Shown: positions 1-62,904 of the stretch, piece by piece
Numbering within the stretch: position 1 is the stretch's first letter
Layout: each line of letters starts with the position of its first letter
Origin: a candidate division TA06 bacterium B3_TA06
Lineage (GTDB): Bacteria; Hydrothermota; Tepidihabitantia; B3-TA06
Length of the DNA stretch: 62,904 bases
Assembly: GCA_005223075.1 (NCBI GenBank)
Contig: NJBO01000005.1
Coordinates: 1-62,904 of the forward strand
Direction of reading: 5' to 3'
Translations under genes and position numbers: made by a program
Notes under the pieces: model-generated
The model's database searches: none
What the model saw: only the letters and a program-made list of their open reading frames with translations
Told to the model about the DNA's origin: nothing

Positions 1-26
1 TTACACCGATTGATTCTTAGTTTGAT

Positions 27-110
27 CCCCCTTCAATTCCCCCTTAAAAAGGGGGACAGCTAAGGTAGCCCCCCTTCGATAAGGGGGGTAGGGGGGATTA
101 GATTATCGAC
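27..110. repeat. G/C-run intergenic repeat (copy 1)
   Basis: Pairs of C-runs and G-runs fold into two adjacent hairpins, followed by the tail GGGGGGATTAGATTATCG. A close second copy lies at 6061-6141 and a partial one at 48810-48842. It is non-coding and of unknown origin; it looks like a dispersed repeat rather than a gene-specific site. Confidence 0.75.
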
Positions 111-135
111 AGAGGGGGGAGTGGCGTCCTTCCAC

Positions 136-174
136 GGGGTCCCCGCGACTTCGTGAAGCGAAGGCGTGGGGTGT
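136..174. repeat. GGGGTCCCC-flanked variable-stem hairpin (copy a)
   Basis: GGGGTCCCCGCG, a CTTCG/CGAAG stem, then GCGTGGGG. Four related elements lie at 5784-5840, 23815-23850, 30016-30053 and 58391-58425. Their outer bases are conserved and their inner stems differ but still pair. This copy begins 2 nt after the stop of the minus-strand gene 176-496, so it may act as a terminator or 3'-end hairpin, although no T-run follows. Confidence 0.65.
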
Positions 175-175
175 A

Positions 176-496
176 TTAAAGCATCAGCAGGATAACGGTT
201 ACGCAGGCGGCGGCAAGCAGGGGTGAGGCTACGGCCCAGAACACCAGCGGCGGCTTGTCCTGGCGCCGGGTGTCGTAGCGTCCGGAGGACGCATGCGTGT
301 TACGGGTGTTACGGGTGTTATGTCCTTGCGACCGGAGCGCAAGCTCCGAGTAATTATGAGAATGCCCCGAAGGGGTACGGGTGTTACGGGTGTCGGGCTC
401 GCGGCTGGTCAGCTTTCTTACGGCGGCGATAAAACGCATTGCCGCAAGAATCGCAACCGCGCACGCGATGAGTATTATAAGCACCGTTCCAAGCAT
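176..496 (-). CDS. small two-helix membrane protein carrying an in-frame repeat element
   Basis: This 106-residue protein has a hydrophobic helix at about residues 3-25 and another at about 83-105, joined by a polar loop. I do not recognise the family. Residues ~35-67 of the loop are encoded by a palindromic repeat element (297-393) that is also found inside the genes at 32601 and 35576, read here in the same frame as in the 32601 gene (NYSELALRSQGH). The gene is preceded by TTGACT, 16 bp, TACAAT (533-506), which puts the transcript start about 3 nt before the ATG; no Shine-Dalgarno sequence is needed or seen. The two intact flanking helices and the dedicated promoter argue for a real gene. 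Confidence 0.6.
   Translation of the reverse strand: MLGTVLIILIACAVAILAAMRFIAAVRKLTSREPDTRNTRTPSGHSHNYSELALRSQGHNTRNTRNTHASSGRYDTRRQDKPPLVFWAVASPLLAAACVTVILLML
297..393 (-). repeat. in-frame palindromic element, copy 1
   Basis: Read on the minus strand it runs: CCCGTAACA units, a small CCCC/GGGG hairpin, a spacer, the stem CGGAGC-TTGC-GCTCCG, then more CCCGTAACA units. It differs from copy 2 (32979-33069) at only a few positions over the ~85-nt core. It lies wholly inside the coding frame of the gene 176-496, in the loop between its two membrane helices. Confidence 0.85.
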
Positions 497-505
497 GTAG
501 TTGTC

Positions 506-533
506 ATTGTAATGAGATAAAGGAGATAGTCAA
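506..533 (-). promoter_or_regulatory. sigma70-type promoter of gene 176-496 (leaderless)
   Basis: On the minus strand: TTGACT (533-528), a 16-bp spacer, TACAAT (511-506). The ATG is 9 nt past the -10 box, so the mRNA would be essentially leaderless. Confidence 0.65.
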
Positions 534-562
534 GGAAACGGATGCTTTGGAGGCAGATAGGG

Positions 563-590
563 TTGACAAACACCTGAGAAGAGTTATAAT
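563..590 (+). promoter_or_regulatory. consensus promoter of the TIR gene
   Basis: TTGACA (563-568), a 16-bp spacer and TATAAT (585-590), a perfect consensus pair. It is followed by an ~75-nt leader containing the inverted repeat at 611-632. Confidence 0.8.
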
Positions 591-610
591 TAACCCGGAT
601 AGTTAAAGCG

Positions 611-632
611 GATATCTACCACAGCAGATATC
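611..632. promoter_or_regulatory. inverted repeat in the TIR-gene leader, possible operator
   Basis: GATATCT, 8 bp, AGATATC lies about 15-35 nt downstream of the predicted start point. Its symmetry and location suit a repressor site or a weak RNA hairpin. Function is inferred. Confidence 0.4.
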
Positions 633-670
633 GTATACTGTAAATCAATTTTAAAAGGAGGATATATAAA

Positions 671-1753
671 ATGCTTCTGCCTATTTTTACTTCAGAAGAC
701 GACGTAGAGATAATAGTCAATTATTTGAAGACAAAAGTTAAGGGTGCAACAATCGCGGACGCTAAGGCTACTCTCAAGAAGAAAATCCTTGATCCAAGAA
801 AAATTAGGGCTTATCGAACTTGGGGTATTATATCCAAGGAGGGTGAGAATATAAAATTGACTCCTCTTGGCCAAGAGTTAGGAAGAGCGGCAGAAACTAA
901 TAAACCTGCGATTTATGCTCAAATCCTTCGTAAGATTAAGCCCTATTTTTCGGTTCTTGAGTGGATCTATCATCAAAATCTGGATAAGGTTACGAACGTA
1001 GAAGTTGCTACTCATTGGGATGAACATTATAAATCCTACTTAGGTACAGCCAACGAGACTGCTATCAAGGATATGGCTGTTTGTTTCTTTCGTCTTACTC
1101 AAGCAGCAGGATTAGGGCAACTCGTAATGGGGTGGGGAGAGAAACTAACCCATGTTGAGATTTTTAAGGAGGCTGTCCAGCAATTTATTGAGGGAGGTGT
1201 TAAGATAGAAGAAGAACCGGAAGAAGCACAGCCACTAGTAGAGGAAGAAAAACGAGAGCCTTTGGAACCGGAACCGAGCAGACCTCCAAGGAAATTGCGC
1301 GTATTTATATCTCACGGCAAAAACATGAATATTGTGGCTAAGGTTAAGGAGATTCTCGACCTAGTAGACTTTGATTACGAGATTGCAGTAGAAGAGGAAA
1401 CCACTGCTATTCCGGTTCCCGATAAAGTTTTTTCAGCTATGCGGAGATGTGATGCCGCAGTTATATGCGTGACGGCGGACGAGAAAGAAAAACGCACGGA
1501 TGAAAAATCAGGGGAAGAGTTCTATGGTGTGAATGAAAATGTTCTCATAGAGATCGGTGCTGCATTTGTACTTTACGAGAAGAAGGTGGTTTTAGTGTGG
1601 GATACAAGAGTTAAGGTTCCATCTAATTTGGGTGGTCTTTACCGGTGTGAATTTTCCGGAGATGAATTGTCATGGGATGCTGGAACGAAGTTGATGAAGG
1701 CTGCTAAGAAGTTTAAAGAGCAGGCATTCGATTTTACGAAGCTAGAAGAGTAG
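671..1753 (+). CDS. TIR-like nucleotide-binding domain protein with N-terminal helical/winged-helix region
   Basis: In this 360-residue protein, residues ~1-190 resemble the DUF5343-like winged-helix modules attached to effector domains; a charged Glu/Pro linker follows (~190-210). Residues ~211-345 look like the TIR-like predicted nucleotide-binding family (PF10137 type): KLRVFISHGKN at the first strand, a middle segment IPVPDKVFSAMRRCDAAV, and NVLIEIGAAFVLYEKKVVLV. Related domains act as NAD-consuming or nucleotide-sensing effectors in anti-phage systems; activity here is inferred. A strong AAAGGAGG ribosome site precedes the ATG, and the promoter is consensus. The gene is clearly more A/T-rich than the metabolic genes, suggesting horizontal acquisition. 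No cyclase or adaptor gene is adjacent. Confidence 0.75.
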   Translation: MLLPIFTSEDDVEIIVNYLKTKVKGATIADAKATLKKKILDPRKIRAYRTWGIISKEGENIKLTPLGQELGRAAETNKPAIYAQILRKIKPYFSVLEWIYHQNLDKVTNVEVATHWDEHYKSYLGTANETAIKDMAVCFFRLTQAAGLGQLVMGWGEKLTHVEIFKEAVQQFIEGGVKIEEEPEEAQPLVEEEKREPLEPEPSRPPRKLRVFISHGKNMNIVAKVKEILDLVDFDYEIAVEEETTAIPVPDKVFSAMRRCDAAVICVTADEKEKRTDEKSGEEFYGVNENVLIEIGAAFVLYEKKVVLVWDTRVKVPSNLGGLYRCEFSGDELSWDAGTKLMKAAKKFKEQAFDFTKLEE

Positions 1754-1784
1754 CTTGCTTTAGAACAAAGACAGGAGGTAAGAA

Positions 1785-2105
1785 ATGTCTTTACCCAAGA
1801 CTAATTGTGCCTCTTGTGGTCGTATAATACTAAGCTATGGCTCGGGGTCAAGTCCGTTAGACTTTGTCCAGCTATGTCCTAAGTGTTACGAAAAGGCTGT
1901 TGAAGAAGAGAGAAGATCGGCTGAGAAGATAAATAGAGACGTGAAAACTATAATCGAGGATTGCGACAGATGTAATGGAACAGGTCGTGCTCATGGGTAT
2001 AAATGCATGGCGTGCGATGGAACAGGCAAGAAAGAACGTAGAGAAGGATTCACTTATATCCCCAACTATGGAAGATATATAAAATGCCCTCCCGCGGATG
2101 AGTAG
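1785..2105 (+). CDS. small zinc-ribbon / DnaJ-type CxxCxGxG protein
   Basis: This is a 106-residue protein with an N-terminal CASCG...LCPKCY zinc-ribbon-like pair and two C-terminal CxxCxGxG motifs (CDRCNGTG, CMACDGTG) as in DnaJ zinc fingers. It starts 31 nt after the TIR gene with its own AGGAGG site, so the two are probably co-transcribed. It shares the A/T-rich composition of the TIR gene. Function is unknown; it could be a partner or regulator of the TIR protein, but only proximity supports that. Confidence 0.65.
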   Translation: MSLPKTNCASCGRIILSYGSGSSPLDFVQLCPKCYEKAVEEERRSAEKINRDVKTIIEDCDRCNGTGRAHGYKCMACDGTGKKERREGFTYIPNYGRYIKCPPADE

Positions 2106-2287
2106 TTTCTAGCCCCCTCCTGGTTTACCGTCCGCAGTCCTTCGCCCCAAACCCCACAAAAGGCTCCCAGGGGGGTGCGACTGCGTCGCAATATCAAATT
2201 GCAAAATGGAACGGCTCACAGCGAACGGCAGGGGCACGCTGACGCGCGCATTGCAAAGTTACTCCGCAAGCGTCGCCCTTCGTACAC
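2106..2287. repeat. intergenic micro-repeat mosaic
   Basis: No gene is seen. The stretch holds the palindrome GCGACTGCGTCGC (2177-2189), a TTGCAAAATGG-type A/T repeat and a GCTCACAGCGAACGGC-type repeat. The same modules recur at 5868-6300, 6985-7200 and 8660-8760. Confidence 0.7.
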
Positions 2288-2315
2288 TTGACAAGTGGTA
2301 GCGTAGGAGTAGAGT
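2288..2315 (+). promoter_or_regulatory. promoter of the tldD-like pair
   Basis: TTGACA (2288-2293), 16 bp, TAGAGT (2310-2315), followed by a short leader with an AAGGAGG ribosome site before the ATG at 2342. Confidence 0.6.
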
Positions 2316-2341
2316 TACACATTCATAAAAAGGAGGCGATA

Positions 2342-4072
2342 ATGAGAGCAAAGGTTTTGCTGGTTCCAGCACTTCTAGGGTTCGCAACACTCTGGGCCGG
2401 GGCCAATCCAATCCTCAACACAATGCAAGCCGAGCTTGACCGCTCGATGCAAAAACTCCAACTGGAAGGCGAAAAGCCACCGTATTTCATAAGCTATCTT
2501 TTGGTAGACCGGAAAGAGTTTTCAACCAAAGCCAGCCTGGGCGCGCTCATGGATTCAGACGACGAGCATTACCGATTCTTATACGTTCAGGTTCGTGTCG
2601 GGGATTATGAGTTCGATAATATGCCGGCACCTGAGGAACTCTTCAGCTGGGATGAAGATAAACAAGAGCAGGATGCGGAGTACGCCAAAGTCCCCATCCC
2701 TTTGACCGACGACCCTGCTCTTTTGAGACACGCCCTGTGGCTCGCGACCGATATGCGCTACAAGTGGGCGCTTAAGCAATTTGCCAAGAAAGAAGGGCAA
2801 AGGCTAAGAGAGGTCCAGGAGGAGCGGTCAGATGACTTCTCTCAAGAGGAGCCTTGCTCCTATATCGGGAAACAGGCAAGCTTTGTAATCAACGAGACGA
2901 AATGGGAAGAGAATGTAAAGAACTATTCCTCCTTATTCAAGGAATACCCTGAGATTTTAGAATCCAGGGTCTCATTCTCGGTCGAGGCGAGGAATGATTA
3001 TTTTACAAGCAGTGAAGGCTCTAGCATCCAGCATGGTAAGGTCTATTACTGGTTACTCATCAGCGCTTCAACCAAAGCGCCTGACGGGATGTGGGTTAGA
3101 AGCTACCGGAACTTCTTCGGCTGGGATGAGAAAGACCTGCCGGATGATGCGGAAGTACAGATGGAGATCCAGGCCCTTGTCAATGAGGTCCTGGCGCTGC
3201 GGGATGCGCCTGTAATGGAGGCCTACGCCGGTCCTGCCCTGATTGAGAGCCGGGCTGCGGCAGTGTTCATGCACGAGACCTTTGGACACCGCCTGGAGTC
3301 GCATCGGCAGGAGTCCAAGGAGTATGGTGAGATTTTTAAAGACAAGGTTGGCACAAGAATCATGCCTGCATTCATCTCGGTCTATGACGACCCTACAATT
3401 AAGGAATACCAGGGGATACCGCTGGATGGCTACTACCTGTTTGACGACGAGGGAGTGGCCGGCCGGCGCACCGAGCTGATAAAGGACGGTATCCTTGTTG
3501 ATTTTCTCTGTTCCCGAAGACCCATAAAAGGGTTTAATAACTCCAACGGTCATGGTCGGGCGATGATGCAGATGGTGGGTTATGGTGACGTCCCGGTTTC
3601 CAGACAGGGGAACCTGATACTAGAGACCTCGAAACCGGTTCCTTTCGGTAAGTTGAAAAAACGCCTCCTATCCGAATGCCGAAAGCAGAATAAACCCTAC
3701 GGCCTGATCTTTGTCCGGTCAGAGGGTGGCGGGACTATTACCGGCCGCTATTACATGGAGTCTTACCAATCCTATCCTCTCCTGGTCTACAGGGTTGATG
3801 CCAGAACCGGAAAAGAGGAGCTTGTCCGGGGCGTGAAGTTTGGGGGAACTCCCCTGGTTAGTTTAGACAAGATAGTGGCGACCGGTGATGACCCCGAGGT
3901 GTTCAACGGTCACTGCGGCGCCGAATCAGGCGTGGTACCGGTTGGAATTATCTCACCCAGTATCCTGTTAAGTGAGATTGAGATTGCCAAGCAGCCTGCC
4001 GGCATTCAGAAACCACCTATCCTTCCTCCGCCGTCTGGTGAGGAAGTTGATAACCAATCACCGGAATTTTAA
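2342..4072 (+). CDS. exported TldD/PmbA-family metallopeptidase, zinc motif intact
   Basis: The 576-residue protein starts at ATG 2342 because AAGGAGG sits just upstream and the start gives a clean signal peptide (MRAKVLLVPALLGFATLWAG). The C-terminal half is TldD-like: HETFGH (His311, Glu312, His316) is the HExxxH zinc site, followed by ISVYDDPTI and GYYLFDDEGV, both typical of the family. Known TldD/TldE pairs are cytoplasmic proteases that process peptides such as microcins or CcdA; a signal peptide is unusual and points to a periplasmic or secreted role. It forms an operon with the paralogue 11 nt downstream. The N-terminal ~280 residues are less typical. Confidence 0.8.
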   Translation: MRAKVLLVPALLGFATLWAGANPILNTMQAELDRSMQKLQLEGEKPPYFISYLLVDRKEFSTKASLGALMDSDDEHYRFLYVQVRVGDYEFDNMPAPEELFSWDEDKQEQDAEYAKVPIPLTDDPALLRHALWLATDMRYKWALKQFAKKEGQRLREVQEERSDDFSQEEPCSYIGKQASFVINETKWEENVKNYSSLFKEYPEILESRVSFSVEARNDYFTSSEGSSIQHGKVYYWLLISASTKAPDGMWVRSYRNFFGWDEKDLPDDAEVQMEIQALVNEVLALRDAPVMEAYAGPALIESRAAAVFMHETFGHRLESHRQESKEYGEIFKDKVGTRIMPAFISVYDDPTIKEYQGIPLDGYYLFDDEGVAGRRTELIKDGILVDFLCSRRPIKGFNNSNGHGRAMMQMVGYGDVPVSRQGNLILETSKPVPFGKLKKRLLSECRKQNKPYGLIFVRSEGGGTITGRYYMESYQSYPLLVYRVDARTGKEELVRGVKFGGTPLVSLDKIVATGDDPEVFNGHCGAESGVVPVGIISPSILLSEIEIAKQPAGIQKPPILPPPSGEEVDNQSPEF

Positions 4073-4083
4073 AGGAGGCTGAG

Positions 4084-5754
4084 ATGAAAAGCATTAAATT
4101 CATGATTTTGTCACTGGCGATCTGCAGTTTTGCCTGGGCCGCCCCCCAGAATCCAATCCTTAAAGCAATGGAGGGTGAACTCAACCGGTCTATCCAGAAC
4201 CTTGTGATGGAGGGGCAGGAGAGACCTTATTTCCTGAGCTATCGGGTTACCGATCAGACCTATATCACGGTTGAGGCAAGCCTGGGAGCCATTACCCAAT
4301 CGGACGAGTCACGATCCCGCAGACTGTCCGTCGATTTGCGGGTTGGAAGCTACGAGCTCGATAACAGCGGCGTGAAGAAGTCGAGATGGGAATACGATGA
4401 GGAGGAACGGAAGTATTCAAACATGCAGGTTTCGATAGATGACGATACAATAGGCCTGAAGCACAATCTCTGGCTTGCCACCGACTATGGGTATAAGAAG
4501 GCTGTGGAGGACTTCTCAAAAAAGCGCAGGGACATCGCCTTAAACCCCGAGGAGGAGAGACCTGCAGACTTCAGCGACGAAACCCCGGTGGTCTTTGTAG
4601 GAGATGAGATTAAGGTCTCGGTGGACAGAGCGGAATGGGAAGAAAGGGTAAAGCGCTACTCTGCCCTGTTTGCCGAATACGAAGATATCACCATCTCAAG
4701 GGTCAGGTTCGATGTCCAGGCGAAGACTGCATATTTCGTTTCTAGCGAGGGTTCAAAAATCCAGGACGGAGACGCCCTCTACTCCATCGAGATAGAGGCC
4801 AGCACCCGGAGCGAAGACGGAATGCCTTTAAGGGATTATCGCAGGTTCTACAGCTATGACGGGATATGGGACGAGGAAAGAATTAAAACTGAGATTACCG
4901 AGATGGCTAAGGGATTGATAACCATCAAGGAAGCCGAGGCTTGCGAGTCCTATGCCGGACCGGTACTCATCGCGGCCCCGGCATCAGGTGCGTTCGTTTC
5001 AGCGGTGCTCGCGCCATTGTTAAAGGCGGATAAGAAGCGGTGGAAAGATGAAGAGGGGTTGCAAAATAAGGTGGGTGAACGAGTTATCCTGCCATCCATC
5101 TCGGTGTATGACGACCCGACAATAAACACCTACAAAGGCCAGACCCTGGTGGGTTATTACCGGTTTGACGATCAAGGGGTAGCCGCCCAGAGGGTAAACC
5201 TGATTTCCAGAGGGGTGCTTCGCAACTTCCTCTTATCACGCTCACCGGTAAAGGGATTTGATAAATCCAACGGCCACTCCAGGGACGGTGTAAAGATCGG
5301 GAATCTCATTTTAGAATCCTCGACACCCCAGTTTTTTAGCCGGCTAAAGAGCCGGTTGATCACAGAATGCAAGATGCAGGGAAAACCGTATGGACTTCTG
5401 GTAACCTCGGTCCGGCTTCCGGAATCCAGAGCGGGACGAAGCGTTATCATCCATATCTCAGGAGCTGAGGATGGAGGTGCGGGGCCGGTTTTGGGCGGAC
5501 TCCAGCCGGTGGAGGTCTATAAGGTATATACCGATGGCAGACAGGAACCCCTGAGGGGTGTACAGGTTCTATCAAGTTCGCCCCTGGCGACCCTGGGTAA
5601 GATCATCGCCCTTGGCAACGATCCCGGGACATGGAGCACCTCGTTCGGCACCGGCTCGGTGGTAGCACCCAGTATTTTGCTCTCGGAACTGGAGATCCGC
5701 AAGACTAGCCAGGGTATGCGGACGTTGCCCATCCTGTCTCCTCCAGGGGAGTAA
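4084..5754 (+). CDS. exported TldD/PmbA-family paralogue lacking the zinc motif
   Basis: This 556-residue protein is collinear with the upstream gene (NPILKAMEGELNRS against NPILNTMQAELDRS; shared ISVYDDPTI and PVKGFDKSNGHSR). It has a signal peptide ending near SFAWAAPQ and an AAAGGAGG site. Where the first protein has HETFGH, this one has SGAFVSAVLAPLL, so the zinc site is gone. It probably plays the PmbA/TldE role of a non-catalytic partner in a heterodimer. The arrangement suggests local duplication followed by loss of catalysis in one copy. Confidence 0.75.
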   Translation: MKSIKFMILSLAICSFAWAAPQNPILKAMEGELNRSIQNLVMEGQERPYFLSYRVTDQTYITVEASLGAITQSDESRSRRLSVDLRVGSYELDNSGVKKSRWEYDEEERKYSNMQVSIDDDTIGLKHNLWLATDYGYKKAVEDFSKKRRDIALNPEEERPADFSDETPVVFVGDEIKVSVDRAEWEERVKRYSALFAEYEDITISRVRFDVQAKTAYFVSSEGSKIQDGDALYSIEIEASTRSEDGMPLRDYRRFYSYDGIWDEERIKTEITEMAKGLITIKEAEACESYAGPVLIAAPASGAFVSAVLAPLLKADKKRWKDEEGLQNKVGERVILPSISVYDDPTINTYKGQTLVGYYRFDDQGVAAQRVNLISRGVLRNFLLSRSPVKGFDKSNGHSRDGVKIGNLILESSTPQFFSRLKSRLITECKMQGKPYGLLVTSVRLPESRAGRSVIIHISGAEDGGAGPVLGGLQPVEVYKVYTDGRQEPLRGVQVLSSSPLATLGKIIALGNDPGTWSTSFGTGSVVAPSILLSELEIRKTSQGMRTLPILSPPGE

Positions 5755-6334
5755 GGGGTTAACCCGTTCTCTCGATTAAAAAAGGGGTCCCCGCTTGTGC
5801 CCCCGTCGGGTACAAGAGCGCGGAGCGATCTTGTGGGGTGAAAAAAGTTGAACAGGAGGGGGCGCGCTGGCGCACGCAATGCAAATATCAAAATTCAAAT
5901 TGCAAAATGGAAGGGGAAGCTCACAGCTCACGGCTGACAGCTGACGGCAAGGGCGCGACTGCGTCGCAATTGCAGATTACAGATTGAAGATTGGAAGATT
6001 ACAGATTGAAAGATTGCTCCATAAACGTCGCCCTACGGTCAAAATGCAAAATGCACAGATCCCCCTGTATCCCCCTTGGAAAGGGGGACGTTATAGGTAG
6101 CCCCCCTTCGATAAGGGGGGTAGGGGGGATTAGATTATCGGCAGGGGCTCGCTGACACGCGCATTGCAAATATACTCCGCAAGCGTCGTCCTACGGTCAA
6201 ATTGCAAAGTGGAAGGGGAAGCTTACAGCTCACGGTTCACAGCGAACGGCTGACGGCGAACGGCAATAGGGGCGACTTCGTCACCAATGCAAAAGTCAAA
6301 ATGCAAATTTGGTCCTTTGCTCACTAGAGTCATC
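5755..6334. repeat. 614-bp gene-free repeat mosaic upstream of hicA
   Basis: No gene is supported between the TldD-like pair and hicA. In order it holds a GGGGTCCCC-type hairpin (5784-5840), TTGCAAAATGG repeats and GCTGACRGC-type tandem units (about 5880-5955), the palindrome GCGACTGCGTCGC (5955-5967), repeated TTACAGATTGAA units (about 5970-6015), the second copy of the G/C-run repeat (6061-6141), and another set of the micro-repeats up to 6300. Confidence 0.75.
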
Positions 6335-6363
6335 TTGACATAAGCGGAATACTACATTAAACT
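6335..6363 (+). promoter_or_regulatory. hicA promoter (leaderless)
   Basis: TTGACA (6335-6340), 17 bp, TAAACT (6358-6363); the ATG of hicA follows 5 nt later. The block AGCGGA...CATTAAACT is shared with the hicB promoter at 6654-6681, so both may carry the same operator or one may be a copy of the other. Confidence 0.6.
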
Positions 6364-6368
6364 GCGAC

Positions 6369-6584
6369 ATGGTTAAACTACCTGTGGTTTCAGGACCTCA
6401 ACTTGTCAAAGCGCTTGAAAAAGGCGGTTTTAAACTGGTCCGTACAAAGGGAAGCCATGCAAAACTTCGAAAGGGGAAGGTTCGTACAGTAGTTCCCCTC
6501 CACGATGAATTAGATAAGGGAACATTGCTTGGCATTCTGAGACAATGTGGAATGTCAAAGGATGACTTGATGAGGTTATTATAG
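6369..6584 (+). CDS. hicA: HicA-like toxin (mRNA interferase)
   Basis: A 71-residue protein of the HicA/YcfA double-stranded-RNA-binding fold: SGPQLVKALEKGGF, the catalytic-region KGSHAKLRKG with the expected Gly-Ser-His, VVPLHDELDKGTL, and LRQCGMSKDDLMRLL at the end. HicA toxins cleave mRNA during translation and are neutralised by HicB. The length is typical. There is no Shine-Dalgarno sequence; the -10 box is 5 nt upstream, so it is likely leaderless. hicB follows after 126 nt with its own promoter, which is unusual for this normally tightly coupled pair. Confidence 0.9.
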   Translation: MVKLPVVSGPQLVKALEKGGFKLVRTKGSHAKLRKGKVRTVVPLHDELDKGTLLGILRQCGMSKDDLMRLL

Positions 6585-6653
6585 GTTCCTAAGCCGACAT
6601 TCTTTAGATCAGTTTTCCTGGATCATCTAATTCCTTTTCTTGGAGCGATGGGC

Positions 6654-6681
6654 TTGACAGATAGCGGATTTTCATTAAACT
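6654..6681 (+). promoter_or_regulatory. separate hicB promoter
   Basis: TTGACA (6654-6659), 16 bp, TAAACT (6676-6681). It resembles the hicA promoter, sharing AGCGGA and CATTAAACT. A second promoter lets the antitoxin be made without the toxin. Confidence 0.6.
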
Positions 6682-6690
6682 AATACAGTT

Positions 6691-6714
6691 ATGAAAAAAG
6701 AGGTGAGTCCATGA
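6691..6714 (+). CDS. possible 7-codon leader ORF overlapping hicB start
   Basis: ATG at 6691, 9 nt past the -10 box, opens MKKEVSP and stops in the TGA that overlaps the hicB ATG. The hicB ribosome site (GAGGTGAG) lies inside it. The geometry matches the leaderless genes in this window and would couple translation into hicB, but seven codons give no coding evidence. Confidence 0.3.
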   Translation: MKKEVSP

Positions 6715-6929
6715 CCAAGAAATTTACTGGAGTAGTGCTTAAGGGGGAGCGCTGGTATGTGGCACACTGTGTTGAATTAGGGGTAGTGAGTCAAGGTAAG
6801 ACTATCGAGGAAGCACAGGCTAATCTTAAGGAAGCTGTTGAGCTTTACCTTGAAGATTCCGATTTCGAGGATTTACCGGAAAGCGCGGGGGAAGTGGTGT
6901 TCTATCCAATGGAAGTAGCGGTTCCCTGA
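6711..6929 (+). CDS. hicB: HicB-like antitoxin
   Basis: The 72-residue protein has the HicB N-terminal RNase-H-like fold: FTGVVLKGERWYVAHCVEL, then VVSQGKTIEEAQANLKEAV and ELYLEDSD. It should bind and block HicA. No C-terminal ribbon-helix-helix or HTH DNA-binding domain is visible, so autoregulation by this short form is uncertain, even though both toxin and antitoxin promoters share a motif that could be an operator. A GAGGTGAG ribosome site supports ATG 6711. Confidence 0.85.
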   Translation: MTKKFTGVVLKGERWYVAHCVELGVVSQGKTIEEAQANLKEAVELYLEDSDFEDLPESAGEVVFYPMEVAVP

Positions 6930-7205
6930 ATTTTTCCACAAAGTTTTTATCCTTTTCCTCAAACCCCACAAAAAGCTCCCAGGGAGGGTGCGACTTCGTC
7001 GCCAATGCAAATATCAAAATGCAAAATGGAAGGGGAAGCTGACAGCTCACAGCGGACAGCTGACAGCATACGGCGAACAGCTGACGGCAATAGGGGCGAC
7101 TGCGTCGCCAATGCAAAAGTCAAAGTGCAAATTGCAAAATGGAAGGGGAAGCTGACGGCTCACGACAAACAGCTGACGGCGAAACGCTGGCGGTAGGGAG
7201 AGGGC
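6930..7205. repeat. gene-free micro-repeat mosaic between hicB and 7239
   Basis: Contains two GCGACnnCGTCGC palindromes (6990-7002 and 7096-7108), several ATGCAAATATCAAAATGC-type units and tandem GCTGACRGC/GCGAACAGC units. Any translation of it is a low-complexity artefact. No gene is seen. Confidence 0.75.
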
Positions 7206-7233
7206 TTGACAAGTCCGTAAACTATCGTATACT
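7206..7233 (+). promoter_or_regulatory. promoter of the 7239 membrane-protein pair (leaderless)
   Basis: TTGACA (7206-7211), 16 bp, TATACT (7228-7233). ATG 7239 begins 5 nt later, so the transcript should be leaderless. Confidence 0.7.
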
Positions 7234-7238
7234 TGGGG

Positions 7239-8153
7239 ATGGCTGAGGACAGGTCGGGGATTAAACTCTATGAAGTCGAGTTAGTGTGGCTCATCGGCCA
7301 CGTGATACTTCTCGTATACGTCCTGTTTGGCCTATTCGTATTCAAGCAACTGGAAATTGCCCATAACCTCTACTCAGCCCCGGCCTGGTTAAGCAAACCC
7401 GGTCTGGCATTTTTCCTTTCCCTCTCCCGTGGGATATCATCATGGGTTTATATGGTGCTGGCCTGGGGGTCGGTGGTGGTTCTGTTCATAAACAGAAAGA
7501 TATGGTGGCTGGTTGCGTTCGCAACCGTGGTCGCCTCCACCATGGTGTTTTCAGGGATGATAGACAGCGAGTTTATTTTACTCAGGTGGGGCCTGGACAG
7601 GACTCCAGCCTGGTTGATAACCTTCCTGCTGGCATGGATAATAAACGTGTTCTGGTTCATCTACCTGTTTAAATTCAGGAAGAGATACGGGGTGAAGTGG
7701 AGGCCTTTCAAAAAGAAGATACACTTGAATCAGCCGGAAAAGGTGTGGATAGCTGGTCACGTGGTTATAATTGGATGGCTGATATTCGGCAGGGTACTTG
7801 ACGCCAACCCGGATTTGGCATACCGGTTTCAGGGAGTGGAGTATTTTGTTGGCGAAACCGGCAGGGTCCTTGTAAGTAGGGGTGAATTCGTGGCTTATAT
7901 CCTTACTGCGTTGGCTTCTATGATCTTGCTGTTCAGGCATAAAAGGATAGCATGGTTTCTTGCGCTTTCGACCCTGATTGTTTCATCCGTGAGTTTTTCC
8001 ACGGGTTTCCTGCAATTTAACCGCATCCTTCGGTTCAGCACCGAGGAGTGGTCGTACTTCGTGGTATTGGCTGTTGTGGCGATTGCTGCCAACGTTGGCT
8101 GGTCGTTTTACTTTATCAAGTTCCGCAAACGCTATGGGGTGGATATTGGCTGA
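7239..8153 (+). CDS. multi-pass membrane protein with internal duplication
   Basis: About 304 residues and eight predicted membrane helices in two similar halves; each half ends in the same basic tail (KFRKRYGVKWRP near residue 147, KFRKRYGVD at the C-terminus). I do not recognise the family. The start is taken as ATG 7239, 5 nt after the -10 box, rather than the TTG at 7233 that lies inside it. The following gene overlaps its end and looks like one more copy of the half-unit, so the module has been duplicated repeatedly. Confidence 0.7.
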   Translation: MAEDRSGIKLYEVELVWLIGHVILLVYVLFGLFVFKQLEIAHNLYSAPAWLSKPGLAFFLSLSRGISSWVYMVLAWGSVVVLFINRKIWWLVAFATVVASTMVFSGMIDSEFILLRWGLDRTPAWLITFLLAWIINVFWFIYLFKFRKRYGVKWRPFKKKIHLNQPEKVWIAGHVVIIGWLIFGRVLDANPDLAYRFQGVEYFVGETGRVLVSRGEFVAYILTALASMILLFRHKRIAWFLALSTLIVSSVSFSTGFLQFNRILRFSTEEWSYFVVLAVVAIAANVGWSFYFIKFRKRYGVDIG

Positions 8154-8604
8154 GAAGCGTCTGCACTGGCCGGCTTGGGTGTGGATAGTGGGAAGTCTTT
8201 TTGCCGCAGGGGGATTTATAGTTGTGACTATTGTAAAGATTTCTCATGGAATCGAAGGTGACACTGATGTCATCTGGTTGGACGTCTTCAAAGCGTTTGG
8301 GCTGAGATGTTTTAATATCCTCATATTGATTGCATCAGCTGTCACGATGTTGATTAAACGTAAAATCGGCTGGATTTTTGCGCTTGTTACGTTAGCTTTT
8401 ACGCTTGTTTATCGTTCAGTATCGTGGATATGGTGGTTGTTCAGGGGAGAAATTGAAGCGGAAACGACGGGACAACTTTTGTTTCTTTTGATTGTCGTAG
8501 TTTTAACATTCGGGATACCTATCGCTTGGTTGATATATTTCATACGCGCAAGAAAAAGATATTGCCCATCCAAATCTAACCCAGTCATATCACCTTACCT
8601 TTAA
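8134..8604 (+). CDS. membrane protein, single repeat unit related to the upstream gene
   Basis: About 156 residues with four hydrophobic helices ending in FIRARKRYCPS, parallel to the KFRKRYGV tails of the preceding protein. ATG 8134 is used because it overlaps the upstream gene by 20 nt; the longer reading frame from 8074 would lie inside that gene. Probably co-transcribed. Function is unknown. Confidence 0.6.
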   Translation: MGWILAEKRLHWPAWVWIVGSLFAAGGFIVVTIVKISHGIEGDTDVIWLDVFKAFGLRCFNILILIASAVTMLIKRKIGWIFALVTLAFTLVYRSVSWIWWLFRGEIEAETTGQLLFLLIVVVLTFGIPIAWLIYFIRARKRYCPSKSNPVISPYL

Positions 8605-8605
8605 T

Positions 8606-8641
8606 GCTCCTTTTCTCGCAAGCGAGAAAAGATCGCAGGGT
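8606..8641 (+). repeat. TGCTCC...GATCGCAGGG variable-stem hairpin, copy 1
   Basis: Perfect stem CTTTTCTCGC-AAGCGAGAAAAG between conserved TGCTC and GATCGCAGG. Other copies lie at 8759-8795, 31701-31736, 57236-57268 and 58431-58466. The stem sequence differs between copies, but pairing is kept in most. Confidence 0.75.
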
Positions 8642-8871
8642 CGCTTCGCTCCTCAGAATGACGGCAAGGGACGAACGGCTCACAGCTGACAGCAGACGGC
8701 AGGGGCGCGACTACGTCGCGATTGCAAAATGCAAAGTGCAAATTGCAAAATGCAGAATTGCTCATTTTGTGCTGGCGCACAAAAGATCGCAGGGGACATA
8801 GGAGGGGGGGCAACCAGTAGAACACAAGATGCCGTGTGCCTAATACCTAGCTGAATTAACGTTTAAATAAC
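8642..8871. repeat. gene-free repeat mosaic upstream of the hydrogenase operon
   Basis: Holds a GCTTCGCTCCTCAGAATGACG module, GCTGACAGC units, the palindrome GCGACTACGTCGC (8707-8719), TTGCAAAATGC units and a second TGCTC..GATCGCAGGGG hairpin (8759-8795). No gene is seen. Confidence 0.7.
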
Positions 8872-8899
8872 TTGACAAGCACTGATTTCCGAGTATAGT
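8872..8899 (+). promoter_or_regulatory. promoter of the Mbh-Mrp operon (leaderless)
   Basis: TTGACA (8872-8877), 16 bp, TATAGT (8894-8899). The first ATG is 8 nt later. No other promoter of this type is obvious before 23809, so one transcript may carry all eighteen genes. Confidence 0.75.
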
Positions 8900-8907
8900 T
8901 CGCGGCA

Positions 8908-9930
8908 ATGAGGTCTCTTTTTTTACCCCTAGCCTCAATTCCCGCATTCTATACCCAGTTGGCAAAATATGGCGAAACCTACCACCCGCGCGTGCTTGAC
9001 AGTCACGCCATCTACGAGCTCTGGCGCGAGGAGGAGATTGCAGCAGAGGAACTTCACCAAGCCCTCAAGATGGTTCGACCGGTAGAGCCTTTGAAGGAGT
9101 TTTTCCTGCGCTCACGTGAGCGGGTGGCAAGCTTCCCGCAGCTTTTCTCCAAGGACATCAAACCTAAGGTGATAGTGGGCGCGAAGGACTGCGACATCCG
9201 CTCGCTTATTGAGATTCAGGATAACGTCTACCTGAAGGGCGTGCTCGAGGACCCGTTCTACAAGGAGCGCCGGGAGAAGTATCTCGTTGTTACCGTGGAT
9301 TGCCCTGAACCTGCAGATACCTGCTTCTGCCTGCGGATCGGCGGCAAACCTTACTCTGTCTGGGGTGGAGACCTCAACCTATCCTTCGGCGAGGAAGGGA
9401 TAATCGTAGATGTGCTTTCCGCAAAGGGGGAAGAGGCTGTGGAGAAGATGGGGGATTTCCTCAAGGAGGTGGATAAAAAAGAGATTAAGAAGCGCGACAA
9501 ACATCGTACCGACGCCGAGCGCAGGCTTGCCAAGGTCAACCCCGATGAGTTTGCCCCGGACCTTCCCGATCGGATTGAGCATCAACTTGATACCACGTTC
9601 TGGGCCAAGGCCCTGGCCAACTGTGTTGACTGCCAGGCCTGCGAGCGGATCTGCCCGACGTGCTACTGCTTCCTGCTTTATGATATCCCTGTCGGTAAGG
9701 GGGTTGAACGTGTCAAGGTGCTTGACTGGTGCTACCACGCCGCCTATGGCAGGGTAGGCGGTGGCGTGAACCCGCTTGCACATTTTTCTCACCGGCTGCG
9801 TAACCGTTTCGAGTGCAAGTTTATGGCCTTTCCGCGCAACTTCAAGGTTTCCGCCTGCACCGGCTGCGGGCGCTGTATCGCCGGGTGCACGGGTAAGATA
9901 GACATTCGTGAGGTCCTGAGGGCGCTGTGA
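8908..9930 (+). CDS. AsrA/HydB-family 4Fe-4S electron-transfer subunit
   Basis: This 340-residue protein belongs to the family of sulfhydrogenase beta subunit (HydB) and anaerobic sulfite reductase subunit A. VGAKDCDIRSL lies in the N-terminal domain; two C-terminal cluster sites follow, CVDCQACERICPTC (about 238-251) and CTGCGRCIAGC (317-327). It would pass electrons between the flavoprotein encoded next and the iron-sulfur chain of the hydrogenase. It overlaps the next gene by 4 nt and is the first gene of the operon, starting 8 nt after the -10 box. A paralogue lies at 47640-48650. Confidence 0.8.
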   Translation: MRSLFLPLASIPAFYTQLAKYGETYHPRVLDSHAIYELWREEEIAAEELHQALKMVRPVEPLKEFFLRSRERVASFPQLFSKDIKPKVIVGAKDCDIRSLIEIQDNVYLKGVLEDPFYKERREKYLVVTVDCPEPADTCFCLRIGGKPYSVWGGDLNLSFGEEGIIVDVLSAKGEEAVEKMGDFLKEVDKKEIKKRDKHRTDAERRLAKVNPDEFAPDLPDRIEHQLDTTFWAKALANCVDCQACERICPTCYCFLLYDIPVGKGVERVKVLDWCYHAAYGRVGGGVNPLAHFSHRLRNRFECKFMAFPRNFKVSACTGCGRCIAGCTGKIDIREVLRAL

Positions 9931-10739
9931 ATCCCTACGAATCCCGCCAGGCTAAGGTCAAGGAAGTTATCATCGAGACCCCGACCATCCGCACGTTTAT
10001 GTTGGAACCAAAGCCGGCGCTCTCATTCCACGCGGGCCAATTTATCGAGCTGACGGCCCCCGGGGTTGGAGAGGCACCATTTACACCGTCGTCCTCTCCA
10101 TACGTGGAGGAAAGTATGGAGGTTACGATAATGAAGGTCGGTCGCGTCACCTCGAAGCTCTTTGATGTTCGTCCTGGCGACACATTGGCTGTCCGCGGTC
10201 CGTATGGCGTACCCTATGAGACAGACCGCTATGAAGGGCGTCACGTGCTTATAGTGGGTGGTGGCGTTGGGCTCGCGCCGCTGCGATCGCTCTTTCTTGC
10301 ACTTCTGCACAACGTCTCCGCATACAAGAAGATTCATCTCTACTACGGGGCACGCACCCCCAAGGATATAGTCTACGACCGTCTGTTCAAGGAGTGGGGC
10401 AAGATCAAGAATGTGGAGATACGCCGCAGCGTTGACGTGGGGGATAAGAACTGGAAGGAGAAGGTGGGCGTTGTGACCGTGCTTTTGGACAATCTTCCCT
10501 TCAAACCCAAGGACGGCCTTGCCGTTGCCTGCGGACCGCCTGTTATGATGAAGTTTGTCACCAAAAGGCTCCTTGAGCTGGGGTTTGCAGATGAGGATAT
10601 CTACCTCTCGATGGAGAAGAATATGTCGTGTGGATTCGGTAAGTGCGGCCACTGCCGGCTGGGAGAGCTCTTCTGCTGCAAGGACGGTCCTGTGATTACC
10701 TGGGATCGAATCAAGCATCTGGAGGATCCCTTCGTATGA
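9927..10739 (+). CDS. FAD/NAD(P)-binding oxidoreductase, AsrB/HydG/PyrK type
   Basis: 270 residues from a GTG that overlaps the upstream stop (GTGA). An FAD-binding ferredoxin-reductase-like barrel (HAGQFIELTAPG) is followed by an NAD(P)-binding domain (GGGVGLAPLRSLFLA) and a C-terminal 2Fe-2S site (CGFGKCGHCRLGELFCC). In Pyrococcus sulfhydrogenase the equivalent gamma subunit exchanges electrons with NADP(H). Next to an Mbh-type hydrogenase it probably supplies, or drains, nicotinamide electrons. Confidence 0.85.
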   Translation: MNPYESRQAKVKEVIIETPTIRTFMLEPKPALSFHAGQFIELTAPGVGEAPFTPSSSPYVEESMEVTIMKVGRVTSKLFDVRPGDTLAVRGPYGVPYETDRYEGRHVLIVGGGVGLAPLRSLFLALLHNVSAYKKIHLYYGARTPKDIVYDRLFKEWGKIKNVEIRRSVDVGDKNWKEKVGVVTVLLDNLPFKPKDGLAVACGPPVMMKFVTKRLLELGFADEDIYLSMEKNMSCGFGKCGHCRLGELFCCKDGPVITWDRIKHLEDPFV

Positions 10740-12337
10740 GCAAGACCCCTCGCACCGTATGTCCATTCTGCAACCTGGGCTGCGAGTTGGGGTTCGAGGT
10801 TAAGGGAAGGGATATCAGGAGAGTAGATTATGTTTCCGATTCACGTAATGAAGGCAGTCTTTGCCCTAAAGGAAACGCGGCTGCCGAGATAGCCAATCAC
10901 CGTAAGCGACTTTATCATCCTATCATAAAGGGCGAGCAGGCTTCGTTGGCAGAGGCGATAGAGTATCTTCGTCAAAGACTTACTGACTTCAAGCCTGACG
11001 AGGTCCTTGTGGTCTACGACGCCTCGCTTACCTATGAGGAGGCTGGTTTGCTCGCGGCATGGGCAGATGGAGCTGGCTACGAGAATCTGGCTTACGTAAC
11101 GTTCGGTCCGGAGTCGGCGTTCCTTTACGGTAAGTCGCCGGCAACCTCTGTAGAGAAGATCACCACCGGTGAGTATGCCTTCATTGTGGGGGACGCCTTT
11201 GGTCAGGATTCGGTCATCTCGGGCTACCTAGGCAAGGCAAAGGGTGATAACCGGAAGTTTCGCTACATAGTGGTAGATGCGTTCGAGACCAACACCTCGC
11301 ACTTTGCCCACAGGTTCGTGCAGGTAAAAGCCGGTTACGAGGGGCTGTTTTTATACGGTCTTTATAAACATATTGCGAACGAAAAGATTGATCTTGAGTC
11401 TATTGCCGAGGCATGCGGGGTTGAGGTCTCGACCTTTGAGGCTGTTGCTTTGATGATTCGCAACAAGGATGGTGTTCTTGTGAATGCGCCTTCCCGTGGC
11501 CGCAGCTTTGATCACTTTCTTACCCACGCAGCCGCTCTTGGGCTCGCCGGGGTGCTTGAGCAGATGAGGTATCTTCCCCTTGGTCGCAGGGTGCCTTCCG
11601 GGGTTAGGAGTTCCTTCTACTCCTATCTTCCCATGCTCATGGGAGGACGCATCAAGGCGGTTGTGAGTTTTGGCGCTTACTTCCCCTGGGGTCAGCCTCA
11701 ACTGAAGCCGGTTCTTCGTAAGGCCGAGTTCGTGACCGCAGGGGCTCTTTTTATCCCGGACGGACGTTTTGAGTTGGAGCTCGTTCTGCCGATGGCCGCT
11801 GAGATCGAAAAGCAGGGAAGTATCCTTACCCTTTTCGGTGATGCAAAACTCACCGGTGAACTTTTCCCACTTTCCGGCAGCCTGCCAGCAGGGGAGTATA
11901 TAAGGCGCCTGGGTGGCACGGTGAAGCCGGTAGAGTCCCTGGTTGGGAATCATGAAGCGTTGGATGATGCCGCGATCGATGAGCGTGCCGAGGCGCTTGT
12001 GTCTTACAAGGCAAAGCGAAGAAGGGGCAGGGATTATCTTCTTGTAGGAACCCAGTCAGCGATTGGCTTTCTTTCCATCTTTGAAGAAGAGGCCTGGGTT
12101 AAGCTTAGCCCTGAAGATGCCTCCTCGCTTGGGGTTAAGGATAAGGAAGAGGTCGGGATTGAGACCGAACAGGGGGAGGCCTGGTTAAGCACGAGGATTC
12201 AGCCCGGCATACCTTCTGGCGTTGCGGTTGTCAGCACGAACCATCAACCCTCGCTTGCGCTCTTTGAGCTGGGTACGGATTCGGCAACCGGCGAAGGCCT
12301 GCTTAAGCCTTCATGGAGCAGGATATGGAAAAGGTAA
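10736..12337 (+). CDS. molybdopterin-oxidoreductase-fold protein, probably without cofactor catalysis
   Basis: 533 residues; ATG 10736 overlaps the upstream stop. The N-terminus carries the 4Fe-4S site of formate dehydrogenase/NuoG proteins (CPFCNLGC at 9-16, LCPKG with Cys43). The body follows the fold (GEYAFIVGDAFGQDSV, YIVVDAFETNT), but I see no active-site Cys or Sec segment, and the dinucleotide-binding motifs are weak. At ~530 residues it is shorter than a formate dehydrogenase (~700). It most likely serves as a NuoG-like structural electron carrier. Alternatively it is a divergent enzyme on an unknown substrate; I favour the former. Confidence 0.7.
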   Translation: MSKTPRTVCPFCNLGCELGFEVKGRDIRRVDYVSDSRNEGSLCPKGNAAAEIANHRKRLYHPIIKGEQASLAEAIEYLRQRLTDFKPDEVLVVYDASLTYEEAGLLAAWADGAGYENLAYVTFGPESAFLYGKSPATSVEKITTGEYAFIVGDAFGQDSVISGYLGKAKGDNRKFRYIVVDAFETNTSHFAHRFVQVKAGYEGLFLYGLYKHIANEKIDLESIAEACGVEVSTFEAVALMIRNKDGVLVNAPSRGRSFDHFLTHAAALGLAGVLEQMRYLPLGRRVPSGVRSSFYSYLPMLMGGRIKAVVSFGAYFPWGQPQLKPVLRKAEFVTAGALFIPDGRFELELVLPMAAEIEKQGSILTLFGDAKLTGELFPLSGSLPAGEYIRRLGGTVKPVESLVGNHEALDDAAIDERAEALVSYKAKRRRGRDYLLVGTQSAIGFLSIFEEEAWVKLSPEDASSLGVKDKEEVGIETEQGEAWLSTRIQPGIPSGVAVVSTNHQPSLALFELGTDSATGEGLLKPSWSRIWKR

Positions 12338-12792
12338 TAGTCCTTGATCTTGATCTATGCTGCGGTTGCGAGAGCTGCCTGGCCGCCTGCATGCAGTCAC
12401 ACTGGGGTGAACCCAGGATCAGACATGGCCACATAGCCGGGCAGGCTCACCTTCCATCTGCATGTCGTCACTGCGAGGACCCTTTGTGTGTAGCCTCCTG
12501 TCCTACAGAAGCCCTTGTAAAGGATGAGGAGACCGGAGTGGTTGTTCATCGTCCCTTCCTTTGCGTGGGCTGTCAGTCCTGCACCTTTGCATGTCCTTTC
12601 GGGGTCATTCAGCAGTATCTGGAAAGACACATCGCCACGAAGTGCGACTACTGTCAAGAGCGGGATGGCGGCCCCAGATGTGTGGCCAGTTGTTCTTCCT
12701 TCGCCCTTAAATATATAAGTGTTGATGAACTTCCCAAGGTGCCTTTAAACGATCGGTTCATCTCCCGTTCAGCGTCCTGGAGGCGTCAATGA
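12325..12792 (+). CDS. HycB/HydN-like polyferredoxin
   Basis: About 155 residues with four 4Fe-4S sites: CCGCESCLAAC, CRHCEDPLCVASCP, CVGCQSCTFACP and CDYCQERDGGPRCVASC. This is the HycB/DmsB-type electron-wiring subunit that connects a molybdopterin-fold protein to a membrane hydrogenase. ATG 12325 gives the family-like start MEKVIVLDLDLCCGC; ATG 12313 upstream is possible. It overlaps both neighbours. Confidence 0.85.
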   Translation: MEKVIVLDLDLCCGCESCLAACMQSHWGEPRIRHGHIAGQAHLPSACRHCEDPLCVASCPTEALVKDEETGVVVHRPFLCVGCQSCTFACPFGVIQQYLERHIATKCDYCQERDGGPRCVASCSSFALKYISVDELPKVPLNDRFISRSASWRRQ

Positions 12793-13736
12793 ATATGAGC
12801 GTCGGCTGGGTGTTCTTCTATCTCCTTGTCTTCCCAGGGTTCTTCTTTACCAGCGTGGTTGGACTTCTTTACACCTGGATAGATCGTAAGGTGACCGCCC
12901 GCATACAATTCAGGGTCGGTCCGCCCCTGCTTCAGCCGTTTTACGATTTCTTCAAGCTTCTAGGTAAAGATACCTTTGTGCCTGAAGGTGCTCCACGTTC
13001 TATTTTCCTTGGCGCTCCACTTGTAGGGCTTGCCTCGGTGAGTGTCATATCCACAGTGCTTCTTGTTTCCAATATGTTCCCCCAGCAGGCGTTTGCAGGT
13101 GATTTGATAGTTGTTCTCTACCTCTTTGTGTTCGTGCCGATTATTCTGATCATTGGTGCTTCGGCCTCCTCCAACCCGATCTCCGCGCTTGGTGCATCGC
13201 GTGAGATGAGTCTTTATCTTGCCTATGAGCTTCCGCTGCTCTTTGCTCTGGCCACGATCATAGTCAAGTCAGGCGGACTTCTGAAGATAGGGGATTTGCT
13301 GCAGTGGCAATGGGCCAATCATCCGTTTCTTTACTCAGCTTCAGGGGCGATTGCTTTTGTCTCGGCGTTTTTATGTATGCAGGCCAAGCTGGGGTTTGTT
13401 CCCTTCGATATAGCCGAGGCGGAGCAGGAGATCATGGGTGGAACCATACTGGAGTATTCAGGTCCTGCGTTGGCCGTGCTCAAACTAACCAAGGCGATGC
13501 TTTACTTTACGGCAAGCATCTTCCTTACCGTGTTTTTCTGGGGCGGGTTCCGCTCGCCGCGCCACGGCTGGTACCACATCCTGGGTTGGCTTAAGCCTGT
13601 GGCAATAATCGTTTTGATCATCCTTATCAAGAATACGAATCCCCGGTTGCGGATAGATCAGGCGTTGCGTTTCTTCTGGTCTATCGTTCTTACCCTCTCG
13701 ATCGTGGGATTCATACTTGCTGCTGTGGGGCTGTGA
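12789..13736 (+). CDS. hydrogenase membrane anchor subunit (NuoH/HycD/MbhM-like)
   Basis: 315 residues and about eight membrane helices. It has the NuoH family signatures DRKVTARIQFRVGPPLLQPF (residues ~32-51) and FDIAEAEQEIMGG, the quinone-site loop region in complex I. In group-4 hydrogenases this subunit anchors the peripheral arm and couples electron transfer to the ion pumps. It overlaps the preceding gene by 4 nt and the next by 1 nt. Confidence 0.9.
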   Translation: MNMSVGWVFFYLLVFPGFFFTSVVGLLYTWIDRKVTARIQFRVGPPLLQPFYDFFKLLGKDTFVPEGAPRSIFLGAPLVGLASVSVISTVLLVSNMFPQQAFAGDLIVVLYLFVFVPIILIIGASASSNPISALGASREMSLYLAYELPLLFALATIIVKSGGLLKIGDLLQWQWANHPFLYSASGAIAFVSAFLCMQAKLGFVPFDIAEAEQEIMGGTILEYSGPALAVLKLTKAMLYFTASIFLTVFFWGGFRSPRHGWYHILGWLKPVAIIVLIILIKNTNPRLRIDQALRFFWSIVLTLSIVGFILAAVGL

Positions 13737-14173
13737 TGCTTAAGGGACTTAAGAAAGGTGCACTTGCCCGTTCTTTGTGGGTTTACCACGTTTCCGCAAG
13801 CCCGTGCAACAACTGTGATATCGAGATACTAGACCTCCTGACCCCTCGATTCGACGTGGAGCGGTTCGGGCTTCTTCTTGTCGGCTCCCCGCGTCACGCG
13901 GATGTACTCCTGGTTACCGGCGTAGTCAATAAAAAGGTGCTCGACCGGGTACTCAGGGTTTACGCCCAGACCCCTAAACCCTGCCTGGTTGCTGCGTTCG
14001 GCTCGTGCGCTATCTCAGGTGATCTTTTTGTCGACTCCTACAACTTTGCCGGCCCTTTGGATAAGCATATTCCGGTTGATGTCTATATAGGTGGCTGCCC
14101 GCCCAAGCCCGAGGCGATGATACTCGGGGTGGTGCGTGCTATCGAGAAATTAAACAAACTTAAGGACCTGTGA
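13736..14173 (+). CDS. [NiFe] hydrogenase small subunit (NuoB/HycG/MbhJ-like)
   Basis: About 145 residues. The proximal 4Fe-4S ligands are visible: SPCNNCDIE, FGSCAISG and GGCPPKPE. This subunit delivers electrons to the nickel-iron site of the large subunit. ATG 13736 (TGATG overlap) is preferred over the GTG at 13733. Confidence 0.9.
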   Translation: MLKGLKKGALARSLWVYHVSASPCNNCDIEILDLLTPRFDVERFGLLLVGSPRHADVLLVTGVVNKKVLDRVLRVYAQTPKPCLVAAFGSCAISGDLFVDSYNFAGPLDKHIPVDVYIGGCPPKPEAMILGVVRAIEKLNKLKDL

Positions 14174-14694
14174 TGCCTGATGAAGTAACCAAGACCAAGA
14201 ATCTTGAAAAGAACGGCGCTTATATTCGGGGCAAAGGCTTCTGTCATCAGAGGGACAGCGAGGCTGAGTTCAAGCGGGTAGAGGGGCAATGCCGCGAGTT
14301 CTACCCTGAGGGCGAGCTCAACCTTGTCCGTAAGCGCCGTTGGTACTGGGAGATAGCTGCCGAGGATGTCGTTAAGGTCGCCGATTTCTGCTTCAATACC
14401 CTGGGCTGTCGCTTCTCGATCGCCACTGGCGAAGATATCCCAAGGGGATTTACCATACTCTATCACTTCTCCCTGGATCGTCTCGGTCTTTTAATAAACG
14501 TCCGGGTTATCCTGCCCCACGACGATCCTCAGGTTGACTCCCTCTCCGTTCTTGGCCGCGGCTTCGAGTGGATTGAGCGCGAGATGCACGAGATACTTGG
14601 GATCGGGTTCCGCGGTCTCGGTGATACCCGTCATCTCTTGCTTCCGGACGACTCACCTGATGACTATCATCCCTACAGGAGGTCCTTTGGCTGA
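14173..14694 (+). CDS. NuoC-like hydrogenase subunit (MbhK/HycE N-terminal-like)
   Basis: About 173 residues of the 30-kDa complex I subunit family. FNTLGCRFSIATGEDIPRG and ILPHDDPQVDSLS precede the family signature FEWIEREMHEILGIGFRG, and LLLPDD..HPYRRSFG ends it. It is a scaffold for the large subunit encoded next. The TGATG overlap with the small-subunit gene favours ATG 14173. Confidence 0.85.
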   Translation: MPDEVTKTKNLEKNGAYIRGKGFCHQRDSEAEFKRVEGQCREFYPEGELNLVRKRRWYWEIAAEDVVKVADFCFNTLGCRFSIATGEDIPRGFTILYHFSLDRLGLLINVRVILPHDDPQVDSLSVLGRGFEWIEREMHEILGIGFRGLGDTRHLLLPDDSPDDYHPYRRSFG

Positions 14695-15880
14695 ACTCGA
14701 ACGTAAGATAATCCCCATCGGGCCGTTCCACCCCTTGCAGGAGGAGGCCGAGTACTTCAAGCTGACGGTCGAGGGGGAAAAGGTAGTTGGGCTCAACATC
14801 CAGCTCGGTTACATGCACCGGGGCCACGAGAAGATATGCGAGGGTAAGACCTACGATATGATCCCCTTTGTGGTCGAGCGTATCTGCGGGATATGTTCCA
14901 CCTCACATCCATTCGCATGCGTGCAGGCAATCGAAGACGCGGCAGGCATCGAGATCCCGCCCCGGGCCGCATACATCCGTACCATCGTCGGCGAGCTTGA
15001 GCGTTTGCACTCCCACCTCCTCTGGGTCGGACTTGCCGGGCACTTTTTGGGCTACAACACCGTCTGGATGTGGGCGTGGAAGTACCGCGAGCCTGTGCTG
15101 GAGATGCTTGAGCTAATTACCGGAAACCGCAACCACTATGCGATGTTCAAGCCGGGCGGTGTTCGCCGCGACATCGAAGGCGGTATGATCCCACCGCTCT
15201 TGCAGGTGCTTGACGACGCCGATAAGAAGATCATGATGCTTACCAAGGCGGTTCTGGACGATCCTGTGCTCCACCGCAGGCTTGAGGGTGTCGGGGTCCT
15301 TACCATGGAGAAGGCGGTAGAGTACAGCGTTGTCGGGCCTACCGCTCGCGCCTCGGGTCTGGCGACTGACGTTCGCAAGGACGATCCGCATGCCGCATAC
15401 GATTGGATCGAGTGGGAAGAGATAGTGCTTCAAGAAGGGGATGTGTTTGCCAAGGCCAAGGTTCGTCTGCTTGAGTGCTTTGAGTCCACCAAGATCATCC
15501 GTCAGTGTCTTGGGAAGCTGAAGGATCTGCCGGCGGGCGAGATAGATGCCCGTATGGAGTATCCGCCTGACGGCGAGGGTATCGGCCGCTACGAAGCGCC
15601 TCGTGGTGAGGTCTTCCACTACGTTAAGGGCGACGGCTCACTCTATCCTAGCCGCTACAAGATCCGCGCCCCAAGCTTTATGAATATCAAGTCCAACGAG
15701 GTGGCCGTCTTAGGCGCCTCGGTTGCCGACGCAGCAATCACCTTGGCCGCGGTTGATCCCTGCTACTGCTGCACCGAGCGGATCGCTGCCTTCAACACCA
15801 AGGGCAAACTTCTTTACACGTGGGATGACCTCCTGAAGCTCTCCCAGGAGAAGACGGCACGCATGGGAGCCGGATCGTGA
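14687..15880 (+). CDS. group-4 [NiFe] hydrogenase large subunit (Mbh/Ech-like)
   Basis: 397 residues, starting at TTG 14687 just after AGGAGG (14677-14682); this gives the family N-terminus IPIGPFHPLQEEAEYF and overlaps the NuoC-like gene by 8 nt. All four nickel ligands are present: RICGICSTSH (Cys67, Cys70) and DPCYCCTER (Cys359, Cys362). That separates it from complex I NuoD and from Mbs/Mbx proteins, which lack them, and predicts real H2 chemistry. GELERLHSHLLWVG and GEGIGRYEAPRGE are also close to archaeal MbhL. Maturation genes are not in the window. Confidence 0.9.
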   Translation: MAELERKIIPIGPFHPLQEEAEYFKLTVEGEKVVGLNIQLGYMHRGHEKICEGKTYDMIPFVVERICGICSTSHPFACVQAIEDAAGIEIPPRAAYIRTIVGELERLHSHLLWVGLAGHFLGYNTVWMWAWKYREPVLEMLELITGNRNHYAMFKPGGVRRDIEGGMIPPLLQVLDDADKKIMMLTKAVLDDPVLHRRLEGVGVLTMEKAVEYSVVGPTARASGLATDVRKDDPHAAYDWIEWEEIVLQEGDVFAKAKVRLLECFESTKIIRQCLGKLKDLPAGEIDARMEYPPDGEGIGRYEAPRGEVFHYVKGDGSLYPSRYKIRAPSFMNIKSNEVAVLGASVADAAITLAAVDPCYCCTERIAAFNTKGKLLYTWDDLLKLSQEKTARMGAGS

Positions 15881-17280
15881 ACGTTGTGCTGCTTTTGCTG
15901 ATAGCTGTTCCGTTTATAGGTGGGCTGCTTGTGCTCTTCCCCGGACGATTCCTGCGGGTGCTGCGGTGGATATTCAGTCTTTTGACCGTTCTTGCTACTG
16001 GATTGCTTTTGGCGCTGAACTTCACCTCGGCGAGCAATAGAGGATTCAGGCTCTGGCATATTTTGGGATCGGCAGAATCCCCTCAGTTCTTTACTTCTCC
16101 CATAACCCTTGTTATCGCAGTAGCCTTTGTCTTTCTCTGTCTGATCATAATGCTTTTTTCCTTCGGGTTCTTCCGGAAGAGTGAGGAAGCAGATACCGAG
16201 TATTATTCCTTAATGCTTTTCATGCTTGGCTCCGCAATGGGTTTGCTTTTCACCAACGATCTTGTTTTCATCTATATCTTCTGGGAGATAGCGGCGGTGG
16301 CTGCCTGGCGGCTTATCGGTTTCGGTCGAACCCAGGAGAAGATATCTATCGCCGCAAGAACCCTCCTTATTAATTTCTTCGGTTCAGCCTTTATGCTGGT
16401 CGGGTTCCTTCTTCTGGCTTCAGAGTTCGGTTCGCTTAATCTAGGCGATATGGTGGGCAAGCCTATGCCTGTGCTTGCAGGTATCTTCATACTCTGCGGC
16501 GTCTTCGCAAAGTCTGCGGTGATACCACTCTACATCTGGGTTCCATCGGCATATGCGGTATCACCCACACCGGTAGTAGCTCTCCTGGCCGGGATGCTGG
16601 AGAACTTCGGACTTATCGCCTTTATGAAGATCTTTGTGGAAACCTTTGCGCTTTCAGGGGCTTGGCAGCTTTCCATCCTGTGGATAGCGCTTGCTTCCAG
16701 TATTGTAACGGGTGGAGTCGCCCTTGTCGTAAACGACTACCGGCGCATCCTGGGATACTCAACCGTAAGCCAGCTTGCGTTCGTTCTTGCAGGATTTGCT
16801 ATATCGCCGGCTCTGGGCATGATCGGAGCGATTCTTTTCATAATCGCGCATGGATTAGGCAAGGCGACACTTCTTATGGGGTATGGAATAGTGGAGCGCG
16901 AGATGGGCGGACGTGGCATCAGACATAAGGGGCGGCTGGTTGCTAACTTCCCGATCCTTTTTGTGGGTGTTATCATCGCAACCCTTTCAGTCATAGGTCT
17001 GCCCCCACTTCTCGGGTTCTTTGCAAAGCTCGACGTCATCTTCGGCATCCTATCCAGCGGCAGGATCCTCATAGGAGCAGGATTTATCCTTGCTTCGATC
17101 CTCACCCTGCTCTATATGCTCAGGCTCTTTTCGTCCGTTTTTCTTATGGGCAAGAAACCGGAGCCACAGATGTCTCAATCCGTTTTCCTCTCCATACTCG
17201 TTCTTGTGATATCCCTTTCCCTTTTCGGTGCCAGTTTTGCAATAAAGCCGCTTTTGGCCTACATCGGAGCAGGAGGATAG
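15877..17280 (+). CDS. antiporter-like proton/sodium-translocating subunit (NuoN/M, MrpD family)
   Basis: 467 residues and about fourteen membrane helices; the GTG start overlaps the hydrogenase stop. Key ion-path residues are present: FIYIFWEIAAVAAWR contains the TM5 glutamate (Glu137), and GVFAKSAVIPLYIWVPSAY contains the TM7 lysine. It is additional to the complete Mrp set that follows, so the complex has three antiporter-like subunits. Confidence 0.85.
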   Translation: MNVVLLLLIAVPFIGGLLVLFPGRFLRVLRWIFSLLTVLATGLLLALNFTSASNRGFRLWHILGSAESPQFFTSPITLVIAVAFVFLCLIIMLFSFGFFRKSEEADTEYYSLMLFMLGSAMGLLFTNDLVFIYIFWEIAAVAAWRLIGFGRTQEKISIAARTLLINFFGSAFMLVGFLLLASEFGSLNLGDMVGKPMPVLAGIFILCGVFAKSAVIPLYIWVPSAYAVSPTPVVALLAGMLENFGLIAFMKIFVETFALSGAWQLSILWIALASSIVTGGVALVVNDYRRILGYSTVSQLAFVLAGFAISPALGMIGAILFIIAHGLGKATLLMGYGIVEREMGGRGIRHKGRLVANFPILFVGVIIATLSVIGLPPLLGFFAKLDVIFGILSSGRILIGAGFILASILTLLYMLRLFSSVFLMGKKPEPQMSQSVFLSILVLVISLSLFGASFAIKPLLAYIGAGG

Positions 17281-17281
17281 G

Positions 17282-19237
17282 ATGCGGTATCTATTGCAGC
17301 CGATGACATTGCTCGTTCTTATTCCCTTGGTCGGGGCGTTGCTGGCGTTTTTGATTCGTCCTGCTCGCCGTTATATAGCCATAGCAGCGGCTCTTGGAAC
17401 CGGTTATTTCGCTCTGCGGATCTTCTTGGATGGGCTTAGCGGAACCGGAACCTCGCCTATCCCTTTACCCGAGGTATTCGGGATTGCTAACCGCCTTCAA
17501 GCTGATGGGCTTTCAGGTGTCATCTTACTGCTTGTTTCCGGATTCGCGCTCCTTATATTCCTTTACAGCTTCCGCTTCCGCGGCGGGCCCCGGGATGACT
17601 GGAAGTTCTTTACCTTCGCTCTTCTCACCTACGGTGCGGCAAACGGGGCGCTTTTGGCCAGCTCCGTGCTTGTTCTTTACTTCTTCTGGGGGGTTCTGCT
17701 TTTTACTGTGTATGGACTCCTGTTCTACGGCAGGGGAGACGTGGAGATGGCCGCACGCAAGATGTTTGTTCTGAACGGTGTGGCCGACTTCCTGTTGCTG
17801 TTCGGGTTACTTGTTTTTATCATATATACCAAACAGCAGGGAGTAGAGCCAGGACAACTTGCCTACTTCCCTGGTATGAGGCGTTTTGCGCTCACAGACC
17901 CTCTGGCTATTGTTGCTTTTGTTTGCATCGCTGCCGCTGCTTTAACCAAGGCCGGGGCGTTCCCGATGCATACCTGGATTCCCAAAGCGGCGGAATCGGC
18001 TCCTGCAGAAACAATGGCGTTCATTCCTGCCAGCCTGGATAAGCTGTTGGGTATCTACCTGTTTGTCCGGCTTTGCTACTCCATCTTTGATATTCGTTCC
18101 AACCTTACCATACAGCTCATATTCCTTACGATAGGGGCGGTTACCGTTCTTGCCGCGGTGTTCATGGCTCTTGTTCAAAAGGACGCCATGCGGCTTCTTT
18201 CCTACCACGCGGTGAGCCAGGTAGGTTACATGATCCTGGGGATAGCGTCGGGAACTGTGATTGGAATCGCTGGTGGATTCTTCCACATGATGAATCATGC
18301 TATCTACAAGAGCACCCTCTTCCTTACCGGCGGAGCGGTGAGACGCCAGACCGGGGAGAGCGATCTTGAGAAGCTGGGAGGGCTTGCACGGGCTATGCCC
18401 GTTACCTTCTTCTCATTCCTTATAGCGGCTATGGCCATCTCAGGCGTGCCGCCGCTCAATGGTTTTGTGTCCAAGTGGCTTGTCTACCAGTCGTTTGTTG
18501 AACTGGGGCGGACCCAGCCTTTCTTCCTTGTCTTCCTGGTTGCAGGAGCGTTCGGCAGCGTGCTGACCCTCGCATCCTTCCTGAAGCTTACCCATTCTCT
18601 CTTCCTCGGCAGGCGGCCAAAACCGCTGGAAGGGGTCAAAGAGGTATCCTTCACCGGCTGGTTCCCACCCCTCCTGATGGCTTTGGCCTGTATAGCCTTC
18701 GGAGTCTTTGCCTTCAGGCTGCCCCTGCGTTATCTTGTCTCCCCGGCGCTTTCCGCATCGGTTATAGTTCCTTTAGGGCACTTTTCTCCGCTTGCTTTTG
18801 CAGCGATCGTGCTTGTCATCCTGTCTCTTGGTTTCCTTATCTACGTTGTCGGCGGCACCTATAGGCCTCGTCCGCGCAAGGTCTTCTTGGGCGCTGAGGA
18901 GTTGACCGAGGAGGAGATGCATCTTTCCGGCCCGCACTTCTACTCATCTATCAAAGAGATCAAGATATTTAGGGAGTTCTACCGCTTTGCAGAAGGAGGT
19001 TCCTTCGATTCCTTCCATTACATAGAGGGCGTCGCCGGGGTCATTGGGAAGACCTTGAAGAGGTTGATAGATGACGCCCTTAACGCATTCGTGCGTTTTG
19101 TAAGATACTTTTCCAACCTGGCAGGCAAAGGGTTTAGCCTTTTGCATACCGGAGGGTTGTCGTTTTATCTGGGTTGGATATTATTGGGGATCTTGATTTT
19201 GATCCTGTTCCTGATTCGAGGAGGCGGCGGTGCTTGA
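17282..19237 (+). CDS. NuoL/MrpA-like antiporter subunit with altered TM5 site
   Basis: 651 residues: a NuoL-type core plus a C-terminal extension that includes a final helix after an amphipathic stretch. The TM7 lysine is present (ALTKAGAFPMHTWIPKAA), as is VSQVGYMILGIASG. At the conserved TM5 Glu position, however, the sequence reads LYFFWGVLLF: Gly137 replaces Glu (the two sister subunits have Glu137 and Glu138). Ion translocation through this subunit may be changed or lost. ATG 17282 follows the upstream stop by 1 nt. Confidence 0.85.
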   Translation: MRYLLQPMTLLVLIPLVGALLAFLIRPARRYIAIAAALGTGYFALRIFLDGLSGTGTSPIPLPEVFGIANRLQADGLSGVILLLVSGFALLIFLYSFRFRGGPRDDWKFFTFALLTYGAANGALLASSVLVLYFFWGVLLFTVYGLLFYGRGDVEMAARKMFVLNGVADFLLLFGLLVFIIYTKQQGVEPGQLAYFPGMRRFALTDPLAIVAFVCIAAAALTKAGAFPMHTWIPKAAESAPAETMAFIPASLDKLLGIYLFVRLCYSIFDIRSNLTIQLIFLTIGAVTVLAAVFMALVQKDAMRLLSYHAVSQVGYMILGIASGTVIGIAGGFFHMMNHAIYKSTLFLTGGAVRRQTGESDLEKLGGLARAMPVTFFSFLIAAMAISGVPPLNGFVSKWLVYQSFVELGRTQPFFLVFLVAGAFGSVLTLASFLKLTHSLFLGRRPKPLEGVKEVSFTGWFPPLLMALACIAFGVFAFRLPLRYLVSPALSASVIVPLGHFSPLAFAAIVLVILSLGFLIYVVGGTYRPRPRKVFLGAEELTEEEMHLSGPHFYSSIKEIKIFREFYRFAEGGSFDSFHYIEGVAGVIGKTLKRLIDDALNAFVRFVRYFSNLAGKGFSLLHTGGLSFYLGWILLGILILILFLIRGGGGA

Positions 19238-19763
19238 GCTTATCGTTTTGTTGATCTTTATGATAGCGGCCGGTATTGTGGCTGTCGAGATCCGCGACCT
19301 CCTGGCTTCGGTGATAGCGTTAGGTGCGGTGGGGTTCGCTGTAGCCATTGGGTTCATAATGCTTGCAGCGCCCGATCTGGCCATAGTTCAGATCGTGATC
19401 GAGGTTCTCTCGGTGGTATTCTTTGTTGCGGTGATCCTGAAGACGACACACGTGGATTCTGCAGCAGGACGACCTTATAAACCGGCTGATATCTTTACCT
19501 TTGTGGTGTTCGGGGTGTTTGCGCTAGCCTTTGTCTACTTCGGTATCAGGCTGCTTGCAGGTCTTGCCCCTATGAGTCGGGAGCTCGGTCAGGTTGCAAG
19601 TCACTATCTAACGCAGGGTCTGGCAGAGACCGGGGCAGTGAACCGCGTAACCTCGGTGGTGCTCGACTACCGGGCGTTGGACACCCTGGGCGAGGCAACG
19701 GTTCTGTTTACCGCGGTGATGGGAGTCCTTGCAGTTCTCAGGCTTGAAGGGAGAAGGAAATGA
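19230..19763 (+). CDS. MrpA C-terminal / MbhD-MbhE-like membrane subunit
   Basis: 177 residues and about five helices. The first part (GFIMLAAPDLAIVQIVIEVL) is the MbhD/DUF4040 signature; the second (VNRVTSVVLDYRALDTLGE, then VLFTAVMGVLAVLR) is MbhE-like. In Mrp antiporters these form the C-terminal end of MrpA, so MrpA is split between this gene and 17282-19237. GTG 19230 follows GAGGAGGCGG inside the upstream gene. Confidence 0.85.
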   Translation: MLELIVLLIFMIAAGIVAVEIRDLLASVIALGAVGFAVAIGFIMLAAPDLAIVQIVIEVLSVVFFVAVILKTTHVDSAAGRPYKPADIFTFVVFGVFALAFVYFGIRLLAGLAPMSRELGQVASHYLTQGLAETGAVNRVTSVVLDYRALDTLGEATVLFTAVMGVLAVLRLEGRRK

Positions 19764-20197
19764 GTGGAATGACCCCGATTGTCAAGGTGGTAGTCCGCCT
19801 CGTTGGAGGATTCATTTTCCTTTACGGCTGCTACATCGTGCTCTACGGGCATCTCTCGCCCGGAGGCGGGTTCGCAGGCGGGGCGATTATAGCTGCAGGC
19901 CTTATACTTTCAAGGCTTGCATTCGGCACAACCGCAAAGCAGGAGAAGAGCGCCTCGATCTCCTCGTCCATCTTCGAAAGCACCGGTGGACTTCTCTTCC
20001 TTCTCGTTGGTTTGCTTGGGCTCTTTGTCGGCGGATACTTCTTTATAAATCTCTTTCCTTCCTTTGGCACACAAGGAAGGCTTGTCTCTGCCGGCTCTAT
20101 CCCCTTCTCTAACATTGCGATCGGCATCAAGGTAGCGGCGGCTATACTTTCCATCTTCCTTGTGCTGGCGTCAACCAAATACATATTCAAGGAGTGA
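19760..20197 (+). CDS. mrpB: Mrp antiporter subunit B
   Basis: 145 residues and four helices. GHLSPGGGFAGGAIIAAGL is the diagnostic MrpB/MbhF loop. ATG overlaps the preceding stop (ATGA). It is part of the cation-antiporter arm coupled to the hydrogenase. Confidence 0.9.
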   Translation: MSGMTPIVKVVVRLVGGFIFLYGCYIVLYGHLSPGGGFAGGAIIAAGLILSRLAFGTTAKQEKSASISSSIFESTGGLLFLLVGLLGLFVGGYFFINLFPSFGTQGRLVSAGSIPFSNIAIGIKVAAAILSIFLVLASTKYIFKE

Positions 20198-20201
20198 TGC
20201 G

Positions 20202-20540
20202 GTGATTATCCTGGTTGCTTCATTGATTCTGTTTCTTGTTGGGCTTTATGCCATAATCACCAAGCGCAACATGATAAAGGTAGCGGTGGGGTTTTCGCTT
20301 ATGGAGTACTCGGTAAACTTTCTGTTTGCTATTGTGGGATTTCGCCCCGGCGCCTTGCCGCCCATACTCCAGGTGGTTGAGGTAGGTAAGGTTTACTCCG
20401 ATCCCTTGCCTCAAGCCCTGGTGCTTACCGCTATAGTGATCGGTCTTGGCGTTACTGCTTTCATGCTCTCGTTGATATTACGGCTTTACAACCGCATCGG
20501 TTCCTTTGATCTCGAAGAGATCAAGAGGCTGAAAGGATAG
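20202..20540 (+). CDS. mrpC: Mrp antiporter subunit C (NuoK-like)
   Basis: 112 residues from GTG 20202, which follows AAGGAG with suitable spacing; a longer frame into mrpB is not needed. Three helices; SLMEYSVNFLFAIVG and DPLPQALVLTAIVIG are the MrpC/NuoK signature, including the buried glutamate. Confidence 0.9.
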   Translation: MIILVASLILFLVGLYAIITKRNMIKVAVGFSLMEYSVNFLFAIVGFRPGALPPILQVVEVGKVYSDPLPQALVLTAIVIGLGVTAFMLSLILRLYNRIGSFDLEEIKRLKG

Positions 20541-20546
20541 CTGGTT

Positions 20547-22055
20547 ATGGAGACATTTCCGGTTCTTTTGATTGCAATCCCCCTGGGCGGCGCATTTCTC
20601 GTCCCTATTCTCTACAAGGCCTGGAAGCGTTTGGCAGAGATCGTGGCTGGGCTTTGCCTAGCGGCTGTTTTGGCTTTGAGTATCTATCTCGCCTTCTTCC
20701 TTGTGCCTGGGAAGCCCCTGGTATACCTCTTCGGCAACTGGCCGGTTCCTTTGGGGATCGCGTTCGCGGTTGATAGGCTCTCCGCGTTCATGCTACTGGT
20801 TGTCTCTATGCTGGTTTTCTTCTCCTACCTCTTTGCTATCCGATACATGGATCACTTCACCGGGTCGGGCAAGTTCTATACCCTGTATCTTTTGATGCTT
20901 GTCGGGATGAACGGGGTGGTGATGACCGGCGATCTGTTTAACATGTTTGTGTTTATGGAGATCGCGGGTCTCTCCTCCTATGCGTTGGTTGCATTCGGCA
21001 CTGAGGCTGATGAGTTGGAAGCCGGCTTCAAATACATGGTGATGGGTGAGATCGCGAGTCTGATGATCCTTCTGGCGATCGCATTAATCTACGCCGCTAC
21101 CTCAACCCTTAATCTTGCGGATATCTCCCGTGCATTTGCCGCCATGGATAAGACCCCTGGCTTCTGGTTTGTGCTCATCCTCTTGATGTCCGGCTTTTCG
21201 ATCAAGGCAGCGCTTGTTCCTTTCCACTCCTGGTTGCCTGACGCGCACCCCTCGGCTCCTGCTCCGATCTCAGCGTTGCTTTCGGGTGTTTTTATCAAGG
21301 TGCTGGGGGTTTATGCTATGGCACGGATTCTCTTCAACGTATACGGCGTCTCACGAGCCAGCTACCCCGAGGTCTTTAATGCACTTCTGATCCTCGGACT
21401 TGCCTCGATTATTATTGCAAGCCTGCTTGCCCTTTATCAGAAGGACTACAAGCGGCTTCTGGCCTACTCAAGCATCAGTCAGATCGGCTACATTGTGCTT
21501 GCGTTGGGTATAGGCAATGAGCTCGCCCTTATAGGTGCGTTAGCGCATATCCTGAGCCACTCGCTCGGTAAGGGGCTTCTGTTTCTCACCTCAGGTTCTG
21601 TCGTCTACCGTGTTGGAGAACGCGACATAACCAAGTTTACCGGTGGGCTGGGCAAGCAGATGCCCTGGACCTCGCTTTCCTATAACCTGGGCGCTCTTTC
21701 TGTTGCCGGCATGCCTCCTTTCCTGGGCTTCTTCTCCAAGCTGTTTATTATCCTGGGCGCGGTAAAAGCGGGGTTCATCGTCCCTGCCGTCGTAGCCGGG
21801 CTCTTTGCTGTGGTTACCTTGGGCTATCTCTTGAAGATCACCAACAAGGTATTCTGGGGCAAGGAGGGTATAGGAGGGATAAAGGAGTCCCCGTTCGTTA
21901 TGGTCTTCGCCATGGTCTGTCTTGTTGTTCTGTTGGTGGCAGGCGGCGCGTTCTTCTTCTGGCTCAAACCCCACCTTTTGCAGCCTGCGGCAGATGTTCT
22001 GCTCAGGGGGACCGAGTATGCTGATATTGTGTTCAGGATAGGGGCGGGGGGTTAG
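20547..22055 (+). CDS. mrpD: Mrp antiporter subunit D
   Basis: 502 residues and about fourteen helices. The TM5 glutamate (MFVFMEIAGLSSYALVAFG, Glu138) and TM7 lysine (SIKAALVPFHSWLPDAH) are intact, as is LLAYSSISQIGYIVLALGIG. It is the canonical MrpD/MbhH ion pump and starts 7 nt after mrpC. Confidence 0.9.
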   Translation: METFPVLLIAIPLGGAFLVPILYKAWKRLAEIVAGLCLAAVLALSIYLAFFLVPGKPLVYLFGNWPVPLGIAFAVDRLSAFMLLVVSMLVFFSYLFAIRYMDHFTGSGKFYTLYLLMLVGMNGVVMTGDLFNMFVFMEIAGLSSYALVAFGTEADELEAGFKYMVMGEIASLMILLAIALIYAATSTLNLADISRAFAAMDKTPGFWFVLILLMSGFSIKAALVPFHSWLPDAHPSAPAPISALLSGVFIKVLGVYAMARILFNVYGVSRASYPEVFNALLILGLASIIIASLLALYQKDYKRLLAYSSISQIGYIVLALGIGNELALIGALAHILSHSLGKGLLFLTSGSVVYRVGERDITKFTGGLGKQMPWTSLSYNLGALSVAGMPPFLGFFSKLFIILGAVKAGFIVPAVVAGLFAVVTLGYLLKITNKVFWGKEGIGGIKESPFVMVFAMVCLVVLLVAGGAFFFWLKPHLLQPAADVLLRGTEYADIVFRIGAGG

Positions 22056-22056
22056 G

Positions 22057-22551
22057 ATGCGGCGAGTGGTTTTGTTTGTCCTCAGCTACGGATTGTGGTT
22101 ACTCCTGACCTTGCCAGGAGGCGATTGGCCGGTCTATGTTGTTGGAGCGGTGTTGGCGCTTCTTGTGGCTATCTTCTTCGGTGCAGAGTTTACCCATCGG
22201 CCCCTTTCATTCCTCAACCCTCGTCGCTGGTTCTGGGGCATCATCTACATACCTGTATTCTTCTGGCACATGCTGGTGGCCAATCTTGACGTTGCGTTCC
22301 GCGTGCTTCATCCTGCCTGTCCTGTAAAACCCGGAATCGTGAAGGTGAAAACCGCGCTCAAGACAGACGTGGCCAAGGCGTTTCTTGCCAACTCCATCAC
22401 CCTTACCCCTGGAACCATGACCGTTGACGTGGATGAAGATGTTCTTTACGTTCATTGGATCGACGTCTTCGGTGACGGCGAGGATATCGAGGCCAACACA
22501 AAGGTAATAGTGGCGAAGTTCGAGAAGTACTTGATGAGGATCTTCGAATGA
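22057..22551 (+). CDS. mrpE: Mrp antiporter subunit E
   Basis: 164 residues. Two or three N-terminal helices are followed by a soluble domain with the MrpE motif ANSITLTPGTMTVDVDED and LYVHWIDV. It overlaps mrpF by 4 nt. Confidence 0.88.
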   Translation: MRRVVLFVLSYGLWLLLTLPGGDWPVYVVGAVLALLVAIFFGAEFTHRPLSFLNPRRWFWGIIYIPVFFWHMLVANLDVAFRVLHPACPVKPGIVKVKTALKTDVAKAFLANSITLTPGTMTVDVDEDVLYVHWIDVFGDGEDIEANTKVIVAKFEKYLMRIFE

Positions 22552-22814
22552 GTGTTCTCTGGATTAGCATCCTTATTATCCTTGGGGTTGCGTCTTTCCT
22601 GTGCCTTTTCCGCATCTTCCGCGGGCCCACGATTGCCGACCGCATGGTTGGGGTGGATATCATGGGGATACTGTTCGTCGGGATAACGGCGATTACCGGT
22701 ATAATTTACAATCTCTCATTCCTGCTGGATATCGCGATTGCCCTTGCCTTGATTAGTTTTGTCGGGACGCTTGCCCTGGCCAAGTACCTTGAACGGAGGA
22801 CGCTCGATGACTGA
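22548..22814 (+). CDS. mrpF: Mrp antiporter subunit F
   Basis: 88 residues and three helices; FRGPTIADRMVGVDIMG is the MrpF signature. ATGA overlap with mrpE; overlaps mrpG by 8 nt. Confidence 0.88.
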   Translation: MSVLWISILIILGVASFLCLFRIFRGPTIADRMVGVDIMGILFVGITAITGIIYNLSFLLDIAIALALISFVGTLALAKYLERRTLDD

Positions 22815-23217
22815 GGTAACTGTAGTTGATATAATCGGATACATCGTGATCCTTGTTGGTGTGCTTTTTGACCTTCTTGGAGCCATTGGTCTTGTCCGTT
22901 TCCCGGATGTTTACAACCGTCTGCAGTCGGCAACGAAGAGCGTTACCCTGGGCACCTTCGGGATTATGATCGGGATCCTGATCGTTACAGGCTTTACCCC
23001 TTTGGGGATCAAGGCGCTCATCTGCGGCGTCTTCCTGCTGTTGACCGCACCCGTTTCGGCACACGCCCTTTCCCGCGGTTCCTTGCGCTTTGGAGCAAAG
23101 ATGTGGAAGGGGACTGTGATTGATTCCTACGGCAAGGACAAACTGGGAGGGCCGCAGATCGAAAGCGAGGAAGGCGAAACCAAGGAGAGCAAGGAGAAGG
23201 AAGATGAAGTGGCCTAA
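22807..23217 (+). CDS. mrpG: Mrp antiporter subunit G
   Basis: 136 residues. Three helices with IGLVRFPDVYNRLQSATKSV, the MrpG signature, and a charged C-terminal tail. ATG 22807 has GGAGGA upstream; the longer frame from 22759 lies in mrpF and is not used. Confidence 0.88.
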   Translation: MTEVTVVDIIGYIVILVGVLFDLLGAIGLVRFPDVYNRLQSATKSVTLGTFGIMIGILIVTGFTPLGIKALICGVFLLLTAPVSAHALSRGSLRFGAKMWKGTVIDSYGKDKLGGPQIESEEGETKESKEKEDEVA

Positions 23218-23809
23218 GATTCGAGAACTGGGTGAGGCGCTGCGATCTCTCTTCTCCGCTCCTTACACCACTAAATTTCCCAAAAGGGCAACCCTGCCTC
23301 CGCCTCGGTTCCGCGGCGTTATCGTTTTCGATGAAGAGAAATGCATCGGTTGCGGGGCATGCGTTGAGGTTTGTCCTGCCAGGGCGCGTGAGCTTGAGGA
23401 TAATCTTGAGAAAGGCATCAGGCACGTGGTCTATCTAAAGGATATGTGCATCTTCTGCGGTCAGTGCGTTACATATTGCCCGACAGAGGCCATTCGCCAC
23501 ACCGTTGATTACGACATGACTTTTCTTGACAAGGAACAATACCGGGATGAGATCGAAAAGGAACTTTTGTTCTGCGAGCGCTGCGGTGGGGTGATAACTA
23601 CCCGTGAGCATCTTAACTGGATCGCCCGACGCCTGGGGGAGCTTGCCTATGCCAACCCTACCCTGGTTCTGGCGCGTCAGAGCAGTTTGGATACGGTTGA
23701 GATGAAGCCTGAGCGCGGTGATGCCGAACCTTACCGCAGTGACCACCAGCGGCTTTTGTGCCCTGCTTGCCGGCGCAAGGTGATCCTTAACGAGCTCTGG
23801 GGATATTAA
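23204..23809 (+). CDS. two-cluster ferredoxin subunit (NuoI/MbhN/HycF-like) with zinc ribbon
   Basis: 201 residues from ATG 23204 (AAGGAGAAGGAAG upstream). CIGCGACVEVCPARA and CIFCGQCVTYCPTEA bind two 4Fe-4S clusters next to the small subunit. The C-terminal half has two further CxxC pairs (LFCERCGG, LLCPACRRKV), probably a zinc ribbon found in some Ech/Hyc-associated ferredoxins. It is the last gene of the operon; a strong hairpin follows 5 nt after the stop. Confidence 0.85.
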   Translation: MKWPKIRELGEALRSLFSAPYTTKFPKRATLPPPRFRGVIVFDEEKCIGCGACVEVCPARARELEDNLEKGIRHVVYLKDMCIFCGQCVTYCPTEAIRHTVDYDMTFLDKEQYRDEIEKELLFCERCGGVITTREHLNWIARRLGELAYANPTLVLARQSSLDTVEMKPERGDAEPYRSDHQRLLCPACRRKVILNELWGY

Positions 23810-23814
23810 GTAAA

Positions 23815-23850
23815 CCCCACGCGAATGCGTTGCATTCGCGTGGGGACCCC
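23815..23850 (+). terminator. strong hairpin after the hydrogenase operon
   Basis: A perfect 14-bp stem, CCCCACGCGAATGC / GCATTCGCGTGGGG, with loop GTT, then ACCCC. Such a stem should stop or stabilise the transcript. There is no T-run, so intrinsic termination is uncertain. It is the longest-stemmed member of the GGGGTCCCC hairpin family. The rest of the 259-bp convergent spacer shows no gene. Confidence 0.6.
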
Positions 23851-24068
23851 CGAACAGAAAAAAAAGAGTGGTCCCATCAACGTTGTATCCGGCACCTTCT
23901 TTAAATAGACTAGTCCATGCTCCTGCGATAACCTCTTTCATTGCTGCGGGACTTTGTAGTAAAGGAAGGAGGCGAAGCCTAAGCTTCAGCTAAGTATTCT
24001 GTCTTTCCTTTGTCAGAAGATAATGATACCCTGATTGTCGATTGGGTTCGGATCTCTAGGGAATCTTT

Positions 24069-25949
24069 TTACTTCAGTTTTGCGAGCTTCTCCTTGGCGC
24101 GCTGGATGTTGCGGGTCGCGTTCGCGTATGATGGATTGATGGCCAAAACCTGCTCCCAGTAGTAGACCGCCTGTTCGTAGTTGTTGTTGGTATAGGCCTG
24201 CACACCTTGCAGGTAGAGCTCGTCCGCGTCCTTTTTTTGAAGCCTGGATTTGATGCGCGTAAGGTAATCTTTGGCGGTGGCATTGTTAGGATCAACCGCG
24301 AGCAGGGCGTAGAACGAGTTCTGCGCCTGAACGTAGTACCCGCGGTTATAGTAGTCGATCCCCTGGGTTTCATAGGTGGACGCCGAGAAGGAAATCTTGC
24401 TTTGATAGAGGGTTATCTTGGCCGCGATCTCGCGATTGGACGGCGCCAGAGCCTTTAGTTGTTTGGCGAGGTTAAGGGCTTTCAGCCACCTCCCTTTGCG
24501 TTCAAGGCTTTCCATCTGCTTCATGCCTTCGGCGATCTGTTGGCCGAGCTTCTCTGATGTCTTTTTCTTGTAAGTCTGGACCGTTCTGGACCGGGGTTGA
24601 AGCTTTTCTATCTTTTCCCATGTTTCGGTAGCTTCCTTGTACTCGCCGGCCGCGTATTGTTCAAGTCCTTTCTGGTATAGTGCGTTGATCTCTCCCGCGT
24701 TGCGCACCGATGAGGTCTGGGCAAGTATGGATTCTGAGAACTTGCGCTGCGCCTCTTCGGCGAGGGATTGGGCTTGGCTTGAGGTGGAGTCAATCTCTAA
24801 AGCGGCTTCCGCCTTGCTCATCGCTTCGAGATAGTCGGCTGTTCGCATAGCCGCGTTTGCTGCGGCAATCAGCGCGCGCAGCTCGGAGGCGCTCTTTTCT
24901 TCCTTAACGCGCTGGAGCCAGTTTAGCGCCTCATCATTGGCAGGGTCCCATATAAGGGCAACGTCAAAGGCATAAATAGCATCATCAAAGGCTCCGTCGT
25001 TGTAGAAATCTATCCCCTGGGTTGTGTAGGTCTTGCTGGTTATCTTGTTCTTCGCCCGCTTTTCGCTCTCTATGGAGGCCAGTCGCTCTTCAACCTCTTT
25101 AGTGGAGGCTATGTTAAACAGGAATGAGAATGCAACCCTTCCGTTGGGTTGAACGGTGGATGCAGGTATGCGTGAGTAGCTGAGGTTGATCTTACAGAGG
25201 TTCAGATCCGCGGCGGTCAGGATACCGAATCGGTTATCGCTTGCCCAGCCTCCCCCGAGCTCGAGGGGAATCCCCAGAAGATCCTTGAAGGCGAAGAGGC
25301 TGGCGAGGTGAACGGTTCCCTGCCTGCCTTCTTCATGGAACGGCTCGCGAAGATTGAAGTTAGTAAGGAAGCGAAAGAACGATATGTTATAATCCAGACC
25401 CACTTGAATGCAGGGCCACTCTATCTTACGGGCAGCCGCGGCAACCGAGATCTCGCCTGGGACGTCTTCAAACTTTATATCCGGTATGGATATGCCCAGA
25501 GCAAAGGTCGATTTGAGACGGCTTTCATCAGGGCCAGGGACGTAGTCCAGATATCGAATCCCCAGGCTGGCCCCGGTCTGCAGGAATCTCCATCGGTAAG
25601 CCGCTCCCAGGAGGAGGCCGCGACCCCGGGCCTCATCCTGAAAACCGGCCAGACCTGCGCCGAAATCTCCAAAAGGCTGGGAGTAGCCGATGAATCCTAC
25701 GCTGGTGTAGGAGCCAAACACCCTTGGTAGAAGAACTTCTATATCGTGATCTCTGTTCTCGGGCGGTTCAAATCTGAAGCCAACAGGGCTAAAGAGAAGC
25801 TTACGGTCGTTGGTGCTGGTTAGAAGGGCCGGGTTAACGTAAAGAGCCAGGGGTTGATCGGCAATGGTTACACCAGCATCGGCAAGCCCGTTGACCCTTG
25901 CTTCACCTACCGGTAACGTTATAAGGGAAAGTAGTAGGAGTAGCTGCAT
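24069..25949 (-). CDS. PorV/UPF0164-like outer-membrane barrel fused to TPR repeats
   Basis: 626 residues with a short signal peptide (MQLLLLLSLITLPVGEA). Residues ~15-290 look like the PorV/PorQ/UPF0164 beta-barrel family: GLADAGVTIADQPLALYVNPA at the start, then alternating hydrophobic strands with GFIGYSQPFGDFGAGL. From ~300 to the end there are repeated TPR-like units (TQGIDFYNDGAFDDAIYAFD, ALYQKGLEQYAAGEYKEATE, LYLQGVQAYTNNNYEQAVYY). It is likely an outer-membrane protein with a periplasmic scaffold. It is transcribed alone from a consensus promoter and is leaderless (ATG 7 nt after the -10). Confidence 0.75.
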   Translation of the reverse strand: MQLLLLLSLITLPVGEARVNGLADAGVTIADQPLALYVNPALLTSTNDRKLLFSPVGFRFEPPENRDHDIEVLLPRVFGSYTSVGFIGYSQPFGDFGAGLAGFQDEARGRGLLLGAAYRWRFLQTGASLGIRYLDYVPGPDESRLKSTFALGISIPDIKFEDVPGEISVAAAARKIEWPCIQVGLDYNISFFRFLTNFNLREPFHEEGRQGTVHLASLFAFKDLLGIPLELGGGWASDNRFGILTAADLNLCKINLSYSRIPASTVQPNGRVAFSFLFNIASTKEVEERLASIESEKRAKNKITSKTYTTQGIDFYNDGAFDDAIYAFDVALIWDPANDEALNWLQRVKEEKSASELRALIAAANAAMRTADYLEAMSKAEAALEIDSTSSQAQSLAEEAQRKFSESILAQTSSVRNAGEINALYQKGLEQYAAGEYKEATETWEKIEKLQPRSRTVQTYKKKTSEKLGQQIAEGMKQMESLERKGRWLKALNLAKQLKALAPSNREIAAKITLYQSKISFSASTYETQGIDYYNRGYYVQAQNSFYALLAVDPNNATAKDYLTRIKSRLQKKDADELYLQGVQAYTNNNYEQAVYYWEQVLAINPSYANATRNIQRAKEKLAKLK

Positions 25950-25956
25950 GAGTAGG

Positions 25957-25984
25957 ATTATATCCCTTTGTTAGAGACTGTCAA
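25957..25984 (-). promoter_or_regulatory. consensus promoter of the PorV-TPR gene (leaderless)
   Basis: On the minus strand: TTGACA (25984-25979), 16 bp, TATAAT (25962-25957). The ATG follows after 7 nt. Confidence 0.8.
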
Positions 25985-26053
25985 TAGCTATAAGTTTTGC
26001 AGGTAGGGACATGCGGCCTAACATTGATCACTTGGCGCACAGACCCTATCAGC

Positions 26054-26081
26054 TTGACAATTGGCCTTTTGTGTGTATTGT
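26054..26081 (+). promoter_or_regulatory. promoter of the 2TM protein
   Basis: TTGACA (26054-26059), 16 bp, TATTGT (26076-26081), with a ~25-nt leader carrying AAGGAG (26098-26103). Confidence 0.65.
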
Positions 26082-26112
26082 GCATGATTCAGCGGTAAAG
26101 GAGCAATGAAGA

Positions 26113-26388
26113 ATGGAACAAGATATCCATCGTAGGGCCGAGGAGAGGGTAGAGAGGCGAATGGGTTTTTTTACCCACCTTGTGACATATCTTGTTGTCA
26201 ACGCAGGGCTGTTTCTGGCGTGGTATTTTATCTCTGGCCACGGTAAGGGCTTTCCATGGTTTGTTATCCCGCTTGGGGGCTGGGGGGTTGGAGTGATTGT
26301 GCATGCCTTGAGTGTATTCGTGTTTGGCAAGTTTCGCGAGAGGATGATCGATCGGGAGGTTCATCGCATCCGCCGGAAGACGGAATGA
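26113..26388 (+). CDS. 2TM-domain membrane protein
   Basis: 91 residues with charged ends and two helices (FFTHLVTYLVVNAGLFLAWY and WGVGVIVHALSVFVFGKF), matching the 2TM family (PF13239 type) often found next to regulators. Start 26113 is chosen over ATG 26106, which is in another frame; AAGGAG is 9 nt upstream. Monocistronic. Function is unknown. Confidence 0.75.
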   Translation: MEQDIHRRAEERVERRMGFFTHLVTYLVVNAGLFLAWYFISGHGKGFPWFVIPLGGWGVGVIVHALSVFVFGKFRERMIDREVHRIRRKTE

Positions 26389-26707
26389 TTCGTGAAGCTG
26401 AGGGTTGAGATGCGTGTCAAAGAATTCGGACGATTCTAGGCGTTATCGCACTGATTATCTTTGTGGGCAAAAAACACACCCCAAACGGCTGCTCCGCATC
26501 CGTCCGGGGCCCCCAATCCGCGGATTAAAACTCGTTGCACTCGTTTTCCTCCGGTGTAACCCAATCAGGGTTCCCCTTCGGAACGCCGATTGACGCAGAT
26601 GAACGCTAAATCCTCGCATTGTGCCCAATATGAGAGCGCCACCCTTCGGTCGGTCGCGATGACTAAGTTCTCTTTGCCCTCCCACTCCTCCATCGAGGAG
26701 GTGTAGG
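26389..26707. other. 319-bp gene-free stretch with a degenerate coding trace
   Basis: Near 26437-26480 a short frame reads ILGVIALIIFVGKK, which may be the remains of a membrane protein. The rest belongs to a dispersed module (GATTAAAACTCGTTGCACTCG and CCTTCGG segments) also seen at 31880-31970. No intact gene is seen. Confidence 0.5.
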
Positions 26708-29506
26708 CTATCGCAACAGGAGGAACTTAGCCGCGTGGCTGCCGTACTGGGTGGAAAGAACCACGAGATAAAGCCCTGAAGCAACAGGTTTGCCGTTCTC
26801 AGTCAACCCGTTCCAAAAAGCACCTATCTGCTCAAGATCAGCGGGATCGTCGTATGTCCCGATGGCTATCTCGTCGTCAGTGCCTTCTGTGCCGCCAGGC
26901 GGAATCAGTGGTTTTTCTAAGACCCGTTCCCCACTTAAGGTAAAGATGCGCAGCCTGATTCTGGTAGAGGCCTTGTTGAGCCGGAACGGGAAGTATATCA
27001 AGGCTTGTGAGCCAGGATAGAAGGGATTAGGATAGGGCGGCAGAAGCTCGTTGCGCGAGAAGGTATCTATGTTACTAGGCAAAGGCAATATGGCCTGGTA
27101 GGCGTCAGGGATGCCGTAGCCTATAGTATCGTTCGGAGAGGAGGCAGAAGCGCTTTGCTGGAGCAATGAGATGATGGTTTCAGGGTCTCCCCGGTACTCA
27201 GAGTGAACCTCAAGCATAAGTGCTGCTATTCCTGCCACAAGAGGCGCGGCGTACGAGGTTCCGTTGCCGTAAAAGTAGTGGCTGATTGTGTCGTCCACGT
27301 CGATCACGTAAACCCCTGCAGCAGGGGCCACAAGCTCCGGCTTTATCCTTCCGTCGTCAGGCAGGCCGACCGCACTTCCTATAACCCCGACTCCATGTTC
27401 CCACCAGTTACCCAGGGTATCTACGCCACCCACGGTAATGATTCCATAAGCGTCGCCTGGAGGTGAGATGTATGGTGCTGCGGATTCCACGTTGCCTGCC
27501 GCGTTCGTGATAAGCACACCTCGTTTTGCAGCCATGCTGGCTGCACGAGAGGCGGGTGAGGTCTTACCGTCCAACTCGTCGTTGCTGTACCAGTCGCCGT
27601 AGGCAAGGGAGGAGTTGACTATATCCACCCCGTTGCGTTCAAGCCACTCAAGGCCCTCTATCCAGATATCCTCCTCAATCCGCATCTCGTACATAGACCC
27701 GTAGAGGTTCACGTGTTTTTCGGTCTTGGCGACGTAAAGCTCTGCGCCTGGAGAGGCTCCTATATAATAGCGTCCTTGATAACCGACCGCAAGCGCCGCG
27801 GTGCGTGAACCGTGCGCTGGCTGGCTGAAACCGTTCACGTCTCTCCAGTCCTCCCCAGGATCGTAATCGGTATCCTCATCACCGCGCGAAGACCACACCA
27901 CCTCCAGTTCGCCGGCATTGAATGCGATATAGGGTTGGTAAGAAAACTCCTGGGCCAGTATGGAGGGAACTCCCCAGGAATCCACTGCTCCAGGGCTGCT
28001 GGTCAGCAGTATATCTCCTGCGCTTTCAAAAACAGCATGAAGACCTCCACCGGCGATGCTCAACAGATCTATGCTTCCGATAACCTCAAAGACGTCAGGA
28101 TGTATGAAGTCGGTCCAGGTAGAACCGGCGTTGGACGTTTCGAATGAAGCAAGACGGAAACCACCTTGAGCCTTGTCCACGAAAGCAACTACGAGATGGT
28201 TCCCTTCAAGATCGAACGCCACCACCTCTTCGTTTGCAGGGGATGGGATATCTGAAAAGCTTTGCCCACCGTCCAGGCTACGTGCAAGATGTAGTTGACC
28301 TTGTGTAAGGTCAAGTGCGACAACGATTATGGTATCTCCCGAAACCGAGGCCTTTGGTTGATCAAGGATTCCGCCAGGGGCAAATAATACTTCACTTGCC
28401 CCAAGCCATTCCACGTTATCTAGTGTCCATACCGCACGATTCATTCGCACCCTTCCTTCGTCTCTGACATAGAGTAGAATACTGGTATCACTCTGGTTGG
28501 ATATAAGGAAGGGGTTACGGCAATTTGACTCCGGTAGCTTTGCAAACCCCTTAAAACTCGTATTGCTGAGCACCCCGCAGTGCAGATCACGCCGCTTATA
28601 ATCGTTTGTTGAGCCAGCCTCCCAGACCACTAGCATGGTATCACTGTTTGCCTTGGTTACTATGGCGTGGGAACGAGCAATGCTGTCGGTGTAAGTGATT
28701 TGGGGTTCAGAAAGTGCGAGAATCGTATCCCACGTGTTTCCATTCCGGTGCGCAGCATATAGGACACGGGCTGTGGTTGCGTTAAGAGCGGTGGAGTCGG
28801 CGATAAAGAAAATCCAGTCTCCATGCAGTTCAGGCTGCTGCACGATCTCGTAATTTGATATAACAGACACAGAAGCTTTGCTTAGACTGTCCCACACCAT
28901 GATATCATCGCCTGTAATAAAGTCATGTTCAGCGCCCAAACGAACGGTTCTAAAGACCGTGTGATCGCGTTTGAAGCCTGTGTCAAGGAACCCTATCCGC
29001 ACACCCTGCCCGAATATCCCCAGATTATGAACCGCAGGGACGTTCAATAAGGCAAGCTGGGTGTAGGTGTTACCGTAGTGTTCAGGTTCTATCGGCTCCT
29101 TGCGCTGGATTAGATTCATGGGCAACTGGATTATCTCAACTGCAACGGGCTCGACTGAACGAACAAAGGGCATCATCTGCAGACTTTCCAAACGCATGGA
29201 GTCAGTTTCCACACTTACGGCGTTAAGCCAGCGCGAGCGGGCACGGATGCGCGCGCCTGAAATCTCAATCAAACGCAGATACCGTGGATGAAGAGGAATA
29301 TCCCCGAACCCCGCTTTAGAGGCCAACTTTGAAGCCTGGCGTCGCTCTGCGGTAAAACGATGAACACGCATCACATCAGGTGATCGCCCCTCGCCTTTGT
29401 TTACCAGATATATCCAGTAAGGGCTTTGTGCAAAAGCCGTTGCTGCGAGAAGGAGAAGAGAGGAGAAGACGAGCACTCCTCTTCTCCTCAAAGATCTGAC
29501 ATCCAA
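26708..29506 (-). CDS. secreted subtilisin-like (S8) protease with inserted beta-propeller and FlgD-like C-terminal domain
   Basis: 932 residues with a signal peptide ending near ATAFAQSP. The catalytic triad is visible: Asp in IGFLDTGFKRDH (~172), His in AHGSRTAALA (~565) and Ser in GNGTSYAAPLVAGIAALM (~749). Between Asp and His lie ~390 residues of repeated beta-rich blocks (LARSLDGGQSFSD, FETSNAGSTWTDF) typical of BNR/sialidase-like propellers. The C-terminus (YPNPFYPGSQ... RIFTLSGERV ... GLYLVVLSTQYGS) is the FlgD-like/type IX-style sorting domain. The start is TTG 29506 with AGGA 7 nt upstream; the nearby ATG is out of frame. It follows the 29516-29803 gene by 9 nt. Confidence 0.85.
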   Translation of the reverse strand: MDVRSLRRRGVLVFSSLLLLAATAFAQSPYWIYLVNKGEGRSPDVMRVHRFTAERRQASKLASKAGFGDIPLHPRYLRLIEISGARIRARSRWLNAVSVETDSMRLESLQMMPFVRSVEPVAVEIIQLPMNLIQRKEPIEPEHYGNTYTQLALLNVPAVHNLGIFGQGVRIGFLDTGFKRDHTVFRTVRLGAEHDFITGDDIMVWDSLSKASVSVISNYEIVQQPELHGDWIFFIADSTALNATTARVLYAAHRNGNTWDTILALSEPQITYTDSIARSHAIVTKANSDTMLVVWEAGSTNDYKRRDLHCGVLSNTSFKGFAKLPESNCRNPFLISNQSDTSILLYVRDEGRVRMNRAVWTLDNVEWLGASEVLFAPGGILDQPKASVSGDTIIVVALDLTQGQLHLARSLDGGQSFSDIPSPANEEVVAFDLEGNHLVVAFVDKAQGGFRLASFETSNAGSTWTDFIHPDVFEVIGSIDLLSIAGGGLHAVFESAGDILLTSSPGAVDSWGVPSILAQEFSYQPYIAFNAGELEVVWSSRGDEDTDYDPGEDWRDVNGFSQPAHGSRTAALAVGYQGRYYIGASPGAELYVAKTEKHVNLYGSMYEMRIEEDIWIEGLEWLERNGVDIVNSSLAYGDWYSNDELDGKTSPASRAASMAAKRGVLITNAAGNVESAAPYISPPGDAYGIITVGGVDTLGNWWEHGVGVIGSAVGLPDDGRIKPELVAPAAGVYVIDVDDTISHYFYGNGTSYAAPLVAGIAALMLEVHSEYRGDPETIISLLQQSASASSPNDTIGYGIPDAYQAILPLPSNIDTFSRNELLPPYPNPFYPGSQALIYFPFRLNKASTRIRLRIFTLSGERVLEKPLIPPGGTEGTDDEIAIGTYDDPADLEQIGAFWNGLTENGKPVASGLYLVVLSTQYGSHAAKFLLLR

Positions 29507-29515
29507 GGCTATGTC

Positions 29516-29803
29516 CTAGAAGCCTGATCCTACGCCTACTGCGACTGCGATAACGACGATGATGATGATGGCCAGCACCCATATCCCCAGGCCGATCAGG
29601 GCAAGGATCAGACAGATGTGCCCGACCCTTTTTGCACGCTCGGAAAGCGAACCGGATTTGAGGATAATCGCATAGACGATCCCTATGATGGGGCTTATGA
29701 ATGATCCCACGTAGAGACCAAAAAGGCTCAGCAGGTAAAGGATATCTACTGTCGCTTCAAAGCGAACCCGTTTCTTTTCTTCAAGGGTCAGCGGTTGTTC
29801 CAC
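29516..29803 (-). CDS. small membrane protein downstream of tRNA-Lys
   Basis: 95 residues and two or three helices; PIIGIVYAIILKSG resembles small DUF4190-like proteins. It starts at GTG with a strong AAGGAGG 4 nt upstream. It lies between the tRNA gene and the subtilase, probably on one transcript. Function is unknown. Confidence 0.65.
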   Translation of the reverse strand: MEQPLTLEEKKRVRFEATVDILYLLSLFGLYVGSFISPIIGIVYAIILKSGSLSERAKRVGHICLILALIGLGIWVLAIIIIVVIAVAVGVGSGF

Positions 29804-29859
29804 GTTTCCTCCTTGTGGGGGAGCCTGAGGCCCCCTGATTTATTAGCAGATTGTCGTCA

Positions 29860-29933
29860 TACCCGGCATAGGAATCGAACCTATAACCTACGGATTAAGA
29901 ATCCGCCGCTCTGCCTGATTGAGCTAGCCGGGC
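29860..29933 (-). tRNA. tRNA-Lys (anticodon CTT)
   Basis: It folds as a standard cloverleaf on the minus strand: acceptor GCCCGGC/GCCGGGT with one G.U, D-arm GCTC/GAGC, anticodon stem GCGGA/TCCGT with loop TTCTTAA (anticodon CTT), T-arm ATAGG-TTCGATT-CCTAT, discriminator A. CCA is not encoded and must be added. It reads AAG codons. Confidence 0.93.
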
Positions 29934-29946
29934 GCATACACGCTGA

Positions 29947-29974
29947 ATTCTACACCGCTTGGAATGCTTGTCAA
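29947..29974 (-). promoter_or_regulatory. tRNA-Lys promoter
   Basis: Minus strand: TTGACA (29974-29969), 16 bp, TAGAAT (29952-29947). The predicted start is about 7 nt before the mature tRNA end. Confidence 0.7.
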
Positions 29975-30015
29975 CATCAGCAGATGGGAAACGGTCAAGG
30001 AAAAGCAAGATTTTA

Positions 30016-30053
30016 GGGTCCCCGCACGGACACGAAGTGGACGTGTTGGGTGT
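30016..30053. repeat. GGGGTCCCC-type hairpin (copy d)
   Basis: AGGGTCCCCGCACG, a partly paired interior, then CGTGTTGGGTGT. It is a member of the family at 136, 5784, 23815 and 58391, in the spacer between tRNA-Lys and the nuclease-like gene. Confidence 0.55.
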
Positions 30054-30106
30054 AAGGGCGGGGGAGAGTCAAGGGAATGAGCGCAGCGGGTAGGTTGGTG
30101 ACTTTC

Positions 30107-30134
30107 TTGACAAGGCCACCTAACACCGTATTAT
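30107..30134 (+). promoter_or_regulatory. promoter of the nuclease-like gene (leaderless)
   Basis: TTGACA (30107-30112), 16 bp, TATTAT (30129-30134). ATG follows after 6 nt. Confidence 0.65.
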
Positions 30135-30140
30135 ACTTGT

Positions 30141-31664
30141 ATGGTTGAAAATAAATCTTTGCAGAAATCAAGACGAAGACGAAAGTCTAGGGAGAAGGAA
30201 TCTACTGAGATTGGTGACCCAGCGGTGGAATTCCTAAGGAAAAAGTATAAATGCGATGGATTTATCCGTCAGCTTCGTCTTAAAGGAGGACATAAAGTAG
30301 ATATAGTCGCATTCAGTAGCAGCGAGAAAGTTTTTTATATTGGTGAATGTAAGCGGGTTGCAGCTTTAACTACTATGGCGAAGGCATTGGGGCAAATTAT
30401 CGGTTATTATTGCTTGATTGAAAATTATGGTGCGGAATTCAGAGAAGGCTTCATAGAAGGTTGCGAAAACAAGGGGGTTAAAATCCCCTTGAGCCTGATG
30501 GACAAAACGATGAAAGTGATACCAATAAAGTTATTTGTGGCATTTAACGAAAAGGGAATGCGAAGATATTCAAACTTATTAGACGATTTATTTGACAAAT
30601 TCGAACCACATATCGGTCTCCTAAAGGTAAACGTTGAAACAAAGAAAGTTACTGAAGATTTAGAGAGGCCGATCCCCCGAAGCTCGAAACCAGTGCCATA
30701 CACCAAGAGATTTAATTCACAAAGGGAGTTTTACTTTGAAATGGCTGAAGAATTAAAAAGGAAATATAAAGAAATTTTTGAACATCTAGAGATTGATCCT
30801 AGATACTTTAAGCTTCATTTGTCAGATGTACCACCCTATTTCCATTTTGAATTAAATTTTAGAAATGAAACGAGGATGATTGAAATAGGACTCCATTTGG
30901 AGAGCCCTCAAGAAGTTGAGAATCGGCAAATATTTGAAAAGCTTCAAAAGGAAACGCAGACCCATGTGTCAAACTTTCGCTTTCAAGATAACTGGCCTAA
31001 GAACGAAGGTGGGGGACGAGGTAAGAGGAGAATATACTCTTATGTAAAATGGGATGGCGATAATTTCCACCTGACGAACAAGTTAATGGAAGAGCTATTG
31101 CAAATATTAGACGAGTATATACGTACTTTTAAGGAACCCTTGAGAAAAACTGTCAGTGAATTGGGATTAGAGTACGAACCACGCAAAGATCAAAAAGAAA
31201 AGATTGAGTTCCTTGAAATAATTAAAAAGAGAATAGAGGAAAAATTAAATTTTTCCTCTAAACTTAAGAAAAAATATAATGGATGGATTACGTCACATCC
31301 TGATCATGAGGTAATACTTCAAATCATTTTTTGGCACGAGAGATCTAGATCCATCCATTTTGAGATTCGTATTCCCTATCAAGGAATATGGGTACTCTTG
31401 GACCTCGAATCTGAGGATTTGAATAAGAAGATTTATGACTGCCTTAAAGAAAAAAGTGAAGAAATAGAAGAAAAGCTAGGGAAAAAATTGATAGGCAAAG
31501 AAAGTGAGCTGCCAGCGGTTACTACTCCCCGGGATTCCAAACGGATTGGTGAACGCTTTAGACGGGGGAGATCATTAAAAAACATGGAGGACTTCATAGT
31601 GACTAGAATGGTCGAGTACATCAAAGTCCTCGCTCCTGTTGTAATAGATGCTATGAAAAAGTAG
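30141..31664 (+). CDS. PD-(D/E)XK nuclease-like protein with DUF4268-like domains
   Basis: 507 residues. Residues ~25-75 fit a restriction-endonuclease-like core: GHKVDIVAFSSS supplies the Asp and VFYIGECKRV the ExK. The remainder holds two related modules (near 195-330 and 355-460) resembling DUF4268, with long charged helices and FHFEL/IHFEI strands. The gene is much more A/T-rich than its neighbours, stands alone behind its own leaderless promoter, and sits next to a tRNA gene, all consistent with horizontal gain. It could be a defence nuclease; no methylase is present. Confidence 0.6.
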   Translation: MVENKSLQKSRRRRKSREKESTEIGDPAVEFLRKKYKCDGFIRQLRLKGGHKVDIVAFSSSEKVFYIGECKRVAALTTMAKALGQIIGYYCLIENYGAEFREGFIEGCENKGVKIPLSLMDKTMKVIPIKLFVAFNEKGMRRYSNLLDDLFDKFEPHIGLLKVNVETKKVTEDLERPIPRSSKPVPYTKRFNSQREFYFEMAEELKRKYKEIFEHLEIDPRYFKLHLSDVPPYFHFELNFRNETRMIEIGLHLESPQEVENRQIFEKLQKETQTHVSNFRFQDNWPKNEGGGRGKRRIYSYVKWDGDNFHLTNKLMEELLQILDEYIRTFKEPLRKTVSELGLEYEPRKDQKEKIEFLEIIKKRIEEKLNFSSKLKKKYNGWITSHPDHEVILQIIFWHERSRSIHFEIRIPYQGIWVLLDLESEDLNKKIYDCLKEKSEEIEEKLGKKLIGKESELPAVTTPRDSKRIGERFRRGRSLKNMEDFIVTRMVEYIKVLAPVVIDAMKK

Positions 31665-32064
31665 CCTCTAGTTCTACCCTGGTGTGGCAACAAGCCTAAA
31701 TGCTCCTTTTGTGTTGCGCACAAAAGATCGCAGGGGAATATCTTCTTGACAATCCTGTATCTCCTTATAAAGTAGAACACCCCACGAGATTGCTTCGCTT
31801 CCTCTGGTCGCTCGTAATGACACCCCACCTCAGGGGGAAGAGGTTGCGATTTAATGTGGAACGGACTCGCAGGCCGATAGCTACCCAAACCACAGATTAC
31901 TTCCGTCGCAAAGCGTACGCGGATTAGAACTCCTTGCGGTCGTTCTCCTTCGGTGACGCGGATTTAGATCCACTCACCCTTTGTCCCACTCACTCGACAC
32001 TATACGGCAAGTGCAAGTTGGGGCACTAGACCCCGGCAAGAGGAGAGAATTACCCCAAAGATAC
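31665..32064. repeat. gene-free repeat-rich spacer before the nuoEF-hdrA operon
   Basis: Contains a TGCTCC..GATCGCAGGGG hairpin (31701-31736), a TTGACA at 31746 with a poor 14-bp-spaced -10, an ATTGCTTCGCTTCCTCTGG/CTCGTAATGAC module (about 31790-31822), and the GATTAGAACTCCTTGCGG-type module (31920-31965). A long frame from 31981 into nuoE is not used, because the promoter lies inside it. Confidence 0.65.
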
Positions 32065-32092
32065 TTGACATCCTCTAATAACTGTGTAGAAT
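32065..32092 (+). promoter_or_regulatory. promoter of the nuoE-nuoF-hdrA operon (leaderless)
   Basis: TTGACA (32065-32070), 16 bp, TAGAAT (32087-32092). ATG 32101 is 8 nt further on. This fixes the nuoE start. Confidence 0.7.
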
Positions 32093-32100
32093 TTGCGTCA

Positions 32101-32580
32101 ATGGATCAGCTAAAAGGGTTGGTGAGCGAAAACGCTTATACCATCCTTAATGAAGTTGAATGGAAGAGGGCGTCGCTCATAGCGGCCCTTCAGGAGCTTC
32201 AGGTGCGCTACCGGTATCTGCCCGAAGCGGCCATGCGCCAGGTCGCGGCCAGATTGCGCGTACCTGTAGCTCAGGTCTATCATGTGGCTACGTTCTATTC
32301 CGCGTTCTCATTAAAACCCAAAGGTAAGCACATAATTAATGTCTGTCTGGGAACGGCGTGTCACGTTAAGGGAGCTGGCCTGATTATGGATCGGTTCAAG
32401 CGCGATCTTGGTGTTGAGCAGGACGAGACAACTCGAGACGGCCAGTTCACCCTGCAGCGAGTGCGATGCGTCGGATGCTGTTCCATTGCACCTGCGGTGA
32501 TGATCGATGAGGAGACCCACGCCCACGTACGACAGGATAAGGTGCCGGAGATCGTCGAGAAGTATCGGGACGCGGACTGA
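32101..32580 (+). CDS. nuoE: NuoE/HydC-like 2Fe-2S thioredoxin-fold subunit
   Basis: 159 residues. The 2Fe-2S ligands are CLGTACHVKGA and CVGCCSIAP; YLPEAAMRQVAARLRVPVAQ and ATFYSAFSLKPKGKH are family-typical. It is the 24-kDa subunit of complex I and of NAD-dependent bifurcating hydrogenases. ATG 32101 fits both the promoter and the family length. It pairs with the NuoF-like protein encoded 20 nt downstream. Confidence 0.88.
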   Translation: MDQLKGLVSENAYTILNEVEWKRASLIAALQELQVRYRYLPEAAMRQVAARLRVPVAQVYHVATFYSAFSLKPKGKHIINVCLGTACHVKGAGLIMDRFKRDLGVEQDETTRDGQFTLQRVRCVGCCSIAPAVMIDEETHAHVRQDKVPEIVEKYRDAD

Positions 32581-32600
32581 AAGGGGAGCGATGGAAGGTA

Positions 32601-34634
32601 ATGGTTATTAAGAGTCTTGCCGACCTGGAAAAGGTAGCGTCCGAGGGTGAGCGCAGGATACATCCGCCGCATCTTAAAGTGATGGTTGGGGCAGCTACCT
32701 GCGGGATCGCATCAGGTGCAAACGACGTCATCGCCGCGGTCGAGCAGACCCTCAAATCCCTCGGTAATGGAGCAGGAGCGACCGCTGTCGCTTCTAGAAC
32801 CGGGTGCATCGGCATGTGCTATGAGGAGCCGCTTATGGATATCCTCAAACCGGGCTGGCCGCGTATAACCTACTCCCACGTGAAACCGGAGCAGGTCGCC
32901 GAGATTCTTTCTGCAGTCAAGGAAGGCAAGGTCGTTAAAGAGGGGCTTTTAGGGAAGATCGAAGAGATTGAAGATTATACCCGTAACACCCGTACCCCTA
33001 CGGGGCATTTTCATAATTACTCGGAGCTTGCGCTCCGGTCGCAAGGACATAACACCCGCAACACACACTACCGTTACCCTCTGGAGAATGTTCCGCCCGA
33101 AATAGCGGCTGTTGAAGGACTTTTCAACCTTGAATTTACCGCCAAGCAGCAACATATCGCGATGCGCAACTGCGGGATCATCGACCCTGAATCCATTGAG
33201 GAGTATATTGCGCGGGGCGGATACCGCGGCCTTTACAGAGTCCTTACCGAGATGAAGCCGGACGAGGTTATTGATATGGTGGATGCCTCCGGTTTGCGTG
33301 GACGCGGTGGCGGAGGATTCGGAACCGGTCGCAAGTGGCGCTACTGCAAGGCCGCAGAAGGCTACCGCTACGTTATCTGCAACGCGGACGAGGGCGACCC
33401 GGGCGCATACATGGATCGCTCGCTTCTTGAAGGCGATCCGCACTCCATCCTTGAAGGGATGCTCATCGGAGCCTTTGCCATAGGTTCACAGCAGGGCTAT
33501 GTATACGTCCGCGCCGAGTACCCACTGGCAGTAAAGCGGCTCGAGAAGGCGATAGATGACGCACGTGTGCACGGTCTTCTGGGATCCGACATCTTCGGTA
33601 CCGGGTTCAACTTCGATCTCAGAATCGTGAAGGGCGGGGGTGCGTTCGTGTGCGGTGAGTCCACGGCACTTATGGCGTCAATCGAGGGCAAGCCGGGCGA
33701 ACCCCGCGCCAAGTACGTCCACACCGTCGAAAAAGGTTTATGGAATCAACCCACCACACTCAATAACGTGGAGACCTGGGCTAACGTGCCGGTAATCGCG
33801 GTGCGCGGTGCAGAGTGGTTTGCCTCCATCGGGAACCCCTCCTCCACCGGAACCAAGATTTTCTCGCTGGTAGGCAAGGTGAACCGCGCGGGTCTCGTGG
33901 AAGTCCCTATGGGAATTACACTCAGGGAAATCATCTACGACATCGGCGGCGGTATACCTGAGGGTAAGCCCTTCAAGGCGGTGCAGACCGGCGGGCCTTC
34001 CGGAGGTTGTATCCCCGCGAATCTCTTGGACCTTGAAGTAGACTTCGACAGGCTGTGGGAAGCAGGCTCGATGATGGGTTCGGGCGGCATGATCGTTATG
34101 GACTCCGAGACCTGCATGGTGGACGTGGCCAAGTTCTTTACCGAGTTCCTCAAGGACGAAAGCTGCGGCAAGTGCGTGCCATGCAGGGAAGGTTTATCTC
34201 AAACCCACGAGATTTTGAAACGTATCACTGAGGGCGAGGGACAGGAATCGGACCTTGATCTACTGGAAGAGCTGGGTAAGGCGATGCAAGATTCGTCTTT
34301 GTGTGCCTTAGGCGGCTCGGCACCAAACCCAGTGCTTTCCACCTTGCGTTTCTTCCGCGACGAGTATCTTGAACACATTAAGAATAAGCGCTGCCCTGCC
34401 GGGGTGTGCACCGCGCTTATCCACTTCGAGATCAACGAAAACTGCACCGGATGCACCTTATGCGTCCGCAACTGCCCGGTTGACGCTATTTCGGGCGAAC
34501 GCAAACAAGTCCACGTGATAGATCAGGATGTCTGCATCAAATGCGGCGTTTGTCTTGACGTGTGCAAGTTCGACGCGGTGACCCGTAACACCCGTAACAC
34601 CCGTAACACACACTCAGGGGGGAGGTCACAATGA
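32601..34634 (+). CDS. nuoF: NuoF/HydB-like NADH-binding flavoprotein, interrupted in frame by a repeat element
   Basis: 677 residues. Order: thioredoxin-like domain (~1-110), FMN/NADH core (GRGGGGFGTGRKW, NADEGDPGAYMDR, CGESTALMASIEG), 4Fe-4S domain (ESCGKCVPCREG), then two ferredoxin sites (CTGCTLCVRNCP, CIKCGVCLDVCK). Residues ~127-157 (reading NYSELALRSQGH) are encoded by a palindromic element found in two other genes; they fall in the linker between the thioredoxin and FMN domains, where tolerance is expected. The C-terminus ends in TRNTRNTRNT, from three CCCGTAACA units at 34581-34616. It should oxidise NADH or reduce NAD+. Confidence 0.88.
   Translation: MVIKSLADLEKVASEGERRIHPPHLKVMVGAATCGIASGANDVIAAVEQTLKSLGNGAGATAVASRTGCIGMCYEEPLMDILKPGWPRITYSHVKPEQVAEILSAVKEGKVVKEGLLGKIEEIEDYTRNTRTPTGHFHNYSELALRSQGHNTRNTHYRYPLENVPPEIAAVEGLFNLEFTAKQQHIAMRNCGIIDPESIEEYIARGGYRGLYRVLTEMKPDEVIDMVDASGLRGRGGGGFGTGRKWRYCKAAEGYRYVICNADEGDPGAYMDRSLLEGDPHSILEGMLIGAFAIGSQQGYVYVRAEYPLAVKRLEKAIDDARVHGLLGSDIFGTGFNFDLRIVKGGGAFVCGESTALMASIEGKPGEPRAKYVHTVEKGLWNQPTTLNNVETWANVPVIAVRGAEWFASIGNPSSTGTKIFSLVGKVNRAGLVEVPMGITLREIIYDIGGGIPEGKPFKAVQTGGPSGGCIPANLLDLEVDFDRLWEAGSMMGSGGMIVMDSETCMVDVAKFFTEFLKDESCGKCVPCREGLSQTHEILKRITEGEGQESDLDLLEELGKAMQDSSLCALGGSAPNPVLSTLRFFRDEYLEHIKNKRCPAGVCTALIHFEINENCTGCTLCVRNCPVDAISGERKQVHVIDQDVCIKCGVCLDVCKFDAVTRNTRNTRNTHSGGRSQ
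32979..33069 (+). repeat. in-frame palindromic element, copy 2 (inside nuoF)
   Basis: Same strand sense relative to its host gene as copy 1. It carries the CCCCTACGGGG hairpin and CGGAGC-TTGC-GCTCCG stem bounded by CCCGTAACA-like units. The reading frame continues through it without a stop. Confidence 0.9.
34581..34616 (+). repeat. tandem 9-bp CCCGTAACA array at the nuoF 3' end
   Basis: Three contiguous units, then ACACTCAGGGG. The same unit borders the palindromic elements. Single units occur at about 34640 (start of a micro-ORF) and 37149 (start of the MvhD-like gene). Because nine is a multiple of three, gain or loss of units keeps the frame. Confidence 0.85.
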
Positions 34635-34729
34635 ACCACGCCCGTAACACACCTTTTGGACTGTCCGTATATGTTTTAGATCGTCTGGATAATGCTGGAA
34701 TCTGTAATGATGGAGAGATAGTGTTGTGA
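34631..34729 (+). CDS. 32-codon micro-ORF between nuoF and the NuoG-like gene
   Basis: ATG 34631 has a strong GGGGAGG site and overlaps the nuoF stop (ATGA); it ends in a TGA overlapping the next start. It begins M-N-H-A, mirroring the M-S-H-A start of the NuoG-like protein with different codons, continues through a CGTAACACACC unit, then SVYVLDRLDNAG. It may be an insertion scar rather than a functional peptide. Confidence 0.3.
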   Translation: MNHARNTPFGLSVYVLDRLDNAGICNDGEIVL

Positions 34730-35412
34730 GTCACGCAGACTGGGAAGGTCAGGCCAAATTTACCATCAACGGCAGGGAAGTGGTTGGTTATAAAGGAGAG
34801 ACAATCCTCGAGGTGGCCCGGCGTGAGGGGTTTGATATCCCCACTCTCTGTTATCACGAAGCGCTTGAACCTTACGCCGCCTGCCGGTTATGTCTTGTGG
34901 AGGTTACAACAGGTCGCCGCACAAAGCTAGTAACTTCTTGTATTTATGAAGTTGCTCCCGATATCGAGGTCAAAACCTCGACCGAGCGGGTGATCCGCAA
35001 CCGCAAGGCGGTGCTTGAGCTTCTTCTTGCCCGTGCTCCTGACGCTTCGCTTATCCAGAAACTGGCCCGTGAATATGGCATCAAGAAATCCCGCTATCCC
35101 CTGGTCTTAAACGATAAGTGCATACTCTGCGGGCTTTGCGTGCGTGCCTGCCATGAGATCATCGGTGCTTCAGCCATCGGGTTCATCGATCGCGGCACCG
35201 AGCGCCACGTGGGTCCGCCCATCGAGCGGCTTTCCGAACGCTGTATCGGCTGCGGCACCTGCGTCTACATCTGTCCTACGGCGGCCATCTCGCTCAAAGA
35301 CGTTTCCAAGCCTATGCCTGGTGTCCACGATCACCCCCACGACTACGAAGCACCCGACTGCGATGCGTGTGGAGAGTTGGGGCTTGAAGCACCTCAGGAG
35401 AAAAAGGCATGA
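34726..35412 (+). CDS. NuoG/HydA N-terminal-like iron-sulfur protein
   Basis: 228 residues from GTG 34726. N-terminal 2Fe-2S ferredoxin (CYHEALEPYAACRLCLVEV plus TSCIYE), then two 4Fe-4S sites (CILCGLCVRACHE, CIGCGTCVYICPTAA). The His-Cys cluster motif of NuoG between them is missing (ARAPDASLIQKLAREYG instead). It ends where a molybdopterin or H-cluster domain would begin, so it is an electron relay only, between NuoEF and the HdrA proteins. Confidence 0.85.
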   Translation: MSHADWEGQAKFTINGREVVGYKGETILEVARREGFDIPTLCYHEALEPYAACRLCLVEVTTGRRTKLVTSCIYEVAPDIEVKTSTERVIRNRKAVLELLLARAPDASLIQKLAREYGIKKSRYPLVLNDKCILCGLCVRACHEIIGASAIGFIDRGTERHVGPPIERLSERCIGCGTCVYICPTAAISLKDVSKPMPGVHDHPHDYEAPDCDACGELGLEAPQEKKA

Positions 35413-35575
35413 GCCGCGTAGTAGTGCGAAACTTTAGTTTCGCTGCGAGGATGGTGCCTGTAACACCTCTTCATGTAGTGCGGGACTTCAGTCCCGCCGT
35501 GAAGCTGAAGCTTCTCATCTCATTGTTAGGCGAGGCTAAAGCCTCGCGCTACATGTTCTCACCCTGGGGGAGGTG
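35413..35575. repeat. intergenic run of three GTAGTGCGNNAC-type hairpins
   Basis: GCGAAACTTTAGTTTCGC, GCGGGACTTCAGTCCCGC and GCGAGGCTAAAGCCTCGC follow one another; each stem is different but self-complementary around a CTTTAG/CTTCAG/CTAAAG centre. It is another covarying hairpin family. It ends just before the GGGGGAGG site of the next gene. Confidence 0.7.
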
Positions 35576-37147
35576 ATGGAAAAGGTTAAAATTTTCTTGT
35601 GCCAAGGGTGCGAAATCTCCCAAAAGATTGACCTTGAGAAGTTAAAGAAACACTTTAACTCTCTCGCACAAGTTCAATCAGTAGAGATACTTGCCCAACT
35701 AGGCGACGGTGCAGCCCGTGAGCATCTCAATGGTGTCGAAGGAGCCCTCCTCTTCGGTGCGTGCGACGAACGTACACATGGTTCGATCTTTGCTGACCTT
35801 GCCGGAACCAACCCTCACCAGCTGGTCAATCTTCGCGAGCGTTGTGCCTGGGTGCACGACGCGGACACGGGGGCTACCGAGAAGGCAATTCGGCTTCTTT
35901 CCATGGGACTTGCCGAACTCACCACCCGTAGCACCAAAAAACACCTTACCGAGTGGGATTTAGACCTGCTCCACCGGGTATTGGTCATCGGTGCCGGTCC
36001 TGCCGGGCTGGCGTGTTCGCGTGCTTTAGCTGAGCAAGGTATAGACGTTGTTCTTATTGAAAAATCCAATCGCTTAGGCGGAACCCTGCGCAGAACCCGC
36101 ACGGTCTGGCCCTCGGGCGGGGACCCGGAAGCGCTTTTGCATCGACTTTACGATAGGTTACAGGACAAACTTCACGTAACGGTTTATCAGAAAACAGAGC
36201 TTGTAAACCTTGAAGAATCGCTGCACGGCTACGAAGTAAAGCTTTCCAATGATGCCGAAGAGGAGGTGGGAGCGATTGTTGTTGCCACCGGCGTGCGTGA
36301 GGTCGGAGGCAATCTTTTCGAGTTCGAGTACCGCTGGCGGGATAGGGGAGAGTTCCGCGGTCCGCTGGCGTTTGAGGTCAAGGAAGGGGTACATCCGTTC
36401 CTTCTGGAAACCGCTTTTTGGGATGCGGTGATGCTGCGGCACGAAAAGCCGGAGGAGCGTATCGCTTTCTTTGTACCTGAATCTGTGGTTCTTCCCGAAG
36501 GGTTCAAGGAGGGTGCGGAAAAACATAACATCGAAATCATCAGAGGGAGTATCCCAGGTGGTGTTACGGGTGTTATGTCCTTGCGACCGGAGCGCAAGCT
36601 CCGAGTAATAGTGAAAATGCCCCGTAGGGGTACGGGTGTTACGGGTTGGAAGGGTGCGCACGTGAAGCTGGGAAAACTGGTGGGCAGCCTTCCTGAGAAT
36701 CTCGCACAAGCCCTCAGGATTCCACAGGATACGAACGGCTACCTTGCCCAGCGCCGCTACCGGATCCGACCCCGGGACGTGGTGCATCCTGGTATCTTCG
36801 TTGTGGGCGGCGCGCACACGCCTATGCCCATGGAGGAAACCATAAACCACGCGTTCGTTGTGGCCGCCCGTATCAAGGCGTTATTCGATGCGAAACCCAA
36901 GCGACTGCCTGGTGCACAAATCGATGAAGAAGTCTGCATCGGATGCGGCTACTGTGCCGCAGTATGTCCTTATGGAGCGCCTATCCTGGAACGGACCGAT
37001 ACCGGTCATAAAGCTCGTATGTCGCCAAGATTCTGCACCTTATGTGGCCTGTGCATCGCCGGATGCCCGGTGTTCGCCATATCTGACCCTATCAAGTCCA
37101 GAGATACTATTAAAGCTCAGATACGAGCTTGGGGTGAGACATCATGA
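35576..37147 (+). CDS. HdrA-like FAD protein (C-terminal-half type), interrupted in frame by a repeat element
   Basis: About 523 residues. Residues ~45-125 match the segment preceding the FAD domain of long HdrA proteins (FGACDERTHGSIF). A Rossmann FAD motif follows (VLVIGAGPAGLACSRALAEQG, shown here only in part as GAGPAGLACSRALAEQG), then two C-terminal 4Fe-4S sites (CIGCGYCAAVCPYGA, CTLCGLCIAGCP). Residues ~329-357 (MSLRPERKLRVIVKMPRRG) come from the palindromic element in the opposite orientation to copies 1 and 2, in a loop before the last FAD-domain strands. HdrA flavin is the usual bifurcation site. ATG 35576 has GGGGGAGG upstream. Confidence 0.8.
   Translation: MEKVKIFLCQGCEISQKIDLEKLKKHFNSLAQVQSVEILAQLGDGAAREHLNGVEGALLFGACDERTHGSIFADLAGTNPHQLVNLRERCAWVHDADTGATEKAIRLLSMGLAELTTRSTKKHLTEWDLDLLHRVLVIGAGPAGLACSRALAEQGIDVVLIEKSNRLGGTLRRTRTVWPSGGDPEALLHRLYDRLQDKLHVTVYQKTELVNLEESLHGYEVKLSNDAEEEVGAIVVATGVREVGGNLFEFEYRWRDRGEFRGPLAFEVKEGVHPFLLETAFWDAVMLRHEKPEERIAFFVPESVVLPEGFKEGAEKHNIEIIRGSIPGGVTGVMSLRPERKLRVIVKMPRRGTGVTGWKGAHVKLGKLVGSLPENLAQALRIPQDTNGYLAQRRYRIRPRDVVHPGIFVVGGAHTPMPMEETINHAFVVAARIKALFDAKPKRLPGAQIDEEVCIGCGYCAAVCPYGAPILERTDTGHKARMSPRFCTLCGLCIAGCPVFAISDPIKSRDTIKAQIRAWGETS
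36561..36646 (-). repeat. in-frame palindromic element, copy 3 (antisense in the HdrA-like gene)
   Basis: GTGTTACGGG units flank ATGTCCTTGCGACCGGAGCG and the CCCCGTAGGGG hairpin. Its sequence is nearly identical to copies 1 and 2 but inverted relative to the host gene, and the host frame still stays open. In this orientation the main stem closes on a GCAA loop. Confidence 0.9.
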
Positions 37148-37959
37148 AGCCCGTAACACACACCACTCGTCTTCAATCGGAAGATCGTGTAGAATCTGTG
37201 CACACTCCAAAGATCCTCGGCTTCACCTGCGACTGGGCCGGGTTTGCGCTTGATTACGCCGGTATGCAGCGTATGTCCTACCCTGCCGACATCGCCTTTA
37301 TCAATTTGCGCTGCTCTGCCAGGTTCGACCTTGCAGATGGGGTCGAAGCTCTATCAAAGGGTGCCGATGGCCTGTTCTTCGCCCTGTGTCCTCTGGGTGA
37401 CTGCCACTACGAGCCAGGCAACCATCATGTCCTGGCCCGTATCAACCATCTTGCCGATTTATTGGAGATCGCTGGTCTGCGCCGTGACCGCGTCGCCTTC
37501 TATCATGCCGATACAACCTACGCGTTCGGGCTTGCCCAAGCTATCAACGGGTTTGAGGAAAAGTTAAAGGAATTTGGAACATTATCGTCTCAAGCGCTTG
37601 GCAGGCCGGAGCTTGTGTTACGGGTTGCCGCAATGAAACGTGTATGCACGTCTGAGCCAGTGCGCTGGCTCTTATCCAAGGAGCTGGAGCTTGTGCGCAA
37701 GGGCAACGTGTTTGATGAGAAACTCGATCCGCAAGACTACGATACAATGATTAAGCATATACTTCGAGAGGAGTACGAGAAGGGGCTGATTCTGGAAAAT
37801 CTTAAAGAGCCTTGTTCCGCAGTTGACGTTGCTGAGGCGACAGGAATCCCAGCCCACCGGGTGTTCGAGTTGATCGTTGAGCTTGAGCGCGAGACCAGGG
37901 CACGTCTCGATAAGATAAGAAAAGAGCGTCCCTTGTACGTGGAGGTAGTAGATGGGTAG
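37144..37959 (+). CDS. MvhD-like iron-sulfur domain fused to a winged-helix-like C-terminal region
   Basis: 271 residues. Residues ~25-140 resemble MvhD (ADIAFINLRCSARFD, GADGLFFALCPLGDCHYEPG), but the first cluster motif reads CDWAGF where MvhD has CxWC, so one ligand is lost. Residues ~170-271 (CSAVDVAEATGIPAHRVFEL) look like a helix-turn-helix/winged-helix domain, unusual for this family. The N-terminus MKPVTHTTRLQSEDRVES is encoded partly by a CCCGTAACACACACC repeat unit; the original start may have been GTG 37198 (V-HTPKIL). ATGA overlap with the HdrA-like gene. Confidence 0.7.
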   Translation: MKPVTHTTRLQSEDRVESVHTPKILGFTCDWAGFALDYAGMQRMSYPADIAFINLRCSARFDLADGVEALSKGADGLFFALCPLGDCHYEPGNHHVLARINHLADLLEIAGLRRDRVAFYHADTTYAFGLAQAINGFEEKLKEFGTLSSQALGRPELVLRVAAMKRVCTSEPVRWLLSKELELVRKGNVFDEKLDPQDYDTMIKHILREEYEKGLILENLKEPCSAVDVAEATGIPAHRVFELIVELERETRARLDKIRKERPLYVEVVDG

Positions 37960-38040
37960 GAGGTTGTCCGAAATGTCGAATAAACCGCAGATTAGCGCAG
38001 ATTTCCGTAGACTAACTACGAAAGTAGGCGAAACACCTGC

Positions 38041-38211
38041 GACAGCGAGGAAGGCAGGGGCTACTTAGCCCACGCCGAAAGGATGTTGTATGCCTACAAC
38101 CATCTTCGTGCCCACGGAGGAATCAAGCGCTTGACACCTTACCAGAAATTGTGTATACTGAGACAAGCTAAGCTAGAAGAAGGCCAACATGAGACGCAGT
38201 TGGCTGCATAG
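38041..38211 (+). pseudogene. transposase C-terminal remnant
   Basis: A short open frame ending at TAG 38209-38211 reads YAYNHLRAHGGIKRLTPYQK, the typical tail of an IS3/IS481-type DDE transposase (YNxxRxHxxL..LTPxxK). No upstream catalytic part or terminal repeats are seen, so it is a fragment. The rest of the 473-bp spacer holds a CCGCAGATTAGCGCAGATTT module (37983-38005) and a TCATTGCGAGCGA...CTCGCAATGAC repeat (38280-38407). Confidence 0.5.
38131..38159 (+). promoter_or_regulatory. promoter inside the transposase remnant, upstream of hdrA
   Basis: TTGACA (38131-38136), 17 bp, TATACT (38154-38159). It lies within the transposase coding remnant and points at the long hdrA gene ~270 nt downstream. 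It may be a captured promoter. Confidence 0.55.
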
Positions 38212-38432
38212 TACAGGTAAGGTAAAAAACAGAGCAGGCGAGAAAATAATATTCGTCTCGTTATTTGAAAAGAAATCCGGTCATTGCGAGCGACTGAAGG
38301 GAGCGCGGCACCGAAGGGCGACGTTAAAGGAGCAATCTTATCTTAACAACAGAGCTATGAGATTGCTTCGTCGTGAACGCCCGTTGGGCGTTACTCCTCG
38401 CAATGACAGAAACATAGATACTCGATTTACTC

Positions 38433-41400
38433 ATGGTTAAAGTTAATGCTAAAAAACCGATCAAGGGTTCGGCTTTAGTGATCGGCGGCGGAATCGCCGG
38501 TATCCAGGCCGCGCTCGACCTGGCAGACGGCGGCATAAAGGCCTATCTTGTGGATTCAAAACCCACCATCGGCGGGGTCATGGCCCAGCTTGACAAGACC
38601 TTTCCCACCAACGACTGCTCCATGTGCATCCTCTCACCAAAGCTGGTGGACACCGGTCGTCATCTCAACATCAACATCATCACCAACACCGAACTGGTCG
38701 CCCTTGACGGCAAAGCCGGGAATTTCATAGCCAAGCTGCGCAAGCACGCGCGTTACATCGATATCGAAGCCTGCACCGCCTGTAATCTTTGCGCTGTGCA
38801 CTGTCCGGTATCTGCCATAGACTCCTACAACGAGGGACTCTCCGAGCGCCGCGCCGCCTATATCAGCTATCCACAGGCCGTGCCACTGGCGTATGCCATA
38901 GATCGCGATAAGTGCATAGGCTGCGGGCTTTGTGCCAATATCTGTCCGCCCGACGCGGTGCGGTATAATGATAAAGATAATGAGACCGAGATCGAAGTCG
39001 GCGCGGTCCTTCTTGCTCCCGGATTCGATGAGTTCGATGCCAAACGGTTAAGCGAATACGGCTACGGACGCTACCCGAACGTTCTTACAAGCATCGAGTT
39101 TGAACGATTTATGTCCTCATCCGGACCTACTGCCGGGCATATCCTGCGTCCTTCGGACGGAAAGGAGGTCGGAAAAGTCGCCTGGATCCAGTGCATCGGC
39201 AGTCGTGATCGGCACATAAACCGCCCTTACTGCTCGTCTGTCTGCTGCATGTACGCCACCAAGGAGGCGATCATCGCCGCAGAGCACGCGCCACAGATGC
39301 AGAAAATCATCTTCTACATGGATATCCGTGCCTACGGCAAGGATTTTGACAAGTATATTGACAGGGCCCAGGAGCAGTTTGGCGTCCGCTACGTGCGGGG
39401 CAGGGTGGCGAAAGTTGTAGAAGATCCTGTAACCAAAGAAGTCTCTTTAACTTACGAGACCGATGACGGTAAGCTTGCTACCGAAACCTTTGATATGGTG
39501 GTGCTCTCCGTGGGGTTAGAACCCCCGAAGTCATCTCCGGAACTGGCTGAAGCACTCGGCATCGAGTTGGACGAGTATGGGTTCGTTAAAACCTCCACCT
39601 TTGCGCCCATGCTCACTACCCGCTACGGCGTATTCGTGGCAGGTGCGGCTTCGGCACCCAAGGATATCCCGGAGAGCGTGGCTCAGGCATCGGGTGCTGT
39701 TGGTATGGTGCAGGGGCTTTTAGGAGAAGCGCGCAACACCGAGGTCAAGGCCAAGGACCTGCCCCTTGAGCGCGACGTCTTCACCGAGCCGCCACGCATC
39801 GGTGTGTTTGTCTGCCACTGCGGCATCAACATTGGCTTGGTGGTCAACGTGCCTGAGGTTGTAGAATACGCAAAGACCCTGCCCAACGTGGCTTTCGCCA
39901 CCGAGAACCTCTACACCTGCTCCTCGGACACCCAGGAGAAGATCAAAGAAATTATCAATAACTTCCGTCTAAACCGCGTGGTTGTCTCTGCTTGTACACC
40001 GCGCACGCATGAGCCGTTGTTTCAGTCCACCATCCGCGAGGCCGGACTGAACAAGTATCTGTTTGAGATGGCCAACATCCGCGACCAGGACTCCTGGGTG
40101 CACATGTACGAACCGGAGAAAGCTACAGCCAAGGCCAAGGACCTGGTGCGCATGGCGGTTGCCAAGGCAGCGAGACTTAAGGCGTTACCCAATATCGAGC
40201 TTCCCGTTACCAAGCGCGCGCTGGTGATCGGCGGGGGAGTGGCTGGGATGAGCGCGGCAAAAACCATCTCACAGGCAGGATTTGAGACGGTCTTGATCGA
40301 AAAATCCGCAGAACTGGGCGGTAACCTGACTCATTTGACCAAGACCCTTTGGGGTGAAGACGCGCAGGTTTTCCTTGCCGAACTTATTGCACAAGTCGAG
40401 GAAGATACCAATATCACGGTGCACAAGAACGCCGAAGTTCAGTCTGTAGAAGGATTTGTAGGGAGCTTCAAAACGACCCTGTCCAACGGTGAAGTGATCG
40501 AGCACGGCGCGACCATCATCGCCACCGGAGCGGTTGAATACCAACCCAAACCTGATGAATATTTGTCTGGCGATCCGCTGATCGTCACCCAGCGGGAGTT
40601 GGAGGAATCCCTGCACAAAGGTAACTTCAACGCCAAAACCGTCGTTATGATCCAGTGCGTTGGCTCGCGCAATGACGAGCATCCTTACTGCTCTCGTGTG
40701 TGCTGCACCGAGGCTATCAAGAACGCCTTGACTATAAAAGAGCGCTCGCCTGATACCGAGGTCGTCATAATGTTCCGTGACCTGCGAACCTACGGACTTA
40801 AAGAGCTTGCGTATGAGAAGGCGAGGCAGAGGGGCGTGTTGTTCATGAGATTTGACCAGAGAAAAGAACCCCAAATAGTGGACAAAAATGGGACAATAAC
40901 TGTACGAATAATGGACGAACTCATAGGCAAAGAGGTCGAATTCTCGCCTGATCTTATCGCTCTCTCCACCGGGATCGTGGCTGAGAAGGAGGCAAATAAA
41001 ATCCTGGCCCAGCTTTACAAGGTGCCTCTTAACGAGGATGGATTCTTTCTGGAGGCGCACATGAAGCTTCGCCCGGTTGATTTCGCCACCGACGGCGTCT
41101 ACCTTTGTGGTCTGGCTCACGCGCCCAAGTTCATCGATGAGGCGATCGCGCAGGCTGCGGCAACTGCCGCCCGTGCGTTACTTATCCTCAATAAGGACAA
41201 GATCGAGGCCGAGGGCAAGATTGCCCTGACCAACGAGCGTACCTGTATCGGGTGCGGTTACTGCGTGGAGGTCTGTCCGTACGGAGCAATTGCGCTTGAA
41301 GAGAAGCGTGTTCTCGGTATTGAAAAGAAGGTCGCTTCTGTAAACGCCGCACTGTGCAAGGGTTGCGGAGGATGCGCCGCCTCCTGCCGGTCAAACTCCA

Positions 41401-41495
41401 TTGACCTTGCCGGGTTCACCAATCAGGACCTTGTATCGGCGTTCGAGCAGCTGATGTGGGAAGAGGACGATATAATCGGGTGCTGTGGAGTATAG
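38433..41495 (+). CDS. hdrA: full-length HdrA-like electron-bifurcating flavoprotein (double FAD-domain form)
   Basis: 1020 residues. First FAD domain (IGGGIAGIQAALDLADGG at the N-terminus), inserted ferredoxin (CTACNLCAVHCP, CIGCGLCANICPP), then the HdrA pattern CIGSRDRHINRPYCSSVCCM. A second FAD-domain half begins near residue 590 (IGGGVAGMSAAKTISQAG) with CVGSRNDEHPYCSRVCC, and the C-terminus has two 4Fe-4S sites (CIGCGYCVEVCPYGA, CKGCGGCAASC). HdrA bifurcates electrons between ferredoxin and a high-potential acceptor. No HdrB or HdrC gene is in the window. It was probably once followed directly by mvhD (45741); see the C-terminal remnants at 42895 and 45509. Confidence 0.88.
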   Translation: MVKVNAKKPIKGSALVIGGGIAGIQAALDLADGGIKAYLVDSKPTIGGVMAQLDKTFPTNDCSMCILSPKLVDTGRHLNINIITNTELVALDGKAGNFIAKLRKHARYIDIEACTACNLCAVHCPVSAIDSYNEGLSERRAAYISYPQAVPLAYAIDRDKCIGCGLCANICPPDAVRYNDKDNETEIEVGAVLLAPGFDEFDAKRLSEYGYGRYPNVLTSIEFERFMSSSGPTAGHILRPSDGKEVGKVAWIQCIGSRDRHINRPYCSSVCCMYATKEAIIAAEHAPQMQKIIFYMDIRAYGKDFDKYIDRAQEQFGVRYVRGRVAKVVEDPVTKEVSLTYETDDGKLATETFDMVVLSVGLEPPKSSPELAEALGIELDEYGFVKTSTFAPMLTTRYGVFVAGAASAPKDIPESVAQASGAVGMVQGLLGEARNTEVKAKDLPLERDVFTEPPRIGVFVCHCGINIGLVVNVPEVVEYAKTLPNVAFATENLYTCSSDTQEKIKEIINNFRLNRVVVSACTPRTHEPLFQSTIREAGLNKYLFEMANIRDQDSWVHMYEPEKATAKAKDLVRMAVAKAARLKALPNIELPVTKRALVIGGGVAGMSAAKTISQAGFETVLIEKSAELGGNLTHLTKTLWGEDAQVFLAELIAQVEEDTNITVHKNAEVQSVEGFVGSFKTTLSNGEVIEHGATIIATGAVEYQPKPDEYLSGDPLIVTQRELEESLHKGNFNAKTVVMIQCVGSRNDEHPYCSRVCCTEAIKNALTIKERSPDTEVVIMFRDLRTYGLKELAYEKARQRGVLFMRFDQRKEPQIVDKNGTITVRIMDELIGKEVEFSPDLIALSTGIVAEKEANKILAQLYKVPLNEDGFFLEAHMKLRPVDFATDGVYLCGLAHAPKFIDEAIAQAAATAARALLILNKDKIEAEGKIALTNERTCIGCGYCVEVCPYGAIALEEKRVLGIEKKVASVNAALCKGCGGCAASCRSNSIDLAGFTNQDLVSAFEQLMWEEDDIIGCCGV

Positions 41496-41735
41496 GATAT
41501 TTGAGATGGTAAGATTTTTCATTCCACCCCCTCTTACCTCTCCTTACGGAGAGGCATTCTCCCCCATCAAGGGGGAGATATTGGGGCGGTTGGCTTTTAG
41601 TCCGGTGACCAAAAGCTTCCTTAAATCTACCCCTCCCTCGACGGGACAGCGTGCCCCTTGAGTGCTTTATGCGCTCATAGGGTAGGGGGGCAAGGGGGAG
41701 GGTGAAAATGGATCGTTAGTGAAAGTGAGTTTGTG
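41496..41735. repeat. ~235-bp repeated spacer, copy 1
   Basis: From GATGGTAAGATT to GGGGGAGGGTGAA, with ACGGGACAGCGTGCCCC in the middle. The same spacer occurs at 42934-43152 after propeller gene 1, and a degenerate version at 45548-45740. It contains several C-run/G-run hairpins. No gene is seen. Confidence 0.8.
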
Positions 41736-42893
41736 ATGGATAAAGAACCTCGCATCTTAATGCTTTGTGTAATGCTCCTGCTTATCTCAGGATGCAAATC
41801 GGATAGACCTGGTACGCTGAAGTGGAAGTACAAAACTAATGGCTCGATTGTATCATCACCTGCAATTGGACATGACGGCACAGTGTACATCACTTCGGGT
41901 GATAGTTGTTTGTATGCTTTTAGTTCGAAAGGGAAACTCAAGTGGAGGTTTAAGACTGAGGGGAAAATATTCGCTTCACCTTCCATAGGGGCTGATGGAA
42001 CGGTATACATCTCACCATGGGATCCTTATACATATGCGGTTACACCTGAGGGCAAGCTGAAATGGAAATGTAAGACCTACTATTCTAGTTCATCGCCTGT
42101 GATCGGTCAGGACGGAACTGTATATGTTGCGGCTCACAGTAGTCATCTCTATGCAATCACACCTGAAGGGGAGCTGAAGTGGGAATCTTCACAGATTAAA
42201 GGCTTGACGATAATGTTTCCTCCAGCGATAGGGTTAGATGGCACGCTATATGTCAGTGTGGATAATATAATTTATGCGGTCGATACGCTGGGTAATCTTA
42301 AGTGGAGCTTTGAAGTTCCTGGTTTGTGGGTACGTACTATCTCCCCTCTGGCTATAGATAAGCAGGGTAAGGTTTGCTTTTGTACAAATTCGGGAGGTTT
42401 TTACATTCTTACGCCTGAGGGAGAATATAACTACTGTCTTGACTTGCTTGTTACGTCCGAGTGGACTTCGGCAGCAATAGATTCTGATGGTGCAGTTTAC
42501 CTGGGTGGTTTCTTTCTACACGTTTTGAACCCAGATTACTCTAGAAAAGGTATATATAACGATTATATAGGTATTGAATCTGTCCCCGCCATAGGTTCAA
42601 ATGGTATCATATACTTTGGTGCGACGGACTATAAGGGTAGGAAAGTAGGCAACATGCGGCAGGTGAACTATCTTTACGCGGTTACCCCCGAAGGTGAACG
42701 CAAGTGGAGATATAAAACCGGCGGCGAGATAAAATCTTCGCCAGCTATCGATCTGGATGGAACCGTATACGTTGGATCGTTGGACAGTTGTGTTTATGCA
42801 ATTCGAAGCGACTCCAAGGGTCTTGCTGACAGCCCCTGGCCAAAGTTTCAGCACGATAACCAGAATACCGGAAGGGTAGGCGGAGGAAACTAA
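41736..42893 (+). CDS. PQQ-like beta-propeller lipoprotein 1
   Basis: About 385 residues. Lipobox LLLISGCKSD gives a lipid-anchored protein. At least six repeats of the type GTVYITSGDSCLYAF / GKLKWRFKTEG form a PQQ-type propeller, and it ends PWPKFQHDNQNTGR, common in surface-exposed propellers. The first eight residues MDKEPRIL closely resemble the start of the MvhD protein at 45741 (MDKAPRIL), suggesting the start region was taken over from an mvhD copy. Its role inside a redox operon is unclear; it may be unrelated cargo. Confidence 0.8.
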   Translation: MDKEPRILMLCVMLLLISGCKSDRPGTLKWKYKTNGSIVSSPAIGHDGTVYITSGDSCLYAFSSKGKLKWRFKTEGKIFASPSIGADGTVYISPWDPYTYAVTPEGKLKWKCKTYYSSSSPVIGQDGTVYVAAHSSHLYAITPEGELKWESSQIKGLTIMFPPAIGLDGTLYVSVDNIIYAVDTLGNLKWSFEVPGLWVRTISPLAIDKQGKVCFCTNSGGFYILTPEGEYNYCLDLLVTSEWTSAAIDSDGAVYLGGFFLHVLNPDYSRKGIYNDYIGIESVPAIGSNGIIYFGATDYKGRKVGNMRQVNYLYAVTPEGERKWRYKTGGEIKSSPAIDLDGTVYVGSLDSCVYAIRSDSKGLADSPWPKFQHDNQNTGRVGGGN

Positions 42894-42894
42894 A

Positions 42895-42933
42895 TGGAAA
42901 GAAGACGATATCGTGCGATGCTGCGGTATCTAG
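42895..42933 (+). pseudogene. hdrA C-terminal tail remnant (copy A)
   Basis: Thirteen codons right after the propeller stop read WKEDDIVRCCGI-stop, aligning codon by codon with the hdrA end WEEDDIIGCCGV-stop (41457-41495). The changes are largely synonymous or conservative, so this is the tail of a diverged HdrA paralogue rather than a fresh duplicate. Confidence 0.75.
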
Positions 42934-43152
42934 GGACTTAGGATGGTAAGATTATTGTTTCACCCCCTCTTTTATTCTCCCCGGTCAAGGGAGAGATATT
43001 GGGGAGGTTGGCTTTTAGTTCAAGGACTAAAGGCTTCCTTAGGTTTACCCCTCCCTCGACGGGACAGCGTGCCCCTTTAGTGCTTTATGCGCTCATAGGA
43101 TAGGGGGTAAGGGGGAGGGTGAAGAGCTACACTTCGGAAAGGAGAGTCGATA
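42934..43152. repeat. ~220-bp repeated spacer, copy 2
   Basis: Closely similar to 41500-41735 over its length, including GATGGTAAGATT, GCTTTTAGTTCAAGGACTAA and ACGGGACAGCGTGCCCC. It precedes propeller gene 2. Confidence 0.8.
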
Positions 43153-44289
43153 ATGGATAAAGAATCTCATATCTTAGTGTTTTGTGCAATGCTTTTGCTT
43201 ATCTCAGGGTGCAAAACCGAGGAGCCTGATACGCTCAAGTGGAAGTACAAGACTGACGGTTCGATATTGTCATCCCCGGCAATCGGACATAACGGCACAG
43301 TGTACATCACTTCGGGTGATAGTTGTTTGTATGCTTTTAGTTCGAAAGGGAAACTCAAGTGGAGGTTTAAGACTGAGGGGAAAATATTCGCTACACCTTC
43401 CATAGGAGCTGATGGTACGATATACATCTCATCATGGGATGCTTATACTTATGCTATTACTCCTGATGGCGAACTGAAATGGGAATATGAGACCCAGTCC
43501 GTATCATCGCCTGCGATTGCTAATGATAGAACACTATTAGTTGCGAATATCCATGCTCATCTTTTTGCTATCACGCCAGAAGGAAAGCTGAAGTGGAAAT
43601 CTTCCCTGGATACTAGTTTGAATATTTTCCCTCCTGTTATAGCGGCAGGTGGTGCGGTGTATTCGGGGGGATCTAATAAAGTATACGCCCATGATTCTCT
43701 GGGTAATCTTAAGTGGAGTTTTGAGGTTCCTGATACGTGCCCTACTACCACTGCTCCCTTGGCGATAGAAAGTGATGGCAATATTTGCTTTTGTACGAAT
43801 GGGGGTGGTTTTTACGTTCTTACGCCTCAAGGAAAGCTTAAAGCCCGGCTTGGTCCTCAACATGTTCTTACGAACGAGTTGGCGTCTCCTGTGATAGGTT
43901 CGGATGGAACAATATATGTGAATTCTGATGGCTGCCTCTGGGCGATTAATCCAACGGGAGATTTGAAATGGCGATATAGAATCGATAGCACTTTAAGAGT
44001 TTTTTCTCCTGCATCTCCTGCAGTAGGTTCAGATGGTACAATTTATATCGGAACTAAGGATCGAGGGTTAATTGCATTAAATGCCGATGGTTCTCTGAGA
44101 TGGGAAGCAGATATTGACAGTGAAATTTTCAGTTCGCCTGCTATTAGTGATGATGGTTTTATTTATGTAGGTTCTAAAGATGGCTACCTTTATGCCATCC
44201 ACTCCGACTCCAAAGGACTGGCAGATTCGCCGTGGCCCAAGTATCAACACGATAATCAGAACACGGGTCGGGCAGGCGGAGGAATATGA
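43153..44289 (+). CDS. PQQ-like beta-propeller lipoprotein 2
   Basis: 378 residues, a tandem paralogue of the 41736 gene and nearly identical in its first ~100 residues. Start MDKESHIL, lipobox LLLISGCKTE, then propeller blades (GTVYITSGDSCLYAF, GTIYIGTKDRGLIAL). It ends PWPKYQHDNQNTGRAGGG and overlaps propeller gene 3 by 4 nt. The near-identity of the N-terminal halves with gene 1 points to recent duplication or gene conversion. Confidence 0.8.
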   Translation: MDKESHILVFCAMLLLISGCKTEEPDTLKWKYKTDGSILSSPAIGHNGTVYITSGDSCLYAFSSKGKLKWRFKTEGKIFATPSIGADGTIYISSWDAYTYAITPDGELKWEYETQSVSSPAIANDRTLLVANIHAHLFAITPEGKLKWKSSLDTSLNIFPPVIAAGGAVYSGGSNKVYAHDSLGNLKWSFEVPDTCPTTTAPLAIESDGNICFCTNGGGFYVLTPQGKLKARLGPQHVLTNELASPVIGSDGTIYVNSDGCLWAINPTGDLKWRYRIDSTLRVFSPASPAVGSDGTIYIGTKDRGLIALNADGSLRWEADIDSEIFSSPAISDDGFIYVGSKDGYLYAIHSDSKGLADSPWPKYQHDNQNTGRAGGGI

Positions 44290-45507
44290 TTATGCGTGGA
44301 CGACACCATCAGTTGCTGAAAGGTAAGTTGAGGATTCCTGGCATCTTGCTTCTCAGTGCAGTATTATTGGTCTCCACTCAATGCAAATCGGATAGACCTA
44401 GTACGCTCAAGTGGAAGTACAAGACTGGCGGTCCGATAAGGTATTCCCCGGCAATCGGACATGACGGTACGGTATACGTCACCTCAATGGACAGTTGTCT
44501 GTATGCTTTTAGTCCTGAAGGGAACCTCAAGTGGAGTTTTAAGACTGACGGGCAAATAGCCGCTTCACCTTCCATAGGGGCTGATGGTACAGTATACATC
44601 AACCCATGGGATCCTTATACATATGCGATTACACCTGAAGGCAAGCTGAAATGGAAATATGAGACCAACTACTCCAGTTCATCTCCTGTAATAGGTCAGG
44701 ACGGTACGGTTTTCGTTTCTAGTAATAGGTGCTCATCTCTATGCAATCACACCTAGAGGGGAGCTGAAGTGGGAATCATCACAACTTAAAGGCTTGATGA
44801 CAATGTTTCCTCCAGCGATAGGGTTAGATGGCACGTTATATGTCAGTGTGGGTAATATAATTTATGCGGTCGATACACTGGGTAATCTTAAGTGGAGCTT
44901 TGAAGTTCCCGGTACGTGGCTCACTTCCACCATTTCTTCTATGGCGACAGATGGTGAAGGCAATATATGTTTTTGTACAGACGGGGGTAGTTTTTGTGTC
45001 ATTACTCCCCTAGGGGAGCTTAAAATAAGGCTTGACATTTTACAATATGTTGTTTGGACATCGGAGTGGACTTCGCCAGCAATAGATACTGACGGTACAA
45101 TATATTTAGGAGGGAACCATTTCAGCGTTCTGAACTCGGACTACACAGAAAAATGGAGACTTAACGAAGAAATTGGTTACGGTAGTGTCAAATCCACCCC
45201 AATCATAGGCTCTGATGGAACCATATACTTCGGTGTGAACGACTGGGTGGGTAGGAAATTAAGTAACATGCAGCTGGTAGGTTACCTTTACGCTTTTACG
45301 CCTGAAGGCAAACGCAAGTGGAGATATAGGGTCGGCGGCGAGATAAAATCTTCGCCAGCGATAGGATCAGATGGAACCGTATACGTTGGGTCACTGGATA
45401 GCTGTTTTTACGCGGTTCACAGCGATTCCAAAGGTCTAGCCTCCTCGCCCTGGCCCAAGTTCCAGCATGACAACCAGAACACAGGAAGGGCTGGCGGAGG
45501 AAACTAA
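44286..45507 (+). pseudogene. PQQ-like beta-propeller lipoprotein 3, frameshifted
   Basis: The N-terminal part (44286-44756) has its own signal sequence, unlike copies 1 and 2 (GILLLSAVLLVSTQCKSD), and breaks near 44730: the frame reads SSNRCSSLCNHT-stop, while the other copies read SSHLYAITPEGELKW. The +1-shifted frame resumes with AHLYAITPRGELKW and runs to 45507. A single-base indel therefore splits the gene. It could be a true pseudogene or a sequencing error. Confidence 0.75.
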
Positions 45508-45508
45508 A

Positions 45509-45547
45509 TGGAAAGAAGACGATATCGTGAGATGTTGCGGGATATAG
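45509..45547 (+). pseudogene. hdrA C-terminal tail remnant (copy B)
   Basis: Encodes the same WKEDDIVRCCGI-stop as 42895-42933, with several synonymous differences, immediately after the propeller 3 stop. A degenerate copy of the repeated spacer follows to 45740. Confidence 0.75.
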
Positions 45548-45740
45548 GGAATTAAGATGAGTGTAGGTTCCAAGTTTTCGATTTCACCCTCCCCCTTACC
45601 AGCCTTGGGCTGTCCCATCAAGGGAGGGGACAAGAAAGGGTATGCCTTGCTTCTTGCGAAAAGTAATTACTTCCACAATACCTCCCCCTTGATGGGGGAG
45701 GATAAAGGAGGGGGTGAGAACCAGACGAAAGCGAGTTTCA

Positions 45741-46172
45741 ATGGATAAAGCCCCAAGAATCTTAGCGTTCTTGTGTAACTGGTGCTCCTATGCCGGAGCT
45801 GACCTGGCAGGGACGTCGCGTATTCAGTATCCCACCACACTGCGCGTGTTACGCGTTCCGTGTTCGGCCAGGGTGAATCCCCAGTTTATCCTTAAAGCGC
45901 TTCAGGAAGGCGCTGACGGGGTGCTGGTCTCAGGATGCCATCCAGGCGACTGCCACTATCTTGAGGGTAACTACTACGCCCGCCGCAAGTTCGCAACGAT
46001 GCTCGACTTACTCGAATACGTGGGTCTGGAGAAAGGCCGGGTTCGCTTCTCCTGGGTCTCTGCCGCCGAGGGCGGAAAGTTCGCAGAGGTGGTCAAAGAG
46101 GTGACCAACGGAGTCAAGGCAGTTAAGGATACAACCCAGTTCCTCAAGAAGAGGGAGTGGCCGAATGAGTAA
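45741..46172 (+). CDS. mvhD: MvhD/FlxD-like electron-transfer protein
   Basis: 143 residues. All family features are intact: LCNWCSYAGADLAGTSR, VPCSARVNPQ, GADGVLVSGCHPGDCHY and FSWVSAAEGGKFAEVV. MvhD links a hydrogenase or NADH module to HdrA through a 2Fe-2S cluster. Start ATG 45741 gives MDKAPRIL; the longer frame from 45714 lacks support. In most genomes mvhD lies next to hdrA; here three propeller genes separate them. Confidence 0.9.
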   Translation: MDKAPRILAFLCNWCSYAGADLAGTSRIQYPTTLRVLRVPCSARVNPQFILKALQEGADGVLVSGCHPGDCHYLEGNYYARRKFATMLDLLEYVGLEKGRVRFSWVSAAEGGKFAEVVKEVTNGVKAVKDTTQFLKKREWPNE

Positions 46173-46253
46173 TCTCACTGATAAGATACGCGAGGAAGTT
46201 GGTAGGGGCACGGCATGCCGTGCCCCTACTTTGGGACTGGCCGAATGAATACG
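46155..46253. repeat. 80-bp duplicated junction with 28-nt perfect palindrome
   Basis: TGGCCGAATGA with its flanks occurs at 46155-46173 and again at 46235-46253 (17 of 19 bases match). Between them lie a short coding remnant (MSNLTDKIREEV, from ATG 46165), which mirrors the start of the gene at 46690 (MSNLTEAIREQA) with other codons, and a perfect palindrome at 46202-46229 (half-site GTAGGGGCACGGCA). Confidence 0.75.
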
Positions 46254-46706
46254 GGGCTTTCAAATATAACTAAAGGCAAGATAGGCGAATTAGAAGTAAT
46301 TAAGACCTTGCTTTCGTGGGGACTTGAGGTTTACATTGCAGCGGTAGATGAAAAACATACCGATATTCTTATTCGACGCGAAACCATGAGGAGACCCTAC
46401 CTGCGTATTCAAGTCAAAACAAGATTTTCTGATGGTGAATTTCAGTTAGATAAGTACCCTAATAAAGAGGACTTTTGGTTTGTCTTTGTTCTTGTGGATA
46501 ATGACGAGGTAATCAACCATTGGATCATTCCCGCAACGAAGCTAAACAGTAAAGAGTGTAAAGAATATCTAAAGAGTAACGGCAAGGCAATAAGATTAGC
46601 AGGGAAGGAAAAGAAAAACTGGTATTTTAATCTGCAGGGAACGAAATACTTCGGATTGGAGTCTTTGAAAGAGTGGAGTCAAGGAAAGAATGTCAAATTT
46701 GACTGA
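46245..46706 (+). CDS. PD-(D/E)XK endonuclease-like protein inserted in the operon
   Basis: 153 residues from ATG 46245, whose start context is the duplicated TGGCCGAATGA. KGKIGELEVIKTLLSWGLEV, then KHTDILIRRE and LRIQVKTRF fit the small PD-(D/E)XK family (PF11645-like) with Asp and Q-x-K. It is A/T-rich unlike its neighbours and splits a normally contiguous mvhD-flxC pair, so it was probably acquired. It overlaps the next gene by 17 nt. Confidence 0.65.
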   Translation: MNTGLSNITKGKIGELEVIKTLLSWGLEVYIAAVDEKHTDILIRRETMRRPYLRIQVKTRFSDGEFQLDKYPNKEDFWFVFVLVDNDEVINHWIIPATKLNSKECKEYLKSNGKAIRLAGKEKKNWYFNLQGTKYFGLESLKEWSQGKNVKFD

Positions 46707-47643
46707 AGCAATCCGGGAACAAGCCCGTAAGATACTTGCTGACAAGAAGATAGATCTGGTCATCGGCTACGCAGAGGGCGATAACCCCATGCGCACCCAG
46801 CTGGTGTTCATCGACAAGGTCGAGGATATCGATAAACTCGTCTGGCCGTCGTTCGGTCTCATAAATCTCGCCAACTATCTCCTCAGATATAAAAATACCC
46901 CGCACAAGATAGGCATAGTGGCCAAGGGGTGCGACTCCCGTTCCATCGTGGCCTTACTCAAGGAAAATCAAATAGATAGGGACCGGCTCTACATCATCGG
47001 GGTTAACTGCCCGGGGATGCTGTCGCGGCAGGTGGCAAGGGAAAAGGTGGGGGAGATCATTACCGCTGAAGATAAAGGGGACGGCAACTGGAAATTAACC
47101 ACAGTCGAGGGAACCAAAGAAATCTCCTGTTTTGACCTAATGCCCTCTAACTGCGTGGCTTGCAGGCATCACGCCCCGGTTATCTCCGACGTAATCGTGG
47201 GTGATCCTGTCACCGAACCCGAAGGCGACGGCTATGACGACATCCGCGAGTTCGAGCAAAAGTCTCCAGCGGAACGCCATGAATGCCTCAAGCAGGAAAT
47301 GGCCAACTGCATCCGGTGCTACGCGTGCCGACAGGCGTGTCCCACCTGTAACTGTGACGAGTGCTTTGTAGACGTCACCCAGCCCAAGTGGGTGGACAAG
47401 GGGGTGGAGCCTACAGATGTCGCAATATGGCAGCTTATACGAACCTATCACCAGGCCGGGCGGTGCGTGGACTGCGGTGCGTGCGAGGAGGCGTGTCCGG
47501 CGGGTGTGAAATTGTTATGGCTGACCCGGAAGATGAACCTGGTGGTGCGCGAGCGGTTCGGATTCGAAGCAGGCGTTGACCCCGAGGCACTGCCGCCACT
47601 GGCTACATACAAGAAGGAAGACCCCCAGGAGTTCATCTTATGA
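46690..47643 (+). CDS. FrhB/FdhB-like iron-sulfur oxidoreductase subunit (FlxC-like)
   Basis: 317 residues. The N-terminal part resembles coenzyme F420 hydrogenase/dehydrogenase beta-type proteins (GIVAKGCDSRSIVALLKENQ, YIIGVNCPGM); the C-terminal part has two 4Fe-4S sites (CIRCYACRQACPTCNCDEC and CVDCGACEEACPAG). Such proteins accompany HdrA and MvhD in Flx-type NADH-linked bifurcating complexes. ATG overlap of 4 nt with the next gene. Confidence 0.75.
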   Translation: MSNLTEAIREQARKILADKKIDLVIGYAEGDNPMRTQLVFIDKVEDIDKLVWPSFGLINLANYLLRYKNTPHKIGIVAKGCDSRSIVALLKENQIDRDRLYIIGVNCPGMLSRQVAREKVGEIITAEDKGDGNWKLTTVEGTKEISCFDLMPSNCVACRHHAPVISDVIVGDPVTEPEGDGYDDIREFEQKSPAERHECLKQEMANCIRCYACRQACPTCNCDECFVDVTQPKWVDKGVEPTDVAIWQLIRTYHQAGRCVDCGACEEACPAGVKLLWLTRKMNLVVRERFGFEAGVDPEALPPLATYKKEDPQEFIL

Positions 47644-48650
47644 TTAAGATCAATGACCTTAGGACCTTATTTGAACATCTCAAGCGCGAGAGTCAAATTG
47701 TTGGACTAAAGAAAGATGGTAGTCGTTATTTCTATCAGGTCATTGATCTTTACGACGATTGGGAATCGTCGGTCTTGCTAGGCAACTTCTCGCCCAAAGA
47801 GGTCTTCTTTCCGCAAGACGAGGTGCTGTTTTACTTCAAGGCCCAGAAGACGATTCTTCCCAAGGATGAGGTCAAACCCAACGTTCTGTGGGGTGTGCGT
47901 CCCTGCGACATTGCCGGAATCGGTGAACTGGAGCGGATGTTCAACCAGGAGGGGGAGGAGGGCTATAAGGATCCTTACTTCATCCAGCGGTTTGACAAGA
48001 CCCTCATCGTGGGCCTGGCCTGCACCGAGCCCTGGCCTTCATGCTTCTGCACCTCGGTGGAGGGTTCTCCTTACAAGTCCGAGGGCGCGGACATCTTCAT
48101 CTATCCTACGGAGGATGGGTATCTTATAGAGACGCCATCGAAGAAGGGGGAGGCAGCTATCGAAGGTCTGGACGTTGAGGAAGTCGGGGATGTCTCCCAG
48201 TTGGAGGTCGACCGCCGTCGAGCGGAGTCAAAAATCAAGAAGTATGAGTTTGGGAGTGTTACGGGGGGCATTGCCGACAAGCTCAAACAGATGATCGACA
48301 GTTCCTTCTGGGACTCGATCCACTCGGCGTGCATCGGGTGCGGGACGTGCGCGTTCGTGTGCCCTTCCTGCCACTGCTTTGACGTAAGCGATGCGTCCAG
48401 GGGTGCGCGGGGGCTTCGTTCCCGTCAGTGGGACTCGTGTCTCTACGAGGGCTACACCCTGGAGACCTCGGGTCACAACCCCAGGCCGTCGGGCTCGCAG
48501 CGCTGGCGCCAGCGCCTCAATCACAAGTTCAACTACTTCGTTGAAGTCTTTGGTATGTATCAGTGCCTCGGCTGCGGTCGCTGCGGAAGAGCGTGCCCGG
48601 TGAATATAAATATCGCTGAGATTGCCGCAAAAGCAATTTCCTGGGAATAG
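47640..48650 (+). CDS. AsrA/HydB-like (FlxB-like) 4Fe-4S subunit
   Basis: 336 residues and a paralogue of the 8908-9930 protein: VRPCDIAGIGELERM, CTEPWPSCFC, then CIGCGTCAFVCPSCHCFD and CLGCGRCGRACPVNI. It is the last gene of the HdrA operon. In FlxABCD-Hdr complexes an equivalent subunit connects an FAD/NAD protein to MvhD. No FlxA-like flavoprotein is encoded beside it; NuoEF may take that role, or the AsrB-like protein from the hydrogenase operon could be shared. Confidence 0.8.
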   Translation: MIKINDLRTLFEHLKRESQIVGLKKDGSRYFYQVIDLYDDWESSVLLGNFSPKEVFFPQDEVLFYFKAQKTILPKDEVKPNVLWGVRPCDIAGIGELERMFNQEGEEGYKDPYFIQRFDKTLIVGLACTEPWPSCFCTSVEGSPYKSEGADIFIYPTEDGYLIETPSKKGEAAIEGLDVEEVGDVSQLEVDRRRAESKIKKYEFGSVTGGIADKLKQMIDSSFWDSIHSACIGCGTCAFVCPSCHCFDVSDASRGARGLRSRQWDSCLYEGYTLETSGHNPRPSGSQRWRQRLNHKFNYFVEVFGMYQCLGCGRCGRACPVNINIAEIAAKAISWE

Positions 48651-48840
48651 CCTTAGTAAGGACCGATCCACCACAATATGTCATTGCGAGCAAGTCGAAG
48701 ACTTGCGTGGCAATCTCATAGCAGAAAGATCGTAGGGGCGTACCTTCAGGTGCGCCCGTGCCGGTATTTAAGTAATCGGGCCGACCTGAAGGTCGGCCCC
48801 TACATTTGATCCCCCTATAGTTCCCCCTTAATAAGGGGGA
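48651..48840. repeat. repeat-rich spacer after the HdrA operon
   Basis: A TCATTGCGAGC...TGGCAATCTCAT module (48679-48720), the hairpins GGGGCGTACC..GGTGCGCCC and GGGCCGACC..GGTCGGCCC (48735-48802), and a partial copy of the G/C-run repeat (48810-48842). No gene is seen. It separates convergent genes. Confidence 0.65.
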
Positions 48841-49629
48841 CTATTCCAAGTTATACCTGTCAAAGCCTGAGCCCGTGCGGATGCTCAGGGCGGCTATGTC
48901 GTCCTTGTAGGCTTCGTAAAGGTTCGCCAGTTCCGTAGTGTCCCCATCGTAGGTGAAAAGCACGGCGGCGTCAAGATACCCAGGGTCGCCGGTTATTCGC
49001 GCGCCTGTTACCTTCCCTTGTGAATCCACAGAGAAGATAGAGTAGAAGCCCGGTTCAAGAGCGGTCCCGGCTGCGCCCAGGGCTGTGAGGGCTTCCTTGA
49101 GCGAATCGCTGTACGGTGCCTGGGAAGAATCGTACGCCATCTCCAGCAGCAGCATGTTCTCGAAAAGCCGGTGCAGTGTGTCTGTCCCGTAATACAGAGC
49201 CACCTCCTCGCCTTCCCCTTCCACCAGGTAGATGCTGTCTTTTACTGCAAGCACGAAGGCGTCTTGTTCTTCATCCTTGCCTTCGAAAAGAAGGGTGTAG
49301 TTTCCGTTCTCCAGGGCTCCTATATCTTCGGGAAGGATGTTGGAGTGCGAACCCGAGACCTCGTCTCCCTCGTTGTTTCCCTTCAGGAGAATCCAGATCG
49401 TATCGCCGCGAAGCTCCCATTGATGATCCACGCCGTCTGTATCAGGGGTTTCATCGAAGAACTCCAAGGAGATAATAAGCGAGACAGGAGACCCCGGGGT
49501 TTCGTACAAACGATAGGTGAAGGGGTATTCGATTATGTTGACGCCCTCGAATAGATCGCAACCTGAGATTGCAAGCAAAAGGATCACAAGGCTCACCATC
49601 AACCCTCTCTTTACTACTAAGCGTTTCAT
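48841..49629 (-). CDS. secreted lipoprotein of unknown function
   Basis: 262 residues from ATG 49629, which has GGAGGT 4 nt upstream; the TTG 12 nt earlier overlaps that site. Lipobox LLLLAISGCDLF. The mature part is acidic and rich in short beta-like segments (DTIWILLKGNNEGDEV, GNYTLLFEGKDEEQDAF). No family is recognised. Monocistronic. Confidence 0.7.
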   Translation of the reverse strand: MKRLVVKRGLMVSLVILLLAISGCDLFEGVNIIEYPFTYRLYETPGSPVSLIISLEFFDETPDTDGVDHQWELRGDTIWILLKGNNEGDEVSGSHSNILPEDIGALENGNYTLLFEGKDEEQDAFVLAVKDSIYLVEGEGEEVALYYGTDTLHRLFENMLLLEMAYDSSQAPYSDSLKEALTALGAAGTALEPGFYSIFSVDSQGKVTGARITGDPGYLDAAVLFTYDGDTTELANLYEAYKDDIAALSIRTGSGFDRYNLE

Positions 49630-49653
49630 GTCTACCTCCAATTCTCTTACCTA

Positions 49654-49681
49654 AAGATAACCAGATGAGGTGTTTTGTCAA
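49654..49681 (-). promoter_or_regulatory. promoter of the 48841-49629 lipoprotein
   Basis: Minus strand: TTGACA (49681-49676), 16 bp, TATCTT (49659-49654). A leader of about 17 nt carries the ribosome site. Confidence 0.65.
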
Positions 49682-49758
49682 GATGTTTTTTTGGCTTCGC
49701 AAAAAGACCGCAGGCCCTCACCCCATCCCTCTCCCAGAGGGAGGGGGAGTTGTTTATC

Positions 49759-49786
49759 TTGACTTGAAGCCTGCCTTGACTATCAT
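49759..49786 (+). promoter_or_regulatory. lysS operon promoter (leaderless)
   Basis: TTGACT (49759-49764), 16 bp, TATCAT (49781-49786), with ATG 49793 six nt later. Confidence 0.65.
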
Positions 49787-49792
49787 CCGAGT

Positions 49793-51250
49793 ATGTCTTC
49801 ACTTCCTGATAGGGAAAATCGTATCCGGAAATTGAAGGAGCTGCGTTCCAAAGCCATAGAGCCTTATCCCTACAAGTTCGATCGCACGCATACCGTAGCC
49901 GAGGCTTTGGGCGAGTTTGATAAGCTTGCGGAAGCAGAAGAGCAGGTCAAGGTCGCAGGAAGGCTTTTCACCCGCCGGGACTTCGGCAAGACCTGCTTCT
50001 TTGACCTGCACGACTCCTCGGGCAAGATTCAGCTCTACATCCGCAAGGACGAAGCCCTCCTCGCCGCCCTCCTCCCAGCCCTCCTCCCGTTGATTGACCT
50101 TGGTGACTTTGTGGGGGTCAGTGGGGTCCTCTTCCGCACCAAGACCGGCGAGCCGACCGTAAACGTCAAGGAGTTCACCATACTCTCAAAGTCGCTTGCC
50201 GCTTTGCCTGAGAAGTTCCATGGGCTTCAGGATACCGAGCAGCGACTACGTAAGCGTCATCTTGACCTGCTTGTAAATCAGGAGACGCGCGAGGTCTTCA
50301 GGCTCCGCACCAGGCTGATTGCACTTACCCGCCGATTCTTTGATGAGCGCGGGTTCCTTGAGGTGGAGACCCCGATGCTTCAACCTTTATACGGCGGGGC
50401 TGCGGCCGAGCCGTTCTGCACCCACTACCGCGTGCTTGACCGCGACTACTACCTGCGGATCGCAACCGAGCTTTATCTCAAGCGGCTCATCGTGGGCGGG
50501 TTCGAGAAGGTGTATGAGGTCGGCAAGGACTTCCGCAACGAGGGGCTGGACCGGGTGCACAACCCTGAGTTCACCATGCTTGAGGCTTACCAGGCTTACG
50601 TGGATTACAACGAGATGATGAAGCTTACCGAGGAGCTGTTCAGACTCCTCGCCGAAGAGTTGACCGGTTCAACGACCGTTACCTGGATGGGTAAGAGATT
50701 TGATTTTGGCAAGGAATGGGAAAGGGTGGAGTTCGTGCCAGCGTTGCAGGAGAATATCGGCACCGATCCCCTGACTTTATCCCAGAAGGAGCTGCGCAAG
50801 ATATGTAAGAAGAAGGGGGTTGAGGTTACGGATCAGACCCCTTACGGCAAGATGTTAGACAAGCTTTTTACCGAGTTGATTCAGGATCACATCCACGGCC
50901 CGGCGTTCGTTGCCGATCATCCCAGGCTTATCTCGCCTCTTGCCAAGGTGCATCGTAACGATCCTCGATTGGTCGAGCGCTTCGAGCCGGTCATCAATGG
51001 AGTGGAGTTCGGCAACGCGTTTTCAGAGCTTAATGATCCTTTAGAGCAGCGCAAGCGGTTCGAAGAGCAGGTGGCTCGGCATGAGGAGTTTTCGGTGATA
51101 GACGAGGATTTTATCCAGACCCTTGAGCAGGGCATGCCGCCTACCGGCGGACTGGGACTGGGTATAGACCGCATGGTAATGCTATTTACGGATTCTTCAA
51201 CCATCCGCGACGTAATCATCTTTCCGCAGCTTAGAGAAGAGGGAAAGTGA
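49793..51250 (+). CDS. lysS: lysyl-tRNA synthetase, class II
   Basis: 485 residues. OB-fold anticodon-binding domain (VKVAGRLFTRRDFGKTCFFD), then the class II catalytic core: motif 2 region VYEVGKDFRNEGLDRVHNPE with EFTMLEAY, and motif 3 GGLGLGIDRMVM. Length is normal. It charges tRNA-Lys; a tRNA-Lys(CTT) gene lies elsewhere in this window. It is first in an overlapping operon with lolC, lolD, mcsA, mcsB and thiL. Confidence 0.95.
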   Translation: MSSLPDRENRIRKLKELRSKAIEPYPYKFDRTHTVAEALGEFDKLAEAEEQVKVAGRLFTRRDFGKTCFFDLHDSSGKIQLYIRKDEALLAALLPALLPLIDLGDFVGVSGVLFRTKTGEPTVNVKEFTILSKSLAALPEKFHGLQDTEQRLRKRHLDLLVNQETREVFRLRTRLIALTRRFFDERGFLEVETPMLQPLYGGAAAEPFCTHYRVLDRDYYLRIATELYLKRLIVGGFEKVYEVGKDFRNEGLDRVHNPEFTMLEAYQAYVDYNEMMKLTEELFRLLAEELTGSTTVTWMGKRFDFGKEWERVEFVPALQENIGTDPLTLSQKELRKICKKKGVEVTDQTPYGKMLDKLFTELIQDHIHGPAFVADHPRLISPLAKVHRNDPRLVERFEPVINGVEFGNAFSELNDPLEQRKRFEEQVARHEEFSVIDEDFIQTLEQGMPPTGGLGLGIDRMVMLFTDSSTIRDVIIFPQLREEGK

Positions 51251-52476
51251 ACGTTAATCTCTTTGTTGCTCGTCGTTATCTGCGCCAGCGGCGCAGGGGC
51301 GAGGGTTTCTACAACCTGATCTCCACCATCGCCATAGCCGGTGTGTTCGTCGGCGTTGCCGCCCTGATAATCGCGTTGTCTGTTTTGAACGGTTTCAACG
51401 GCGAGCTCAAGGACCGTATCGTTGGGGTAGCTCCTCACATAACTATTCAAAAGTTTTACTCAAATCCCATTACACCTGAGGAGTACGAGCGGGTTGCAGC
51501 CAAGCTTTCTGAAATGCGTGAGGTTGTTGGATTTGGCCCGGCGCTTATGCGCAAGACCCTGATTCAGTCAAAATACGGCGCTGAGGGTGTGCTTGTGCGC
51601 GGGGTTGATCCTGAGCTCCTGGCGCGAACCTCAAGCATCACCGATCCGCGCTATCCATTGGAAGGGGAATGGTCGTTCGAGGGTCGCGGGGTGGTTATAG
51701 GTCGTCAGCTTGCAGATAACCTCCGCGTGAAGGTGGGTGATACTGTCCTGATCGCCTCACCCGAGGATGTTATCATGACGCCGGTAGGGCCTATCCCTAT
51801 AGTTAAACACCACGTGGTTCGCGGTATCTTTGATGCGGGTTTCTATGACTACAACATGGTGATGGTTTTTATTGACATCCGCAACGCCCAGCAGCTGTTC
51901 GGCTACGGCGATCGCATCACCAACGTAGAGGTGAAGCTTACAGATCCCCTGCGCTCTACCAAGGTGTCTCAGAAGATACGTGACGAACTGGGCTATCCGT
52001 TCGTACCCATCGACTGGCTTATGGAGAACAAGAACCTCTTTTCCGCCTTGAAGATGCAGAAGGTGGTCGTTTTTATAGTGCTTGCGTTGATTATCCTGGT
52101 TGCGGCGTTCAACATAATCGGCACTTTGATCATGACCGTGATGCGCAAGACCCGTGAGATAGGGATCTTGAGGGCGATTGGCATGAAGTCAAAAGACGTT
52201 ATGCGCGTCTTTACCTTCTTTGGTCTCCTGATAGGGGTGGTTGGCACCGTCTCAGGCACGGTTTTCGGGGTTGGGGTCTCCTGGATCATTGACCGATTCA
52301 AGATCATTCGCTTGCCTGCAGAGGTCTGGTTTATTGATACGGTGCCTGTTAAGGTTCAACCGTTGGATGTAATCCTGATAGCCGTGGCAGCCGTCATTAT
52401 AACCTTCCTTGCCACGCTCTATCCTGCCCGCAGAGCGTCAAGGCTCGATCCTGTGGAGGCGATTCGTTATGAGTAG
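51247..52476 (+). CDS. lolC: LolC/LolE-family lipoprotein-releasing ABC permease
   Basis: 409 residues from GTG overlapping the lysS stop. The N-terminal FVARRYLRQRRRGEGFYNLI and first helix (ISTIAIAGVFVGVAALII) are typical; a periplasmic domain and three C-terminal helices follow (TREIGILRAIGMKSKDVMRV). With LolD it extracts lipoproteins from the inner membrane, implying an outer membrane and fitting the several lipoproteins in this window. A single gene probably forms a homodimer. Confidence 0.88.
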   Translation: MNVNLFVARRYLRQRRRGEGFYNLISTIAIAGVFVGVAALIIALSVLNGFNGELKDRIVGVAPHITIQKFYSNPITPEEYERVAAKLSEMREVVGFGPALMRKTLIQSKYGAEGVLVRGVDPELLARTSSITDPRYPLEGEWSFEGRGVVIGRQLADNLRVKVGDTVLIASPEDVIMTPVGPIPIVKHHVVRGIFDAGFYDYNMVMVFIDIRNAQQLFGYGDRITNVEVKLTDPLRSTKVSQKIRDELGYPFVPIDWLMENKNLFSALKMQKVVVFIVLALIILVAAFNIIGTLIMTVMRKTREIGILRAIGMKSKDVMRVFTFFGLLIGVVGTVSGTVFGVGVSWIIDRFKIIRLPAEVWFIDTVPVKVQPLDVILIAVAAVIITFLATLYPARRASRLDPVEAIRYE

Positions 52477-53149
52477 GGAGAAAGGGATCCTTCTTAGGGC
52501 TGAGAGGCTTAAGAGGGTTTACGTTAATGGCGACGATAGGGTAGAAGCCCTTCGATCTGCGTCTTTGAACCTGCATAAGGGCGAGGCTGTCTCGATATTC
52601 GGCCCCTCAGGTTCAGGCAAGAGCACGTTCCTTCATCTTCTGGGTGCTTTTGACAGGCCTACCTCAGGCAAGGTTTTCTTCGACGGTAAAGACGTGTTCG
52701 AGATGGACGATTCCGAGCTTGCCGAGTTCCGCAACCGTGAGATCGGATTCGTTTTTCAGTTCCATCATCTGTTGCCCGAATTCTCTGCCCTTGAGAACGT
52801 TGCCTTACCCCTGCTTATAGCAAAAATTCCCAGAACTGAGGCATTTGAGCGCGCCAATGCGGTCCTTGTTGAGGTAGGTCTGGCTGATCGCACCGATTTC
52901 CTGCCTGTCAAGCTCTCAGGGGGCGAGAAGCAGCGCGTTGCCGTTGCAAGGGCGTTGGTGCATAATCCACGTCTTGTGCTGGCAGATGAACCAACCGGTA
53001 ATCTGGATCTGGAGACCGAACGAGAGGTCATGGAGATGTTTACTCGCCTCAACGATAAGCTCAATGTGACGTTTGTCATCGTCTCGCATAATCCTATAAT
53101 AAAGAAGTTCACCGACAAAAGATATAACCTTATAGATGGGAAGATGTAA
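52469..53149 (+). CDS. lolD: LolD-type ABC transporter ATPase
   Basis: 226 residues from ATG 52469 (overlap 8 nt). Walker A GPSGSGKST, Q-loop FVFQFHHLLPEFSALENV (typical of LolD), signature LSGGEKQRVAVARAL and Walker B LVLADEPT are all present. It is the partner of the LolC-like permease. Confidence 0.92.
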   Translation: MSREKGILLRAERLKRVYVNGDDRVEALRSASLNLHKGEAVSIFGPSGSGKSTFLHLLGAFDRPTSGKVFFDGKDVFEMDDSELAEFRNREIGFVFQFHHLLPEFSALENVALPLLIAKIPRTEAFERANAVLVEVGLADRTDFLPVKLSGGEKQRVAVARALVHNPRLVLADEPTGNLDLETEREVMEMFTRLNDKLNVTFVIVSHNPIIKKFTDKRYNLIDGKM

Positions 53150-53649
53150 TGCTCTGTGAAGAATGTCAAGAGAACGAAGCCGAGGTTTTGATTACCGAGG
53201 TTGACGCAAGCGGCAATCTTGCCGAAAGGCATCTGTGCAAGGCTTGTGCGTTAAAGAAGGGGTATCTTTTAGAGAAGCATAAGCCGCTTTCACAGATGTT
53301 CATCGAGCTTCTCAAGGAACTTGGGGAGGGCGAGGATGAGGAGCTGCGGTGTTCTGCGTGTGGGATGAGCTGGGCAGAGTTCCGCCGCCTTGGTAGATTC
53401 GGGTGTGAGAGATGTTACCAGGAGTTTGGGAATCATGTGGAGAGGCTCGTTTCCCGCATCCAGGGAACCACCCAGCATACCGGTCGCGAGGCTGCAGGGG
53501 ATCAGAAAACTTCTCCTGTTTTTGTCGAGATAGAAAAGAAACGCCTGAGACAGCAGCTTATCAAGGCGATCCAGCAGGAGGAATACGAAAAAGCCGCAAG
53601 GATACGAGATGACCTCAAGAAATATGAAGAGCGGACTGAAGGCCAGTAA
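53149..53649 (+). CDS. mcsA: McsA-like zinc-finger activator of protein arginine kinase
   Basis: 166 residues. Paired CxxC motifs (MLCEECQENEA, HLCKACA, RCSACGMSW, FGCERCYQEF) and a C-terminal UvrB/UvrC motif (LIKAIQQEEYEKAARIRDDL). In Bacillus McsA activates McsB. TAATG overlap with lolD. Confidence 0.88.
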   Translation: MLCEECQENEAEVLITEVDASGNLAERHLCKACALKKGYLLEKHKPLSQMFIELLKELGEGEDEELRCSACGMSWAEFRRLGRFGCERCYQEFGNHVERLVSRIQGTTQHTGREAAGDQKTSPVFVEIEKKRLRQQLIKAIQQEEYEKAARIRDDLKKYEERTEGQ

Positions 53650-54676
53650 GGTTGGAGCCTGGCTTTCAGGCAAAGGGCCCCAAGCTGACATCGTTATCAG
53701 CTCCCGGATACGCCTTGCACGCAACGTGGCCGGGGTATCCTTCCTTCCAAAAGCGTCTCCCCAGGAACAGAAGGAACTGGTTTCCAGCATAAATCGAGCG
53801 TTGGCTGAGGCGCTTATCTCTAACGGACGCGGGGTTGTCCATGTGGAGGACCTGTCGCCACTTGAAGCTCAGTTCCTTCTGGAGCGTCATCTGATCTCAG
53901 CGGATTTCCTGAAAAGCAAGGGGCCGAGAGGATTCTTTGCCACAGAAGACGAGACATTCAGTTTGATGATAAACGAGGAGGATCATCTCAGGCTTCAGGT
54001 TCTTGCATCAGGGCTTTCCCTTAAAGAGGCCTTCAAGCGCACGAGCGAGATCGAAGAACGTTTGAACTCGGCGCTGCCGTTTGCCTATAGCGAGCGCTAC
54101 GGCTTTCTTACCGCTTGTCCTACCAATGTAGGCACCGGGATGCGCGCCTCGATACTCATCCACCTCCCAGGGGTGATTCTAACCAGGGAGATCGACCGTG
54201 TACTGCGCGGAGTTCTGCAGTTGGGACTTTCAGTACGAGGCACGTACGGCGAGGGCACCGAGACCAAGGGACATATCTTCCAGATCTCCAACCAGCGCAC
54301 CCTGGGGCAGAGCGAGGAGGAGATCGTTGAGACCTTAATCAGGATGGCAGAGCAGCTTATCCGCTACGAGCGCGACGCACGAGAGTACCTTTCGACCAAG
54401 ATGGACACCTACATCGAGGATAAGGTCATGCGCTCCTTTGGAATCCTCCGCTATGCCCGTACCCTTACCAGCGAGGAGGCACTTAACCTACTCTCTGCTC
54501 TGCGGTTGGGGCTTGGTTCCTTGAAAGGACTCGATGCAGCGAAGATCAATAAGCTTATGATACTTACCCGACCTGCGAACCTGCAGTTCTTCTTCGACGA
54601 GGAACTTTCGCCAGAGCAGCGCGACCGCAAACGTGCCGAGCTTATCCGAGAGGCCCTTAAGGATGTTGAACCTTGA
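53624..54676 (+). CDS. mcsB: protein arginine kinase McsB
   Basis: About 350 residues (ATG 53624; ATG 53609 also possible; both lie within mcsA). Guanido-kinase core: VISSRIRLARN, RLQVLASG and CPTNVGTGMRASILIHLPG. RGTYGEGTETKGHIFQISN matches the phospho-arginine pocket. McsB marks proteins for ClpCP degradation. Neither clpC nor ctsR is adjacent, unlike in Firmicutes. Confidence 0.92.
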   Translation: MKSGLKASKVGAWLSGKGPQADIVISSRIRLARNVAGVSFLPKASPQEQKELVSSINRALAEALISNGRGVVHVEDLSPLEAQFLLERHLISADFLKSKGPRGFFATEDETFSLMINEEDHLRLQVLASGLSLKEAFKRTSEIEERLNSALPFAYSERYGFLTACPTNVGTGMRASILIHLPGVILTREIDRVLRGVLQLGLSVRGTYGEGTETKGHIFQISNQRTLGQSEEEIVETLIRMAEQLIRYERDAREYLSTKMDTYIEDKVMRSFGILRYARTLTSEEALNLLSALRLGLGSLKGLDAAKINKLMILTRPANLQFFFDEELSPEQRDRKRAELIREALKDVEP

Positions 54677-55610
54677 GGACCTTGGCGAGGAAGGGTTCCT
54701 TGAGCGGCTTGCGACCTGGGTAAAAACCAGGAATCCTGCGGTTCGTATAAGCATTGGCGACGATGCCCTGGTGCTTAGAGACGGGACGGTTGTTACCTCG
54801 GATTCATACGAGGAGGGCGTTCACTTCTCACGGCTCTACTTCTCGCCAGAGGATATAGGCTTCAAGGCAGCCGCAGCGACGCTCTCGGACCTAGCCGCTA
54901 TGGGTGCAGAACCTATCTGTTTCTTGCTGAATCTTTTTGCGCCCCCTCGCTGCGAGATAGATTTCCTTAAGCGTCTCTATAGCGGTATGGAAGAGGTTTG
55001 TGGTCGGTTGGGAGTAGAGATTGCAGGAGGGGATAGCGTTGCGTCAGATAAGCTGATCTTAAGCTGCACCGCACTGGGCAAGACCACCGATCCTCTGCTT
55101 CGCTCAGGGGCTTTAGCAGGCGACCTGCTTTATCTCTCCGGATTCCCAGGCCTGTCTCGAGTTGGGCAGCAGGCACTGCGTAGGGGAGTAGAAGGGTTTG
55201 AGGACGCAAAGCGCCGCCATCTTAGGCCCCAGCCGCGTATTGCTCTGGGGATAGCGCTTAGGGGAAAGGTCTCGGCGTGCATGGACGTATCTGACGGAAT
55301 CTCGACCGATGCAGGCAGATTGGCCAAGGCAAGCAAGGTCAAGCTCGTTGTGGAGTATGAACGCCTGCCGCGCCATCCAGAACTTCTGGCTTTTGCCGAG
55401 CAGTACGGCGGTCACTGGGATTCGCTGGCACTCAACGGGGGAGAGGACTACGAATTGCTCTTTACTGCGTCCCACGACCTCCCCGATTGCATTGCAGACC
55501 TGCCCATCCACCGGATCGGACGCATAGAGGAGGGGAAGGGTGCTTTCCTTGAGATCGGTGGCGAACTGAGGCCTTTGCTTCCCAAGGGTTGGGACCACTT
55601 TAGCAAATAA
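54663..55610 (+). CDS. thiL: thiamine-monophosphate kinase
   Basis: 315 residues from ATG 54663, overlapping mcsB by 14 nt. SIGDDALVL, TLSDLAAMGAEP, IAGGDSVAS and MDVSDGISTDAGRLA are the ThiL metal and ATP motifs; GGEDYELLFT is also typical. It makes thiamine diphosphate, complementing thiC at 60612-61874. Confidence 0.92.
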   Translation: MLNLEDLGEEGFLERLATWVKTRNPAVRISIGDDALVLRDGTVVTSDSYEEGVHFSRLYFSPEDIGFKAAAATLSDLAAMGAEPICFLLNLFAPPRCEIDFLKRLYSGMEEVCGRLGVEIAGGDSVASDKLILSCTALGKTTDPLLRSGALAGDLLYLSGFPGLSRVGQQALRRGVEGFEDAKRRHLRPQPRIALGIALRGKVSACMDVSDGISTDAGRLAKASKVKLVVEYERLPRHPELLAFAEQYGGHWDSLALNGGEDYELLFTASHDLPDCIADLPIHRIGRIEEGKGAFLEIGGELRPLLPKGWDHFSK

Positions 55611-55692
55611 GCCACGCAACTATCCCACTTTTCAGTCGCGATACCTCCAGTAATAATTTAATATAAAATATAGTAGTATCTTTATGAAGGAC

Positions 55693-55720
55693 TTGACAAA
55701 CATTCAAAATAGCGTATATT
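55693..55720 (+). promoter_or_regulatory. promoter of the small secreted-protein array
   Basis: TTGACA (55693-55698), 16 bp, TATATT (55715-55720). The transcript should begin at about ATGCAACCGGTCGAG, the conserved leader block. Confidence 0.7.
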
Positions 55721-55768
55721 TTTGTGATATGCAACCGGTCGAGAAAACAACAAAGAAAGGAGAAGGTC

Positions 55769-56182
55769 ATGAAAAAGATCCTCCTAATCAGCATGCTCCT
55801 TATAGTGGGAGCAGCCTTTGCGGCATCAACAATGCCTACCCAGACCAATATAGGCCCAACCAGCGCTCTCCAGGCCCTGACCATCTACTGCTGGGAAGGC
55901 ACAGCTACAGCTGTCTGGGATCGCTTTGAGATCTTCTACCACAAAGAAACCGGCGAGATGTGGGGAACCTGGTACCGCGGCGAAAATGAAGGCGGCTGGA
56001 TTGAAGGCTTTGGCGAGCCTGACCCGGCCGGTAAAAGCGCAAACTGGTATATTGGATCAGGCAGTTTCGGCGGAGATGACAGTGGGAAGTGGAAAGGACT
56101 CTTCAAACTGAACGATGAATGTCGAGGCGACGTCTGGAATCTCTGGATTATAGGCGAGTTTTACGGATGGTCCTGCGAATAG
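55769..56182 (+). CDS. small secreted protein, tandem family member 1
   Basis: 137 residues with a signal peptide (LLLIVGAAFAAS, cleavage near AAS-TMP). The mature part is beta-rich with repeated Trp-Gly pairs: YCWEGTATAVWDRFEIFYHK, GEMWGTWYRG, GGWIEGFGEP and GKWKGLFKL. Five paralogues lie in a row (55769-58385). The family is not recognised; the pattern suggests a small beta-barrel. Ribosome site AAAGGAG. Confidence 0.75.
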   Translation: MKKILLISMLLIVGAAFAASTMPTQTNIGPTSALQALTIYCWEGTATAVWDRFEIFYHKETGEMWGTWYRGENEGGWIEGFGEPDPAGKSANWYIGSGSFGGDDSGKWKGLFKLNDECRGDVWNLWIIGEFYGWSCE

Positions 56183-56273
56183 GCCTTTAGCTTAAAAACC
56201 TCGGTTGGTTGCATGTGTCTTTGAGAAAGAACCGGTATACGACCGGTCGAAAAAAACACAAAAGGAGAAAGAC

Positions 56274-56687
56274 ATGAAAAGGACCCTTTCAATCGCGTTG
56301 CTCCTCATGGTAGGAGCAGCCTTTGCGGCATCAACGATGCCTACCCAGATCAATATAGGCACAACCAGTGATCTCCAGAGCCTGACCATCTACTGCTGGG
56401 AAGGCACAGCCTCGGTTCTATGGGATCGCTTCGAGATCTTCTACCACAAGGAAACCGGCGAGATGTGGGGCACCTGGTATCGCAAAGAGGATGAAGGTGG
56501 TTGGATTGAAGGCTATGGCGAGCCAGCCCCCACCGGTCCAGCTAAGAACTGGATCATCGGTAAAGGCATCTTCGACGGCGATGACAGCGGCGGCTGGGAA
56601 GGAACCTTCATCCTTGACCGCCGATGCTGGGGTAACGTCTGGAACATGATGGTTATCGGCATCTTTGAAGGTCGAGCTTGTCCATAA
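56274..56687 (+). CDS. small secreted protein, tandem family member 2
   Basis: 137 residues. The same layout: signal peptide, YCWEGTASVLWDRFEIFYHK, GTWYRKEDEGGWIEGYGEP, GGWEGTFILDRRCWGNVW. Three mature cysteines are shared with member 3 (YCW, RCW, RAC). The start at 56274 follows AAAGGAG; upstream frames are not used. No separate promoter; likely read through from 55693. Confidence 0.75.
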   Translation: MKRTLSIALLLMVGAAFAASTMPTQINIGTTSDLQSLTIYCWEGTASVLWDRFEIFYHKETGEMWGTWYRKEDEGGWIEGYGEPAPTGPAKNWIIGKGIFDGDDSGGWEGTFILDRRCWGNVWNMMVIGIFEGRACP

Positions 56688-56705
56688 ACCCTTAGCTTAA
56701 AAAAC

Positions 56706-56756
56706 CTCGGCCGGTTGCATGTGTCTTTGAGAAAGAGTCGTATGCAGCCGGTCGAG
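56706..56756 (+). promoter_or_regulatory. conserved intergenic RNA hairpin with G.U pairs
   Basis: CTCGGCCGGTTGCAT (56706-56720) pairs along all 15 positions with ATGCAGCCGGTCGAG (56742-56756) if two G.U pairs are allowed. The 21-nt loop contains its own CTTT-GAG-AAAG hairpin. A related structure with more G.U pairs lies between members 1 and 2 (about 56207-56255). It is placed 23 nt before the next ATG. It may be a processing, stability or regulatory element. Confidence 0.6.
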
Positions 56757-56779
56757 AAAAACAAAGAAAGGAGAAAGAC

Positions 56780-57193
56780 ATGAAAAAGATCCTTTCAATC
56801 GCTACGCTCCTCATGGTAGGAGCAGCCTTTGCGGCATCAACGATGCCTACCCAGACCAATATAGGTCCAACCAGCGATGTCCAGGCCCTGACCATCTACT
56901 GCTGGGAAGGCACGGCTTCAGCTATATGGGATCGCTTCGAGATCTTCTACCACAAAGAAACCGGCGAGATGTGGGGAACCTGGTATCGCGGAGAAGACGA
57001 AGGCGGTTGGATTGAAGGCTTTGGCGAGCCGGACCCGACCGCTCCAGCTAAGAACTGGATTGCAGGATCAGGGCGCTTCGACGGCGACGACCGCGGAGAG
57101 TGGAAAGGAACCTTCATACTTGACAGCCGATGCTGGGGCAACGTCTGGAACATGATGGTTATCGGCACCTTTAGAGGTCGAGCTTGTCCATAA
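56780..57193 (+). CDS. small secreted protein, tandem family member 3
   Basis: 137 residues, the closest relative of members 1 and 2: signal peptide LLMVGAAFAAS, YCWEGTASAIWDRFEIFYHK, GEWKGTFILDSRCWGNVW, end FRGRACP. AAAGGAG precedes the ATG. Confidence 0.75.
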   Translation: MKKILSIATLLMVGAAFAASTMPTQTNIGPTSDVQALTIYCWEGTASAIWDRFEIFYHKETGEMWGTWYRGEDEGGWIEGFGEPDPTAPAKNWIAGSGRFDGDDRGEWKGTFILDSRCWGNVWNMMVIGTFRGRACP

Positions 57194-57484
57194 ACCTTTA
57201 GCTTAAAAAACCTTCGCCCGGTTGCATGCATTAAATGCTCCTTTTAGCCTGCGGCTAAAAGATCGCAGTAACGTAAGGGCCGATCTTGACGCCTTCGATG
57301 CCCGCTTTGCGTCAGGTCGGCCCGCCCTTATGATTCGACCCCCCACCTAGATGCTCAACTCGGAGGGCTCAATCCTTTCGTTTCTATTACCTCTTCCATC
57401 ATCTCTTGGGCGTTCGCGCGGTGGCCCCGAAAACACACTCTGCGTCGTTGGCTTATTCAAATTTGTAATATTAAGCCACACTAC
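57194..57484. repeat. 366-bp spacer: insertion between hairpin arms
   Basis: The left arm of the conserved hairpin is at 57213-57227, but its right arm is at 57521-57535. Between them are a TGCTCC..GATCGCAG hairpin (57236-57268), a GGGCCGATCTTGACGCC...GGTCGGCCC module (57278-57325), and a new promoter. No gene is seen. Confidence 0.65.
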
Positions 57485-57512
57485 TTGACAATGTGATTTT
57501 TTTATGTAAAAT
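57485..57512 (+). promoter_or_regulatory. second promoter in the secreted-protein array
   Basis: TTGACA (57485-57490), 16 bp, TAAAAT (57507-57512). As at 55693, transcription would begin at the ATGCAGCCGGTCGAG block. Confidence 0.65.
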
Positions 57513-57559
57513 TCCACAATATGCAGCCGGTCGAGAAAACAACAAAAAAGGAGAAAGAC

Positions 57560-57961
57560 ATGAAAAAGATCATTATGCTCGCCCTGCTGGTGGTAGCAGT
57601 GATCGCTTTCGCCGCGTCTTCTAACCCCGCAGAGAAAACCGAACTCCAGAACCCTGTCGATCACATCATGTACATAGGCTGGTCCGGTACAGGAACCGGT
57701 GCCTGGCAAAAATTCGAGATTTACTACGATCGTGATACCCGCATCTTTGAAGGCAAGTGGTGGTATGACAACGCCCACTGCGGCTGGATCGAAGGCAAAG
57801 CGGTCAAGGATATCGATGATGTTGGAGTAATAGGCGAAGGCCGGTTCGGCGGCGATTACGCCGGAGCCTGGGAAGGCACCTTCTACTTCAGAGGGGAATG
57901 CTTCGGAAAGACCTGGGCGAAAACCTATCCGCCCGGCGACGGCAAGTTCTACGGGATGTAG
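57560..57961 (+). CDS. small secreted protein, tandem family member 4
   Basis: 133 residues; signal peptide VVAVIAFAAS, then GTGTGAWQKFEIYYDRDTR, FEGKWWYDN, CGWIEGKAV and GAWEGTFYFRGECFGKTW. Start 57560 follows AAGGAG. An in-frame ATG at 57521, 8 nt after the -10 box, could add thirteen residues (MQPVEKTTKKEKD), but the other copies do not keep that frame. Members 4 and 5 form a subfamily. Confidence 0.72.
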   Translation: MKKIIMLALLVVAVIAFAASSNPAEKTELQNPVDHIMYIGWSGTGTGAWQKFEIYYDRDTRIFEGKWWYDNAHCGWIEGKAVKDIDDVGVIGEGRFGGDYAGAWEGTFYFRGECFGKTWAKTYPPGDGKFYGM

Positions 57962-57986
57962 GCGACAAATCAAGAAAGGAGAAGCA

Positions 57987-58385
57987 ATGAAGAAAATCAT
58001 ATCCGTGGCCCTTATTCTTCTGGCGGTAGGACTGATTGCGGCCGCCAGCGATCCCGCGGAGTCCAAGGCGGTACAGGAGCCTGATGATCCCCTCATGTAC
58101 ATATACTGGTCAGGGCACGGCACCGGTGCATGGCGGGAGTTCGAAATCTACTACGATATGGAAACACGACTCTTCGAAGGCAAGTGGCGTAACGGCGAGC
58201 GCAGAGGATGGATCAGAGGCGAGGCTGTAGAGGATATAGACAATGTCGGAGTTATAGGAGTAGGAACGTTCGGCGGAGACTGGTCGGGAACCTGGAAAGG
58301 AACCTTTTACTTCAGAGGCGAGTGCTTCGGCGAAACCAGGGCAACCACCTTTCCGCCCGGATCAGGAACATTCTGGGGTATCTAA
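57987..58385 (+). CDS. small secreted protein, tandem family member 5
   Basis: 132 residues; signal peptide ending near IAAASDPAE, then GTGAWREFEIYYDMETR, FEGKWRNGERRGWIRG, GTWKGTFYFRGECFGETR. AAAGGAG lies upstream, 26 nt after member 4. A hairpin (58391-58425) follows the stop. Confidence 0.75.
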   Translation: MKKIISVALILLAVGLIAAASDPAESKAVQEPDDPLMYIYWSGHGTGAWREFEIYYDMETRLFEGKWRNGERRGWIRGEAVEDIDNVGVIGVGTFGGDWSGTWKGTFYFRGECFGETRATTFPPGSGTFWGI

Positions 58386-58390
58386 AGATA

Positions 58391-58425
58391 CCTCACGCCG
58401 GCACTCGTTCCGGCGCGGGGACCCC
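58391..58425 (+). terminator. GGGGACCCC-type hairpin after the secreted-protein array
   Basis: CTCACGCCGG, an 8-nt loop, CCGGCGCGGGGACCCC, 5 nt after the last stop. It is a member of the family at 136 and 23815, which also directly follow stop codons. It lacks a T-run. A TGCTCC-type hairpin relative (58431-58466) comes next. Confidence 0.5.
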
Positions 58426-58520
58426 TAATTACTCCTTGTGCCCTTTAGGGTAAAAGATCGCAGGGGATAAAAGAGAATAGTTTGACCCCTCATAAGCTGT
58501 GAGCTGTCAGCGCGTAGACT

Positions 58521-59531
58521 TCAGCTCAAATACGTCAGTCCCGTTATCTCCCGAACTTCCTTCATCGTTGCTTGAGCGATCTGGCGGGCCCGATCCGTGC
58601 CGTCTCTAATGATCTCCTTAACCCCATCCAGGTTGGCCATAAGCTCCTTCTGGCGCTCCTGGATCGGCTCAAGCACTGCAAGGATGTTCTTTATAAGAAT
58701 CGCCTTGCAGTCCAGGCAGCCGAAGCCTGCCTTCCTGCACTCTTTGGCGCAGTAGGCCTGCTCCTCCTTGGATGAGAAGAACTCCTGCCAGGTAAAGATG
58801 TTGCAGATGTCAGGGTTGCCCGGATCTGTGCGTTTTACCCGTGCCGGGTCGGTAACGCCCTGCTTGTTTATCTTCTCCCGGATCACGTCAGGCTCGTCAT
58901 CAAGATAGATGCAGTTATCAAGGCTCTTGGACATCCGGTTCTTTCCGTCAAGCCCGATCACCCGCGCCTGGCTACCGATTATCTCCCTCGGCTCTGGGAA
59001 GAAGGAACCGAACCGCGCGTTGAACGCTCGCGCGATCTCACGGGTCAATTCGAGATGCGGGCGCTGATCCTCACCCACCGGCACGGCGACCGACTTGTAG
59101 ATCAGGATGTCTGCGGCCATGAGCACCGGATAGTTAAACAGGCCCATGTTGACGTTGTCCGGTTGCTGGCGCGCCTTCTCCTTGAACGTGGGCACCCGCT
59201 GAATCCAGGGGAGAGGAGTCACCGTGGCCAGTATCCAGGCTAATTCCGCATGCTCTTGAACGCCTGATTGAAGCATCAGCGTGGCTTTATTTGGATCAAG
59301 CCCACATGCAAGGTAGTTGACTGCCGCGTTGATGATACGCTGTGACATCTCCTTGCTTTTGTATATCTGGGTCATTGCGTGCAGGTCAACGATACCGAAG
59401 ATGCACTCGTATTCCTTCTGCAGCGGCACGAACTGGCTGATCGCTCCCAGGTAGTTACCTATGTGCAGCCTGCCTGAGGGCTGGATACCTGAAAAGATCC
59501 TTTGTCTCGACATCGTCCCGCCGGATGTCAT
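58521..59531 (-). CDS. trpS: tryptophanyl-tRNA synthetase
   Basis: 336 residues. HIGH-type motif SGRLHIGNYLGAI and KMSKS-type NRMSKSLDN; DLHAMTQIY and PVGEDQRPHLELTREIARAF are typical. Start 59531 is preferred: AAGGAG lies 5 nt upstream and the ATG overlaps the aminotransferase stop (ATGA). A second ATG is at 59513. Third gene of the thiC operon. Confidence 0.94.
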   Translation of the reverse strand: MTSGGTMSRQRIFSGIQPSGRLHIGNYLGAISQFVPLQKEYECIFGIVDLHAMTQIYKSKEMSQRIINAAVNYLACGLDPNKATLMLQSGVQEHAELAWILATVTPLPWIQRVPTFKEKARQQPDNVNMGLFNYPVLMAADILIYKSVAVPVGEDQRPHLELTREIARAFNARFGSFFPEPREIIGSQARVIGLDGKNRMSKSLDNCIYLDDEPDVIREKINKQGVTDPARVKRTDPGNPDICNIFTWQEFFSSKEEQAYCAKECRKAGFGCLDCKAILIKNILAVLEPIQERQKELMANLDGVKEIIRDGTDRARQIAQATMKEVREITGLTYLS

Positions 59532-60622
59532 CCAGTCTCCTTGATCCTGGGCAAAGCGTGCTTTTCGAGCACTTCAAGCGTCTTCAGGGTATCTTGCTCG
59601 TTTGCGTGGCCCATGTGGCCAATGCGGATGAGGTGCCCTTTAAGCTCTGCCTGACCGTTGGCAAATAGTATCCCTTCCTCCTCTTTAATCTCTCTGATGA
59701 TCGGCGTGCTTTCCACTCCGTCAGGCATTTTTATTGCCGAGAGTGCGTTGGATGGATTGCGGGGAAGGAATTTAAATCCCATCTGGCCTGCCTTTTCTCG
59801 AAAGAAGCTTGCCCAGTGCGCATGATCGGCCCAGACGTTCTCGATGCCGCGCTCCTTGAAGTTCTTGATGCTGACCGCCAGGGACATCATCACCGTGATC
59901 GCGGGTGTCCATGGAGTAAAGCCCTTCTGGCGGAACTTCTCGGCGATCTGCATGTTGAAGTAGTATTTCGGGAGTGTGGAGTTTTCTGCCAGCTTCCACG
60001 CGCGCTCGTTCAGGGCAACAATAGATAAACCGGGCGGTGCGCCGATTGCCTTCTGCGAGCCGCCGATCGCCACGTCCACGTTCCATGCATCCATTCGAAG
60101 TTCGTCCGCGATAAGCCCGGCGATTGAGTCCAGAACGAATATCTTGTCGTGACGCCCTACGATTTCACCCATAGCCTTTACGTCGTTTTTTGCACCTGTG
60201 GAAGTCTCCGTAAATGTAGAAAGCACCGCCTTGATCAAGGGGTTGTCGCGAAGGGCGTCATCCACCATCGCAGGATCAACACTCTGGCCGAACTCGAACG
60301 GAAGGTAAGTGACCTTGAGGCGGAAGGTATCTGCAAGTTCCTTCCAACGCTGTCCGAACTTCCCGATCGAGGTCACAAGAACCTCGTCACCTTCCGAAAA
60401 GAGATTTACGAGTGCGGCCTGCATCCCGCCGGTGCCTGATGAGGTAAAAAAGAATATCCGGGCGTCGGTGAAGAGGATCTTTTTAAGGTCCTCGGTTACC
60501 CTCCCGACCACCTCTGCGAAAGAACGATCACGGTGATAGGGGAAACGCTTCCCGTGCTCCTCAAGAACCTCTTCCGAGACCTCCACCGGGCCAGGGGTGA
60601 ACAAACGATAGTTAACCACCAA
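59528..60622 (-). CDS. class V PLP aminotransferase (alanine-glyoxylate/serine-pyruvate type)
   Basis: 364 residues. LFTPGPVEVSEEV at the N-terminus, TSSGTGGMQAALVNLF, the Asp of VLDSIAGLIADELRMD, and the Schiff-base lysine in GGSQKAIGAPPGLS. The family interconverts Ala, Ser and Gly with their keto acids; substrate is not fixed by sequence. Start TTG 60622 (GAGAGG upstream) or GTG 60619. It overlaps thiC by 11 nt. Confidence 0.85.
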   Translation of the reverse strand: MVVNYRLFTPGPVEVSEEVLEEHGKRFPYHRDRSFAEVVGRVTEDLKKILFTDARIFFFTSSGTGGMQAALVNLFSEGDEVLVTSIGKFGQRWKELADTFRLKVTYLPFEFGQSVDPAMVDDALRDNPLIKAVLSTFTETSTGAKNDVKAMGEIVGRHDKIFVLDSIAGLIADELRMDAWNVDVAIGGSQKAIGAPPGLSIVALNERAWKLAENSTLPKYYFNMQIAEKFRQKGFTPWTPAITVMMSLAVSIKNFKERGIENVWADHAHWASFFREKAGQMGFKFLPRNPSNALSAIKMPDGVESTPIIREIKEEEGILFANGQAELKGHLIRIGHMGHANEQDTLKTLEVLEKHALPRIKETG

Positions 60623-61874
60623 GAGCCTCTCTGGAATGCTTTATGGCACAGAACTCTCCGCACATGGTGCACACATCCTCGGCCTGTTTTGGGTAGCGGT
60701 CGAAGCGCTTACGCGCCTCGGCAGGATCAAGCGAGGCTTTAATCATCTCATCCCATTTGAATCTCTCGCGCAGCTTTGACATCTCTTCGTCCCACTTGCG
60801 TGCCCGCTGCGGGTACTTTGCTATGTCCGCGGCGTGAGCAGCTATCCGGCTCACGATCGTTCCTACTCTGACGTCATCGGCATCAGGCAGACCGAGATGC
60901 TCGGATGGGGTAACGTAGCATAGAAAGTCAGCGCCGTGCATTCCCGCAATCGCACCGCCGATCGCCGAAACGATATGATCATAGCCCGGAGCAACGTCGG
61001 TTACCAGCGGCCCTAAAACATAGAACGGCGCGCCGTGGCAGATCTCCTTTTGCAATTTGACATTCATCTCGATCTGATCAAGGGGAACGTGGCCAGGTCC
61101 TTCAACCATCGCCTGAACCCCTGCCGCGCGAGCCCTGTCCACCTGCTCGCCTATGATCAGAAGCTCCTGGATCTGCGGACGATCGGAGGCATCCGCAAGA
61201 GCACCCGGTCTTAAACCGTCGCCCAGACTCAGGCAGGCACCAAACTCACCGGTCAAATCAAGCAGCCGATCAAAGTACTCTGCAAGGGGATTTTCGGCTT
61301 TATTGAACATCATCCACTCAACCATCATGGCACCGCCCCGGCTAACGATACCGGCAAGACGCTTGCGGTTGCGAAGCCGCTCTACACCTGCACGGGTAAG
61401 ACCTGTATGTACGGTTAGAAAATCAACACCATCCTCAAGATGCTTGCGAATCCCTGCGAATATCTCGTCCACCGAGAGCTCAACGAGTGATTTCTTGAGC
61501 TTTGGGGAGTCGCACGCCGCCTGATAAATGGGAACTGTACCGACAGGAACGGTTGATTCCGCGACAACCATCCGTCTTACCTTGTCTATATCACCGCCGG
61601 TGGAAAGGTCCATCACCGTGTCCGCACCCGCATCTATAGCCGCATGAAGCTTCGCCTTCTCGTTTTCGGCATCCGCAATCGAGGGCGAGGTGCCGATGTT
61701 CGCGTTGACCTTGGTACGAAGGCCTTTGCCTATCCCCACAGGTTCTATCTGGCGCGGACGCCTGCGGTTGTAAGGAATAACGATCGTCCCTTCAGTTAGA
61801 CCGTGGCTTACAACCTCCTCATCCACCCCTTCCGAGACCGCAACCTTCTTGACTAACACTTCGTCTGTGAGCAT
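60612..61874 (-). CDS. thiC: phosphomethylpyrimidine synthase
   Basis: 420 residues. TKVNANIGTSPS, GADTVMDLSTGGD, VEGPGHVPLDQIEMN and the radical-SAM-type C-terminal cluster CTMCGEFCAIK are diagnostic of ThiC, which makes the thiamine pyrimidine from AIR. The length matches the short bacterial/archaeal form. It is leaderless, so no TPP riboswitch can precede the coding region. Leads an operon with the aminotransferase and trpS. Confidence 0.95.
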   Translation of the reverse strand: MLTDEVLVKKVAVSEGVDEEVVSHGLTEGTIVIPYNRRRPRQIEPVGIGKGLRTKVNANIGTSPSIADAENEKAKLHAAIDAGADTVMDLSTGGDIDKVRRMVVAESTVPVGTVPIYQAACDSPKLKKSLVELSVDEIFAGIRKHLEDGVDFLTVHTGLTRAGVERLRNRKRLAGIVSRGGAMMVEWMMFNKAENPLAEYFDRLLDLTGEFGACLSLGDGLRPGALADASDRPQIQELLIIGEQVDRARAAGVQAMVEGPGHVPLDQIEMNVKLQKEICHGAPFYVLGPLVTDVAPGYDHIVSAIGGAIAGMHGADFLCYVTPSEHLGLPDADDVRVGTIVSRIAAHAADIAKYPQRARKWDEEMSKLRERFKWDEMIKASLDPAEARKRFDRYPKQAEDVCTMCGEFCAIKHSREALGG

Positions 61875-61882
61875 AATAGGTA

Positions 61883-61910
61883 ATTATAGACCTCAGTGTT
61901 ATGATGTCAA
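61883..61910 (-). promoter_or_regulatory. consensus thiC promoter (leaderless)
   Basis: Minus strand: TTGACA (61910-61905), 16 bp, TATAAT (61888-61883); ATG 8 nt later. Confidence 0.8.
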
Positions 61911-61944
61911 ACGTCTGTAAAGGGACGAGTCTAGGAAAGGAGCA

Positions 61945-62904
61945 ATCGTCGCAAACATCTTAGCCTTGATATTGACCCTGTGGGGAGCTACCATAACGGG
62001 CTCTGTGGTTGACAAAGAGACCGGCGAGGCTATTGCAGGCTGCAGCGTCTTCCTTGAAGGCACCAATATCGGCACCTCTGCCGCCTCGAACGGCTACTAC
62101 AGGCTGGATCGAGTGCCTCGCGGGAATTACAATCTTGTATTTTCCATGATCAGCTACAAGGAGATCAACCGCAGGGTGGCGCTTGAGAACGAGGCCTCGG
62201 TTCTCTACGAGAACGCCAGGCTCGAGCGAGCGCCCATACAGATGCCTGCCGTTGAGGTCTCCTCGCGCAGGATCGAGTTCGAGCAGGAGGTAACCGCCTC
62301 ATCCTTCAGGATAGATAAGGAAGCCCTTAAACACATCCCGGTGATGGTTGAGCGCGATTTGTTTCGAACGCTCATGACATTGCCCGGAGTAACGTTCGTG
62401 AGCGACTTCACCTCTGCCCTTTATGTCCGTGGCGGAAGCCCGGATCAGAACCTCGTGCTTCTGGATAACATGGTGCTCTACAACCCGTTCCACTTCGGTG
62501 GATTCCTTTCCACCTTTATGATTGATGCCGTAGAAAGTGTTGAGTTTCTTACGGGCGGCTTACCTGTGCGTTATGGCAACAGGCTTTCCGCTGTCCTTGA
62601 CGTAGAAAGCGCCGACCCTCAGCCTCTGGGGGGCTATCTTTCCACCAGCCTTCTGGCAACCGAGGGGGCTGTGTGGGGGCGTCTGGGCAAATTCGGGGGG
62701 ATCGTTACCGCACGCCGAACCTATTTTGATAAGGTCATACCCATCTTTCTTGATTTCGATTTCCCATACTACTTCTATGATATACACGGGAAGGGAAGTT
62801 GGCGCGTCACCCCTAAGACAAGGATTGAAGGGACTTTTTTTAATACAAAGGATAAGCTCGATCTTGCCGAGGAGAATATCCCTATTAGAGTAGGATGGAG
62901 CAAC
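61945..62904 (+). CDS. TonB-dependent receptor, 5' part (runs off the window)
   Basis: About 320 codons are visible. After a short hydrophobic leader comes a carboxypeptidase-regulatory-like domain (GSVVDKETGEAIAGCSVFLE, GYYRLDRVPRGNYNLVF), then a plug domain (DLFRTLMTLPGVTFVSDF, YVRGGSPDQNLVLLDNMVL, VEFLTGGLPVRYGNRLSAVL). This is a SusC/CirA-like outer-membrane receptor. The start is unclear: AAAGGAG (61936-61942) is followed by ATC GTC with no ATG, GTG or TTG until TTG 61966, which has a poor distance. The frame is open from 61921. Confidence 0.8.
   Translation, partial: MVANILALILTLWGATITGSVVDKETGEAIAGCSVFLEGTNIGTSAASNGYYRLDRVPRGNYNLVFSMISYKEINRRVALENEASVLYENARLERAPIQMPAVEVSSRRIEFEQEVTASSFRIDKEALKHIPVMVERDLFRTLMTLPGVTFVSDFTSALYVRGGSPDQNLVLLDNMVLYNPFHFGGFLSTFMIDAVESVEFLTGGLPVRYGNRLSAVLDVESADPQPLGGYLSTSLLATEGAVWGRLGKFGGIVTARRTYFDKVIPIFLDFDFPYYFYDIHGKGSWRVTPKTRIEGTFFNTKDKLDLAEENIPIRVGWSN

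Follow-up and report, generated by a model that had tools for sequence, protein, structure and literature searches.

Which kind of protein is encoded by the array of five small genes between thiL and trpS, and what might such an array be for? The locus was analyzed within a window of 62,904 nucleotides (the whole stretch of DNA that was studied), where the array spans positions 55769 to 58385. It contained five complete ORFs, all on the + strand. An earlier note, made from the sequence alone, had described five tandem paralogues of 132-137 residues in two subfamilies. The ORF list and the alignment bore this out: all five ORFs are intact and homologous, with 34 columns invariant across all copies. 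Copy 1 (55769-56182, + strand), copy 2 (56274-56687, +) and copy 3 (56780-57193, +) encode 137 aa each, while copy 4 (57560-57961, +) and copy 5 (57987-58385, +) encode 133 aa and 132 aa, respectively. Identity to copy 1 was 69% for copy 2 and 74% for copy 3 but 38% for copy 4 and 36% for copy 5; copies 1-3 were therefore assigned to subfamily A and copies 4-5 to subfamily B. The start-to-start spacing of copies 1-3 (505 and 506 nt) fits tandem duplication. At the same locus, the related genome G001 carried close counterparts of copies 3, 4 and 5 in conserved order, together with a fourth copy of a divergent type, and one relative was present in G005. Because of these counterparts the array cannot be regarded as a chance arrangement.

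The N-termini of all five copies resembled signal peptides, with basic residues, a hydrophobic stretch and an Ala-rich end as read from the alignment. A lipobox-like cysteine was looked for and was not found. Searches against Pfam and NCBIfam (five window copies plus ten and seven relatives) returned signal-peptide or chance matches alone, and those against PHROGs and PADLOC (five window copies plus two relatives) gave no convincing match. The best profile match (E 0.0016) was rejected, as it spans residues 1-22 of copy 4 and thus the signal-peptide region. PDB sequences searched with three profiles yielded nothing below E 0.33. The proposal of an unknown family therefore held, since the profile search found no characterised one.

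Profile searches placed at least 101 members in all eight genomes of one family-level group of the Stahlbacteria/WOR-3 phylum. With regard to scale, the count of five paralogues is thus correct for the locus but not for the source genome, which has at least 22 members; the largest count in one genome was 27. The large A3 and the A4 subfamilies were joined to the family by profile-profile scores alone, signal peptides included. Three recurring loci hold 84 of the 101 members, in arrays of 1-19 copies. Two relatives carried just 2 and 5 copies, which is partly due to incompleteness since the genomes are drafts. The median identity inside four arrays was 50, 38, 42 and 37%. Most arrays do not form species clades; old paralogues therefore coexist and turn over. 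Of the 147 phylum genomes searched, 139 lie outside the group. Three profile searches gave weak matches in 4, 4 and 1 of these (best E 3.8e-4), which were left uncounted. The best of them, in G103, falls within a frame read as that of a Cas6-like protein. Viral contigs searched with copy 3 and profile A3 gave no match, and genome contigs scanned with profile A2 alone matched only a contig of G001. A narrow literature search met no description of the family, which is apparently both undescribed and lineage-restricted.

For one representative of each subfamily a structure was predicted by AlphaFold (copy 3, model m0064dcecd96f; copy 4, model m5732ad08abb0). Both models consist of an eight-stranded barrel; beginning with residue 41, block-mean pLDDT values are 90-97 in the one and 84-97 in the other. 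The first 35 residues are of low confidence in both, and nothing is present beyond them except the barrel. A linker of about 15 residues after the signal peptide was read as disordered. Export, the WEG/WKG blocks and the beta-rich nature, which had been noticed before, are supported. Among the best 50 matches listed per structural list, the C-terminal barrels of fHbp, NHBA, HpuA, LbpB/TbpB and HphA reached Z 9.0-11.4, and fHbp/TbpB-type matches span 87-97 residues at 1.9-3.6 A. A sequence relation to TbpBBD/lipoprotein C was not detectable in Pfam, NCBIfam or PDB sequences. Foldseek gave no match at E 0.001, with best values of 1.2e-3 and 1.3e-2 in the two lists. In our judgement the window proteins very probably represent a family of soluble, exported, eight-stranded barrels.

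The earlier note had raised the possibility of a lipocalin- or avidin-like barrel. The eight-stranded barrel was found in both models, but among solved structures OmpX and barrels of the fHbp/TbpB type come closest. An exported barrel of eight strands whose N-terminal part has Gly-Trp blocks would suit capture of a small ligand inside it, in the style of lipocalin, avidin or FABP, and calycin barrels carry such blocks near their start. FABP-, lipocalin- and anticalin-like chains were also present in the Foldseek lists, although low (from rank 19 in one and rank 42 in the other); for the FABP, odorant-binding and anticalin chains TM (query) was 0.34-0.37. However, lipocalin, avidin and FABP profiles gave no match in Pfam or NCBIfam, and the closer fold matches are barrels without a known internal ligand. 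Furthermore, conserved Trp, Phe, Ile and Tyr residues fill the presumed interior, so that little cavity would be left. Internal capture is consequently highly improbable.

The distribution of conserved residues over the barrel was markedly one-sided. An alignment of ten rows has 18 invariant residues in the strands, every one of them on the same face, while none of the 35 positions of the opposite face is invariant. With the phase left free per strand, this was reached in 0.02% of 20,000 permutations, although the strand phases had been picked with the invariant residues in view. The invariant face is composed of 40% Gly, 31% Trp/Phe/Tyr/His and 5% charged residues (49% hydrophobic), whereas 36% of the variable face is charged. 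In each of the five window copies the latter bears a net negative charge, between -1 and -5. Most simply, this split would be that of a soluble barrel whose core is fixed and whose surface varies, the Gly/aromatic face presumably forming the packed interior; residue alternation and composition are the basis for calling it "inside".

The same split could be read the other way round. In a small OmpX/Ail-like barrel of the outer membrane, the Gly/aromatic face would point to the lipid and the charged face would be enclosed. OmpX occupied rank 3 (Z 10.9) and rank 1 (Z 11.9) in the two structural lists, level with the soluble barrels, and a designed membrane barrel was matched as well (Z 10.0 and 9.8); the eight-stranded meander topology is shared. 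Against this, the lipid face would be 40% Gly, which is unusual for a lipid-facing barrel surface, and a net negative variable face would be awkward as a closed interior. Six of the eight strands in the copy-3 model have only 7-8 residues. Additionally, OmpX/Ail-type proteins usually end in an aromatic residue (beta-signal), but F, Y or W was the last residue in just 7 of 101 members (two of the 101 being fragments), and the C-termini are mostly charged or Pro. A membrane barrel is therefore considered very unlikely.

The tandem expansion had been taken as a sign of changing selection. Fast evolution of the proteins was not confirmed by dN/dS across the paralogues. In 75 near pairs the whole-gene values ranged from 0.10 to 0.67 (median approximately 0.3), and none exceeded 1, although these are pairwise averages, which could miss selection confined to a few positions on the surface. 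At the locus itself, the three pairs of orthologues gave 0.15, 0.67 and 0.16, and copies 1-3 among each other 0.31-0.34. Below the level of the whole gene, values above 1 were obtained for the copy-4 pair in its mature part (1.27; 1 synonymous and 5 non-synonymous changes) and for the signal peptide of copies 2 versus 3 (1.45; 1 synonymous and 4 non-synonymous changes). Near copies are under whole-gene purifying selection, and the variation lies in copy number and one strand face.

Two sigma-70-like promoters, each with 11 of 12 consensus matches and a 16 nt spacer, were located on the + strand before copy 1 (55693-55720; TTGACA, TATATT) and before copies 4-5 (57485-57512; TTGACA, TAAAAT). The consensus scan gave 6 promoter-like sites compared to 2.7 expected in shuffles, which by itself is no proof of function. 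A leader arm, ATGCAACCGGTCGAG (55729-55743, +), lies close to where the mRNA is expected to start and has near-copies at 56237, 56742 and 57521. In the source genome, all three exact matches and one of the four three-mismatch matches to it fall at this locus. Between copies 2 and 3 a hairpin (56706-56756, +) is predicted to form 22 base pairs, with -34.7 kcal/mol and z -6.7 (none of 200 shuffles equally stable). The gap between copies 1 and 2 holds a diverged inverted repeat (56200-56251, +), its pairing being largely G-U by reading; its predicted fold was no better than shuffles (z -0.6). In an Rfam scan of the window, a tRNA away from the array was the sole match.

Such intergenic hairpins may resemble those of processed or stabilised mRNAs, as would suit subunits of a layer, matrix or filament outside the cell, made in high gene dosage and assembled through variable outer faces. 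Runs of as many as 19 consecutive copies, a total of 27 within a single genome, the whole-gene purifying selection and the acidity of the mature proteins (median pI 4.75, n=99) would also be in agreement with this. However, dosage alone needs no divergence, and the array copies are diverged; besides, two relatives manage with 2 and 5 copies, allowing for their draft state. We regard a structural role of this kind as rather unlikely.

The neighbourhood of the arrays was inspected as well. A repeat protein of about 922 aa adjoins one array in seven of the eight group genomes. A functional tie to the barrels was rejected, as the protein is spread far beyond the group: it was matched in 112 of the 147 phylum genomes (E 1e-20), and its presence in 104 genomes outside the group marks it as an older neighbour. 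No toxin was recognised among ten neighbouring proteins that were scanned, the other neighbours being judged from their first 70 residues. This bears on a further possibility, namely a store of periplasmic inhibitors or immunity proteins (lysozyme-inhibitor-like, or as in orphan immunity arrays) directed against the toxins of competitors. Diverged small exported proteins in tandem arrays at fixed loci do resemble orphan immunity arrays, but profiles of lysozyme inhibitors and immunity proteins gave no match in Pfam, NCBIfam or PADLOC. A protective store is accordingly quite unlikely.

Our preferred explanation, held tentatively and with somewhat less than even confidence as a whole, is an exported, non-lipidated barrel family that binds by way of its outer surface and forms a variant set through tandem duplication. 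Each protein would consist of a signal peptide, a linker of some 15 residues and one eight-stranded up-and-down beta-barrel, probably soluble, either in the periplasm or extracellularly. Binding would take place via the outer face and the loops instead of a cavity, with surface polymers, neighbouring cells or nutrients as candidate ligands. The variant set may have arisen at fixed loci, where genes were duplicated in tandem, diverged and were lost. Most likely, then, the proteins would serve as surface-binding scaffolds outside the inner membrane. What had looked like an isolated oddity belongs to a family that numbers at least 101 proteins and combines a frozen barrel core with a variable surface, in 1-19 copies at recurring loci. 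If the barrels do bind via their surface, they would be nature's equivalent of engineered binding scaffolds and would offer a way into the interactions of the little-known WOR-3 bacteria with their surroundings. Should the barrels leave the cell, a route across the outer membrane other than the known Slam partner of the fold would be required.

In comparison to known systems, orphan immunity and inhibitor arrays likewise consist of diverged small paralogues with changes in copy number. They differ from the window family in that neither a sequence match nor a linked toxin was recognised, the latter among ten neighbours scanned. Calycins (lipocalin, avidin, FABP) are small barrels too, many of them secreted, but they match the fold more weakly, and the interior of the window barrels is presumably filled. 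With OmpX/Ail the family has the strand number and the meander topology in common (Z 10.0-11.9), whereas its mostly short strands, Gly-rich invariant face, variable charged face and mostly charged or Pro C-termini set it apart.

The C-terminal barrels of fHbp, NHBA, HpuA, TbpB, LbpB and HphA (TbpBBD/lipoprotein C), the cargo of Slam in type 11 secretion, are exported, eight-stranded and about 100 residues long, like the window proteins. In these structural relatives, handle or effector domains are described as accompanying the barrel, and unlipidated Slam cargo such as HphA is reported as well (PMC12282271). The window family is predicted to consist of the barrel alone, without handle or effector domain and without lipobox. 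Slam cargo belongs to Proteobacteria, whereas the window family occurs in another phylum, an isolate of which is described as having both inner and outer membranes (PMC12285271), and in tandem arrays. The SlipAM translocator (PF04575, DUF560) was found in none of the eight group genomes, by a weak search of draft genomes that was positive in 2 of 147 phylum genomes and 0 of 14 control genomes. A bolder reading, considered unlikely, is that a lineage of this WOR-3/Stahlbacteria phylum has evolved surface-binding barrels as a repertoire of its own. The barrel known elsewhere as the carrier domain of Slam cargo would then occur by itself, free of lipid, handle and Slam. Its core would be fixed and its outer face variable, and at fixed loci it would be multiplied into arrays of up to 19, a repertoire that follows the same logic as engineered binding scaffolds. 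If true, this would imply an undescribed route for crossing the outer membrane.

The array of five small tandem genes claimed in the earlier note was recovered in the window as five complete homologous genes on the + strand, flanked by genes which we read from their translations as thiL (54633-55610, +) and trpS (58521-59531, -). These were copy 1 (55769-56182, 137 aa), copy 2 (56274-56687, 137 aa), copy 3 (56780-57193, 137 aa), copy 4 (57560-57961, 133 aa) and copy 5 (57987-58385, 132 aa). The alignment of all five contained 34 invariant columns and separated copies 1-3 from copies 4-5 as two subfamilies. The repeat spacing of copies 1-3 was 505 and 506 nt, and two good promoter-like sites were found, one ahead of copy 1 and one ahead of copy 4.

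The leader arm ATGCARCCGGYCGAG or a near-copy is located ahead of each of copies 1-4, and a near-copy of its reverse complement follows each of copies 1-3. Together both arms could form a hairpin in the intergenic stretches. Between copies 2 and 3 (56706-56756, +) the predicted fold reached -34.7 kcal/mol (z -6.7 against shuffles); between copies 1 and 2 z was -0.6. Stable hairpins of this kind occur in two genomes, that of the window (G000) and G001 of the same genus (contig SOJW01000042.1, Candidatus Stahlbacteria bacterium E44_bin36), with z of -4.4 and -7.5 at the G001 locus (stretch L011, 6300-6385 and 6807-6905). Within the window genome the leader pattern was matched seven times at up to three mismatches (backward control: three); all three exact matches and one of the four three-mismatch matches lie at the five-gene locus. 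Since no U run follows the hairpin on the + strand, we infer a processing or stabilising element rather than a terminator. A further short repeated intergenic element, GGCTAAAAGATCGCAG / GGGTAAAAGATCGCAG, flanks copies 4-5 (57253-57268 and 58448-58463).

As a lone query, copy 3 matched only copies 1-5 within the window genome and gave matches in 2 of 60 relatives. Profiles extended much further. Four copies were found at the same locus in G001 and one between the same two genes in G005. Profile A2 also pulled in arrays of weak similarity, whose members were aligned as A3 and A4, and the three profiles matched each other with hhalign E values of 4e-8, 4e-11 and 3e-13 (probabilities of 95-98%, inflated by the included signal peptides). 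Run against 147 genomes of the phylum, which is assigned to the window genome through G001, A3 and A4 revealed long arrays. HMM searches (E 1e-4) in 25 regions picked from profile hits, one of them without members, yielded 101 members, including two fragments under 115 aa: 22, 14, 9, 6, 5, 27, 16 and 2 in G000 to G007, respectively. These numbers are a minimum, given draft genomes and a few weak hits outside the regions. All eight genomes of the family-level group carry the family. Weak matches in 9 of the other 139 genomes (best E 3.8e-4) were not counted as credible, the best one being Cas6-like by eye. Three profile matches run over one stop codon (L034 3310-3753; G000 contig C6 79272-79655; G006 contig C41 24852-25211); decay or an early end is possible for some array members.

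Three recurring places hold 84 of the 101 members. The thiL-trpS locus carries five copies in G000, four in G001 and one in G005; G004 has one as well, with just the trpS side visible. The second place follows a ~922 aa repeat protein that contains HEAT repeats, precedes a flavodoxin-like gene and carries 13, 6, 6, 3, 3, 19 and 11 copies in G000 to G006; the arrays of 13 (L069, G000 contig C3, 6111-12824), 19 (L072, G005 contig C79, 1883-11906) and 11 (L073, G006 contig C67, 4171-9994) consist of diverged members. The third, near a SIMPL-domain gene, holds 3, 4, 2 and 3 copies in G000 to G003. The remaining 17 members include arrays of six (G005) and three (G006). Neighbours were named by Pfam in one genome (two for the repeat protein) and by reading of translations in the others. 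The repeat protein was matched in 112 of 147 phylum genomes and is therefore not specific to the arrays. By eye, it carries repeats of the kind GDDxY...QGxGxxGxGxLxD besides its HEAT repeats (L069 3219-5987 and relatives); Pfam at E 0.01 returned nothing besides HEAT. Near a contig end of G001 a repeat ORF (L011 7505-8308), presumably SBBP-like, is followed apparently by just the final codons of thiL; thiL has either received an insertion here or been joined to the ORF during assembly. A similar repeat gene (L032 162-1160) lies ahead of the family member in G004.

The tree covered the 99 members with a length of ≥115 aa, and only 38 of its 96 inner branches were well supported. The thiL-trpS proteins formed one clade (11 rows, support 100/97), and most arrays were not species clades. 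The 19 copies of G005 C79 required 18 changes (17.9 in shuffles), the 13 copies of G000 C3 required 8 (12.6 in shuffles), and the six copies of G005 C115 were nearly one clade with 2 changes. All groups jointly gave 57 changes versus 73.9 in shuffles, thus some clustering. Because most arrays are not species clades and some clustering exists, the sequences indicate old paralogues common to several genomes together with some recent within-genome duplication. Identity inside four arrays had medians of 37-50% and maxima of 64-84%. Leaving out ratios at dS ≤0.02, whole-gene dN/dS over 75 near pairs ranged from 0.10 to 0.67 (median 0.33 for pairs within a genome, 0.30 for pairs between genomes), and none of the 75 exceeded 1. 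Two sub-gene values were above 1, each from five or six changes. The copy 4 pair of G000 and G001 (window 57560-57961, L011 5898-6299) differed by only 2 synonymous and 5 non-synonymous changes; its dS of 0.024 is far below that of copies 3 and 5 (0.147 and 0.139), hinting at a recent exchange or conversion of copy 4 between both genomes.

The copy 3 model (10-row alignment) contained eight strands, with block-mean pLDDT of 90-97 from residue 41 and below 50 for residues 1-35. Eight strands were also predicted for copy 4 from the window and L013 rows only (pLDDT 84-97). In the Foldseek list for copy 3 the leading match was HpuA, followed by fHbp and TbpB, with E values starting at 1.2e-3; in the list for copy 4, NHBA and fHbp led, with E values from 1.3e-2 upwards. 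No match reached E 0.001 for either model. VIA-align over 88-95 residues, with rows ≤1 Z apart counted as tied, placed fHbp (2kdy) and LbpB (3uaq) at Z 11.3 and OmpX at 10.9 for copy 3; the copy 4 values were 11.9 (OmpX), 11.4 (LbpB) and 11.3 (fHbp). For these predicted models, the matches show a fold class, not descent.

Strand residues of the copy 3 model were assigned to two faces by alternation, the phase per strand being picked with invariant residues in view. One face had 18 invariant positions out of 33, the opposite face none out of 35 (10-row alignment); permutations with the same phase freedom captured all 18 in 0.02% of 20,000 (mean 13.1). The invariant face is 40% Gly, 31% Trp/Phe/Tyr/His and 5% charged, the opposite face 36% charged. 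In A3, too, most invariant residues alternate in this way across eight blocks, as judged by eye. Read most simply, the model depicts a soluble barrel whose packed core consists of Gly and aromatic residues. The alternative of an outer-membrane barrel, with the faces oriented the opposite way, is less likely, because just 7 of the 101 members have an aromatic residue at the C-terminus and 6 of 8 strands in the copy 3 model are short.

As a soluble barrel, the exported protein would lose its signal peptide by cleavage, leaving a flexible linker joined to a stable barrel. We infer that these barrels function by binding something through their loops and variable outer face, and duplication and loss would supply variants. 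None of the 101 members carries a lipobox-like pattern. Isolate sy37 of the phylum has an outer membrane (PMC12285271); if the family-level group is built alike, the proteins would thus be at least periplasmic.

In Proteobacteria such a barrel is the portion shared by type 11 secretion cargo, where it is preceded by effector domains; part of this cargo is unlipidated (PMC12282271). In contrast, the family members described here have no effector domain ahead of the barrel. SlipAM, a translocator of such cargo, was found in none of the eight group genomes; the search responded in 2 of 147 phylum genomes and 0 of 14 controls. With no effector domain ahead of the barrel and no SlipAM found in the eight genomes, the resemblance to the type 11 carrier domain may be only outward. 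In the libraries and papers searched, the protein family appears to be undescribed. Its fold class is already known; what is new is a barrel that stands alone and is multiplied into arrays with as many as 19 copies.
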